From Clavelina lepadiformis (lineage: Eukaryota; Chordata; Ascidiacea; Aplousobranchia; Clavelinidae), in contig NC_135240.1 in assembly GCF_947623445.1 (NCBI RefSeq), positions 22,816,001 through 22,880,000 on the forward strand: 64,000 bases of DNA, in the 5' to 3' direction. The translations under genes were made by a program, and so were the position numbers. Below, in pieces: positions 1 to 64,000 of the stretch. The notes under the pieces were generated by a model. The model was not told the DNA's origin. It made no database searches and worked only from the letters and a program-made list of their open reading frames with translations. Position 1 is the first letter of the stretch. Each line of letters opens with the position of its first letter.

Positions 1-1515
1 AAATGGGCTGCCCTTGAATTTAAAGTGCGCTGGCCTTAGCATTGAAATGGGCTGGGCTCAAAATATAAATGAGCTGGGCTCAAGCCCATTTCTCAGTCAC
101 AAATCTCTCTCCATAATTGGCGCATATCCCCCTATAATGAACTCAATTTGTGGAGACTATAGGCGTTTCCACGTCTTTTTGTTCATTTTTCTTTCCTTTG
201 CGACATCTCATCACTGTCATCGGTTATATTGCTAAAATAACCCCTGCCATACTGTGAATTTTTATAAAATTATGACCAAAGTCAAGAACACAATTGGCTT
301 ATCTTGAAACACGACAAGTTGCTTGTCGTTCTGGTTATTCAGCAGCTTACTTACTTTCCACTTAAAGTTTACTAATGAGCTTACTTTAGACAACGCAAAT
401 GGAGCATTGCAGTTGCTGATACAGAGTTGTTATCTGTTTGATCGAGTTGTAAAAGTAAAATAAGACTATTCATGTAGTGTAGTCTAAAACAGCTGCTGAA
501 AGGAAATACAGTACGTACAAAACTCATTGTGAAGTGAGTACGTGTACATACTCAGTACGTTAAAGTAAGTGGCTAGTGGAAGTGAGTACGGCTACGGTCT
601 CTACCGATTACAAGCTCCGTTGATTAAATAACTTTGAATTATGCCAAGATATATTACTTTGGTCAAGAAAGCATTAAAATTTCGTTGATGTCACTAATGC
701 TGGAGCTGCTTACTATTGAAACGTAGGCTATAGTTATTTTCTAAATGTATTTTGGGCAAATCTCTTTCAGCAGATCGGCGTGAAAATGCCATTCAGAAAA
801 ACGTCAACATCTTAAAACATTTTCAGTGAGTCTGCCTTTTGCTCTCCTAGACACAATTTTGTGCTAACACTATAGCATATTTAGTGAAGGGGCATTAGGC
901 CATACCCCATCACAAACCTAACGCTTTTAAGCCATAGGCCTTTTTACGTTTGCAATCTTTCGTTCATTGTATTTCTTTGTTTGCTAGTACATATTAGTTA
1001 CAACTAACACAGAAAAACGTGTAAGATTAATAGGCAGGTTGACAGTGTTTCAACATTATATGTTATTTCATAATTAATTAATTAATTATAGCCTAATGTA
1101 ATTTACATAATCGATGTGTACGGTCTTACAAGTTGGACATGCCGTCGTCTCAAAAGTGAACCGTATAATCTAACTGCTTTAGGCTATTGTCCAAATAGAT
1201 ATGAAAATACAGTTCGTTTAAGGCCTTTTGCAGGGTATTTGAGGGGTAAATATTTGCGCTTTCTGCATTTTGGGCAAAGTAGACAAGTTCGAGAATTTTA
1301 AAACCAAATTCTAAAAGTTTTTTGGTTCCCCTCAACCCTAAATATGCCACTGCATGCTAACTATAGACATACAAAAAGGTGTTGAAGTCCATAAAGCTAA
1401 ACTTGGTACCTATTTGCACTTATATTACAATTTTTTAAAGAAAGGGCCCCCACCAATGCTGGGCCCCAGGGCACTCCACCATGTAAATGCATAGATAAAT
1501 CAAAATGTGTCTTAC
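1..1515. other. Left-edge noncoding stretch with repeat remnants
   Basis: No exon could be supported here. It lies downstream of the last visible galactosyltransferase exon, so it is probably intron of that gene. About 1320-1480 has the look of a decayed transposon edge: a sequence about the size of a chromosomal-repeat start near 1325, and a GC-rich block at 1443-1480 rich in GGGCCC. I searched by eye for the WGWGGEDDD motif of the galactosyltransferase on the minus strand and did not find it. Confidence 0.4.
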
Positions 1516-3765
1516 CTCTACATCTGTACAACGTTCGATCATCTTCGCTTACTGTGTCAACATCGTGAAAGAAAAAGCATTTGGGATGCAATGTTGTGTC
1601 GTTATGGGCATAAATAAAACCAGTATTCATGAGTTGTCCCTTGTTAAATATTTGATCATCGTCTTGCTCCACCACAAATATACGGTAACGTGCCTGTTGT
1701 CGTTGAAGAATACCGTGGATGTAATAGAGGAAAAACCTATGTTAGATGAAGGTAAACTAAACGTTCAAGTAAGGCCGGTCTCAGAAAAAAGTTACAATAC
1801 CAAAAAGAATTAACCTGTCAATCTTCATTATGGTCTGACAAAAATCTTGGACCAGTGAAATCTTAGACGTTTCTTTTAGTTATGTCAAACCGCACTTATA
1901 ACAATCTATATATTAACAATAAATAATCAAAACCACCTTAAATGTTCCTCTCTATCCCTAAAAGGAATTATAATGGCAAGAGTGTTCTCTGTGCGACAAT
2001 TGCTGGGCCCAGGGTAATATCCACCATTTTCTAGCGTTGGATATGCAGCGGCAATTTCTTCAAACGTGGGTGGCCAATTGGAATCGTTTTTTTCTGCACC
2101 TGTTGCATGCAGTGACAGTAAAGATGCATTTTGTGAAAATATCACTACTGGTGTTCATCATTATTGTATAGAGGAATTACTTCATGCAAGTTTTACATGT
2201 GAACACTCATAATGGCGCTAATTAAATGTTTTAAATGATTCGGACGTTTTAATGTTTCGATACTCTTCCTAGCATAACTATACATCTTTAGGATAATGAT
2301 CTAGACCAAAATTTTTCTCGGGTTACTTATTTGGAGTTCAAATGAATATCTAATTGTTAAATCACTTGCCGCTTGTTGTGACAGTCACAATTTAAAAAAC
2401 ATATATATATACGCTCGTGTTTTACACAAAATTATATAAATTTATATTAAATAGAAAATATTAAATATCATTTAATTTTAAGCAAACGTTTAAAAAGTAA
2501 TATGAAATCAAAAAACTATTGTTTATAAAAAGGAAATGCGTTTTGAAAAACCCAAATTTTATATAAAGCATGGTTGCACCAAATACTTGGCAGTTAATAA
2601 GTAATTGATTTTAGCTGCTAATATGACAAAATTATGGCAATTTTAAAAATGACTAATTCGGTCAGTTTGTTTTTATTAAAATGCTGAGAAATTTTATATT
2701 AAGGCAATTTTATTTATGGACGATTTAACTTTTAAATAGGTTGGTCGACTAAAGAACTTATTAACTGGATAATACCAGCCGATTACGAAACTCATATTAT
2801 TTATTTGCTGGAGAAAACTCCCGAGGGGTCGTGCATGACCAATATACACCGACAAAATATCAAAGATTTGTTTGATTTGATTTACACGGACATTGATTTG
2901 TGTGGTTAAACCGTAAGTTTACCGGGTAACCAAAGTAAATATAATAGAAACGAGAGAAGTCATGCGTAGATCAACATTGTGGGCAGAAGAATAATTTCGG
3001 TTTGGAGATAAAGCCAACCAGTAAACCGTTAAACCATATGTTCCATTAAGGATGTTGCCCATAGAATAGCTCTATTGTGTTGGGTTTTAGTAGTATAGGT
3101 ATCGAATTTCTTTGAACACACATCTCCATCAATAATACGTTATATAGAAACAATGAAGAAAGTAACCCTATTCCAGCCTACGCTTTCCATTACATAATAC
3201 ATGAAGACAGTGCGGTGCTGACAATCATTGAATGAAACGTTCAATAAAGCGGTCGAAAGTATAAACGTTTTACTGAGTAGCTGTATTTACAGAAATAGTA
3301 ATAATTTATCAGTCCTGAAAAAATACTACCACTGGCAAGTTACGCGAAGCTTTTCAGTTACGATACAAGTCTTTAATTTATAACTTTTGAAATTGGTTAT
3401 AAGTTATATACACCGGTAGATATATAGGTTATAGGCTATAGCTGTTGTACAAATTACCTTCAAAATTGACTCCAACTGGACCTTTTAACAAAGGTGATTC
3501 ATCTGGACATGGAATATCAGCTGTCCTCGAAGCGGACGTTGTATGTTCGAAGGAAATGGAAGTCGAATTTAAATCCACATCATGGATATTTCTATCAGCA
3601 TAACTCTCTGATTCCACTTGGTCAGAAAACGTCTGAGTCTTGTCATTTGTAACATTGTATTTGATGCTTTTTTTGAAAGATAAATTCTTCTTTACATATA
3701 TCTCTATGGTGACAAAATTCATCCCGAGATAGAAAGTCGCTAACAACAATACAGCAACTACACAT
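1516..3765 (-). CDS. Beta-1,4-galactosyltransferase family protein, 5' exons only (partial)
   Basis: Three exons on the minus strand: 3765-3458 (start ATG at 3765, phase 1 end), 2147-1937 and 1736-1516; phases agree at both junctions. The protein begins with a short N-terminus and hydrophobic stretch (MCVVAVLLLATFYLGMNFV), a type II signal anchor for the Golgi. A stem follows, then the family hallmarks CPDESPLLKGPVGV, LAIIIPFRDREEHLR, FFLYYIHGILQRQQARYRIF and FIYAHNDTTLHPKCFFFHDVD. The last contains the DVD motif that binds Mn and UDP-galactose in this family. A TAG in frame upstream of 3765 supports this start. The remaining C-terminal exons (FGGVSAL and WGWGGEDDD region) are not visible and should lie beyond the left edge. 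The subtype (B4GALT1-6) cannot be decided from these exons. Confidence 0.9.
2148..3457 (-). other. Intron 1 of the galactosyltransferase gene
   Basis: A 1.3-kb AT-rich intron between the signal-anchor exon and the first catalytic exon. I see no ORF with family resemblance and no clear element termini. Confidence 0.7.
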
Positions 3766-6041
3766 TGTTTTCGATAAAAAACGCGTCCTAGGTTTTTCTT
3801 TCTATATTCAGTTTCTCATAAAAGTGCAAAAATTCAAATTGACTAAATCAATTCAAAAGCACAGGCCTACGCTTCTAAAGCGTTTACAGCGTTTAATGTA
3901 TATCTGAAACTCCTTCGTTAAAGTCACGCTGACGTAGACAAATTTTACAATTCGATCACTACTTCACTGCTTCACTGCATTCTTGGATTATTATTTATTT
4001 TCTGGGCGCCCGAAGGACGTATTACTGTTCAAATATTTCTTGCTATGTAATACAATGAAATTCATGTACTATGCATGAATACAGTGAAAGATTGTTAAAC
4101 GTTTTACAATTGATGGGCTTTTTAGTCATGTTTTCAGTCATGAACATGTTTTGTAGGTTATACAAGGCTATAGTCTGGCAATATAATCTCTCCAAATTCA
4201 GACGATGCTTTAATGTCTTGACATACATTTTGGTGACTGAAAGCACTTTGGTAGCTTCGCCTACAGTTTGGCTGGTATGCTGAAAAGTCGTTCTACTTAG
4301 TTAAAATTTGCTGACTTGTTGAGTAATCCAAAAGAGTGCAATGTGGAAACTAGTTTTAAAAATAAACCTAATGGCATAACAATCACATCGTATTGACAAA
4401 AAACAGTACAAATACCTTCCTTATACCTATATTTGTTATATGTATTTTTAAATGTATACGTGACCATACACGATTTTACTGTTATAGGTGAAAACCATAG
4501 GTGTGATTGTTATGCGTGTATTTTAAAGAATTGAAATACGTTCCATACGAAATATTTTAAAGAATTGGGAATACCTCACGTTTTCTAAAAGCTTTATAAC
4601 TCGCTTGCTATTAGCTTACTAGTGTTTCGATTTATTTAATTGACAGAAATAGCTTTGGTTGAAATGTTTTGCTTTTGAAATAGATTCCTAAACGTTCTTT
4701 CTTCAATCCCAGTGAAAGAAGCGTGATCGTAACTCTGTCGCTGTCTATAGACTTAACGTCTCGTCATTGCTATCTTTGACGCCTTTTTTACAAACCTCAT
4801 AAAAAACTTATAATTGCCAAAATTGGCTAGATATCTTAAGTTGGGCAAATGCTTGTAAAAAATTATAATCAAACAAAGCGTATGTACTGAAGAATGACCT
4901 GGCAATTTATTGACCAACGTGGAGCATAGTAATTTTTAAGAAACAAACTGAGCTCTGTAGCTCTTTTAGTAATATTGCTATGAGCCATCGAATCTTGCGG
5001 CCTCTAAAACAGGTTCAATGGCAATAGAGCTAACTTGATTTTGTTTATTTCAAGGCTTTCACTAACTCGAAGCAACTTCACTGGTACCGACAAATATTTT
5101 ATTAAAATGCATGTAAACAACTATCACTCAAAGCTTTTTTTAACTTTGATTAGATTTTTGTTTGAATTAGAATCACGCCGATTTAATCGTAAATTACCGA
5201 TAATTACCATTATCGGTTATTTTGCCGTTATCAAACATTTCCTTGAGAAAAGTTTTACGAAGCAAAGTATAATGTAAGTTATTTAATCATAGTTACAGAA
5301 AATTTTATTTAAAAAGTCCCAATTAAAGAACGGGTTTTATTCCTAAAACCTTCGCTTGCGTTGCCTATAGATTATATTATACACTAAAAAGTCTACGCAT
5401 ATAACATAGGCTACTTGTGATCGCTGTCAACAGCGCACTCAAAACAGGAAATAACTAAAACTGAATTAGACAATACCGAAATAACCAGAATGAAGTTGAC
5501 CAAATTGGAAAACACTAATTTATGATGATTTATTGTAGGCGACAAAATTAGATAATTTCGTTTTCGAAAATGTTGTTTTACAACTTCAGTTAAAATTTTT
5601 CTGTTTCCAAAGTTCTGTTCTGATTATTACAATTTTGGTTAATTCTGTTTTAGTATATTTTTGCGCAAGAATTTCACAGCTCCCGGTTTTATTGTAATTT
5701 ATCAATTTTTCTGGGAAGAACAACGACACGAAAAACGGCAAATCTTTGGATTGTAGACCTATGGTTTCTTCGAGTGCTAACATGATTCAAGCATTAATTT
5801 CATAAAATCAAAATTGAAATTTTTTTCATTAAAACTTAGTTTTATCAAAAAAAGTTTTTATCTTAACAGCGTCAGAAAATTAAACTAGCCCATACCGACC
5901 CTCTCGCCATTCTTTGACCCTTTGCGCTGCCAAAAAGGAGATCCAAAATCTTTGATTTCATGTAAAAAATTATGCAATGATGTATGGTGAAACAATCACA
6001 ATTGAAACCGACAAATACTGGGAGGAACGTCGATAACGGCA
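3766..6041. other. Intergenic region, no gene seen
   Basis: AT-rich sequence upstream of the galactosyltransferase start. It holds the short inverted-repeat element at 4374-4515. The small open frames here have no recognisable domain and are not treated as genes. Confidence 0.5.
4374..4515. repeat. Possible 142-bp miniature inverted-repeat element
   Basis: A perfect 14-bp inverted repeat bounds this segment: GCATAACAATCACA at 4374-4387 and its reverse complement at 4502-4515. The interior is AT-rich and noncoding. No convincing target-site duplication is visible, so it may be a MITE with decayed flanks or a chance inverted repeat. Confidence 0.35.
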
Positions 6042-6562
6042 TAGGTGGGCAGTACCGCTGTACTATAGTACCGAATTACTGTACCGCGGAACTTTCTCAG
6101 TACCGATACCGTTACCGCCAGTATTTTTGAAAAAAAGTACTGAATCTCTGTACCGAACTATTTTTTTCAATAAATTTCAGTCGGTCCTAGTACTCAGTAC
6201 TTTTCATGTGATTATTTCAAAATTTTAACAAATATGTTTTTAAAAATACATGTTAATTAATCCTTAATACTGTATTTAGCATTTGTTGATCTTTTTTGAT
6301 CTAGAAATGTCAAGTAAATTGCAAACGATTTTCGTCACATATGTTTTGACCTGGAGTAACCTTTACTTGGGGCATAATAGCGGCAACCATTGCATTTGCA
6401 GGCTTGCAGCAGCATCTTTTGCACAAAAAGTACCGGTACCTAATACAGACAACTTACCAAATTCATTTTTAAAAATACCACCAAATACCGGAACCGTCGG
6501 TACTTTTTGCCAAGTACCGGTACGGTTACTGACGGTACTTTCAAAGTGTCTACTGCCTACCT
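6042..6562. mobile_element. Nonautonomous DNA transposon with TIRs rich in GTACCG
   Basis: The left end begins TAGGTGGGCAGTACCG and the right end closes CTACTGCCTACCT, whose reverse complement is AGGTAGGCAGTAG, giving imperfect terminal inverted repeats. Both subterminal regions repeat GTACCG-type words and the middle is noncoding. The end sequence resembles hAT-type MITEs. I could not find a matching 8-bp duplication, so superfamily and exact limits are tentative. Confidence 0.5.
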
Positions 6563-7034
6563 CTGGATATAGGTCTTTGTACATCGGAACATCAGCATAA
6601 TTCCACCACCCACGGGATAGGCCTGTAGGGTAATATTAACACGTTAAAAATGTCGACAGTTCTAAAGTTTTCCAATGATTTTGAAACTTTGCGCAATAAT
6701 ATAGAATAAATTTGAAGAAAGTGTATAAAATTTTAAGTTAAGATTCTTTTTCCGAATTTTGGATTTTACTGGCGTTGAGAGGAAAGTACTTAAGGTAAAT
6801 CACCGAATAGATTACCTTGTAAACACCATTACAGATGAAATATTTAGAAGTGAAAGTCAGTTTTGACATTTTCAGCAAAGACTGCAAAATAATTTTTGAA
6901 GTTTGACAATTTTCTAGCCGTTTCCCATCGCCAGTAGCATGTGGTCTGTTCTGGTTTTATATTACACATGGGACTTCCCGTAAGTAAAAATCATAAGAAA
7001 ATCAAGACTGAGACATGATGAACGATCTAATCTA
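6563..7034. other. Intergenic, no feature seen
   Basis: AT-rich sequence between the GTACCG-type MITE and the large KDZ-like element. It ends with the left copy of that element's target-site duplication (CTAATCTA, 7027-7034). Confidence 0.5.
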
Positions 7035-7066
7035 GAGGCGGGGAAGTGATCCATTTATGACCTGCA

Positions 7067-7095
7067 AGCCAGGCTTCTAATTCAGAAGCCTGGCT
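7067..7095. repeat. Subterminal hairpin, left arm
   Basis: A perfect 12-bp palindromic pair, AGCCAGGCTTCT and AGAAGCCTGGCT, separated by 5 bases. It sits just inside the element end where the tandem array begins. The mirror copy is in the right arm near 15423-15450. Confidence 0.8.
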
Positions 7096-7717
7096 CGAGA
7101 TTACAGAGGTCATGGGTTCTGTAGATTGAAGCCTGGCTCGAGATTACAGAGGTCATGGGTTCTGTAGATTGAAGTTACAGAGGTCATGGGTTCTGTAGAT
7201 TGAAGCCTGGGTCGAGATTACAGAGGTCATGGCTCGTATAAAATGAAGCCTGGGTCGGGATTACAGAGGTCATGGGTTCTGTAGTTGAAGCCTGGGTCGG
7301 GATTACAGAAGTCGTGGGTTCTGTAGATTGAAGCTACAGAAGTCATGGGTTCTGTAGATTGAAGCCTGGGTCGGGATTACAGAAGTCGTGGGTTCTGTAG
7401 ATTGAAGCCTGGGTCGGGATTACAGAGGTCATGGCTCGTATAAAATGAAGCCTGGGTCGGGATTACAGAAGTCGTGGGTTCTGTAGATTGAAGCCTGGGT
7501 CGGGATTACAGAAGTCATGGGTTCTGTAGATTGAAGCCTGGGTCGGGATTACAGAAGTCGTGGGTTCTGTAGATTGAAGCCTGGGTCGGGATTACAGAGG
7601 TCATGGGTTCTGTAGATTGAAGCCTGGGTCGGGATTACAGAGGTCATGGGCTCTGTAGATTGAAGCCTGGGTCGAGATTACAGAGGTCATGGGTTCTGTA
7701 GATTGAAGCCTGGGTCG
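7096..7717. repeat. Tandem array of ~43-bp units, left arm
   Basis: About 15 copies of a unit reading roughly gattacagaggtcatgggt, then tctgtagattgaagcctggg plus tcg. Unit variants exist: one has a Cys-to-Thr-like swap to ctcgtataaaatgaag, one is shortened by loss of about 17 bases, and one lacks a single base (tagttgaag). The units have no unique spacers, so this is a minisatellite, not a CRISPR. Confidence 0.95.
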
Positions 7718-8096
7718 ATATCAGAAAAGGGTAAATAGGTTGAATCAGAAGGCAGGAAGGTTAGCCCAGTCGAGCTCTTTTGCTTTTTTTTAGAACTAGG
7801 CTAGCAGAATGCGGAAGCTGATTAATGTTAAAGAAATTACTGTGTCAGTGTGTAGGCCTATTGAATTATTTTAAGTCATGTGTTTTGACTGCATTGAAAG
7901 TTAGGCTAGGCCTGTATCAGGTTAAATTTATTATTAAGCAATCGTAAAAAGGAATATTATAGGTTGTAGCTTATAGTAGTCTACCAGTACATACTGGTAA
8001 AGTAAAGTATAGTAGTCTACCAGTACATACCAGTACATAAATAAACAAATATTTATCATAAAATTCAAAACTATTAAACAATCCGATTTTAAATAG

Positions 8097-11000
8097 ATGG
8101 AGTTAAAAGAGAATTTCTCTTCAGTGTTTTGGGGCAAGAAAGAAGAGATTTTTGAAAAAATTGAAAGCTCACATGGAAAAAATTGTTTTTTATGCAATCT
8201 AGAAATATATGAAAATTTTCATTCTTCCAATGAGAACATTTCGAATCATTTTCTAAAAAAGCATTTCAAATTCGCGGTGGAATTTGAAGTAAAAGGTAGA
8301 AAGGGTAAGTGTTCAAGTATTACTAAATTTCAAATTGTGTTGATAATGTTAAGTTGGGCATTGTTAGATTATAAAATTATATGTTTGTATTTGTTAAGGT
8401 TTTTCTCTTCCTTGCCGCAAGCAAGAATGCCTAGACAGAAAAAGTGAAACTGAGGCTCGACGGAGTCATTTTCACTGCCCTTTTTGTACTCATGTCTTTG
8501 GTCGGAGTACACCTCTAAAACACCACCTCGTTACAAAAAATGGTAAGTTAATTGCTTTGCACTCACTTAGTATCTAGTCTTTGTATAAACATATTTTTGT
8601 TTATGAAGATTTATGAATACTAATTATGGCCTGATAGCTTTTTGCATTTAGTCATTTTTAAACTTCATTATCTGGTCTACCAAATACTGCTCAGTTTTAA
8701 TGGATGTACTGTAACTCGGACTCTGGAAATGATTCTAAAATGTCAATATAACCAATGCTGATATTTTCCTATTTTACTGCACTTATACCTTGTGCAGTAT
8801 ATATAGCTGCCTGGTCAGTACTGATAGTTTTTATGTGGTCATGCTGTAAGACAGGCATGCACAACATACGGCCCGCGGGCCGCATGCGGCCCGCGAAACC
8901 TTTTCGTGCGGCCCACGAGATATTCCGTGATTTCGCTCATTCAGGCATTTTCTCCACGGTTCCAGTTACATAATCAACGAATCCGATGCTTTACCGCCGA
9001 TAAGCGTTAAAAACAACTACATACTGTAGTGCGAGAGGCAAACGTCTCTTGACAGTAACCATCTTCTCAATAATATCTCTTATTCGACGGTTAATCGGTC
9101 ACATTATATAAAGTAGGCTACACGTTAGTTACAACAATGTTAGCACGCGGCCCGCGAAACTTTTTTCCCCTAAAACGGCCCGTGTACTGTTTTGAGTTGT
9201 GCATGCCTGCTGTAAGAGCTATTTTTATACCAGGGGAATGTGGATCAATAAAGTCGTCCAGCGACTGCCATCAAACAACAAACAACAAACAACTGCCATC
9301 TACATCAACAGGTACATAAATGTTTTTGGCTAATTATGTTGTAGTATAAACATAACTTTTCAGTTTTGTAACTGCTGAATAGATAGATTATAGTAATAGC
9401 TGGGGCAAGGGTGGGTAGCTATTTTCTGTTCAACGTCATCTGATAAATATTTAGCATTAGTTGTGAAACACTGCAAAGCCAGTAAATTATGCAGAATGCA
9501 TGCATACTGAAATTATCAACATCCTCAAATACAGTATGTTATAACATGAATTAAATTCTCACACAAGTGTATAGAGAGACAGAGAAAATTCATTTCACCA
9601 AACACTGCACAAAATTTATACACAATTGAAAAGACGTTATATTTTTTCTGTACAAAGACTTAAATATTAATGAGCCTGGTGTCTTTTTACAGATAGAATT
9701 TGTAACCAGGAAGTTCACAGAAAAGGTTTTATGTGTAAAATTTGCAGCCAATGTTTTTCAAGCACGATAGCCTTACGTAGACATGGGGAAAAGAAACATG
9801 ATGTTCTTCAAAGTATGCTGCCATGTGTGACAATTGATGCTGTTAATGGAATATTTATGGTTGCAATATCTAGCAAGGGACCTTTGGCTCCAATACATGT
9901 TAAGAAGAATGTTTTGCAGAGCGCATCTGTTTGCACTAATGAAGAGTGTATGTATCTCATAAAACATTTATCAATCATGAATCCGGGCTATGAATGTCAA
10001 CATTTATTGGCAGTTCAATATTCCCAGATTGCTGAAACAGTCTTTTTACAACAATTTTATCTGAATGAGTTGAGAAGATTGAATTCAATATCGGATAATT
10101 CCTGTCAGAAATGCCTGCAGCTTCAGGAAGCCAGCTTACAGGCACATGTCCCTTTACTGGTTTATGTGGATTTTGAATCACTAGGCTATAGCGGTAGAAT
10201 GAAATATTTCTCAGTGTTATGTGAAGAAGAAAGTTACTTTTCACCACTGTGCAGAGTGAGAGTAACATTTGATTATGATAAAAGCCAGTTTTTTTGTCAG
10301 TGCCCGATAGCAAAAGGTGATAATGTGTTCTGTGTTCACCAAAACATAGCAAAATGGTATATGTGTCAGTATCAACGGGAATGGTTGGAGGCAAGTGAGC
10401 CAGTGAGGTATTATGAATGCTGCTTGAAGATCAAAAGCTATTTTTAATATTACTTTAATTTCACTTGTTATTTTTTTTTTATATTATTTTATCCTGTCTT
10501 TGTTTTCTCTTTTTTCTTTTATAAAACCTTAATATGATGCTTAATAATTACTGGATCAACATTTTCATGAGTATATACTTTCGAGGGATGTGACAAATTG
10601 AAAAAGATTTGGATAAATTAGAATATGGGTAATATAGTTACATGTTTGTGTGAATACAAATCAAATCTGCAAATGGTAACTTTGATCAAGTCCCTTGTCG
10701 AGCAACATGGTACTGTTCAGTGTTTCTTATATACTTGTAATACTTTGTTTTGCTTTCCAAAGACGCAATACTCTGTTACCTTTTGATGAAGCCATGATGG
10801 CTTACTTTCTGGAAGAAAAACGCATACCAACAAATTTACCTCACTATATCCTTGATGATGCTGCTCCACCAAAGCTCCTAATGCCCAGTGAAAAAAACTG
10901 TCCCATTTGCAAGGGTGTTGCATTTACTGAAAAATCAAAAAAGGTTACCGTGTATGGAATGGGAAGGCTATGGCACGGTACGAGCTTTTTTTTAGAGAAA

Positions 11001-13540
11001 CAGCATGCTGTAATATGGTTTTGCTTAGCTTTTTGTTATTTTTTTTGTAATGTCATTTCCTTTCAATTTGGTTGACTTGTTGACACAAGTGTTATGTGTA
11101 AATAAAATTTGTAAAAATAAAATTTAAAATTTGTAGATATTACGTTGGTGACAAAGAAGTGTATGTCCTGTCAAGGATTAATTCGATTCCCAAATTATCA
11201 AAGTGGCTTTCACAATTTTGACAACACCTTCTTGCTGACAGTCAAGCTATGTTCATACTTAATTAGAGGAATTGAAGTTAGCATTATGATATTTTAGCAT
11301 TATTTTGTATAGTTACAATAGAATTCACATAATTTGGCTTTGTTTTAATTGCCATTATGCCAAGTTTACGTAATATAGCAGTTACCGGCTTTTTAATGGT
11401 CCTTTGCAGATGTTCATTAGTCAAAATTTACCATGTTGTTCTTTTATTACAGGATTATAACAATTATATAATTTAATACCTAACTTCGTCAATTTAAAAG
11501 GCAATTTAAGTTTAATCAATTTTTTCTGAATGTTTCATTCAAGTGAAATGAAGTCATTGATAAGTCTTAATTTACTATTAATAATTTCAGTCTTACCTAA
11601 TGTTGGAAGAAATTTGTTGCTGGAAGTTTATAATTTATAAAAGTGTTTTTTTGATTTGTAGAATCATGTTTGCATTGAAAGAAACTTGAAAACTCTGTTT
11701 TATGGACTGGAGGACAAACTACCTATTTCTAAATTTAGAAATGCGGTTTATCATTTTTGTGCACTCCAAGAGTATTCCTATGACTTTGTGTGCTATAAAT
11801 GTGGTACTTCACCAAAAATATTAGTTGGAGATGGCAACTGGAAGAACACATGTCAAATACCCAGTATGAGATTGCTAGAAGTGAATCCATTCTGTTTACA
11901 TGGTTTTTTAGCTGTTTTTGATTTGTTTGGGTTTAGTTGATGATCTGAAAAGGGATGAACATAGATGTTATGTTGAAGATATAAATCCGGAAGAAGTTTG
12001 GTTAAGTTATTGTAAAGAAATACTCGGACGGGGTTTCTTTAGTGATTAACTTTTAACTAATATTATCAATTCTTTTTGTAAGGTATATAGTTCGTTTGTT
12101 ACTGGGTGATAGTTGATATTACTCAATTCAGGTCCAACAAATAATCCATGGAAAGTTGATTTGAAGTTTGACAAAATCTCTCCTTGGATGGGTTTCAAAT
12201 TCAATGTATTGAGATTATTTGTAACACTAGCTATCTGCCTAACCGTTACATTATTTGAAGGCAATTGATGTTACTAACGCTGAAGTGTTTATTTATGATC
12301 CACTTGGGAGGGAAAAGACCATCGCTCCAACCATTACAACTAATTTAACGTAAGCTGAAGCTGTGATTAAAACATTGGCTTGTAATCTGTCATGGAATGG
12401 TACATGAAATTTGTCCAATGATTGACAAAAAAGTTTTATTACTATTAACAAATACACAGGTGGTATACCGTGGACATATGGGATTTTAATGTACCCAACA
12501 GTGAGTCAATAAGGACCTTTGTGCTTTCACAAACAAATTTCAATGTTTGTAATATTATCACACCTATCACTTGGGCTCGCATGAGCTTAAAATTCGGGTT
12601 CGGTACTTTACAAGTATTTATACTGTACTGATATATTTCAATTGTAAATAGATTCTTCCAGAAATTTCATAACATGAAATTGCATCAACCAAATTCATCT
12701 TACGAAGACGCAAAAGTGGTGATGTACAGCCACAATGTACAAAAAGATTCCCACAGTTGTGGGCCCCTCTCTCTCATGGTAAGTGTTCAATCATACAAGA
12801 TTAACCCCCTAACTCATATCTTGTTACGCCCTAACGATGCAGCCACATGGTAGTTTGCCTTATAGCTATAATATTTGTTGTTCAATATGTATGTAAGACC
12901 ACAATTGCATAATAATTGTAGAAGAAGAGCTTGACTTTTACTAGTTGAGTGCTAATGTGCACTTTACAATTCATAGAACATTTAGACTGTGGACATATGT
13001 GGGAGATTATACATTTTTCTGGATTATATGTGACAAAATATTGTAAACTTGAAAATGCCTATCCACTGAAAGCTACTTCTACGTTATGTTTATGTAGGCT
13101 GCCCAGCAATACATGAAAAATGAATTTCAAGAATTTAGAGAGGCTTCCACAGATTGTAATGCAATACGCATTGCAATTGGAAATATGCTGCTTAGACATT
13201 GTGGTAAGTCCATGCTTAATTTATTTGGGGTCCCATTAATTCAATGAAAAATAATATTATTTCACTTCATGTTTTGTTTTTAGACGAAGAGAACCTTGAC
13301 GAATTTTGTGTTCATTGTTCGAAAACAACATCAAGGAGCACTGCATGGGTAAATAGTTTTCGCCTGAAGTTGTTCAATGTAATGTCATAACATTAAGGCT
13401 TCTATTACAGCAATATCAAACTGCTTTGCCTATTTCTCTTTCAGTATGCATGTGATCAATGCTGCCGCTGGATACACGAATCCTGCTCTCCTGAACCGGC
13501 AGAAAAAGAACAGTTCTTATGCAAACATTGCACAATTTAA
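8097..13540 (+). CDS. Transposon-borne C2H2-SWIM-Cys cluster-Ulp1-like-PHD protein
   Basis: About 14 exons: 8097-8304, 8435-8542, 9693-10407, 10763-10977, 11137-11276, 11662-~11902, 11937-12040, 12132-~12220, 12261-12349, 12460-~12489, 12662-12778, 13098-13203, 13284-13348, 13445-13540. Phases agree at most junctions; the 11.9-kb and 12.5-kb junctions are uncertain, with very short introns or damage. Modules in order: three C2H2-like fingers (CFLC, CPFC, CKICSQC...H), a SWIM finger CQCPIAKGDNVFCVH near 10294-10338, Cys pairs CPICKG and CMSC, the block HNFDNTFLLTVKLCSYLIRG, then CYKCGTSPKILVGDGNWKN. An Ulp1/C48-like segment follows (VFIYDPLG ... VQKDSHSCGPLSLM, candidate catalytic Cys at 12758). 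A C-terminal PHD finger has the Cys4-His-Cys3 spacing (CVHC, CDQC, WIHESC, CKHC). From memory, the middle part resembles animal proteins annotated HMG domain-containing protein 3-like. Being inside the inverted arms, it is the candidate mobility protein. Confidence 0.78.
8852..9209. mobile_element. 358-bp hAT MITE nested in the KDZ-like element
   Basis: The ends are CAGGCATGCACAAC and its reverse complement GTTGTGCATGCCTG, and the subterminal regions are rich in GCGGCCCGC. An exact 8-bp duplication CTGTAAGA lies on both sides (8844-8851 and 9210-9217), the size made by hAT transposase. It occupies the intron between the second and third exons of the element's gene. It has no coding capacity. 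Confidence 0.92.
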
Positions 13541-13552
13541 TTCATGTACTGT

Positions 13553-13558
13553 AATAAA
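13553..13558 (+). promoter_or_regulatory. Poly(A) signal of the transposon gene
   Basis: AATAAA lies 13 bases after the TAA at 13538-13540. It supports the called C-terminus after the PHD finger. Confidence 0.6.
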
Positions 13559-14287
13559 ATTCTTTCCAGTTCTTAATCTGTTTGTGGTACAATTATAAGT
13601 CAGGCAAGCGTTCACTGTAAATGATTTATTGAATTAAAGCATATCAGCGGAAAGGAAGGTGTTGAAGAAAGTACTTTTAAACAATTTCCTCACTACAAAT
13701 ACATTCATCTGTAAATGTGTTTTCTTTAACTCATGCAGTCAGGAGACTTCCCAATTGAACGTGGGTCACGTGAATGATTTCACAATCCTAGGAGCAACGT
13801 GAAATGGTCTGCATCAAAAATCCTAACATGCAGTAATAATGTATGGTCAAACCACTCCATTTTTATGTTCTTCAATAGCTAAGCAAATCACTATATACCT
13901 GTAAAGTACAACAAAAGACAATAGGGTAATCAACATGTGAGGAGAAAAAAAGTAATTGGTAGCAGGCATTTTATCAGAAACACCACAAATAAGCAGTTCA
14001 ACAATAATTTTATCATGTACTTGCATAATGTATTTGTGGTTTTGCATAACTCAACATTCCTGTGGCATTCAATTTAACTTCGTGTGTAATTTGTGGGGCT
14101 TAATTTCCGTAATATAGGTAATGTATGATAATTTACTGCACAACGCAAACTTAGTGATACAGGATTTAATTAAAAAACATGATCTATTTCATTTCAAACC
14201 AGCCTTTTTAGGCATGACCTCTTTATTGTCGATCAAACCTTTAGTAAAAAAAGCTGTGAACTTTCCAGTCATAGGCTACCTAGCCTA
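13559..14287. other. Noncoding spacer between transposon gene and right arm
   Basis: AT-rich sequence between the poly(A) signal and the right tandem array. No exon or element end is visible; it is internal DNA of the KDZ-like element. Confidence 0.6.
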
Positions 14288-15422
14288 ACCCATGACTTCT
14301 GTAATGTCGACCCAGGCTTCATTTTATATGAGCCATGACCCTTCCAATCTCGAACCAGGCTTCAATCTACAGAACCCATGAACTCTGTAATCTCGACCCA
14401 GGCTTCGATTCATACGAGGCATGACCCTTCCAATCTATACTCAGGCTTCAATTTATACCGGCCATGACTTCTGTAATGTCGTCCCAGGCTTCATTTTATA
14501 CGAGCCATGACTTCTGTAATCCCGACCCAGGCTTCAATCTTCAGAACCCATGACCTCTGTAATCCCGACCCAGGCTTCATTTTATACGAGCCATGACCTC
14601 TGTAATCTCGAGCCAGGCTTCAATCTACAGAACCCATGACCTCTGTAATCTCGAGCCAGGCTTCATTTTATACGAGCCATGACCTCTGTAATCCCGACCC
14701 AGGCTTCAATCTACAGAACCCACGACTTCTGTAATCCCGACCCAGGCCTCAATCTACAGAACCCATGACTTCTGTAGCTTCAATCTACAGAACCCACGAC
14801 TTCTGTAATCCCGACCCAGGCTTCAACTACAGAACCCATGACCTCTGTAATCCCGACCCAGGCTTCATTTTATACGAGCCATGACCTCTGTAATCTCGAG
14901 CCAGGCTTCAATCTACAGAACCCATGACCTCTGTAGCTTCAATCTACAGAACCCATGACCTCTGTAATCCCGACCCAGGCTTCATTTTATACGAGCCATG
15001 ACCTCTGTAATCTCGAGCCAGGCTTCAATCTACAGAACCCATGACCTCTGTAATCTCGAGCCAGGCTTCATTTTATACGAGCCATGACCTCTGTAATCCC
15101 GACCCAGGCTTCAATCTACAGAACCCACGACTTCTGTAATCCCGACCCAGGCTTCAATCTACAGAACCCATGACTTCTGTAGCTTCAATCTACAGAACCC
15201 ACGACTTCTGTAATCCCGACCCAGGCTTCAACTACAGAACCCATGACCTCTGTAATCCCGACCCAGGCTTCATTTTATACGAGCCATGACCTCTGTAATC
15301 TCGAGCCAGGCTTCAATCTACAGAACCCATGACCTCTGTAGCTTCAATCTACAGAACCCATGACCTCTGTAATCTCGAGCCAGGCTTCAATCTACAGAAC
15401 CCATGACCTCTGTAATCCCGAC
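14288..15422. repeat. Tandem array of ~43-bp units, right arm (inverted)
   Basis: About 26 units, the reverse complement of the left array. Reading inward from each end, the unit variants come in the same order in both arms (shortened unit, then the ctcgtataaaatgaag variant, then the unit with tagttgaag). The arms are therefore homologous, not independently amplified. The right arm is longer because a block of about 405 bp is present twice (compare 14578 onward with 14983 onward). The innermost units, near 14288-14460, are the most diverged. Confidence 0.95.
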
Positions 15423-15489
15423 CCAGGCTTCTGAATTAGAAGCCTGGCTTGCAGGTCATAAATGGATCACTTCCCCTATTGCTAATCTA

Positions 15490-18400
15490 TGGACGAATCT
15501 CCTCTCCAGACATCATATCTGCGGTTTTCCAGCTACCGCTGTTTATTGCTGCAGCTTGTCAAACTCAAAAGCCAAAAGGTATTCGAAGGATTAAGCAGAA
15601 AACCAGAAATCATCTGCAATTAAAGTACCTCAAAAGACTTTGGCATTCAGCATAAAGTCTAAGTTAAAACTCATGATAAGGACAAGACAATGCGGGAAAA
15701 GAGACTATGCTGAAATAGTAATTGTGTTGCTGTATTAACACTTCGTGCTGAAGCAGAGTAAAGATAGTAATAGGATTGTGAACAGAGAATTTTTCGTTAA
15801 TGACATGAAAATTGAAAGATTTTTTTATTTAATTTTATATTTTGTTTTTAACAAGGCTAGCTTCTTCATCACTACTGTACCACAGACCAAACATAAAATA
15901 AATAAGCTAGATTGGAAAGTTTGCTAAGTGCACAGGGTTTAAAATTAATCATGCAAATAATGGCTATCGTTTCATCTTGTTGCTCAGGACAACGTTGGCA
16001 ACGTTTCATCTTGTATTTATTTAAAATAAGTTTTATGCTTTAAGTAAGCTTAGTTGAATGTTAAATCCTTGTATTTTTTAAAGTGGATAAGTTTTGTTTT
16101 GAATAAGTGGTTTATAAATTCATAGTTTATAACATAAAATTGTGAAAAAGTTAAAAATTCGCTTACAAAGCTTAATTTCTTCCACAACGGCTGATCACCG
16201 AATAAACAACGTTGTAATAGAAGTTACGTTTTAAATAACAGTAATGTTAGATTAGTTATTATTATCAGACTATATGCACAGTAAGCTCACAGGGTAGCCT
16301 AATATGTTTTTGGAGTAAAAAGTAACACCAAAGTAGTTTATATTGGCCCACACTTTCTCAACAAATAACGATTTCCCCAAACCAACTATAGTGTGCTCTT
16401 TCGGTGTTCAATGTCGCCATCTGTGGTAAACGTTAGGAGAAAAGAAACCGTGGGCGTTAGTAGGCGACAAGCCACCGAGCTCAAATTGTTTCCTAAAACT
16501 CAAATCTGTTGAGAATATCTCATGTCTTTTCTCAATACTGTTGAAGATGAGAAACTTTCTGTCGGGCCTAGGCTACATAGGTCTGCAGCCTACTCTGTTC
16601 TGCTTTAGGTAACGCCCTGGTTAGCTTGTCTGTAGGTATACCGTTTGTGTGTTCAGTGTGCGCGGGACCCGAACAGCCAGCAGCAGGACCTAAAAAGCAG
16701 AAAGGCTTTCGTATTAGACTATGAGCTGTTCTACTTCTTTTGTCATAACGTAACGTTAGCCTGCCACATCATTAGACAATTACAATATCATAGTGTTTGC
16801 GTTAAGATTTTGTTGAAAGACCACTGGTCATCACCAACCTGTTAAAAGTCACTGCATGAAGTTAAAAAAATGTTAATTTTGTATAGGAGCGTCCTTTAGT
16901 TTTTGCAGATATGTTATGGCTGTATGGTACTGTCAGACGGGCGTACTTACTGCCTTTTCACAAATAGATGTAAGCTAGGCCACCCTTGGTGGAATGGGCT
17001 ACAACCTTATGCTAAACGATAAGATTATGTGGGTCTAATGCAGAAGTGCACAACCAAATGATGTCACATTTTGAGTATAGCTGCTGGGGCTGATACACGA
17101 TGTATTTAGCGGTTGCTGTGTATGTACTTCAGCACTAGCCTAGATCCAATTATGCTTATACTACCTTAATGTCAGAAAGTTTGTTTTCAGTACACTATTG
17201 CCCAGGTAGGCTAAAAGAGAAACTTTTAGTGCACTACCGCATTTTCAGCCTATGTATGATGCGAAATTTAAAGCAAAACGAAAGTTGTGCGTTAGAAATT
17301 CGAGACGGCAGAACGAGATTATAGCCTCGTCTCTGAGCCACAATTTAAGCTTCTGGCGTAAAAAATTTTTTGCCACAGTTGTGGTGCATCTAAAATGCGT
17401 ATGTAGCTCATCTTGCTCACGGCCAAAATCTGAGGTATAATAATTATTTCTCAACTATTGGCTGATAGTCATCAATGGACCTCACCTTATACACAAGAGA
17501 TTTAATAAACAATTGTGTGGCTTGGTGTTCAGTTATTTCCTTTATAAAGTAGGCTGTTCTCCATTGTTCAATGATTGTATATTTCAACATGTCCCATGCA
17601 GTTTTGTTGTTGACAACATTAATTCACAGATTCATTTTTATGATTTTATGTCAACACCTCGGTGGCAGAGCTGCTTTACTTAGTACAATTTTTGTGGTAC
17701 TCGAAAGTTCACGCATATACTATTATTTTTCAAATGACAACTGAATGAACAATTTTTCAAATGACCAATGAACCATTCACCTTCCCATGAATGCGAATCT
17801 GATCTGATGACCTGTGCTCTACGTCATAGGTATAGCCTACAATTTTCTTATTTGACCTACTTATTCTCATATTTATAAACACAAGCCACACAGGTGACGC
17901 ATCTGGACCAGACAGGTGGCGCATGTGAGCCTCGCTCGTGACGCATTTGAACCATATGTTTGGCTCAAATTTTTTATTTGAGTCACAATACATATGAGAT
18001 ACATCTGAGCCACACCTGTACACAATTGAGTCACGTGTGTGGTTAATATTTTTTTGGGCCCCTGGCGCAAAATCATGACTCACGAACTACAATGGTTGTT
18101 GATAAAATTAGAGCATAATGCCATCTATCTCGGCAGGCATGAATCTTGGCATGATATTTAATTTTAAACACCGACAGAAGTTACAAAACCTTTAGTGGAA
18201 AGTATGGCAGTTGCGCAAACGAGGTTCATCAACATCAATGTGCATGCCGAACTTTTTTATTTTTTTTTATTACGCCAATTGATAATAAGTAGACAACAAA
18301 GCTGGTTGTTTGAACACCAATTTATAATAAATAAAATCAAACAATCGAGAGTTCAGTGCACGCGACACGCCTATTTCAAAATTATACGGTAGCAAATTCT

Positions 18401-18819
18401 AACCACTTTAAAAAAAAAATGTTTCAATATACATAGCATTTGTATCTTTGTGTACAAGTTTTCAATTTATGTTAAATGCTGTTGTGAATGTGCAATTCAT
18501 ATATTTCTACAAAAGCTGAAGTAAAATATTCTTCGGGTTATTCCTCTAAATCGTAGAAGAAAACAAAAAATTATACTTTCAAACTTAGGATTCTTACAGA
18601 AATTTGTCCTAAGTTAGGGCAGTTAACGGTAGGTATGTACGGTACTAGTCTAGCTTAATCTTCCATCAGGACTAATTACTTATGATATATGCCATGACAA
18701 ATTGATATTAAGTTATTTTATGGTGTTTGTTGTTGCTGTTTTTAATGTACAGAAAGCTAAGAATTTGTTAATCATTACTGGTGCCATATAAGTTTGAAAA
18801 AGAATATTGGCTTCTAAAA
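15490..18819. other. Intergenic region upstream of alpha-catenin
   Basis: No gene is supported. 18047-18075 contains GGGCCCCTGGCGCAAAA, typical of a decayed DNA-transposon edge. 18246-18366 belongs to the dispersed repeat family listed separately. A 5' noncoding exon or promoter of alpha-catenin may lie here but I cannot place it. Confidence 0.5.
18246..18366. repeat. Dispersed repeat copy (SINE tail-like)
   Basis: It shares with 45371-45490 and 52047-52180 the order: gccgaactttt-like start, a segment ending in tttataataaataaa, then ttcagtgcacgc-like sequence. Copies are diverged. The most complete copy, near 52 kb, has a tRNA-like head. Confidence 0.45.
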
Positions 18820-21800
18820 ATGAGTTCCGTTGCATCTTCAAATTCGGGCCAAAAATGGAATCCAAAGAATTTGGAAATTAGAACGTTGTCCGTTGAAAAA
18901 ACACTTGAACCGTTGGTCATACAAGTTACAACTTTAGTTAACAATAAAGGTCCATCAAACAAGAAGAAAGGCAAAAGTAAAAAGCCCAAGGTTAGTTACT
19001 AGTGTGGATCAAACTATACCTTTTGTGCTGCACAGAAGCTAATATTTCCCTTCCAGAAATGTTGGTTTTAGTTAATTTTAATTACAAATTGTTTTGAAGC
19101 CTTCCATCTGCGTATAGCAAAGCATGTGACAAACTGTCACTAGATAATACTCTTCTAGTCACTTCTTAGTATAAGATTAATCTATGAGATATACTATATA
19201 TATATGTTAAGGCTTATTTCGAATTTGTTTCACACTTGAAATGTTTAAGGTACTGGTTGAAGATGTTGAACGAGCTACTGCGTCATTCATTGAACGGGGT
19301 GTTGAAATAGCTCGAGAAAATCCTGAACTTCGAGCTGAGATGGAAGAAGCCATTGAAGACACACGTAGAGATGGAGAAGTTATGTCACGCACTTCACATG
19401 AATTTGCTGATGATCCTTGTTCCTCCATGAAGGTATATTTATAACTTTCACCAAGTTTAGTTTAATGATGCACACTTCCATAATGATTTCTTAAGTCCAA
19501 CATGTCATGATTACTTTAAATATGAGTATCAACAGTTTTGCATAATGGAGTTTAAGGCACTTGTTTGTGTTGACGCAATGTAAATTCCTTCTTTATTTCG
19601 CTGATTGATAATTTAATTAATTGCTTGTACCGCCCTTTGACTGCTTGGTACTACTGTACTACTTTCATGTTCCTGGTTATAAGCATCTTTGTCTTGTAAA
19701 TCAAAAATACAACACATATAATGTGTTTTTTTTTGCGTTTTGTAAATTTAATTAAAACATTGTAAGATGATGAAGTTTGTTAAAAAGTGCTGTGTGGCTG
19801 TATATATATATATGCTTGGTAAAAGATATTTAAAACATGTTTAACATATACTTGTGTTTCTTACAGAGGGGTAGCATGGTGCGAGCTGCCAGAGCATTGC
19901 TGTCTTCTGTAACTAGACTTTTAATCCTTGCTGACATGGCAGATGTGTTCAATTTATTACGTCGGTTGAAAATTGTTCGGAAAAGTATTGCTGCTGTGAA
20001 GGAATCTACTAATCAAGATGATTTGGTGAAAAATTTTATGGTGAGGCCAAGGGCTTAAATCTGAGTTGTGTAGCATTTTTTTAGAAACGTTTACGTGCTG
20101 GAGTGCATACTATGGACCTTGTAGTTAGGGTTGTACTTTCTAAACGAAACTTTAACAGTTTAACAACGAAACAATTTTCAGGAATTACGATTCACATATT
20201 TTATTGATTTTAAACAAAGGTAGGTTGTTTGTTAGTCTATAAAATTATATTCTATAGGCTTTCGGGACAGATCTGGCTAAGCTGAACCATGCAACCATGC
20301 TTCGGCAAAACGACTTGAAAGACTTAAGAAGGAGAGATGAGCTGGCTGCGGCGAGAGCTGAGTTAAAAAAGAATAGCATGATGCTTTACACTTCTTCACT
20401 GGTGAGTACTAGAGCTGTTTTTGTTGATGCTAGTAATGGCCATATTGGTCTTATTTTATGACGCCATGATTGGAAATAGTCATAGTTTTTCAACCTGTAA
20501 CCTCATGGTTGTATTTGAAGTGTGGTAAAGCAAAATAATTATATAAATAATATCAAAATGTCACTTTGTTTCCAGGCGACTTTGAGACATCCTGAAGTGG
20601 CAGCAGCTAAGGCTAATCGTGACTTCGTTTTCAAACGTGTTCTAAATGCATTGGATCGCATATCTAATGCTGTACAGGTATTATATGTATTTCATTTTGA
20701 CACTGTTTTCCCTAAAAGTAGCAACTGTGAATTCTACGGTCATATTAGGGATATGCCGTGAGAAGGATAATTCGGGTACATGCGAATCCGAATATCATAA
20801 ACATTCACCCAAATGAATCCCGAATCTATTCATATCAGATGATAATGATAAAATTTCATCAAAAAGGTGCCAAATATTGCTTGTAACATGACACAATTGC
20901 AAAACATTAATAACCAAATGGTGATTTGAAAAGCAAAATCCTTAAAGTGAGAGGCAAGTCTAAAAACAAGTTGATCTTGAAAGAACACTATTTACTGAAC
21001 ATTCTGGTAAACTATTTTTGACAATTAATTTGTGAAAGAAATTAGCTATGTGAAGCATTGTAATTGAACAATTTAAATTCAATTATTATAATAAATTATA
21101 CAATTAAATAAAATATTAAAATAATAAATATATAAAATCAATTGTTTTAAACCTAAAAAATCCGTTAGCCCATTCAGTTGCGTTTGTGAAATTACAGTAT
21201 CCTTTGTACCACATAGGCCGTCAAAAAGGTAATGTACTGGTTGTTGTGATTGGGCTGTAAGCAGTCACCTATCAAGCTATTGGCAGTTAGAACAATCTAT
21301 ACAGGTGGATCAGATACATACATGATATACAGTAGGTATTGCTAAATTTGCGAATGTTGTCTGTGATCACCTATAACATCACAAGAGCCTTGCTCTGTGT
21401 CCCAATTAGAATTAGGCCAATTTTGCGATTTTCTTTTGCTTATAATTACCAAACTAAGAATTATTTTCAAAACTATTTTATCAGAATATTGAGTGAGTAC
21501 TATCTTTTCATATCAGATCAACTTGTTTTCAGACTTGCTCCTCACCTTAAGTAAATGACCTTCAACAAGAAATGTTGGCTATAGTTTAACTTAGCCAGCA
21601 AACTTGATCGTTATATCTTACCGAAGTCAATATATGTATAAATAATAATTGGTATTTAGGTTTTTCATTGTTAGTATTTGTGTTCGTCTGAAAATTCCCC
21701 AGAAGCTATATTCGGCAAATTTATTTAGGTTTGGGTTCATGTTGGGCCATCCCCACTGTATATGCTATAGTTATTGTAATTTAACGTGGTCTCTGTATAG

Positions 21801-24800
21801 GCCACTGGACCGTCTGACCCTCGACCTGAGGAAGGAGCAGGTGAACTTGCATATGCTCTCGATGAATTTTTGGATCGAGTTGATATGGACCCAGTTGATT
21901 TCGATGAAGTTCGACATCGTCCATCACTTGAAGAGAGACTGGAAAGCATAATCAGGTGACACTTCCACCAGTTTTTTTCCGTGACTTTCTATATATTTGT
22001 TTATTTTGATATGTATATGTGATACTTTAAAATGTACTTTAGCATTTGTGCTAAATCAAATTCATAGATTTGTAGTTCAGATTTGTATTTTGCACTTTCT
22101 GTGTAAATTTTGTATTTATAAATCACTTGATTTGTGAAGTGGTCATTGAGTCAAACAGACAAAGCTTCAAAGCAGACTTATATTTACACATTCCTTCACG
22201 GCACACGCACCTTTCTGACTTTTTTGTTTTTCTATTAGCGGGGCTGCTTTAATGGCTGATTCTTCTTGTACAAGGGAAGATAGAAGAGAACGAATTGTTG
22301 CAGAATGCAACGCTGTGCGGCAAGCATTACAGGTTTTATACCTTTCCCATTGTTAAATGCTGTTTAATAAACTACAACAAACTTCAATAGAATGTCTAAG
22401 AATAACGTCATCTTCATGTATTATGTCTTGCAACTATTCAGTAGTTACTCTGGATAACCACGTTCACGTTGAATTATATACATACTTTGAAATAAAAAAC
22501 AACAACATAAAAACTAATAACATCCAAACTTACAACTTCAGGATCTATTACAAGAGTACATTAACAACGCTGGAAGACCGGATAAATCGGATGAGCTTGA
22601 ATCTGCCGTTGATCACATGATGCAAAAAACGAAAGATTTGCGAAGGCAACTCTGCAAAGCAGTTATTGACCATATATCAGATTCATTCCTAGACACAAAC
22701 ATCCCGATTTTGGTTCTTATTGAAGCAGCTCAGAGTGGGGATGAAAAACAAGTCAAGGAATATGCGCAGGTATGTGTCTTATGCTGTGGTGTGGGATTTT
22801 ACTGTAGTTTCTCTCAGTTTATAGCATCTATCAAATATCTCATTAGGTTTTCCGTGAACATGCCAATAAATTGGTGGAGGTCGCCAATCTTGCCTGCTCC
22901 ATGTCAAGCAATGAAGATGGTGTGAAAATGGTGAAGATGGCAGCGAAGCAGATTGAAATCCTTTGTCCACAGGTATGCTCTCCACTGATTGTAAACGTAA
23001 TCAAACTAACAAAAACTTCTAATTTTTCTCAATCACGTTGTAGGTAATATACATTATACATTGTATAATCTTTGGTTTTATTAGGTTATTAATGCCGCTC
23101 TAACGTTAGCGGCACGCCCAACCAGTCAGGTTGCTCAAGAAAATATGGCAGTCTTCAAGAATTCTTGGCTCCACCAGGTAATATAGTCTGTTGTATATAA
23201 AATATACATATGCCGACAGATAGTTTGGTCAATATGGCTTAAAAATCACTTTGTAATTACAAAGTTTATTGATTATCGCTAACACATTGCAGGTACAAAC
23301 CTTAACTGAAGCTGTTGATGAGATAACAACCATTGAAAACTTTCTGGCCGTATCAGAAGCACATATTCTCGAGGATGTGACCAGTTGTGTGGTTGCTTTG
23401 CAACAAGGCAATCCAGAGATGCTTGATAGAAAAGGAGGAGACCTCCGAGGAAGAACTGCTCGAATCTGCCAGGTATGTATAAGCCAATTATCGTACCTCA
23501 CTGACACAGCATACAGTGATGTACTATTCTGAGCTTACTAGAGAAGTTTGCTAGGTTTTGTGGTACTTTCAAGACTGGCAAAGACTTTTTTTGCAAAATT
23601 GAGTCTATAGAATTAACATGATATTTCATGATTATTTGGTAGAAATCAGATTAATATATATTAAGGTATAACAACAAGTAAATTATTAAGTTATGCAGTT
23701 AGTTAAATTTGATTAATAATGTTTAGGTTCGGTTATGTTTACATGATAGGCTAAAATGTATGAGGTTAGGTTTACGAAAATATCATTCATTTCAAGAAAT
23801 CTAATGTTAACATAAGGTTTTCACATGACAGCCTTCCACAAGTAACTGTTTTTGTTTTGTTTGATCGACCGACAAATAGACCCCTACCTTACACATTAAG
23901 ATTTTCGTTTTTGTCACGTTTCTCAGTTTTCATATGGCCTAACATAGTCAAAATTTTTCTTGATGACTTATGGCTTGTTTTAACTCTTGGGCGTCGGTTC
24001 AAAGTAGTGAACAGGTCCTGGTTGTCTCTCTTATAGATCCTGGTAAATATTTGCAATTTGTATCCCCCATTCTATATTACAAAAGGACATCAAAGGTTAT
24101 GTTACGCCAGTGGTTTTCAACCTAGGGGTCGCGACCCCCGGGTGGGTCGTTTGCCTTTCCTCTGGGGGTCGCGAAGACGACAATTAAATACCAATCACTA
24201 TAACGAGAATGCCAATTAATTACCATAAAAAATGAACTGTAATGATATTAGTGAATGTTCAAACAGTGAGCAGCCAGGAAGCAAGTTGCGAGATAGACTA
24301 TTATTTTTGCATATGTATTACACTTGCCTGAATCAATATTTTTGGAAGGGGGTCGTTAGTTACATTGGGTTGTCAAAATGGGTCGCGGTATGAAAAAGGT
24401 TGAAAACCACTGTGTTACGCGATACTGTTACGTAGAGTTGTATATATTAGCAACTTTTTTTTCGTTATAGGTTGTGATCAGTGAAATGGAAAATTATGAG
24501 CCTGACTACTACACAGAGAAAGTTATTGAAACTTGCCACACCCTTAAAGATGAGGTAACTTTAACGAAACCTTCGTTTATATGGCTACAGCCAAACTGGC
24601 CAGAACTTATGCAAGTGTTTTTAGCAGTAGCATTGCTTTTCTGTATTAAACGTTGAGACATCGTTTTATCACAGGTCATGCCCAAGTTTGAAGCTCGCTT
24701 AGAAACCACTGTTGATGCACTCGCTAAAGATCCACAAGAGGATCCACAAGAAAACGACTTCATAGACAGTTCAAGATTGGTCTATGATGGAGTCAGAGAA

Positions 24801-26366
24801 ATCAGGTTAATAGCAATGCTCTAAAAAAGTAGAACTTCCTAATAACTAGATTGTGGTTATTGTATGTTTTAATGTTCATTGTTTTAAGAGGTAATGTTTT
24901 AACTGTTTCAATGTTTCAACTGCAGGAGAGCAGTCCTAATGCTTCGAAACCCTGAAGACGTTGATGATTCAGACATTGAAGCTGTAATGGATGGGTCAGA
25001 AACTGGAGCAAGTCGTGTCAGTGGCAGGGTGGGTTGATCTCACTTCAATTTTGATACAGTGATGCATTTATAAACCGCTGTGTTAGAGTGCTTTGCACTG
25101 GGCCCTTGCGCAATAATGTACTCTGTTTATGAGACTGGCGAAAAGTTTTCACTCTGCTCCATAAAACCTGCTCAGGTTTTTCAGTGTCGATGTAATAGCA
25201 TGTTACGTTTCACGTAATTTTTAGACTATTGAAACGGAAGCTGGGCCATCAGACCAAACTATGATGAGAAAGCTACCTGAAGCTGAAAAGAAGGCAATCC
25301 TAGCCAACGTGAAGGAGTTCGTAGCGGAAAAGGAACTCCTTGATATGGAAATATCCAAATGGGACGAATCATCCAATGACATCATTGTTCTTGCCAAGTC
25401 TATGTGTGTTATTATGATGGACATGACCGACTTTACCCGTGGACGTGGTATGAAGACTTAAAATTACAATTTACGTTACGAGTTCAACAATTCTTCTGTA
25501 CAATTAGTTTTACGCTTTCAGGTCGTCTGAAGAACACTAGCGACGTAATAGAAGCCGCAAGACACATTGCCGACGCTGGTTCTCGCTTAGATAAGCTTGC
25601 ACGAGCAATCGCAGACGTTTGTCCAGATTCCACCGTGAAACAGGTTCGTGAAAAGAATCTTGCAACCTTGCTTGCTGTATGTGCCTGAATCAATGACTGT
25701 AATACGATCTTGATCATTCAGAATTCATGATCGCATAAGTACATTGGATTGTTTCTTTCCAGGATTTATTGGCCTATCTTCAACGCATTGCACTCTACTG
25801 CCATCAGCTTAATATGTGCGCAAAGGTCAAAGCCGAAGTTCAAAATATATCTGGAGAAATGATTGTCTCTGGTCTTGACAGCGCCACTTCCCTTATTCAG
25901 GTAAATGAGACAAAGAGACTGCTTCATGAGATTTCATTCAGCTGTTTTTTATGGACTTTTCGGTAGATTGTTGTCATGCCTGAATCATATTTCGGTTTAT
26001 AGGCTGCCAAAAACTTGATGAATGCTGTCGTAGTAACGGTAAAGTCGTCTTATGTTGCGTCTACCAAATACCGTAAGGCTGGCACTCCAAATCCTGGCAT
26101 TTTGTGGAAAATGAAGGTACAATTTTGGCATATTCAAAAGTAAATTATAGTGTTTTGTTGATTGCTCTTGCCGCAAAAATTCATGGTAAAGTTAAAGTAC
26201 TATACGTACCGCACTGATTTCGTTGTTTTTACCCCAGGCCCCAGAAAAGAAGCCTCTTGTAAGACGGGATATGGGTGACGACCGAAAGACACCAGTCAGA
26301 CGAGCTTCCCAGAAGCGTCATGTGAATCCAGCACAAGCCCTTAGCGAATTTAAAGCGGACATTTAA
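18820..26366 (+). CDS. CTNNA: Alpha-catenin, complete
   Basis: Nineteen exons: 18820-18990, 19250-19432, 19867-20040, 20258-20401, 20576-20677, 21801-21955, 22239-22332, 22542-22769, 22847-22972, 23085-23177, 23293-23472, 24471-24554, 24675-24805, 24926-25028, 25225-25447, 25522-25643, 25763-25900, 26003-26116, 26238-26366. They total 2,694 nt (897 aa), close to the ~906 aa of vertebrate alpha-E-catenin, and all phases agree. The family is colinear throughout: WNPKNLEIRTLSVEKTLEPL at the N-terminus, RGSMVRAARALLSSVTRLLI in the beta-catenin-binding/dimerisation region, SGAALMADSSCTR and DSFLDTN in the middle vinculin-binding region, NDIIVLAKSMCVIMMDMTDF and DLLAYLQRIALYCHQLN in the C-terminal actin-binding domain, ending QALSEFKADI. 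It links cadherin-beta-catenin complexes to F-actin at adherens junctions. I see no broken exon. The single gene cannot be assigned to a vertebrate paralogue (E, N or T). Confidence 0.98.
20678..21800 (+). other. Long intron of alpha-catenin
   Basis: An AT-rich 1.1-kb intron. 20750-20850 has repeated gaatccgaat-type words that could be a decayed element, but no paired ends were found. Confidence 0.5.
24108..24412. mobile_element. 305-bp hAT MITE in an alpha-catenin intron
   Basis: Perfect 15-bp terminal inverted repeats CAGTGGTTTTCAACC / GGTTGAAAACCACTG. An exact 8-bp duplication TGTTACGC is present on both sides (24100-24107 and 24413-24420). The interior is noncoding with gggtcgcg words near both ends. 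It sits in the intron between exons ending 23472 and starting 24471. Confidence 0.95.
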
Positions 26367-26631
26367 GTGACATCCACTGTCGTTTAGTTTGTATTATTTC
26401 TACGATCACGTTCTGTTTCATATATGTGATACATCATGTTATCAGTTGCACGCAATCATTATTGCTATTAATTGCTTTCATCCTCCCATTTGGTGTTAAG
26501 TTTTGCTATTTTCTTGATCAACAACGATACACTTAAAACGGTGCCTAATCTAGTTTTCTACACTGCTTTTTTGATGTTGTGTGATATAATGGAATGGTGC
26601 CAGATAACTTTGGTTTCCTGATTTTTCTACA

Positions 26632-26678
26632 AATAAACTAAATGTTTTAGACTTTATATCATATTTTGTAAAAATAAA
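26632..26678 (+). promoter_or_regulatory. Poly(A) signals of alpha-catenin
   Basis: Two AATAAA hexamers, at 26632 and 26673, follow the stop at 26366 by about 270-310 bases, giving a short 3' UTR. Confidence 0.6.
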
Positions 26679-26962
26679 ATGTTTTCCATATTTTAGAGAA
26701 TTATTCATTTTTGGTTATTCCTGAGAAAGAAAGTTGGAGATGGGAACGTTAAAAGGGAGTTTTATAATGTAGGATGCAGTGCACATCCATTGACACTGCA
26801 AACCTTACTTAGGCAGATAATTTTGTGGATGGCAGATTCAAGCCCATAACTAGCTTGCCATACCAGAAAGGGAAACCACCTTGGCCCCATCTATTTGTAG
26901 TTAGGGACTGAACAGATAACAGCGTGGGTACAAGTGCTGAGTAGTGGGCCAGTCCAAAGGTA

Positions 26963-27490
26963 CCGTATTTTCTTGAATAGAAACCGCACGATTTGATTAA
27001 ATATAAACAACAAAAGCATCAGAAGACAATGATGATATCGCTTTTTTACTGATAAAAGATAACAAAGTAAACATATCTAACGACATGCAATAAAAACAAC
27101 TCAAGCATTGTACATATGTTTTATTTCAACTACGGTATTGTATCAATGGTCATTTTCATCGTCATCAATAGTACTGATATTGTTCAAGTCATTATTATCA
27201 CTGGAACTTCCATTTCCTTTTGGTTTTGTTTGCTTTACACAGATGCGACAATAATGGCAGCTGTCGGATTAGCGGTTTTACAAAAAGAGACAATAAAATT
27301 GCAGCTGACTTACTGTTTCCGTTTTCTTGTTACTAGTACTTATGGTAGATAAACTCGAATGCCCACTGACCACCAAATAGAAGACAAAAACATTCATGTA
27401 ATAAAAATAAAAGCCGCCTTAGAATAGAAGCCGCACAAAACGTTCAAAAATAAAAAATAGTAACCGCGGTTTCTATTCAAGAAAATACGG
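26963..27490. mobile_element. 528-bp TA-flanked MITE
   Basis: Terminal inverted repeats begin CCGTATTTTCTTGAATAGAA at the left and are matched by the reverse complement ending GAAAATACGG at the right. The element is flanked by TA on each side (26961-26962 and 27491-27492). Further copies of the agaagccgc word occur near the right end. TA flanks suggest a Tc1/mariner-type or related mobiliser, but that is inference. No coding capacity. Confidence 0.8.
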
Positions 27491-27838
27491 TAAATGGAAG
27501 AAACGTTTTCTCCTGATGACTTTGGGCCAGTTGTGTACCATAGAAAGTGGAGTGTAAGTAGATGGAGTATATAGACATCTAATACAAAAAGTCAGTCATG
27601 CGTGAATCATCTGCATTGGTTTGTTTACTGATCTTACATTTTACAGGTTGCAACATCTAAATGTTTTGCTGTTTATAAAAATCTGTGGTTTCGTGAAGTT
27701 TTAGAAGCCATTTCCTAAACATTTCTATCAAATGCGTGAACTTCACTGAAACTCCACATTTTGAAATCGACTGTCGTACGTTGCGGAATTGCATACGTTT
27801 AAAACTTACTGACTTAGGTCAGTCCTGTTGTGTCTAAA

Positions 27839-30800
27839 ATGTCGAGCAATTTATCTGAATCAGAAGAGTATCGCACGTTTAGAAGTTCTATTCCTTGTAA
27901 GAAGATATTTATAGATGAAGATACATCAAAGGTAAAAATATGGTGACGTTAAGGTGTTGTTTAATTGTGCCGAAATAAAAACATTTTGTTTGCTCGTATT
28001 GATGTTTTTGTATATATGTCTTTTTTCTATTGCGCCTTACAAAAAGATCTGGAAACTGTATGATGCTGGACCGAAGACAGTTTTGACACCGCTGGTATGT
28101 TTACCGCCTGCTAGTGGAAATGCTGACATATTCTTTAGACAGGTATGTAATTTTAGTTTCTTTTAGGCATGTATTGTTTGTTGCTACAATTGAATTCCTA
28201 ATATGTTTTATAAACCAGCAATATACATTGAGGTTTTGGTTTGGTTTGTGGTTTTACTTAAAAAAAATTTTATTATTTTTTATTTTAAATTTTAAAAAAT
28301 TAAAAAAGTATTACTGTGCTTTTTTACCAGCTTTTTACCAATAATTAAAATGAAATCTCTACATGATTGTTGACTTACTACTTGTAGGCCTAGTAGGTTG
28401 TGCCAGCATACCGGAATATGCCTTAATTTTGATGTTTGTGCAAGTCTATATACTGTATATCTATTCATTGTCACCAGTTGAACCATACAAAATATTTCTC
28501 AAATTTGATATATATTTCTTGTTAACTCTGACTCAACGACACATTATTATGAGAAGTCAAGGCATTCATATTGGACTAATTAACATGTAACAAACTAACA
28601 ACTGGTTCTAACTCATAATAACTTCAGAAGTTTGCTGTATCATGTTGATTTTTTGTGGTTCTGACCACACGTAGTTGGCGCACAGTTGTAAAGTCCTTTT
28701 GCACACTAGTTATGTTCATGTGCATTCGACAACATCTTTTTTTGGCACGAGGTAGGCTCATTTCATCTGAATAGTAACCCATAAAGATTCGATGAAGTTG
28801 TGTCTACAACTTACTTGTTACGTCATTTGATTGTTTTTTCACACGAAATTCTGCCATCTGGATTAACAGCCCGTATCTGATAAAGAGAAATAACGTTGAT
28901 ATTTGCTGGTAACAACTAGCACAGCCAGTAAAACTACCGCATAGGAAATGTTGAACAAACTGGGATTCACATTTAACAACTCTGGTGTAAAGATATTGCA
29001 ATGTAGTGAATTACAAAACAGCACAGCATATTTTTCTCTCAGCAATTTGACTAATGTTTGATTCTGTAAGTTTTGTCGAATAATCTGATTTTAAAGATAA
29101 AAATCACAGTTTTAAAAAAGACATGCATAAAATTTATCACGTGCCACAAATTAATCCTTTTGTGTGATTTCATGTCATGTCAAGTTTGTCTGACTGATTT
29201 TCATGTTTTAGGTAGTCTATCTTTCTGCACTTGGCTATCGAGTAATCGCACTGGATTATCCTGTGTACTGGACTGTTGATGATTTTTGCAATGGTCTCCG
29301 AAAACTTGTTGATTATCTTAATCTCAACCAGGTGCATATATGTTTGATTACTTTTATTGACTAATTAAGTATGTATTTGAAAACACTATAATATCAGTGT
29401 AGTTCTTTTAAAATAATATAAATTTGCCTAATGCTTTAACATAATACCATGAGTCATTTTACAAGAAATTAAACTATTAATGGATTCATTTTTCAAGATT
29501 TTTTCCTACTTGCAGATCCACGTTTTTGGTTGCGGTTTGGGAGGGTTTCTTGCCATGAAATTTGCAGAACGTACTCGGACAAAACAATATGTTCTGTCAA
29601 TAATCTTGTGTAACACATTCACAGACACAACAGTGTTCAAGTTACAGCATATGTCTGCCATGATGTGGACATTACCTTCATTTGTTTTGAAGAGATTCAT
29701 TCTCAATAGGTTCTCTGCTGGTGTGTAGAGCTTACTATTACAATGCATGTGACAAGTGCACATTGAATAACTCGTGCACGTATTACAAGTTGAATGGTGT
29801 AGTGCAGGGATGTCGAACCTGCGGCCCGCCTGAGATTTTTGTGCGGCCCGCTAGTCATTTTCACTCCAAAAGTATGTACTTTATGCACCCATTTTTCTTG
29901 AAATTGCATAGGTTCTGCGGCCCATTGAATTATTTCAAGTGACAATGCGGCCCACTATAATAAAAGGTTGGACATCCCTGGTGTAGTGCATTCTTCTTGA
30001 TTACTTTTGGTTTTCTTTTATTCACATAGGAGCAATTAATACCATTTATCACTATAACTTAGGTTACACTGATGTTGAGCAAGCTGATGCCCTTGATTTT
30101 GTGGTTGAAAAACTCAGTGATCTTAGTCAAAAAGATCTAGCGTCAAGGTTGAAACTACACTACAGCGGAGAATACGTGAGATATCCACAGCAGTTGCAGA
30201 ACACACCTGTCACTCTCATGGATGTGTTTGATGATTACACTTATCCTCAGGTGACTATTTTGTTCTTGGTCTCTGTGGCTATGAGTTAATTGTTAAAACA
30301 ACTATTATTTTATTTGTATTTTGCTGGAAACTGGAAAGCCAGACTTGTATATGTTTAGGGTGTTAAAGAGGGAACTTACAAATGCTTTCCATTGTCAAAG
30401 CAAGCACTTCTTAAAAGTGGAGGACATTTTCCATATTTAAGCCGAAGTTCGGAGGTTAATCTTCATTTGCGATTACATCTTCGTCAATTTCAGGTAAATG
30501 CTCAGAGGTTATATATTTTAGGCTGCCACTATTTCACCGGAATAATCGTACGTTCCAAGCTATTTTCACAGGTTTCTTGTTAGCCTAACTTAAATATTAT
30601 ACCAAAGTAACCTAAATCTACTTTCTAATCTAAATCTAACTTCAATTAAACCCCAAATAACTATAATCAAATTTTTGGATGCCCATTCTCCTAACCTAAC
30701 TGCCTACGGTATCTTTAAGAACCTGCTGCATGACCTGCTTGCAGTAAATTAGTCACTTCCTCTATTTTATCAAGTTTGAAGTATTTGGTACTGGTAACAT

Positions 30801-30935
30801 TAACTTGTCTTTGGGTAAGTTTTATACTTTCATCCATTGACCTTCTCTTTTTTAAACATTTATGTTATGCTCAACTGTTCATTTTTTTAGGGTGCCGAAG
30901 CAGCTGAGGTTTGTAAAGGTGTAGAATGCTCTTGA
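27839..30935 (+). CDS. SPG21: Maspardin (SPG21/ACP33), complete
   Basis: Seven exons: 27839-27931, 28047-28142, 29212-29331, 29516-29720, 30063-30250, 30359-30493, 30891-30935. They total 882 nt (293 aa against ~308 in human) with consistent phases. It is an alpha/beta-hydrolase-fold protein of endosomes/trans-Golgi that binds CD4 in vertebrates; loss causes Mast syndrome in humans. Matching blocks: [79 protein letters not shown] and [20 protein letters not shown]. The nucleophile elbow reads GCGLGG at residues 108-113, where human maspardin has GASLGG, so the Ser position is Gly110. The last exon is short (14 codons) and less conserved. A downstream frame at 31043-31231 could be an alternative 3' end, but I could not link it by splice sites. 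Confidence 0.96.
28143..29211 (+). other. Long intron of maspardin
   Basis: An AT-rich 1.07-kb intron with no supported feature. Confidence 0.5.
29805..29980. mobile_element. 176-bp hAT MITE in a maspardin intron
   Basis: Ends CAGGGATGTCGAACC / GGTTGGACATCCCTG with an exact 8-bp duplication GTGTAGTG (29797-29804 and 29981-29988). It has GCGGCCCGC words near both ends, like the elements at 8852 and 60339. It lies in the intron between exons ending 29720 and starting 30063. Confidence 0.93.
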
Positions 30936-32106
30936 GGTAATGTATAAAACAATTGCCTCTTTTATGTTACTTGGCAGCTTCAAAAGCTGTTACTTTGTGC
31001 AGTATGTTAATCGAACCTCATATTCCTTCACGGCCTTAAGCTTTGCGCCGTTGGTCAAAAAGCCATGCTACTATGCCCTTTGTATCAGAAGATATAGAAC
31101 AACTCCGTAACACAATGAACCAACTGTGCTTGTACAACCAAGTGTTTCCTGTCTATTATACCATAAGTATGCAGTGCAGAATTCTTCACAACCAGTTTGG
31201 CATGGTTGTGAACCACTGCGATTTAATATGAGATATATTTTCAAAGTTCAATGTAACAAAACTATCAAAAAATTTATTTTGATGCATTTTCAACTGCGTT
31301 CTTTACCGATTATGCGTTTTGAATTGCTTTTACTTATTTACGATCTATCTTCTGTATTTATTCCTGATAATATTATAACTTATAAAGTTGTATGTGTTGT
31401 TCATCAATCACAGTCTTTTTGATAATCATATCGTTTACAAGTGTCTTAAAACACTACATGTACTCTTTAAGCCCAGGCCCATTTCAACGACTTAAAGACT
31501 GGAGCCAAATTTTTTTGGAGCTATGCAGACAATTCTTGTGACTATATTTGCCCTGTCAAACTTTCGAACTTAGTGCCGTACCATGTTTATTGTTTTGAGT
31601 CTTTTGACTTGCTTAATAAAGGCTAAAATGAACAGCATATTTGTTGCGTTGATGTCTCGCAGTAGAAGGAAAAGAAATGAAGAGGTATATTTTCGCGAGG
31701 TTTTTAATTTAAACGCTGATACAATGCATTGAAGTCGCCTAGACGCTGGAAACATGGCGATTTCAAGTATTGACTGTAAGCCAAATGCACATACAAGCTG
31801 TTTTTGTAATGATTCTATGTTAAGAGGCCCTTGTTACTCGGATAAAGACGTGCACGATGATGTTTTACTGTCTATGGCTCTATGCCTATGGCATACTCAA
31901 GTTAAAATCGCACTGTCAGCTTGGACACATCTTGATGCGCTTTAAATTCGGAAACCCTGTTTGAACATTTAATGTGATCTATGATTCAGTTTAAGTCTCC
32001 TACGTTAGACTAAGCAGTGAATGAGTAGCAGAAGGCAAAAGATGCAAAATGGAGCTAGTGAAGCAAGCATTGAATAAACATAACACGGCCATTGCGGTAC
32101 TTCTAG
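30936..32106. other. Intergenic between convergent maspardin and ZP gene
   Basis: About 1.2 kb. The frame 31043-31231 (SEDIEQLRNTMNQLCLYN) looks mildly protein-like but has no recognised family and no clear splice link. The rest appears noncoding and should hold the 3' UTRs of two convergent genes. Confidence 0.4.
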
Positions 32107-35100
32107 CTATTTTGGAATGTAAAAGTGATCGCGTTTTGAAATTTCCTTCTTCTGTTTCCCAAATGCTTTGCACATCACCATGGCAACTGCGAAGATGATG
32201 ATGACAACCACTCCAACGACCGTCAGGAGTATCACGAGCAATTTGTCTGGAAATTTATATATTCAAAAAAATAACTATTATAAGCTTCAGTATATTTTAT
32301 TACTAAACACAGATGCTGACCGTACAGCAGTCTGTTTAAACGTAAATGTTCGTATTACTTTCAGTCTTTCATGCACCAATATTTGGCGCCTCACCTGGTT
32401 TGTAGGGTCCTCGAAAAGACTTATGCTTTGAAGTTACGACCGTTGTGTGAAAAGGTGAAGAATTAAGTTTGCTAGTTGACTCAACCGTTTGTACTGGGGC
32501 TGCTGTCGATTCCGTTGTGACGTTTTTCAGAACTTCTGGCATAGTTGGCTCAAAATAATCAACAGCAATGATTTCACCATTTTCACCTTCGTTTATTAAG
32601 AACTGATGGACAATTTCCCTTACATTGGACTGAACATATAATTGCACTTCTTTCTTAGGTTTTTTGGGAATATGCTGAGACGAGGCTTCGCCAATTTGGT
32701 CTAAAGATCTTTTCTTTCTGTTTTGCTTGCAAGTCTGGAAAACAAAACTTAAAGACAATTAAAGCAAAAATTTTTCTGTTTTTCAAACCAAATGTCTTTG
32801 CCAAAAAATGGTATAGACAAATAAGCTGGGCACTTTGTTGCTCGCACGATTATGAAAGCTCTGGCTAAAAGAACTCGAGTGGTTCATAACGAGAATGACG
32901 GCTCTTGAAATAATAACGTAACATAAACGTATACTTCCTAGGTTTCATCCTTTTTCTTATATAGCCTACTTACCGGAATACAGCCAGCGTTATCTGTTTG
33001 ATTGCAAATCCTCACCAAGCAGTGTATGGTTGCACTTGCTGTGTCGTGTGTAATAAAAGGTAGAACTTTGACTGAAAAGCGTCCATTAAGGGTTTGGCTG
33101 TTTTGCAGCACGTCTACATCTCTAGTTGCGGCACACCTACAGTGAATGGCAAAACATAAACATTTTTGTTGCATAAAACTTGCACATAGATATCAAACTT
33201 TTAATAGCAAAAACCGTGTAGCATTTTTGGATTAGACAAAGGATTTAGCCTACTGTCCTTGTGCTATTTTATCCTATTCAAAGCAACTACTGTACTTTAA
33301 ATCGCACTAACAAATTCACTCAAACTAGCGTTCTCTACCCGTCAGTTATCAAAGACATGTTTATGATAAGTGCATTTTTTTCGTCAATTGTTGTAATCCA
33401 GCAAGTGTCTATGACCGTCACAAACTGAAAAGTAACTTCATCCACATTTACCGTCGAAGGTTCAAGTACGGAGACCTGTTTAGATACAAAACAATTGTTT
33501 TTATTAGCTTTGTGATGACATCGCAGCGTTTTAATCTTGTTTGTCAACTTTATGACTACCATGGTTCACTTTTATGCATTTACATCAGCACAAATACAGT
33601 ATATTGTGAATTGTAATCTGCGAATAGGCCTACATAAAGCAAGTATACGGTAATGGATTTTACGAGTATTTTCAAAGGTTATTACAGGTATCCAGTTTGA
33701 GTATTTAGCGTAGTAAGTTATTGAAACTTGAGTTTTAAAATCTCATAAATCTGTTATTTTTCCATTGATTGTGTGTTTGTGCTTCACCTGTACATATAAA
33801 ATATCGTCAAGGGCCATGTCGGACATTGTACGGTAAGGTTCATAGAAGGTCGAGTTCTCGTAAAACTCCATTTCTCCGTTGATTCTCTGAATCTGGATAA
33901 CACGACTATCCACTTGTCTATAAGAATAATTACCAGTACTGTATTTAAGAAAAGTACTGTTTAAAAAGTGCATTTCTGTAAAGTGAGAATTTTTTGGAAA
34001 CTGTTAACATTGAAACGATGGGTATGTATACATACGATGAGACTGTTGACGTCATTTTGTATGCGTTGTAAATACATTCAAAGCTGTAAAGATTCATTTG
34101 ACGAGACACCATTCCGACATCTTTGTTGTGTTTGAGAATATTGCTAAATTTATAATGAGTTGCCTCGAATTTTCCATCTTCAGAAAGCGTTTCCTGTGTT
34201 TAAATGCGGGTGTATTTAACAAACAAAAGTATTTGAATATTCTGAAACTGCTAAGTTATAAATATAGGCTATTTTAATTAGGTCACATTTTCTCATTAGC
34301 AAAGTCTCACCATGACTGTTACTTTATTTCCACACGCGGTAAAATCGCCATCGATGGTGAGAACGGCGTCTCCTGTGGCGAGGACCTCGGACTTGCACTT
34401 TGAGTCGGACAAGGTCAGCCACTGTCCTTCATTAAGCCATCTTTCTTGACGTTTTAAGTATTGCTGAGTTACTCGGATAGTAATAGCATTCCCACCGCAC
34501 GTAACGTTCACGTCTTTGCCTAAAACTGAGAATCCAAATGTAATACATTTTATTACATGTGACCAAGCTGCTATGGTTTATTAAGTCAAATATATTGATC
34601 AATATTGTCATAAATTTTGCGCGTGCTTCCAATGCTTGTATCACGCAAAAATTTGATGTTTGTCGCCTGCTGGGCACCAAAGATAATTGCGTTCAGCCCT
34701 AAGGTCATTTTCTCTCGAATGATTATTTATTAAAACCTGTAAACAGTGTGTAAACATGTTAAGAGTGCACTGTTGTTGTTGTTGTTTGTCATATAGGGCC
34801 TGCTCATACCTATTCAATATGTACATATACGGGCCTTTGCACTCTGTAAATAAACAAATCTGTTTTTTTTTGCGTGTTATTTCCTTTGTTTGCGCCAAAA
34901 ATATAATTCCTTTAATTGCCTATACCAACATCCATTGATATGATGTCACTTAATGATTCATACTAAATCGACTCGATTCTAACCGAGTCACAACTCAAAA
35001 TGCCCGATCCATATTCGAGCAGTGTTAGCTGTTAGTGTCATCTTAAAGTTTATTTGAAACAACGTTGCACTATATTATTATATACGCTCATTGAAACAGC

Positions 35101-36678
35101 GATTTATTTAGTTCAGTCAGCTTATTGCTGCGTTTCTAAACCCAAAATTTACCCGATATAACATCTATGGTGAAACATTTTGACTTAAAGGCTGCGACTC
35201 AAAAAATAATTACTGTATTTCGTTCATTAGTTACGTAAAAGCCAATTACTGGTTGCGACCAAACTATATACTCGCGACCCATCAGTGTAATCCAGGCGAC
35301 TGAAATTTGGGAGACAACCCATGATTTCAGAAATGCTGGCTTTATGTTTTGACAGATTATTTGTCGTTTTATAGGCCTTATACCATAGGTATTTGTTGTT
35401 GATTAGTTAAATAACATCTTATTGAAACATAACAAATTAGGCTATACTTCTGCAAATAAAAATTTTTATTAGCGACTGTGATAAAAACTTTATAAATATA
35501 TATAGACCATAGCTTATACGCTAGTAAGAATTTTCGTAGTCACGCTTTTGATTGAACTCATAATCAAACACAAAATTCTCTTTAACTTCTCTTTAAAATT
35601 ATCTTCATCGTAGCTAAGCCTACAAAACCTGACGAGTGAGTTTTGGCCACACGTTTAACCACCATGGGACTATCTGATTAACGGTGGTAGATTTCACTTA
35701 GACCTCGTGTTGCTAGATGTGTATAAAAGTGTTTCTTGTTTTGGTATTTATACTGTATGAGATCAGAAAAAAACGATCGTTATTTATCTTATTAATCCAC
35801 AAGCATTAAAAGTTTTATCGACTCTTGCAAGCTGTCTTTTCGAATATCTTTCAAGAAAAAACGAAGACAAGTCACTGAAGGTTAAGTAAAAACAATTTTC
35901 TGAAAATACCAGCCCTCTCAAATCAAACACGTGTTGGCCTTGCTAAAATGACAAAAATATATAAGTTAGACGAATTTGAAGGATGTAATCTTACCACAAT
36001 TATTATTTATTATAAAGTGAAAATTTTATTTTGAAACAAACACATTATTTCAAGCGTTTACTTACGAATGAGAATTTTTCATAACAACAATAATTTTTAA
36101 TTTTCTATCGTAACCGTCACATTTTGCATTCGTATCCCATTCTTTTCGTGGTGAATCCTTTTGAAACCCCAAAATCAACACAAACTGTATAGTCTTAAAT
36201 AGCCAACAAGTGAATTCGACATAAACTTATAAAAAAGCCAATTATAAAACAAAAACGTAATTAAACGTATAAATGTATGAGCTCATTTCCTGTAGGTTTA
36301 TATTGTACTATACTCATTAAGGTAACATATCTCGAGGGTATGAAAACGAAATGTAGGCTACAAGTACTGTCTATATACGCGACATCTCGTCATTTCACAT
36401 TACTTTATAAACCGTATTACCTTTTATCTTTTCTTAGAGAGCCATAAACATCTTAGATTACTTTTTTTAATATTTTACAATATTTAATAAGCGAACAGGA
36501 AACGACCATAACGTAGTGCCGTTCATCGCTTGAAGATATTCTAAACTGTTTTTAGGATAGATCAACACCACTGACCTGGTATTTCAAATTCAGATCCATC
36601 AGTATCCAAAGAACTTTGGCATAACACTGTCCCAAAGCATACAGAAAGAACAAAAAGATCAAAGTAATAGCCCGCCAT
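32107..36678 (-). CDS. ZP-domain type I membrane protein, complete
   Basis: Eight exons on the minus strand: 36678-36576, 34519-34311, 34193-34036, 33917-33788, 33475-33339, 33136-32974, 32734-32395, 32246-32107. They total 1,380 nt (459 aa) with consistent phases. Residues 1 to ~20 are a signal peptide (MAGYYFDLFVLSVCFGTVLC). A ZP-N half follows with four spaced cysteines (VTCGGNAITIRV, SDSKCKS, FTACGN, YSFECIYN), then a ZP-C half with IDTCWITT, ATIHCLVRICN and AGCIPTC. The consensus furin site RKKR is at ~306-309. A ~100-residue Ser/Thr-rich segment leads to one membrane segment (~415-438, LLVILLTVVGVVVIII) and a short basic tail. ZP proteins of this layout are cleaved and polymerise in extracellular coats, including egg coats. 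The tissue role here is unknown, and no extra EGF or trefoil module is visible. Confidence 0.92.
34520..36575 (-). other. First intron of the ZP gene
   Basis: A 2.06-kb intron separating the signal-peptide exon from ZP-N. It contains a short (GTT)n run near 34769-34790. No coding exon or transposon ends were recognised. Confidence 0.6.
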
Positions 36679-38920
36679 TTAACAGGATTTAATACAGGTT
36701 TGTGTATTAGAAATAATCTTTCCGTGTTTTCTTTGATGACCTTTCCGCTCTAGTTTTGGGACACTGGAAAAATCTTTTTCGGTTATTCCATGTTAAAAAC
36801 TTACTGTAACTACAATTGCCGTTTAAATAACCAGCAATTAGCTTCACTGCAAAGACAAGACGATAGACTTAATGATACGGTTCTATTGGTATAACGTGAC
36901 TTCATTGTTTCCCACGAATCTATAAACATAATCGAAGGTTTGGTTCTACGACATCTAAAGTGACATTTTGTTAATAATTTTCTTTTGCTATCTAGTCTTT
37001 TAGCACTGAGCGTAATCCTGTAAGAAGATATTGCTGTTGTCCTTTAATCTCAAAACTAACAACTTATTAAGTTAGGAGCAAAGTTTTGAAGCTGATTTAG
37101 CAAATAAAAAAATTTATTTCGATAAATTCACGGAAAATACCAACACATATATGCTCCGCTGTGAGAAACGTCCTTTTCAATTTTCGCTGAAAAGCTAATT
37201 GCTCTGTTTTCTACCGCTAGTCAAAAATCCTCAACTTAAATCCTCTCATATTGAAACAAGGTTGTTGTTCAGTACTTCAGTCTCTCTATAGCGAGGGATG
37301 TCTAAGCAATTATTTATTGACTAATTAGAAGTATTATTTATTTCCTAGTTATCTGAGAGTCTAACACAACGTAGCGTTTGAATTTGAACTACAGAATAAA
37401 TTTATGTTGCATTGGAATCTCGTCTCTCATATCTTGCTTATAGACCTTACGCAACTTTAATTATGATCAAAATCATTCATTCAGACTCAAACTAATGATC
37501 CTCAAAAGAAATCAAGAGCAACATATATATGAGATAAAGTCTACGGTATATTGGGTGGTAGCGAGCGAAAATATGACAAGCCTTAGACTATAACATAGCC
37601 GTAGGGCATAGTCCGACGTATCAATAGCAGTGATTTTTTTTCAACACGAGAAATCAATCAAAAAACGAGTGGCAGCAATTGGCTAAGTCTAGCTCACAAT
37701 CAGATGTAAGTTATATCGAGAAACGTTCTGTGCGACCAGCTCGGCAAAAAGCCTCAACAACAAGGATATCTCCGACAAAACATAAAATGAGTTAGAGTAT
37801 TGTCTGCATGTATCGATGACAGTAAGTCTGAGATACTATCGATGAAGAAATATACCCGGAAAGTTGCTTCGCTATTATTTCACGTGCACTGGAAAATTTT
37901 ATTGCGGGAATTAACTTTTTTCTTGTAATGCATTTACGGTTCAAATTACTTCGAAACGGCCATTTTGTTTATATTGGCATTAATCAAAACAAAAGTATCA
38001 GCTAGAAGAAACATCTTTAGACTAATTTTGCATTTCTCTTCTTATTACCATGTTATCGTTCATTTTCTGCGACTTACGGTAAGAAGGCACCGACTGCAGA
38101 TGCTGGAGGGCGCCATCAAGCGAAAATCATGACATATCGGACAGGCTATATCACTAAGAGTGTTTCAAATTTTATACAATAAAATGGCCTTAAGGCACTA
38201 CCGGTTATAATGCTACGGATAGCTCCACACTTTGTGTCTACATAGTGGCACAATGCTAACAGCAAAAAGTCATTAGGTGCATAATCGTGCGAACGATGTA
38301 TTTGAAATATGTACACTACAAGCCCAAGAAAGTAATAGCATTCGTGTATGGCACAAATACACCCCTTGCCAAACGCTTTTATCACTCGTACGGAATTGCC
38401 GTTATAAAGCACATCCTTCAAGTACTACGTAAGCGTGGCAATGTTTGTGTTGTTGGTGGCGAGTGTGTCGAGAAAATTTTCCTCAAAGAGACGTGGTATC
38501 ATTAAGAAAATGTCATTTCACTATTGCTGGAGTCACGCAGATTTCTCGAGGGCGAATTTTACGTTTGTCTAACATAGCCAGCTGGGGCAAGTTGAATAAA
38601 CGCAAAACCCGCTGGGGAGGAACCTGTGTGGTTCTCGTTCAACATAAATTACAACTCAATTTATTCCAGTCGCATGGTAACAAAGTTAGATTATAAACGG
38701 CACACACGAGTTTAGAAAGTGAGATGACAGTTGTATTTGTAGAAGGAACATGTGAACAACGTGACTTAGTAAGTTGCAAATAGATTTCGTTTTGAATTTA
38801 CATTGATATACTGCAAGATCTTAATGCATGCCAGTTTCACTGTAACACTTTTTGAAGTTCTTAGAATCAAACTTGTTACTCTCAAAGAGTTTAAGTGAGT
38901 AATAAAACAGAAAAAGGGAA
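36679..38920. other. Intergenic, no gene seen
   Basis: It contains the presumed promoter of the minus-strand ZP gene and the 3' flank of MRPS26. Open frames at 38146-38696 have no recognisable motif and are not called as genes. Confidence 0.5.
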
Positions 38921-41352
38921 TTATAAGACTTGAGCAGTTCGTTTTATAATAACACCTCTTTCATCAACACAAAAGTTAAAATTGATTGGGTTATCAATTG
39001 CTTCAGTTATTTTTTCTTCAAGATTTTCTAACGTAATCCAGTCCTTCGATTCCTTGATCACTTTTTCAACTTGCTTTTGTAGCTCTCCCTTCAAAATCTC
39101 TGCTTCTTTCTCTTTTTCTTCCACTTTGGTTTGTTCAAACTTCTGCCTTGCTGTGATTTCGTCTTGTATCCTCTCCATCCTTTACGCAAGTATATATACA
39201 ATATGCCTATATTAGAATGTTGTCTGTGCGTAGTATATGCAGTTAAATATTTATAACATTGATTTGCAATGCTTTTTAATATGATAAATTTCAAATTAAA
39301 GCGCACTGATCATACCAATAAAATTAAGTGGCATGTAGTTCCCCTTAAATTGTTTATGTATTTTTATGCCCTTTACGTATAGCATTTCATATCATAGACT
39401 AAAGTGATGATATTCCATTTTCTTCATTAGCTATGTTCAAACATTGTCAGGATGACTTGGAATTGTCATTTAAAAAGTTTAATCTAGTAGTCATCGTTTC
39501 TTAACTCAACTTTAACATTGCACCATTACGCACATTGTCAGTATCCCACATTTCTTGCATAACCTGACTTCCTAGGAATGAAACAGAAGACTGATATTGG
39601 TTCCATCAAACTAAAGGCTGTCATTATTTAATCATGCAAATAATTGGTTTGCAAAAAAAGTCCAGAAAGCGCCTTATGTGCTTTTAAAAACAAATACAGT
39701 ATTCTGAATATGGGGCCTTTGAGAGCATTATGTAACCCCTGTGCAGTGCATATGCAAAAGTAAGCAAAACTGTTGCAATCACAACAACAACACTGTATTA
39801 CAGCTAACGCAAAGTATGTTTTCCTCAGAACTTCTTACTACACAAACTGATGAAACAGTTAAGCCTGACTAAGTGATGTACATCAGAATTACAATATGGA
39901 TAACATTTCTTTTAAATATAAACTATGCTTTCGTATCATTCCTTTCTATACATCAGTTTTGCAATGAACTCATTTAACCTCGAATACCGCAACATACAGG
40001 GCAGGGCCATTATGCACTATACCATGGCAAACAATTACAAGCCCAATAGCAATTGATTGGCACTCACCAATGTTTCGTCACAATCTGATGCATCGTGTGA
40101 TAATGTATGCTAGCTACAGTATATTTGATGGATTGACTTTATACAAATATATAAATGTTGGATTTTAGTTACTTTTGATTCAATCTTACTTAACGTTACT
40201 GTTAACAATAAACTTTAATTAATTTCACAGGTAGAGAGGAATGTTTTGCAACGTTAAAAATGGTTAAATGGCCATAAATGATAAACATTTGTCAATTAGT
40301 CATGAAAAGGGCAACAGTTTGTGCTACTGCCACACAACTCCACATGCTTTTTTCCCTCTTTTCTCTGGTGTAGAAAGGCTACTAGAGAAAGAGCTCTGGA
40401 TTGTAAACCTCTGCGTAAGGGGATTATGAAAAATGAAGCTTTGGTGCTAAGCACTGTGTTATAATTTGTCCGGTAAAAAAGTTAACCGACTGTGAATATT
40501 TGGAAGTTTTTAACGACCTTGCCATTAGAAAACATGTTCGGTTAGTCACTAAGTGAGTAAATCACAGAGATATAAATTTAGATACTCGTCATATAACTCC
40601 AAGATTAATATACAATAATCCATAATTTTATAGTTAGAACTATAAAGTAATATAAGTAACCCCAATACAAATTTTTGCATAAAAAACATAAAAATGCAAC
40701 TTAGAAAACAATATGTAGCGATTAAAATCAAGATGAGTAATCCTACCTTACTGTTCTTAATTTCTCATTTTCAGCTTCGTTATAAGACATGCATTTTTGA
40801 TGATGACCCTCTTCATCCCATTTCATCTCATTGGAGGTAATAGTTGCTTCGAGCTGCTGTTTTCTTAAAAGATCCTCCTGGAATCCGCAACTGCAAAATA
40901 AAGCTAGTTGAAATGTTTGCGAAAGCCGACTGTTGCTATAAAATTGAAATTACAGTTAATATAATATCTGACATAATAAACTGAAGTGGATGGGTGGCAA
41001 TATCACAACTTTTCATACAATTCATCTCATTAATCAATATCCACTGCAATCAAAGAAGATAAATCGAGGAAACCCAAGGTATGACATATACTCACACTAG
41101 CGATTTTAAAATGGCATTGTAATTTCGATACAACGCTGTATTGCTTTCCACATCTTTTTCAGTTGGATGTTTCTTTGCAAAGTAGCTTGGTTCCTTTGAT
41201 GGGGCGCGACCAAGGAATTTTGGCTTTCGAAAACGAACTGAGATTAAACACGATGGATTTACACGGATTGATCCTTGTTCTCCAGCAAAGCAAACGCTTT
41301 TCAAAATTTGTTTTAACCTCATATGCTGTCTGCAAACTGCAGACATTCCCAT
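38921..41352 (-). CDS. MRPS26: Mitochondrial small-subunit ribosomal protein mS26
   Basis: Three minus-strand exons: 41352-41096, 40890-40747, 39179-38921. They total 660 nt (219 aa); if translation starts at the second-cluster ATG (41322) it is 209 aa, nearer the human 205. The N-terminus is basic and suits a mitochondrial presequence. It is followed by VRFRKPKFLGRAPSK, YNEAENEKLRTVR (human WNQAENRRLHELR) and, after a charged coiled coil, DWITLENLEEKITEAIDNPINFNF. The last block corresponds to the human [25 protein letters not shown]. It is a structural protein of the mitochondrial 28S subunit. The start lies only about 90 bp from the hAT insertion at 41450, so the promoter is short, displaced or partly within that element. 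Confidence 0.92.
39180..40746 (-). other. Second intron of MRPS26
   Basis: A 1.57-kb AT-rich intron between the second and third exons. No element ends or exons recognised. Confidence 0.6.
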
Positions 41353-41767
41353 TTATATATAAGTCAAATAAAAGGGCATGAAATGCGTTCAGAACAAAAG
41401 TAAGCTATTGTATCCTAACTGCAAGAAGAATAATTATAATTAACTGAAGTAGGGATGCACAATACAGAATACCTGGCTATTCTAGAATACTTAATTTCGA
41501 ATCCAGAATTTCGAATCTATTCTGAAATTACGCGGCAATTTTTTCTAGGCAATTTTTTCCAAATAATAACGAACAAAAAGCAAAAATATTTGTGCATTAT
41601 TTTGAATTGTATTAGTATCACATGACAAACAGTATAACATATGCTAAATCAAGCATCATACGATTCATATTAAAGCATAGAGCCGTGTAGTTCTTGCCAC
41701 CTGCACTACCAACAGTCTTAATACCATACTTTTCGGAGGTAACACATTTACACATCGAATCATAGAA

Positions 41768-42675
41768 TTAATCAAGAAGCTGCTTGTTGCAATGTAGGAT
41801 ATTCAGTGCTTCTAAGTGACTTTCGGTAATTCTTTTTTTTAAGTTCCAATACTCCAACACGTCTGTTTTATTGGAGTTATCTTTTAGGTAGGCTGAAACC
41901 TCATTAGTTACAATAGTGTCAATGTCAGCTCCCTCATCATCTGCATCTTCTTGGTTGCTTTGTTGCACCTCCATTCCTAAATTAACCTAATTTTCCATCA
42001 TGGAAACAGAACTGGTGGTGCTGTCGCCAACAGGAATGGGATTACGGGGTGGTGCTATCACTGCTATGGTTGTGTCAGAAATCATTTCTGATTTTAAATG
42101 CAGGCGAACCCTTGTAGCATGATGCGGTTTAAAATACTTTTCTTTGTATGCTGGGTGAAGCCATGTTGCCATATCAAATAAAGATGGAAATGGAACATCA
42201 TCAGATGCAACAGCAAAGTCAAATCTGCATTCTATATCAGATTTAATCTTTTGTCTAAATGCAGAAATATGCACACTAGCACTGCTTGTAGAGATGGAGC
42301 TTGAGTAGTTACTCAACAGCCCTTTAATTAATGGTATAATGGCTGCAGTTGTCACATATTTATCTCCTTCAATAAAGTCACTGGCCACCTTTAGAGGTAA
42401 CAATTCTTCCACGAGTCCTTGGACTGTTGTAATTCCTACTGGTGTTGTTCCTACTTCCTACTGTTGTTATTTGCGCTTGCAGAGAGACTGCCTTCAATTC
42501 CGCTGATATTTAAGAACACATGCTTTTTCTTCAAGTGCTTCAACAGACTGCCAGTACTGTTGCAATATGATAAAATTGCCTTGCAATGGCGACAAACCAC
42601 GCTATTCTTTTCATCTGGCTTACAAAAATGTTCCCACACGCTGGAACTTTTTTTTCGCCCACGACCAGTCGACAT
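41768..42675 (-). pseudogene. hAT transposase fragments (BED finger plus C-terminal part)
   Basis: Three minus-strand frames in order. 42675-42451 is a BED zinc finger (VWEHFCKP, VVCRHCKAILSY, GSLLKHLKKKH). 42412-41987 resembles the late catalytic/insertion region of ZBED-type hAT transposases (LPLKVASDFIEGDKYVT, MATWLHPAYKEKYF). 41974-41768 has NEVSAYLKDNSNKTDVLEYW, matching the start of the hAT dimerisation domain. The region between BED finger and C-terminal part that should hold the first catalytic acids is missing, and the frames are separated by stops. It is a broken transposase. Confidence 0.85.
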
Positions 42676-42929
42676 GACGCAGTGATAATTAATAGATTAC
42701 CTTATTCCTCTACACTTACATACAGTCTACTGCTTACTTGTTTACGAATCTCAAGCGCATGGTTGGTGAGTGAATCAATGCGCGGCTGCGCGCGCGACTG
42801 CACTGCACAGCAGACGTAATGAATCATTCGCCCGCACAGACATGCAGCGCGTGCAAACCTCAGCTTTTTCGTTGGCTTCATTGTTTTGCGTTACGGATGA
42901 TTAAACTAAAATCTAGGCAGGACAAATTA

Positions 42930-44745
42930 CACTACGTAACAAAATTCAAAAAATTTTTTGTTTGGCTACATTTATTAAGTGTATCTGTATGATTTTCAAG
43001 CACTGATTTCAAAAATGCTATCAGTTTTTTTCTATCATCGATCGTTTTCAAAATACAAAAATTTCCGTTTTTTGTGATTTTCCATTAACTGTAGGTATTT
43101 TATGCGGTTATGATCTGTGTCTGTCAGCACTATCATGTTGTAAATGGGTGTCCTATTTACTTGAGAAAGTGAATGGGAGTGGGAGTTTGAAATGCAGACG
43201 AATGTGCTTTTATTTCTTATCTCAGTTTTCATTTTATCTCAGCCTGTTAAATTCAGTATTTCATTAGAAAGTCATGTTTAGTGTTTACAGAGAGAAGTAT
43301 GCCATATGATTACATTTTGTAGAGTTAAGTCTTGTGTAAATCTTAGATTCAGTTCATCTTTTAAATAGTAGAAATCAAAAAGTCTAGTAGAGAGTGAAAA
43401 ATTTTAAGTAAGAGTACTGCCTACCCCACAGGAATAGGCACTTGGAGTTTTCTGTCTACCTTGACGTTTTTGAAGACCTTTGCTATTGCAAAGATGTGGA
43501 AGGCCTGTTTTGTGCTGTTGGAATAGATCATGATCCTACTCAGTGGCGGCGTTTCATTGACAGTTCTACCAAAAGTCTTAAAGCAGTGTTACTTCACAAT
43601 GGCAACATATACCCATCAATTCCACTTGCTTATTCCTTACAGATGAAAGAAGATTATGAAAACGTCAAGCAACTGCTCATTAAAATCAATTACACTCAGT
43701 TTAAGTGGTATGTTTGTGGTGACTTTAAAATGTTGGGAATTGTGCTTGGTCTGCAGGGTGATTACACAAAATACTCTTGTTTTCTGTGCTTGTGGAATAG
43801 TAGAGCTGACGGTGAGCACTATGAGAAAATTAATGGCCGACACGGGAAAAACTAAACCCAGGAATGTACAACGTTATTAGGGAACCTAAGCCGGGAAATA
43901 GTTTTACTGCCTCCACTTCATATCAAATTAGGTCTGGTAAAACAGTTTGTCAAAGCTTTGGATTTTCAAGGACAAGTTTTTCAAGAAATCCGTTTAATGT
44001 TTCCCAGACCATCACTTACCAAAATAAAAGGAGGAATATTTGTTGGTCCTCAGATAAATACAATGTTAAAGTGTAAAAGCTTGGAAGAAAAAATGAATGA
44101 AACAGAAAAAGAAGCGTGGCAAGCATTTCGAGGTGTGGTTGATGGATTTTTGGGCAATAAAAGGGACAGAAATTACAAAGAGTTGGTGGAGAAACTGATC
44201 AAAAGTTTCCAAAACATGGGTTGTCGCATGTCTGTCAAACTTCATTTTTTATGTCCGCATCTGGATTTTTTTCAAGAAAATCTAGGTGATTTCAGTGAGG
44301 AGCACGGTGAGAGACTTCATCAGGATATTGAGCCAATGGAATAACGATATAAAGGCCGCTGGGATAGTGTAATGATGGGAAACTACATTTGGTCTTTAGT
44401 AAGGCAAGACAGGAGTAGTCATAAAAGAAAAACTCGCTCAAAAGTACATTTTTGAACGACTCTTAGTGTTTGACAAAACTATGTTACATTTATCTTCAAG
44501 CCTTCCTTATTAACGTTTTTAAACTGGTTTTTGCGTTTAATAAACCAAACAGAACCTTGATGTGGAGCTAAAATCTACTGCAAGAGTAGAACACGATTTG
44601 CTGTACTTACAGCTATATCAAAATTTGAATATCTCAAAAAGTAACGATGGTACAAAAAAACTAACTGGATTTTTGAACTCAACACCCAAAAATACATAAA
44701 GGGGCATTAAAAAAAGTAGCCAAACAAAAATTGTGTTACGTAGTG
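42930..44745 (+). mobile_element. 1.8-kb DNA transposon with CACTA-type ends
   Basis: The ends are CACTACGTAACA and its near-perfect reverse complement (TGTTACGTAGTG). A further inner match (TTTTGTTTGGCTAC) lies within 30 bp of each end. A 3-bp TTA lies on both sides (42927-42929 and 44746-44748). CACTA termini with 3-bp duplications are the signature of EnSpm/CACTA elements. It is inserted inside the hAT element and carries a plus-strand transposase-like frame. The superfamily assignment rests on the ends only. Confidence 0.8.
43442..44455 (+). pseudogene. Transposase-like ORF of the CACTA-ended element
   Basis: One reading frame runs 338 codons with in-frame stops at about 43853 and 44342. 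Blocks include WRRFIDSSTKSLKAVLLHNG, KWYVCGDFKMLGIVLGLQGD, YSCFLCLWNSRA, LLPPLHIKLGLVKQFVKAL, GGIFVGPQIN and EEHGERLHQDIEPME, then RYKGRWDSVMMGNYIWSLV. I recognise this as a repeated invertebrate family common in insects and Hydra (WRLFIDSS ... CGDLK ... SEEQGERFHQD). FID, CGDxK and E-x-GERxHQD are plausible acidic catalytic positions. Full-length members are longer at the N-terminus, so this copy is truncated as well as interrupted. It is not host coding sequence. Confidence 0.8.
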
Positions 44746-45008
44746 TTATTTACTCGTACGGGAACGCACTGCGTGAACCCTATGTAGGAAGAAAATAGGC
44801 GCTTGGAACAAACAGTCTATAAAGAAAAAAGGCGGCGCGCAAGACGGAAAATATCAACTTTACATTTGTTTAACGTCGCACACTGTTCATTTAACAGATT
44901 TAATTTCGAATCCTGATATCCGAAAATAAACTGCAAATAAGATTCGAATACATTGAGATTCGAATCTCTAAGATTCGATATTCTGTATTGTGCACCCCTA
45001 AACTGAAG

Positions 45009-46655
45009 TAAGAACAATTTAAAACAATTTGTGCTCAGACTCACTTTTGCCAGCTGACAGCTGATGACACTGTGATCTTGTGGTTATTGCCGTTATTATG
45101 TGTCAGTGGGTACCATGCTGAACCTCTGGGGTTTGAATTTCGTTGGTGGCATTTTTATAGGCGAGAAAGGTTTATATAAAATTATCTTTTACTAGAATGA
45201 AAAAAAGTTCAAAAGGTTAAAACTTGAGTTAACTAACTTGAAGTTGGAGGAGGACTGGATGAAATTACATTGACTTATTTGAAGTTTTGACTTAACAAAC
45301 TTGGTATAATTGGCGGCACAGTTATGTACACTAGTTTGGCATCTGCACAAAAGAAATCATGAAGGTGAATGCTGAACTTTTCCACCTTCATGCTGATGTA
45401 TAATAAACAACTACAAAAGCTGGCAGGTCAAATGCCAATTTATAATAAATGAACAAAGAAATGATGCTTCAGTATATGACATCATGCCAAAATCCATCCA
45501 AATCCACCGTATCATTTATGTCTGTCATTAATTATGCAAAGCAAAAAATCTGTTAACAAGTAACCGTTAAAGCAAAACAAATAATAGGCTTTCTTATACG
45601 GTATCATAGCCTTTGTCTTTAGACTAGCCTAAGCATTACAATGTAACACATTAATTTTCTTGATTGTTCTATTTGCTTGTGCTTGGAGAACGGAGGAGAA
45701 CTTGTGCGTGTAAAGATGCAAATTTTGGGCCTAGTACAGAAGTGCACTACCACAATTTAAGTAGTCTAGTAAGCAAAAGAATCCTGTGGTTGTACATTTC
45801 TGCACTAGAACCCCGAATTCTGCTAGAGGTAGCCAATAAAGTGTTATACAGGCTTGGCTAGCATGGCCACCAAACCCAAAATAGTACAACAGTAGTAGGT
45901 TAATAGTAGTAGTAGCCTAGGTATCAACTATAGTTTATTAAATTTATCACATTTACGCTTATTTAAGCAATCACATTACGTTCAAATCAACCGTATGAAC
46001 CTAATCCTTAACTCTAACACAACATGCGTTTGCACCCATGCGTGTCGGGATTTCTATGGTCTCTGATGCGTGTTATCAAAGGTCCTATGTTTTTTCGCCA
46101 CTTAATGGCGTTATTCGCATTAGGTTAGGATTTGTGGGCGAGTGAATTATATTTGTTAATTTTATAAATATAAGCTAATTATGCACATGTTTTAAAATCT
46201 CCAGCAAAAGAGTCCAAGTAAGCTTTTACAACCATGATTAAGAAGACTACTGACAGGCTTAACTAGATTAAGACCTTTAATTGAATAACACCATCTCATG
46301 AAATGGAAATATGATACGCATGCGCAGTATTTCCCACTAAACTGATCGATGGGCGTAACCGTAAATCGTTGTTGGTCGTGAAGAACTGCGGCCATATTTT
46401 GAAATGAGCATGGGTAAATTGCGTAAATGAACATACCATTATTTACGAATAAACTATAAAATAACTGTGGCATTACCTTTTATACATATCACTGAGTTCT
46501 AAGTATGTAAAAAATCTTGTATTTTGAAAACGAACTGTGTAATTTATTGACAAGTAATGTCATTCCTATGTGGCTGTTGACACTAACGTCGCAGGTAGTA
46601 AACATCACGTATTTCTATAGTTGCATATTTTGTGTTATCGTAAAAATCTGATACT
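45009..46655. other. Intergenic upstream of the GIN1-like gene
   Basis: AT-rich sequence. 45371-45490 is a copy of the dispersed repeat family. No other feature is supported. Confidence 0.5.
45371..45490. repeat. Dispersed repeat copy (SINE tail-like)
   Basis: It shares tgctgaactttt, tttataataaat and gcttcagt-type words in the same order as copies near 18.25 and 52.05 kb. Limits are approximate. Confidence 0.45.
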
Positions 46656-48993
46656 ATGAATAAAGTGGAATACGACAAGATATACAACTACATCAAAAAG
46701 TCCGAAATACCAGGCGAGCTTGAAACGTCTCATGCGAGATTTGGATTCAAACGAAAATGTCGAAGTTATGTGTTAGATGAAGGTTAGATAATAAAGATTA
46801 TACTGTTTTCCTAACGCTCAGTAGATTAGGATATACGAGCCTACCTAAGTAAACAATTTTCTAAAGACGATATATTTTCTTGCCTTGCATAATATTGCTC
46901 TTGATAAAATAAACTTCATAGTGTACTAACACCACTGCCGGTAACAATTAGCATTTATACAGTTTTTGTTTTCTTTGTGAGGTTATTTATTTGCAAGATT
47001 TAATAACGTATGGGGTATTGTCTTGGTGGAATAATTTCCAGGGACATGGCGGTACTAACAGATAAATTTATTTTGCAGGAGAAGATGCAGTTTACTACAT
47101 TCAGAAAAATAAAGATGGATCTATTCGTCGCAGATCCAAAGTGATTGTTGGAACAAATGATGATGCAAAAGCAGTGTTTTTGGAAGTCCACAGAGAAAAC
47201 AGCTTTACCCATCCTGGGTTTAATCGAACTCTGCAGTCAATATCTCGCAAATATTTTTGGCCACGCATGACTTATGACATTACGGAATGGGTACTAGACA
47301 CTAATTGATTTCTCATTACGCAAATGTTTGTTCGTTCATTCATTATCTTTTCACATAAGCTGTTTGACAGATAATTTTTCGATGGATTTAATTATATTGT
47401 AATGCACAGTGGTTGTTAAACTTGATGGAGGTACTGAATCTTGCAAGTTTTATGCTTGCATTCACTGAACACTTGGTTGAAATTTTCAACACACATATAT
47501 GTTATATATACATACTGTGTGTTGAGTCTACGAAACCCTAGATTCGAAATGAACCAAATCACTGGGGTTCGATCGAACCCAGTTTAAAAACCATTGTTTA
47601 GTTTCTATTTCATAATTATTAATTACTTTTAGATTCGTTCATGTCCTATCTGCCAAAAAGATGACAAGACAAAATTGGTGCAGTTGAAGGTTAAAATATT
47701 GCGATTTTTTATTAAGGGTTGATGCTGAATTTAATGTTACGAATTAACACTTCAATATTTTCTGTAGGTTACGGAACCATGGGAAATCCTGACAATGTCT
47801 ATAATTGGCCCAGTAAATGAAACAGCAGAAGGATACAAGTTTATTTTTACTGCAACAGACTACTATAGTAAATGGGTTGAAGCTTTCCCTATCTGCAATA
47901 AATATCCTGCAGAAGTGGCAGCTTGTTTGAAATTGATATTCTATCGCCATGGTGCTTGTAAAAGTGTTTTATCTGATGAATGCATTGAGTTTATTACAGA
48001 GGTATAGCCTGCACTGTTGTGCTAAGGGCTACTTTGCGATTTTTTATTGTTTGTATATTTGTAACGAGTGTGGCTTCACAGCACATGTTTCTGATAAGGC
48101 CATGAAAGAATACTTTAATAATTAATTTTACTAATGGTGTTTTTTATATTAGGTTAACAATGAACTAGTTAAGCAGCTTGGAATTCAGCATCGCATCAAA
48201 GCTGTATATCATCCAAATATAAAAACATTTGATGAAAAATGTGCCCAACAACTAAATTCGTAAACTCAATTCTTTTATATTCTGGGGATTTGTTTTTGCT
48301 GCAGTTTCTGTATCTCCGCAATACTTTTTAATTCTTGTTTGCAGCACATTCTTGAACCTGGTTGTGGAGCACGCGTTTGACTGGCCTCACTATATTGATG
48401 GGTTACTTTTCACTCTAAGAACTAAAAAACATCATATTACGAAGTTTACGCCATTTTACCTCATTCACAGACGAGAAGCACGTATGCCTCCGGTGTCTAG
48501 CACAGATCCAGTTGCCAGTATTGATAGTGTAAGTGTTAGGTAGCCACATACTATAAAATCTATTGCTTAGAGTGGTATATGACATGGATTGTAAAATTAC
48601 TAGGAGTTCGACCTGAACACAATCTTGGAGCCAAACTATGAAACTGCAGCCAATAAAGATCACTTGGGTGAAATTCGAAGCCACGAGAAGGTGATGGAAA
48701 ATGTTAAATCTGCAAACCTGGATCAAATCATAGAGAACGCAAGAGAATGGACTGAAAGCACAGAGCACCGCTTTACAATAGGGGAAAAGGTCCTGTTGGT
48801 TAACAGCAAAAAACGCCTGGCAGAAACTATGGGGTCTGATGCGCCCCATTCAGGGCCATTTGTAATAACTGATATTAAGACAAACAAAGTACGATTAATG
48901 TGTTTGAAAGACAGTACCCAGTTTAAGGTAATGCCCAGTGTTGAACGCATTATTCCATATAGAGAATCATACAAAATTACAATGTTTGAATAA
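46656..48993 (+). CDS. GIN1: GIN1-like integrase-derived host gene, complete
   Basis: Seven exons: 46656-46782, 47079-47290, 47633-47689, 47768-48001, 48153-48259, 48345-48528, 48604-48993. They total 1,311 nt (436 aa), with all phases consistent and one open frame. Layout: a short N-terminal region (ARFGFKRKCRSYVLDEG), an HHCC integrase zinc-binding segment (EVHRENSFTHPGFNRTL, then CPIC), an integrase core (EPWEILTMSIIGPVNE, YYSKWVEAFPI, DWPHYIDGLLFTLRTKKH) and a C-terminal FTIGEKVLLVN / GPFVITDI module. GIN1 of vertebrates is an intron-bearing host gene derived from Ginger-type DNA transposons. The intron structure, intact frame and lack of flanking element ends support domestication here too. 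I did not assess catalysis residue by residue. It could instead be another Ginger-derived gene. Its 3' end converges with SREK1IP1. Confidence 0.85.
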
Positions 48994-49869
48994 AGCTTTG
49001 TATGAAACAAAGTCAATTTTATTGCTAAGTAGCTTTCATTCCACTGTTACATGTATGTGAGATAGTATATAAGGTGGATAAGAAATACACAAATACCTTA
49101 GCCTTAAGATAAATATGAGGTTAGATGACCTAGCACCAATGCTAGTAAAACATATCCATGGAAATGACTTCGTGCTCAAACACCAAATAACCTTTATTTA
49201 GCTTAGCTCAATCTTGTTGTAAAGAAACACTGCAAAATAGTATTAGTGAGCACAAAACATAATTGACCAGACAATAAACTTGGCAGTCTGAATAATAATA
49301 TTGACCTCAGAACAGGCCTCTGCCCAATTGCTTAATAAGGCTGTGTTATTTTATCAAATCAATAAAAAAATGAATCTGGTTTGAACAACAACAAAAAAAC
49401 ATCACATTTGTTTTGAGATTATTAAGTCATTCATTTTTTTGCAGTAGTATTGTGTATAATATATGCTGTAATTGTTGTTAAATGAGCATTTTAAGTTGGA
49501 AACAGTACCTAGTGTAGGCCTACACTTCGATTGAGCGAAAACATCTTGTTCAAAGGTCATGCTGATTTGGCTGCATGGACTGCATAAGTCTCTTATCATG
49601 ATGCGAAACTCATGACCTTTTAAAATTCCTTGTTGCATTTGTACAAGAAAACTGGAATGTATAAAGTTTCTCAAGTAAAACTTATTTGTCCTAGTTTCAG
49701 TTGGTGTTGGTGAACGTAGTAAGTCTCAATTCGAGTTTGTCGCACTTTGCATAATGCCACCAGAATACAATGGCAATCAATTTGCAGATACAACCTTTAA
49801 TCAACTTTTCATACGATTGATTAAAAATTTGTTAAATCCAAAGCATATGAGTTTGTACTGTTATAGGAA
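48994..49869. other. Convergent 3' flank of GIN1-like and SREK1IP1
   Basis: No ORF of note. AATAAA overlaps the GIN1-like stop (48989-48994), and further AATAAA hexamers near 49273 and 49362 are better candidates for its poly(A) signal. Confidence 0.5.
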
Positions 49870-51900
<2,031 letters not shown>

Positions 51901-51902
51901 AG

Positions 51903-52180
51903 ACAGGCTGACAGTGGCTTGCTCAAGCATTAAACCAGCATCTGGCAGGTTGTGAGTTCGCACTTGACCTGCACCCTCAGATCTTTTACGCACCTAAGGT
52001 CTTGTCGAAAAAGGCAGAAAAATGCTGTCTGGATTCCATGTCTGACCTACACGCCGAACTTTTAAGCTATATCTTCACACCGATTTATAATAAACAAACA
52101 AGAAATGTTGTTTTTTTAAACGCCAGTTTATAATAAATAAACAAAGAATTGAGCCTTCAATGCACGCCGTCACGCCGTCA
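51903..52180 (+). mobile_element. Putative tRNA-derived SINE
   Basis: The head has an A-box-like GTGGCTTGCTCAAGC and, about 30 bp on, a B-box-like GGTTGTGAGTTCGCAC, the spacing of an internal RNA polymerase III promoter. The body then passes into the repeat family tail (cgccgaacttttaagc, two copies of tttataataaa(ta)aacaa, then ttcaatgcacgccgtcacgc). Two tail-only relatives occur near 18.25 and 45.37 kb. Ends and any target-site duplication are not resolved. Confidence 0.5.
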
Positions 52181-53755
52181 TGCCAAAATTTGTGTTTCCT
52201 GTAGCAAACTGCTGTACTTCCCCGTTGGGCTTAAAGGCTGAAGCTAAAGCCACAAACCCTACTGGAAAGTTTGGATGAAGTTTCAGCAGGTTCCTTCAGC
52301 CCAGTCTGGCCTCCAGCGCAGGAAGTTGTTTTCTGCGTCAATTTTTCTGCTGAAGAATTGTGGTATTGTCCAATGTCCTATCTGGTCTTTATTTGGTTGC
52401 AGTTGTTATTTTATCTTATTTAGAAAGTTTGGGACATGCTATTGGTATAAAAACTAAACATTGATAGAAACAACTGTGATGGTTTTGTTGAGAGTCATGG
52501 TTTGTTTTGTAAATGCTGAAATTTGATTTTGGGATCTTGTGATTCACTTACTGACCAAGCTTAAATTCTCCTTAATGACGTTCAGATAAATTACCTCGCT
52601 TGAACTGGTGTGCCATATAAATACTGATGTAATGTTTGCAATCTTCCCTTTTGTCTTTCACTTGTTACTACTGCGCACTGTAACAGCTGTAAGCTTTGCC
52701 CAAAGGCGTAAGCCTTTGTGTCTGACAATAAAAATAGGAATTTACCATTTAGTCTTATGTATAGACAGAATTTAAGCAACTACAGCAATAGTCACACTGT
52801 GGGAGTAATGGGAACTCATATCATCTTAGCAGAAGCAAAACAAGTTATCAATCTTCAATTGTACCTCGCTCATATCAAAACAACAGCCACCAGTGTACGT
52901 GGTCTTTATGGCGAATATGGTTGTTGTGTACTTCACAAAAGATAATACAACAAATTTTTATTTGTCATACAACCATACGATGATGTGCCGATATGACTAT
53001 AACCTTCGGTCTCCCTTTTACAGTTTATTCTTATGTTTAGTTGTCTAGGGACCAGACATCTGGTCTAAATAACATATTGGTGTAATTCTTGGTGTAAGTT
53101 CATTGTTTTACAGTAATAAGGTCTAAAAATACCACATGGCATTGCAAAGAAATGTCTGCCGTCAGTGAAAACAATGAAATCCACAGCGTGTGAGGTTTTC
53201 GGAAAGAATCAAGAAATGAGAGTAAAGGAAGGAAGGAACGGCAAAAAAATCTTGCATCAAAACCACTATTGAATAATTATTCCGATATCACTGGTAACAT
53301 AGAAATGCACCGGAGAAAGATTGAATAGATGCACACTTGGCTAGACTTACACACCTGAGATGTTGGCATATTCTGCCATTGAGTACAGACCGGTGTTCCA
53401 TAATTATAAATATTACGTGGCGTAAATTTTAGCATTACATTAATTTGCACAATAAAAACATACCTCTGGGGCTTTTCAACTTTTCTGTGGATGATGTTGT
53501 GATTTACGTTTTAGTATAAGTGTGCAAAATTCATAAATATGTTGGACATTAAGTCCTAATTCTTTTTAACATCGATTGTTGCTTCTGAATACAGGGGTTT
53601 ATGTAAACACTCAATAGCCTTACAGGCCATGTTTTACAAAAATGCTTTTTAAACTAATGAATGTAAACTAAAGTAAGTTTGTTTTGCAGGAAACTTAGTT
53701 GGGTGTTACTTAACAGCATCACTTCTTTAAAAAACATAATTATATTAATCATATA
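52181..53755. other. Intergenic, no gene seen
   Basis: AT-rich. Open frames at 52591-52945 have no recognisable motif. It includes the presumed promoter of the 53.8-kb gene. Confidence 0.5.
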
Positions 53756-56547
53756 ATGGTACTGTCAAGATTGTTCAGTGCTCGCTCTTTCAAGTTAGCT
53801 CGCCAGATTTCAACATTAACCAGAAATGGAAGAAAAGCACCTTGTAAGGAAATATATTGTCTTTAGCTTTTTGCAGTATTGCAGACGTATTACTGTTAAT
53901 ACTCTAAACATACAGTTGCTGATAAAGTTAGAAAACTCTTATTTTGTATTAGTTGTGATGCGAGAAATGGATACTTTGTTGTTACAGTGACTAGTTCACC
54001 TGTTTAGCAATTATTTTTGTGTTTATCTCATCCAGCTTTAGTGCAACAAGTGAAGCCAATGCCAGCGAGAACAATGGTAGCGAAAGCAACCACTGCACCT
54101 GGAGACCTTTCAGTGAGATCTGCAGTGTTATGGCTTGTTCTTGGAGCCTGTCCCATCACATTAGCTGTGGGTTACTCAATTGTTTTACAGCTATCATTTG
54201 TAATGCATATTGTGCAATGTTACCAGCTGTTTTGGAGTAATTCATGATTTGCCTGAAATTTCTTGGGACTAAAATGTCTTGGTGCTAACCTTGCTAGCTC
54301 TGTAGCTTTAATCATTTTTGTCATTGACAGGGTTTCTATGTGACAAAACTTTTAAAAGATATGATTGAAGATGTAGAAGCCGGTCATGTTATTCCCGGAC
54401 CAAAAACTGTTATAAGCAATGATGAGTGGTACGACATGAAACAAGAGGTATGCTATATACTTGCAAACTTAGATGCATGTAGAGCACTAGTGCTTTACAA
54501 GCATGTCAGTACATACTCTATGTTTATGTAGATAGTTTTAATACATTGTTTTACAAAAATTGTATATTACTGTCTAAGCTTAAGTGTTGTATTAAAAAAT
54601 ACACTTCTTACTCACTTACATAATGATTCAATCTTCAGCTTTTAGCCGCTGTTGATGAAGATGATGAGGAGGATGAAGGTAAGAAGGTTGAACTATCGAG
54701 CATGTAGTAGTTTATACGTTTATATATTAATAATTTATGATTCTTGTGTTTTTGACTTGACTTAATATCTTGTACAAATAAATACTTTACTCCAGTATCA
54801 ACAAACTTTCAAATTCATTTATTTACTTAATTCCAATGATTTCTGTTTCAATCAACAATTTGCACATTTTTTTGAGAAACTTGCTTGGTAGTAATTTAAA
54901 GACAAACAGATACCTTGTTTATGTATTTATGTATGTTTATGTATGCGGTGTTTAGGGATTTTTTGGTGAATTCCCAATTAGTGGCATTGTAATGCCCTTG
55001 TTGCAGGGTGTAAGATTTATGCTCTAGGTTATAAATTTTCAATGATTTAGAAAAAAATTGCGATAAAACATCTTTTTTTAAACTGCATGTTGCCTGCACA
55101 CTAATACTATTATCCATACGAATTACACATTGATCAAATTAAATATACATTTAACAGGTGGATATTAGCTCAAGCTGCATGTGTAATTGTCTATATAATG
55201 AAGTTATTGAAAATTAGCTTTTTTAAAGTTTGGTGATAGGGAAAGCTTTTTATGGAGACTAAGATTATATCGTATAAGTAAAAAAAACAAACAAAAAAGA
55301 AAGTATATAATGTATTTTATCTGTATTTACATTACATACGTTATTGTTATTACCCATTGTGCACGTGACAAAAATGCAAAAAGGACTTAAGCCTTTGTTA
55401 ATTCCATTAACGTTAGTTTCTGAAATACAATTGATGTTTTTTGGTTATTATAATTACTTGTTTTACAAAACGTTTTCCAAGGTTTACTGTAACTAACATC
55501 AACCTTTTCATTCAAAGCTTATGAGCAATCAAAACTGAGCATGTCTTGTTATAAATATTTAAAAAGAAACTTTCTAGTTATTCACTAAATGAATTTAAAA
55601 TGGAATGACTCTCATTTATTGAAATTCAATGTGAAAAGGCCAGAACTAAATGCATAGATATTTATGAGATTGACAAACACATGCCATGATTGTACTGGCA
55701 TGGTGACATGTCTATTTCATAACCTGTGCAGTCACACAATAAATCTTGGCGTTGAAGAATGCAGGTGATTGGAAAAGAATAACGGCTAACGCAATAGTGC
55801 AATCGGAATGAAACTTTAATGAGCGTGTGTAGGTTAAGGTAGCAGAGAGCTGTGGAATAGAATAGAAAATGACCCAACAAAGTTATTTTGAAAGCAAGGC
55901 AATAGCTTAAATCACGGTCAGTTTTCAAATGAAGATTTCTGAATTGACTGTCATCTTTCATTTTCAGAAAAGGTAGGTTAAATTATTTAGTGACTAATCT
56001 GTAAAACCTTAATTGATGTGATTCGGTCTGTTATTTTGTCACGTGCATGTATGTGGTTCACCAATTAGCATGATGTAATTCATACAGTCATAAATTGTAT
56101 CAATTCTTTATTTAATTAGACTGATAGCTCAAAGATGACAAACAGGTTTTTATAATAACAGAGGAAGAAACGACGCCAGCATCAGAAGAATCAATAAACG
56201 AAGAGAGTCAACCACTAGATGTAGAGCCAGAGCAAGAAATAGTTGCGGAAGAAGAAGAGTTTGTTGTTGTTGAAACTCCTGCAGTTCCAGGTAAGTTACT
56301 ACAGTTTTAAGTACTAATTGTGGTTGCTGTAACTAACTTACGTCATTATATATATCCATTGGGATTTGAAGGATTCACTTAACTTTGTTTCACAGAACCA
56401 GCTGTGCAAGCAGATAGCAAAGATACAATTATTTTTGTTGGTAAGTCTGAAGTCAGTGCAGTCTGTTTTTTGTTGGCACTTCAGTAGCTCGAGTTTCATG
56501 ATCGATTGTTTCAATTGTTTCTTCCAGGTCCTCCAGATAAAGAGTAA
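53756..56547 (+). CDS. Unidentified, probably mitochondrial single-pass protein with acidic tail
   Basis: Seven exons: 53756-53843, 54036-54181, 54331-54447, 54639-54678, 56162-56290, 56396-56440, 56528-56547. They total 585 nt (194 aa) with consistent phases. The N-terminus (MVLSRLFSARSFKLARQIST) is rich in Arg/Ser with no acid, a classic mitochondrial presequence. After a basic linker (VKPMPARTMVAKAT) comes one hydrophobic segment at ~58-81 (AVLWLVLGACPITLAVGYSI, then GFYV), a segment TKLLKDMIEDVEAGHVIPGP, and a strongly acidic C-terminus (AAVDEDDEEDEE, EEEETTP, VAEEEEFVVV). I do not recognise the family. The order presequence, KP, TM with a G-rich motif and acidic tail recalls EMRE (SMDT1), the MCU regulator, but the tail is much longer and local identity is weak. 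One donor (ATT|GTTTTA at 54181) is non-consensus. Confidence 0.72.
54679..56161 (+). other. Long intron of the 53.8-kb gene
   Basis: A 1.48-kb intron between acidic-tail exons. An AG|AAAAG|GTAGGT arrangement at 55966-55978 could be a 5-nt micro-exon but would shift the frame, so it is not called. Confidence 0.5.
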
Positions 56548-56792
56548 TTTGACACAGCTTCTTAGTCATATTTGGTGAGCTTGTCATGCTTTGAATTATG
56601 TCGGTTTCATTTTAATATTGTATAAAATAGAAGTTATTTTAGGAAAAATGTTGAGGAAAATCTTTACCAAAGCAGTGGTCTGCTAACATCAACAGACTTC
56701 AATGCAAGAATTTCTTAGCGCAAAATTCTGTTTAATGTGTTTGCTGAAACTTATGTTATGAAATTGTGCGAATATATTTGTACATTTGTGCC

Positions 56793-56798
56793 AATAAA
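56793..56798 (+). promoter_or_regulatory. Poly(A) signal of the 53.8-kb gene
   Basis: AATAAA about 250 bases after the TAA at 56545-56547. Confidence 0.5.
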
Positions 56799-59700
56799 TC
56801 TTACTTTCTGCAACTTGTGTCAGTGTTTTTGTGTTAGTGTAGCAATGTGCAACCGTCATTTTTAGAATTCAGCGTATTGCTGATATATAACATAACAGGG
56901 GACGCTGAAAGGAACCTTTTGAATTACTTTGAAAAATTTAAATAGGTGTCGGGACTGATCAAGTTGCTTTATTTTATCTTAATTTGGAATGAGCAAAGTC
57001 GAGTTGAAGAGCTTCCACTGTATATTATTATAGATTACTCGTTTTGGTGTTTGGAAGGGGAACTAGTTTCACCTTTTTCTTTTATTTTGCAGAATAACTT
57101 TGTACACCATGACTTTTTTGTTGGCTGATCAGCTTTTGGCTTCTCAATTCGGCGACAATATTCTGGAAGATTTATTATATTGTGTTAAAGTTTGTGTCAT
57201 TTTGAATAAAATTCCACGTTAATTTGAGCCTTGACAAAATTTTGTTCATGTTGCATTGTATCCACTAGCCAGGTGAAAATGCGTTCTATTCCATGGCACC
57301 TACTTGAGAAATTAGGATTTAATAGCAACTAGTTGCTCGTCATAAAGCGAAAATGTTCATTTAGAATTCCCCCAAGCATTATTTCGAAAATGCTCGCCCC
57401 ACTTCTCACGTACCGGTAAGTGGTAACCAATATAATCAGCTGCGCGGGAGATCTGAAAAACATTTACTTGAAGACAAACTTCTTACAAAAAAGCAATTAA
57501 ATTAATACAAAATTGTAACCACTGTACGTATTTACAAATCACAAATACGTTTAATTATTTACCTCGAAAGCGAGATAGACAGCTAAAACATTACTGCATA
57601 GGGGCAATAGAAACAAGTAATGATAACAAATGCATCGAATTTATCACAGTCTACACTCTACAGTCTACACCATTCAGAGTAAATCCTTTCAATAAATCAA
57701 AAAGAATTTATGCAAACTTCCCAAAACATGAAGCCCTGAATTGATACTTCTACTGTAATTAAGTTTATTTTTGTTAGTCTTGCACTCGGATTGAGTGCCA
57801 GTCGTTTAGAAATTTGGAATTGAGGTGACTATTTAGGTATGTAGGTTACGCAACTTGTAGTTAAAGATAGGCGGTTACGTTAAGAGAATGGGCATGCATA
57901 AAGTCTATTTAAGCTATTTAAAGGTTTATTGAAGTGAGCTTAAGGTTAGGTTCCGATGTTATAACATTTAAGTTAGGTTAAGAAAAAACTGTGAAAACTA
58001 TCTTGGTGCACGATATTTTCCGGTGAAATAGAACAACCATTAAGAATTGCCGCGATTTGGTCTGTAGTTTACTGTATTCCATTAACATGAACGCTGCTTT
58101 GTCGATTGGTAGATATTAAATTTAAAAAAAACCTCGTTAAAAGTCACATACTGGTTTAATTCAGCGATTTAATGCCGGTTATCGGTAACGACGTTAATTG
58201 CGTAAAACTATAAAAATTAATACTGATGTCATATTTACAATTTGAATAAATAATCTTCACAAAATAATTCCGCTTTTTCATGGCGCCACAAATCATAGTT
58301 TTCTTTATGCGTACTGTATTTCACTTTGGGATTTCCCCAAATTTTGTGAGTTAGTTTGGTGAAGATTGGTGAAGAATGAAGATGATGCTAACACCTATCA
58401 CTCGATGATAGTCTGATCCTAACCTTTATATCTTGGTCTTTAGTAGTTTAGTCTTTATAATCTTCACATAGTATATAAAGACTGGTCTGATGGAATTCAT
58501 AAATCGTGGAAAGCAAAGGAGATGAGTGATTAAATGGAGAAATGTTTTACCTTAGATATTGCTCTTGAATAATTATGGTCAGGTTGTTAATTGCTAGGCT
58601 ATCCAAAAAATAATATTTGTTACATTCGACCGTTTGGGTTGGGTGACCATGCTGAGAAAGCCAGATGTTTTTGCTACTAACCTGTAAAAATCCGATAAGT
58701 TTAGGACGTATAGTTTTCGAGTAATTAATGACTGAAAATTTGTGTGCAGTGTCGACCACACATAGTTAAAATAGTAATGTTGCTCACCAACTTTTCAATC
58801 TGAATATTCTTACATTTTCAGAACAATGCTTGCATAAGACAATCTGTTTTAATTTGATGAGGTATAGCTCGCACTGGTATATTTTTGGGGGATATAATCT
58901 GCACCTATTGTTTTGCTAAGAAATGTGAAGAAAAACTTAGTATTTTTGTGTATATTTTGCTTACCTTTTTGCATTCTCTAAACGCCTATTCTCTTTGCAT
59001 ATAGGTCTAATTGTCTTTTTTGATTATCTTTGTATCAGAACAGAACAACTAACAATAGTTTAACACAGCACGGTATGAGTGATCATAGTGGATAATCACA
59101 TTCCTTGCTTGCTGCTAATTATTAGCATCCTCACAGTCATGCTTGAACGATAACACTCTGGCTGTGGATGATGGGGTTTTTCAAGGGTTTCAATTCATAA
59201 TACCAACATCTGCTCACTTGTAAAGGAGACAGCCTGATGGCATGGCAACCAAATGTTGAATTGGGCATCCAACATTGAGCTGAATGAATGCCCACTGGCA
59301 CCCATTGTTTTTTAAAGATTGGTCTTCACTGCACAATGAGGTTGCCCATGTGGATGATTTCTGAATAATGCCATTGTTTAAGGTGTGATCTGTGCCAGAC
59401 TATGCTATACGCACAGCATGAAGAGATTGAATTTAGAGATGTATTTGCAGGAAATGACTCTGACAAGTGTGACCAGACCATTGGGGACAAAAAGAGCAGA
59501 GATTGTATGAAATTTTAGACCTAAAAAACTGCAAGGTTGGTTGTGTCAGTTGGCAGATTTAGCTTAGTTTACAAGAGTTTGACATCCATTTTCACAGAGC
59601 CAGGATGTCCAAGGGCATCCACTAAAACAGTTGAGGGTGTTCACTGGTGGATAAGATAAACATAGCTCACTAGTAGGTTAGTAAAGAGATAAATGTTACC

Positions 59701-60338
59701 TAATTTTACACTTTTTGCTTAATTATCGACACATTTCCGCATACCAAAATCATTGCAAGCAAAGTGAGGTGCACCTACAGCTTTTATCTTAAGGTTTTGT
59801 TGGTTATTGCAATAGAAGAGTATTATGTTAGGATTCTAATTACAAGTTTGTTACCATAGCAGGAAAAAAAACGTTTAGCAACTACTAAATTTCTTTGTTT
59901 TTACAAATTTTTACCAACTACTATTACCTTGTCTTCACTGGATGCATTGCTTTTGTTGAACCGTGACGCTAACAGTTAATGCAACAGGATACGAGAGGAT
60001 ATGGCAGCGATGGCAAGTTTTGTGCCAAAATAAAAATTTGTCTGGTTAACAAATACCCAACCTTTTTGGCAGGTTTTCCTAAAAGGTGCGGGTTATATCC
60101 CAAGAAATATAATAAGGAAGACAGGCAGTGTTATTCATGGATCCCCATTCGACGAAATGTTGCATTAAGCTGCAAATTACTGGTAATCGTACATGATGTG
60201 AAGAATAAATAATGCTTTTGGAATTTACAAAACTTGCAACATTTTCAAACCACAGTTATTACCCATTATGATTTTGCCAATACACTAATGACCAGATGGA
60301 AAAAGATTGCCTTTTGTTGGAACTGCGTCTGTCTACTT
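56799..60338. other. Large intergenic region, no gene seen
   Basis: About 3.5 kb without supported exons, RNA genes or element ends. The longest open frames (56946-57128, 58547-58759, 59979-60212) show no motifs. Confidence 0.5.
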
Positions 60339-60802
60339 CAGGGGTGTCCAACTCGTGGCCCGCGGGAAGGTTCTGAGTGGCTCGCGCGGTATTTATCGAA
60401 ATGACTTATATTATCAACTAAATGGCCTACCTAATTTATGGCGAACTTACATTCCGAGAAATTGGCATTTATTGTTTGTTTACTAATTTCTGACAGCCAT
60501 ATGGAAAACTCGCTTCGCATTGCTACATCGTCCATCTCGCCGAATATTGCCAAACTTGTTAGAGAACAACAGTGCCAAACTTTACATTAAAATGTCGACG
60601 TGTAGTAAAAACTTTGTTGAATTTACTATATCTTGGTATGTTTATTGTTCTTACAATTGTAAAACAGGATAATACGTATTTCTAAGATTAGAATTTTGGT
60701 GTGAGGATTTTAATTACAAATTAGCAGTAAACACTCTAGTGGCCCGCGCAGTCATTCATAAATCGCATGTGGCCCTTTGGCCAAAAAGGTTGGACAACCC
60801 TG
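60339..60802. mobile_element. 464-bp hAT MITE upstream of BRIP1
   Basis: Ends CAGGGGTGTCCAAC / GTTGGACAACCCTG (one mismatch), GTGGCCCGCGGG-type words inside, and an exact 8-bp duplication GTCTACTT (60331-60338 and 60803-60810). It is noncoding and lies about 400 bp upstream of the BRIP1 start. Confidence 0.93.
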
Positions 60803-61195
60803 GTCTACTTTGTTACCATTCATACATTGCACAATGCACATACTTGCTACTTTATTCTTTAATCATTGTAATCAATGTAAAACGAATTCCATTATGTTAC
60901 AACGTGTTTATGTGGTAGGTGTGCTTTCTTAGTCTCAATATTTTTATTGTTTCGAATTTCAAATAGTTTGATTGTTTGGAAGAAAAGTTAAAGTTTGAGA
61001 AAAATGACTTTCCGGGACTGATAATCTGACAAGGCTGCCTTATATGTGGGTTCTATCATCAAAATGTAATACTTTAAGGTAAGCCATATATAAATAAGCT
61101 GACAGTAAAATTTATGTGCTGCTACAGTACATTAGTCACTAATGAGATGGAATATATTTTGGCAGCTGTGGAAAGGAAACTTTGATCAACAAGAT

Positions 61196-64000
61196 ATGGC
61201 ATCCTCAGAAAAAGAACTCATGATAAGTGGTGTGAAGGTGTGTTTTCCATGCAAACCATACCCTTCGCAGTTGTCCATGATGAATAAAATCATCAAAGGA
61301 TTAGAACAACAGCAACATTGCCTTCTTGAAAGTCCAACGGGAAGTGGAAAAAGCTTGGCACTTTTGTGTTCTGCCTTAGCCTGGCAAAAGAATATGACAC
61401 AGAGAGTAATGGATGAAGCAGCTGCTAATGAGAAGAAAGAAGCTAGGACTGATTCACTTGAAAGCAATGGGGAAGACTTTGAAAAAAACTCGACATCTAA
61501 TTCGAAAGTGAAATCGTTGAATGAAATTGAGAAAAAGTTGAAAGTTCCAAAGATCTGGTTTGGTACTCGAACTCATAAACAAATTGCTCAAATCACTCAT
61601 GAGTTGGCACGCACTGCTTACAAGACCACAAACATGACTATTTTATCAAGCCGTGAACATTCTTGCATTCATCCTTTCAACAAAGAATCCAGAAATAAAA
61701 ATGATGGTTGTCGTGATCTTGTCAAAGGCAAACACGAAGAGTTGCCAGGCAGCCACTGTGTTTACTATCAGAATGTACATCGAATGAAAACTCACTCCAG
61801 TTTGTATAGTTGTGGCATAACAACAGCATGGGACCTTGAAGAACTGGTTACCCTGGGCAATAGAATAAAAGCATGCCCATATTACAGCACTCGAGAGCTT
61901 ATAAGCTCTGCATCTATCATTTTCTGTCCATACAATTATTTAATTGACCCTTCAATTCGTGCACAAATGTCCATCAATCTCAAAGACCAAGTGGTGATTG
62001 TTGATGAGGCCCACAACATTGAAGACACTTCACGGGAAGCTGCTGGTTTTACCGTCGAAGAATCTGAACTTGTAAACACTATTGCAGATCTTGATCATAT
62101 GATTGTCGATAAAATAAAACCTGAACAGCATGAAGCTTTGCATTTACTTTGCACAAAAATTGGTCAGTGGTTGCATAAGTGTTCTAGCAGCCTCAAGGAA
62201 ACATCTCATGACACTTGGACAAAAGTTTGGGCTGGCATGGAATTCATTTCCCATCTCTCAGATTGGGGAATCACTGATGGTACTTTACCAGAGATAAAGA
62301 GATTTTTCCAGGAAGTGATGGAAACTGATGAGGAAGAGGAAGAACATCCAGCAGCTTCTGTGCTCCATACAGCCAGCCAAAGTTTGATAGGTGGTTTATT
62401 GCACGTTTTGGAGTATTTAATGTACGATTCTCACAGGTTCATAAAAGACTATCGAATTGCAGTAATTCGTTCTGCACAATATGGTGTGCCTCCTCCCAAA
62501 CGAACAAGAGAAGGCTGGATTGCTATCAACAAGAGATCAATGAGATATTATACTGTGAACTTACACTTTTGGTGCCTTAACCCAGCTGTGGCATTTTCAG
62601 ACTTGTCATCTGCCAGGAGCATTGTGTTGACCTCTGGTACCTTGTCACCAATGTCTTCATTTTCTTCAGAACTCGGTTTATCATTTCCAATACAACTGGA
62701 AGCTTCACATGTCATTTCAGACTCACAGGTGTGGGTTGGATCGATAGGGGCTGGACCAACTGGTCATACGTTGCAGGCTACCTACCAAAATACAAGTGCT
62801 TTGCGGTTTCAAGATGAGCTCGGTCAGTTGGTAAATAAGGTTTGTAGAATTGTTCCACATGGGGTTTTATGTTTTTTCTCCAGCTACAGTTTGCTTGAGA
62901 AGCTCAGTGAAAGATGGAGATGTACGGGTTTGTGGGATAGCATATCTGAAAGGAAAGTAATTTTTTGTGAACCACATGGGAGAAACAAGGCGGAATTTGA
63001 AGAAACCCTGAAGAAATTTTACGAAGTTGTGTCATCTGAAAGAACAAATGGAGTCACCGGTCCTTTGCTTCTTGCTGTATGTCGTGGAAAAGTTAGTGAG
63101 GGTCTGGATTTTTCTGACAACAATGCCAGAGCTGTCATTACTGTTGGTATACCCTTCCCCAACTACAAAGATCGGCAAGTTGAGCTCAAGCGAGAATACA
63201 ATGATCAAAATTCAAAAAGTCGTGGTCTGCTGTCAGGGAGTGAATGGTATGAAATTCAAGCTTTTAGAGCACTTAATCAAGCACTAGGTCGTTGCATAAG
63301 ACACAGGAATGACTGGGGTGCATTAATCATTGTTGATGATCGATTTTGCAAGAACCCAAAACGTTATTGCAAGGGTCTCTCCAAATGGGTGAGACAGAAA
63401 GTACTGCGTTATTTGTCTTTCCAAACAGTACAAGAGTCTCTTGAAACGTTTTGCAACATGCACAAATCCGGTGTGGCTGGAACCCTGCCTATTTCTTTAA
63501 ATGGTGATATTTCCATATCATGCACCAACAACATTGTCATCGATGTCGAAAGTCCGTGCTGTTCCAGCTACGTAGCATCAGACAGTAGGATAAAGTCATT
63601 TGTTGACACTCCAAAGGTTGCAAAAACCAACCACGCTTGTAAAAGCAAAGAAAAATCAAAATCGATAACAACAGAGTTTGTAAAATCATCTTTTCCATTA
63701 AAAACATTCTCAACTTCATCCAACAAGGAAGTTATAGTTTTAAACGAATTAAATGATCCAAAACAAAAGACTTTAACAGCAGATACATTTGAGTCTGATG
63801 TTGATGATGTTGTATTTATCTCATCCACTCCCAAAAAGAAGCAGTCTACCATAATTATCCCAGAGTCTCCTGAAGATTCTGTGGAAGTTGACGATGACTT
63901 TAGACCTTTGACGGTGTGCTCAACGAAGAGAAAGAGTTATCCTGGCCGCTCTAAGAAAACAATAGCACAGCAACTTGCAAAGAAATACAAACAGGCTATG
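61196..64000 (+). CDS. BRIP1: BRIP1/FANCJ DNA helicase (3' end beyond window)
   Basis: One open frame of 935 codons from the ATG at 61196 to the right edge, with no intron. It is an XPD-family 5'-3' Fe-S DNA helicase of the Fanconi anaemia/BRCA1 pathway, acting on crosslinks and G-quadruplexes in the nucleus. Visible motifs: GVKVCFPCKPYPSQL (Q-motif region), Walker A ESPTGSGKS (~45-53), GTRTHKQIAQIT, four Fe-S cysteines at 157, 172, 188 and 227, VVIVDEAHNIED (DEAH 270-273), LNFWCLNPAVAFSD-like LHFWCLNPAVAFSDL, VLTSGTLSPMSSFSSELG, VCRGKVSEGLDFSD and the motif VI block ALNQALGRCIRHRNDWGA. After ~740 the sequence becomes a Lys/Ser/Asp-rich tail, as in the family. The long insert between motifs I and Ia of human BRIP1 is much shorter here. 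An upstream noncoding exon is possible (AG at ~61164). Confidence 0.97.
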   Translation, partial: MASSEKELMISGVKVCFPCKPYPSQLSMMNKIIKGLEQQQHCLLESPTGSGKSLALLCSALAWQKNMTQRVMDEAAANEKKEARTDSLESNGEDFEKNSTSNSKVKSLNEIEKKLKVPKIWFGTRTHKQIAQITHELARTAYKTTNMTILSSREHSCIHPFNKESRNKNDGCRDLVKGKHEELPGSHCVYYQNVHRMKTHSSLYSCGITTAWDLEELVTLGNRIKACPYYSTRELISSASIIFCPYNYLIDPSIRAQMSINLKDQVVIVDEAHNIEDTSREAAGFTVEESELVNTIADLDHMIVDKIKPEQHEALHLLCTKIGQWLHKCSSSLKETSHDTWTKVWAGMEFISHLSDWGITDGTLPEIKRFFQEVMETDEEEEEHPAASVLHTASQSLIGGLLHVLEYLMYDSHRFIKDYRIAVIRSAQYGVPPPKRTREGWIAINKRSMRYYTVNLHFWCLNPAVAFSDLSSARSIVLTSGTLSPMSSFSSELGLSFPIQLEASHVISDSQVWVGSIGAGPTGHTLQATYQNTSALRFQDELGQLVNKVCRIVPHGVLCFFSSYSLLEKLSERWRCTGLWDSISERKVIFCEPHGRNKAEFEETLKKFYEVVSSERTNGVTGPLLLAVCRGKVSEGLDFSDNNARAVITVGIPFPNYKDRQVELKREYNDQNSKSRGLLSGSEWYEIQAFRALNQALGRCIRHRNDWGALIIVDDRFCKNPKRYCKGLSKWVRQKVLRYLSFQTVQESLETFCNMHKSGVAGTLPISLNGDISISCTNNIVIDVESPCCSSYVASDSRIKSFVDTPKVAKTNHACKSKEKSKSITTEFVKSSFPLKTFSTSSNKEVIVLNELNDPKQKTLTADTFESDVDDVVFISSTPKKKQSTIIIPESPEDSVEVDDDFRPLTVCSTKRKSYPGRSKKTIAQQLAKKYKQAM

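Follow-up and report, generated by a model that had tools for sequence, protein, structure and literature searches.

The DNA analyzed here, a stretch of 64,000 nucleotides from the ascidian Clavelina lepadiformis (the window), carries a member of a dispersed and recently active family of DNA transposons. The family, young and multi-copy, unites a Zisupton-type SUMO-protease gene with tandem-repeat foldback arms, and the gene contains conserved central exons that match no Pfam family. The explanation that we favor, and regard as probable, is that of a cut-and-paste family of Zisupton-like make-up, with arms of the Foldback type and a transposase of its own. An earlier reading of the window from its letters alone (the sequence-only reading) had proposed a recently mobile DNA transposon with its own multi-domain gene, and the many copies found in the genome, near-identical young ones among them, bear this out.

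The element proper occupies window positions 7035-15481 (8,447 bp) and is flanked by exact 8-bp direct repeats, CTAATCTA at 7027-7034 and 15482-15489, just as had been read. Its features are given below, with the exons of the window copy numbered after the gene model of another copy, L012.

7027..7034, no strand, left target site duplication (TSD), CTAATCTA
7035..15481, plus strand, whole element, with left end GAGGCGGGGAAGTGAT and right end (reverse complement) CAATAGGGGAAGTGAT
7035..7729, plus strand, left arm: 5 unmatched terminal bp, then a short inverted repeat
7057-7063, 7067-7095 and 7085-7717, parts of the left arm: motif ATGACCT, hairpin and 43-bp array, in that order
8097..8304, plus strand, exon 1, from the L012 gene model; frame and splice sites retained in older copies
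8426..8542, plus strand, exon 2: C2H2-like finger, under the Pfam cut-off
8844-8851 and 9210-9217, target duplication of the nested MITE, CTGTAAGA
8852..9209, no strand, nested hAT-like MITE of 358 bp in intron 2, with TIR CAGGCATGCACAAC; absent from the paralogue L009
9693..10407, plus strand, exon 3: C2H2-like finger and SWIM-like CxC..CxH motif
10763..10977, plus strand, exon 4: first half of CxC4
11137..11276, plus strand, exon 5: second half of CxC4
11662..11863, plus strand, exon 6: C..CG..P..DGNWK stretch
11937..12032, plus strand, exon 7, from the L012 gene model
12132..12195, plus strand, exon 8, truncated: ends at the deletion junction (about 12190)
12261..12349, plus strand, exon 15: Ulp1, IYDPLG stretch
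12652..12778, plus strand, exon 16: Ulp1, Q.D..SCG stretch
13098..13203, plus strand, exon 17
13284..13348, plus strand, exon 18: first part of a PHD-like finger
13445..13540, plus strand, exon 19: end of the PHD-like finger, and stop
14287..15481, minus strand, right arm, made up of a 43-bp array (14287-15431), a hairpin, the motif (15453-15459) and 5 bp at the terminus that have no match
15482..15489, no strand, right TSD, CTAATCTA

The arms are inverted with respect to each other, are built of a 43-bp minisatellite and measure about 0.7 kb (left) and 1.2 kb (right). The left array (7085-7717) holds 15.3 copies of the unit, and the right one (14287-15431, about 1.15 kb) has higher-order periods of 86 and 405 bp; complementarity between the arms extends over 541 nt at 96% or, in another register, over 637 nt at 91%. 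The terminal hairpin (7067-7077/7085-7095) was read from the sequence and also gives a self-match in a loose genome search with the left end. The outermost 5 bp, GAGGC at one end and CAATA at the other, do not match each other in any of 16 two-ended copies (one of them, L028, has GAGGT instead of GAGGC), and the inverted repeat starts at bp 6 with GGGGAAGTGAT; the inverted repeats are therefore subterminal. Long inverted tandem-repeat arms of this kind constitute a foldback architecture, a term used here for structure and not for a phylogenetic family. The earlier description of kilobase-scale arms matching from their very ends holds for the 43-bp arrays and the hairpin, but has to be amended as to length and as to the outer 5 bp.

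Copies were sought in the 209-Mb host assembly, where the exact 16-bp left end occurs 24 times and the exact right end 24 times, against 0 occurrences of the same 16-bp patterns read backwards as a control, which rules out chance. A vinculin-family exon and an XPD/FANCJ-type helicase mark the host as an animal, while a search for COX1 gave no match. A looser search with the left 61 bp gave at least 40 strong places (the best 40 of 45 candidates), a count that includes both arms of young copies. Besides the window, 19 places were read (20 loci, two of which are one place): 15 have two ends and four a single end (L012/L013, L022, L024, and L027), the poor right-end match of L022 being left out of the two-ended count. 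With the window included, an exact 8-bp duplication flanks 14 of the 16 two-ended copies, the others (L014 and L028) being without target duplication; of four further small copies, three have an exact 8-bp duplication and one has 7/8, bringing the total for 20 two-ended copies to 17 exact, one with 7/8 and two without. L017, L018, and L047 share a contig and have identical or nearly identical 8-bp duplications; they are probably a single insertion copied together with its surroundings, so that independent insertion events are fewer than the copy count. The insertion L023 sits in a repeat, and its joined flanks are matched by C1:594531 and C1:1616348 (170/170 bases, 98%) and, over 168/170 bases, by C7:2364479 (95%) and C4:23618590 (92%); to judge from these alignments, the four are unfilled paralogous sites of the insertion. 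Both the search for further copies and the comparison with empty sites, which the sequence-only reading had suggested, have thus come out in its favor.

The same reading had raised the alternative of a host gene flanked by chance by unrelated satellite arrays. Minisatellite arms would be expected of such an arrangement, and 3 of 26 places with the array (C1:3157714, C1:3431246, and C6:19997040) have no listed end nearby; however, the ends are constant, the TSDs and unfilled sites are those of an insertion, and the remaining 23 of the 26 array places adjoin a listed family end (among the best 40 of 68 candidates), leaving this account extremely improbable and, for the family as a whole, refuted. 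These counts come from a search with the array only; in a first search with the unit, 29 of 30 places had a family end (among the best 40 of 74 candidates), a figure biased by the inclusion of the end itself in the query.

The copies differ in age and in decay. Identity to the window copy in the internal pieces listed is 99.66-100% for L009, L011, L012, and L014, with one exception (373 bp at 98.66%, a part of L013), and 98-99% for L010; L009, L010, L011, and L014 each carry other, differing internal deletions, and L009 is an empty site for the nested 358-bp insertion. Older copies are about 80-99% alike when compared piece by piece. In these the 5' end of the gene lies toward the CAATA end and in young copies toward the GAGGC end, while the CAATA end of older copies diverges from that of young ones beyond about 16 bp; an exchange of ends, then the spread of one arm, may lie behind the two orientations.

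The single gene reported between the arms is indeed spliced, but in the window copy it is broken: relative to L012, about 1.8 kb is deleted at about 12190, a loss that takes in the remainder of exon 8 together with exons 9-14. The reference model was taken from the best copy, L012/L013 (C1:1917448 to about 1926594, left end missing) and has 19 exons and a 991-aa frame, all introns being GT-AG. In this model Peptidase_C48 (Ulp1) is matched at 8e-10 (39.4 bits, Pfam cut-off 20.7) and CxC4 at 1.8e-9 (38.0 bits, cut-off 26.9); of the SWIM, Cys-cluster, and Ulp1 domains named in the sequence-only reading the latter two are thus upheld, but the SWIM-like CxC..CxH of exon 3 is recognized by eye only, the Pfam SWIM model having no match in the 991 aa. 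The C2H2 and PHD models of Pfam match under their cut-offs, and the PHD of KDM5B (PDB) matches the PHD-like finger at 2e-4. The exon encoding GAHWVFL, lost in the window copy, would presumably place the histidine of the protease. The gene product may resemble vertebrate HMGXB3. A genome search with the CxC4 profile gave no match, probably because an intron splits the domain, and a search with the whole protein gave 65 matches, C9:3678490 being the only one outside family copies among the best 46 of 272 candidates. Pfam describes CxC4 as ‘associated with KDZ transposases’.

The 991-aa frame of L012 cannot be the whole gene, since L010, L017, and L018 contain additional coding exons, absent from the window copy and from L012 alike. 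One such segment of L010 reads GGIVHFRCPHGICVYFK...VVFISDISS, and the next reads VAHHGENRQPGMFRPYKGMLYEW...INTSI and continues into AEQTNF in L017/L018; of the 64 residues that L010 and L017/L018 have in common in this second segment, 63 are equal, four codons differing silently and one residue being replaced. Exon 9 (167 bp) is conserved in L017/L018, and its phase fits after the L017 core exon, not after exon 8, which together with the extra exons indicates that core exons have been lost from intron 8 of L012; judged by exon phase and content, L012 is an internal-deletion copy too. None of the family copies read has the complete gene. A view of the protein in which it had no core was dropped, given these exons. 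A genome search with the core (8 of 8 candidates) found family copies in L010, L017, and L018 only, and distant relatives at 50-57% identity at C2:3734318, C2:22295699, and C3:25212339; the one read, at C2:3734250-3735350, is decayed. Strong conservation of the core exons and the existence of distant genomic relatives make them a candidate catalytic core, a role assigned by eye. Our guess at a catalytic triad, likewise picked by eye, falls on acidic residues in DGNWK (exon 6), FISD, and AEQTN.

Older copies bear on whether the gene has been maintained. Over the exons kept, uncorrected dN/dS against L012 is 0.26-0.38 in eight older copies, which are not independent of one another (L017 and L018 are twins, and the copies share history); L019 and L022 were outside the comparison, and exons 5-8 are present in none of the older copies compared. 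These values show past selection on the gene. Splice dinucleotides of older copies are kept in nearly all cases (the exceptions are an AA acceptor in exon 12 of L025 and in exon 17 of L016/L023, and a TT donor in exon 13 of L025), and frame breaks or extra stops occur in exons 1, 13, 14, 17, and 18, in one to three copies each. Fixed differences between the groups amount to 28/250 synonymous vs 36/1028 nonsynonymous sites (p=5e-6), with 6/97 vs 2/383 in exon 3, where one old copy was available; noncoding sites, however, have fixed differences at about the nonsynonymous rate (58/1576, against 36/1028; p=0.83), which counts against selection.

Selection on the gene also weighs on the proposal that the family is non-autonomous and is moved by an unrelated hAT, P, MULE, or KDZ transposase, the gene being helper cargo. 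Short copies of 178, 215, 283, and 318 bp, which consist of hardly more than ends and of which three have an exact 8-bp TSD, would suit such a dependence, and 8 bp is the usual duplication of hAT elements too, according to the portion of PMC12730594 available. Yet the gene has been selected across subfamilies and its central part strongly kept, and the only KDZ element found with two ends terminates in CACCCC and made a TSD of 7 bp; we regard the proposal as unlikely. Pfam searches of the 991-aa model matched no transposase domain, and MULE transposase had no match in that model or in the 139-aa core; the core, which is incomplete, matched no Pfam family at all.

A closer rival keeps the transposase within the gene and holds the core to be a genuine KDZ (Zisupton) catalytic domain, so far diverged that Pfam misses it, so that the family would be an ordinary member of Zisupton. 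This is a serious possibility, although we lean against it. It draws on CxC4 above its cut-off together with a C-terminal Ulp1, on the 8-bp TSD, which Zisupton and Dileera have as well (PMC12730594, in the text accessible), and on a likeness seen by eye between C.H...E..DY..LL....D in the core and CRHE...GER..LL....YDIAC in the genome's own KDZ. Against it, neither the 991-aa model nor the 139-aa core is matched by PF18758 (KDZ) at E up to 10, a negative that is tempered by the filters of HMMER, which drop most weak matches, and by the incompleteness of the core. Aligned with the genome's KDZ core, the family core scores 36, not above shuffled sequence (39.1 +/- 6.9; 672 of 1000 shuffles reach 36), and hhalign with the two as single sequences gives nothing. 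The genome has 31 KDZ matches, and the distance to a listed family end exceeds 10 kb for all of them. The nearest, the KDZ element at C1:1374413, had been considered as the body that the truncated L022 lacks and was rejected as a separate element, because L039 has no family end or family match but matches the KDZ element. A second KDZ group in the genome consists of frames of mostly 77 aa at over 20 places. With no part of the gene matching Pfam KDZ, and the ends of the delimited KDZ element unrelated, the KDZ relationship of the sequence-only reading is not supported in the form given there.

The favored reading, a family with its own transposase, receives further substance from a motif that recurs in the ends and arms. 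All five young copies with two ends have A[CT]GAC[CT]T at position 23 of both ends, the two ends not being independent in this respect since both descend from one arm. Among nine older copies it stands there in 5 left and 7 right ends (missing from 4 and 2) and at one or both ends in all nine. Its reverse complement lies inside the 43-bp unit, as GTCATGG at positions 25-31, and in 389 unit matches, overlapping ones allowed, these positions are conserved at 85-100% (186 young) and 94-99% (203 old); GTCATGG is no better kept than the GAAGCCTGGGTC half (64-100% young, 94-100% old). The two subfamilies have little end sequence in common, yet the motif recurs 23 bp from most ends and in most repeat units, so the idea of binding arrays is directly testable. 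The shared motif supports the arms as putative binding arrays, and the transposase-binding platform of the sequence-only reading gains a plausible basis, though one still inferred.

We envisage that the zinc fingers, the SWIM-like part, and CxC4 would bind a site that lies 23 bp inside each end, and that the same parts could bind the inverted copies of this site carried by the 43-bp units, so that the arms would pair the ends by serving as long binding arrays. An RNase H-like catalytic core, supplied by the central exons, would cut the ends and attach them to the target 8 bp apart, and at the complex the C-terminal Ulp1/PHD part may have SUMO or chromatin as its substrate. Two-ended copies with gene losses, the window copy included, would have moved in trans and may originate by faulty gap repair. 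That the core founds a superfamily separate from KDZ, with zinc-binding parts, SUMO protease, and minisatellite binding arrays in one machine, is a suggestion that we put forward tentatively.

Zisupton, as Boehne et al. are said to have described it in 2012, has a 24-exon gene with N-terminal nucleic-acid-binding domains and a C-terminal Ulp1 SUMO protease, and reportedly bears subterminal inverted repeats and an 8-nt TSD. Marks of Zisupton/KDZ elements present in the family are the 8-bp TSD, the CxC4 cluster, the C-terminal Ulp1 in a many-exon gene (19 exons in L012, more in other copies), and the subterminal inverted repeats. In Pristionchus, Zisupton proteins have 18-31 exons and were compared over the PF18758 domain (PMC9297572). 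Unlike Zisupton, the family has no PF18758 match and does have minisatellite arms, and its cysteine cluster is CxC4, where the available part of PMC12062965 gives CxC7 for the platyfish element. A literature search returned nothing joining CxC4 to KDZ, or Zisupton to a SUMO protease or an ascidian.

The same genome holds a Kyakuja-like KDZ element (C1:25500643-25518372, 17.7 kb) with CACCCC..GGGGTG ends and a 7-bp TSD, CGCAGTG, read by eye in the single copy for which two ends were located. It resembles fungal Kyakuja, for which the accessible part of PMC12730594 gives a 7-bp TSD, CA..TG, and no TIRs. Like the present family it is a DNA transposon of large size in an animal, and its inverted ends are long, but the ends of the family are unrelated to it, the TSD is of 8 and not 7 bp, and a KDZ match is lacking.

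Minisatellite arms had been called unusual, which they are, but they are not new: tandem-repeat arms are described for Foldback, Tetris, and Galileo in the available portions of PMC4079207 and PMC3573991. From equally partial texts, Tetris has a TSD of 8-10 bp and is attributed to Mutator (PMC4079207), whereas Galileo belongs to the P superfamily, has a 7-bp TSD, and carries in its tandem-repeat arms several extra transposase binding sites (PMC3688188, PMC3573991). The family shares with Tetris and Galileo the long inverted tandem-repeat arms and the deletion derivatives, and differs in its CxC4-Ulp1-PHD gene, which goes unmentioned for those elements in the sections available (PMC4079207, PMC3688188, PMC3573991). 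Superfamily membership is not established; every architectural element of the family has precedents, and as a whole it works like a Zisupton-like foldback transposon.

The minisatellite-arm transposon of the window itself carries an insertion:

Window 8852-9209: nested hAT-like MITE, 358 bp, TIR CAGGCATGCACAAC, TSD CTGTAAGA

Comparison of copies showed that L009, one of the young near-identical family copies, has an empty site for this MITE. Elsewhere in the window, the tandem-repeat listing includes a short array of GCGGCCCGC type at 29820-29861. Other coding features noted in the window:

Window 22521-22922: vinculin-family exon, with a Pfam match at 2e-26
Window 43412-44341: open frame, transposon-derived in appearance by eye
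Window 48604-48990: open frame, likewise transposon-derived by eye, resembling the C-terminal part of an integrase
Window 61136-64000: XPD/FANCJ-type helicase, open frame of 955 codons running to the window end (Pfam DEAD_2, Helicase_C_2)

A Pfam search of the frames at 43412-44341 and 48604-48990 returned zero matches.

Three family copies on one contig, L017 (C1:2421622), L047 (C1:3503383) and L018 (C1:4011686), have identical or nearly identical flanking 8 bp, pointing to duplication of the insertion site. An older family related to the transposon also seems to exist in the host genome, since an EAERFLC-type sequence is common to two decayed loci, L040 (C9:3678490), a relative of the exon-3 (finger and SWIM-like) protein at 38%, and L051 (C2:3734250), a relative of the core exons at 59-67% in pieces.

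The host genome further contains a KDZ element:

C1:25500643-25518372: KDZ (Kyakuja-like) element, 17.7 kb, loci L041, L032, L042 and L045

This element has a 7-bp TSD and long inverted ends, its right end matching the left end of the C2 copy at 95-97%.
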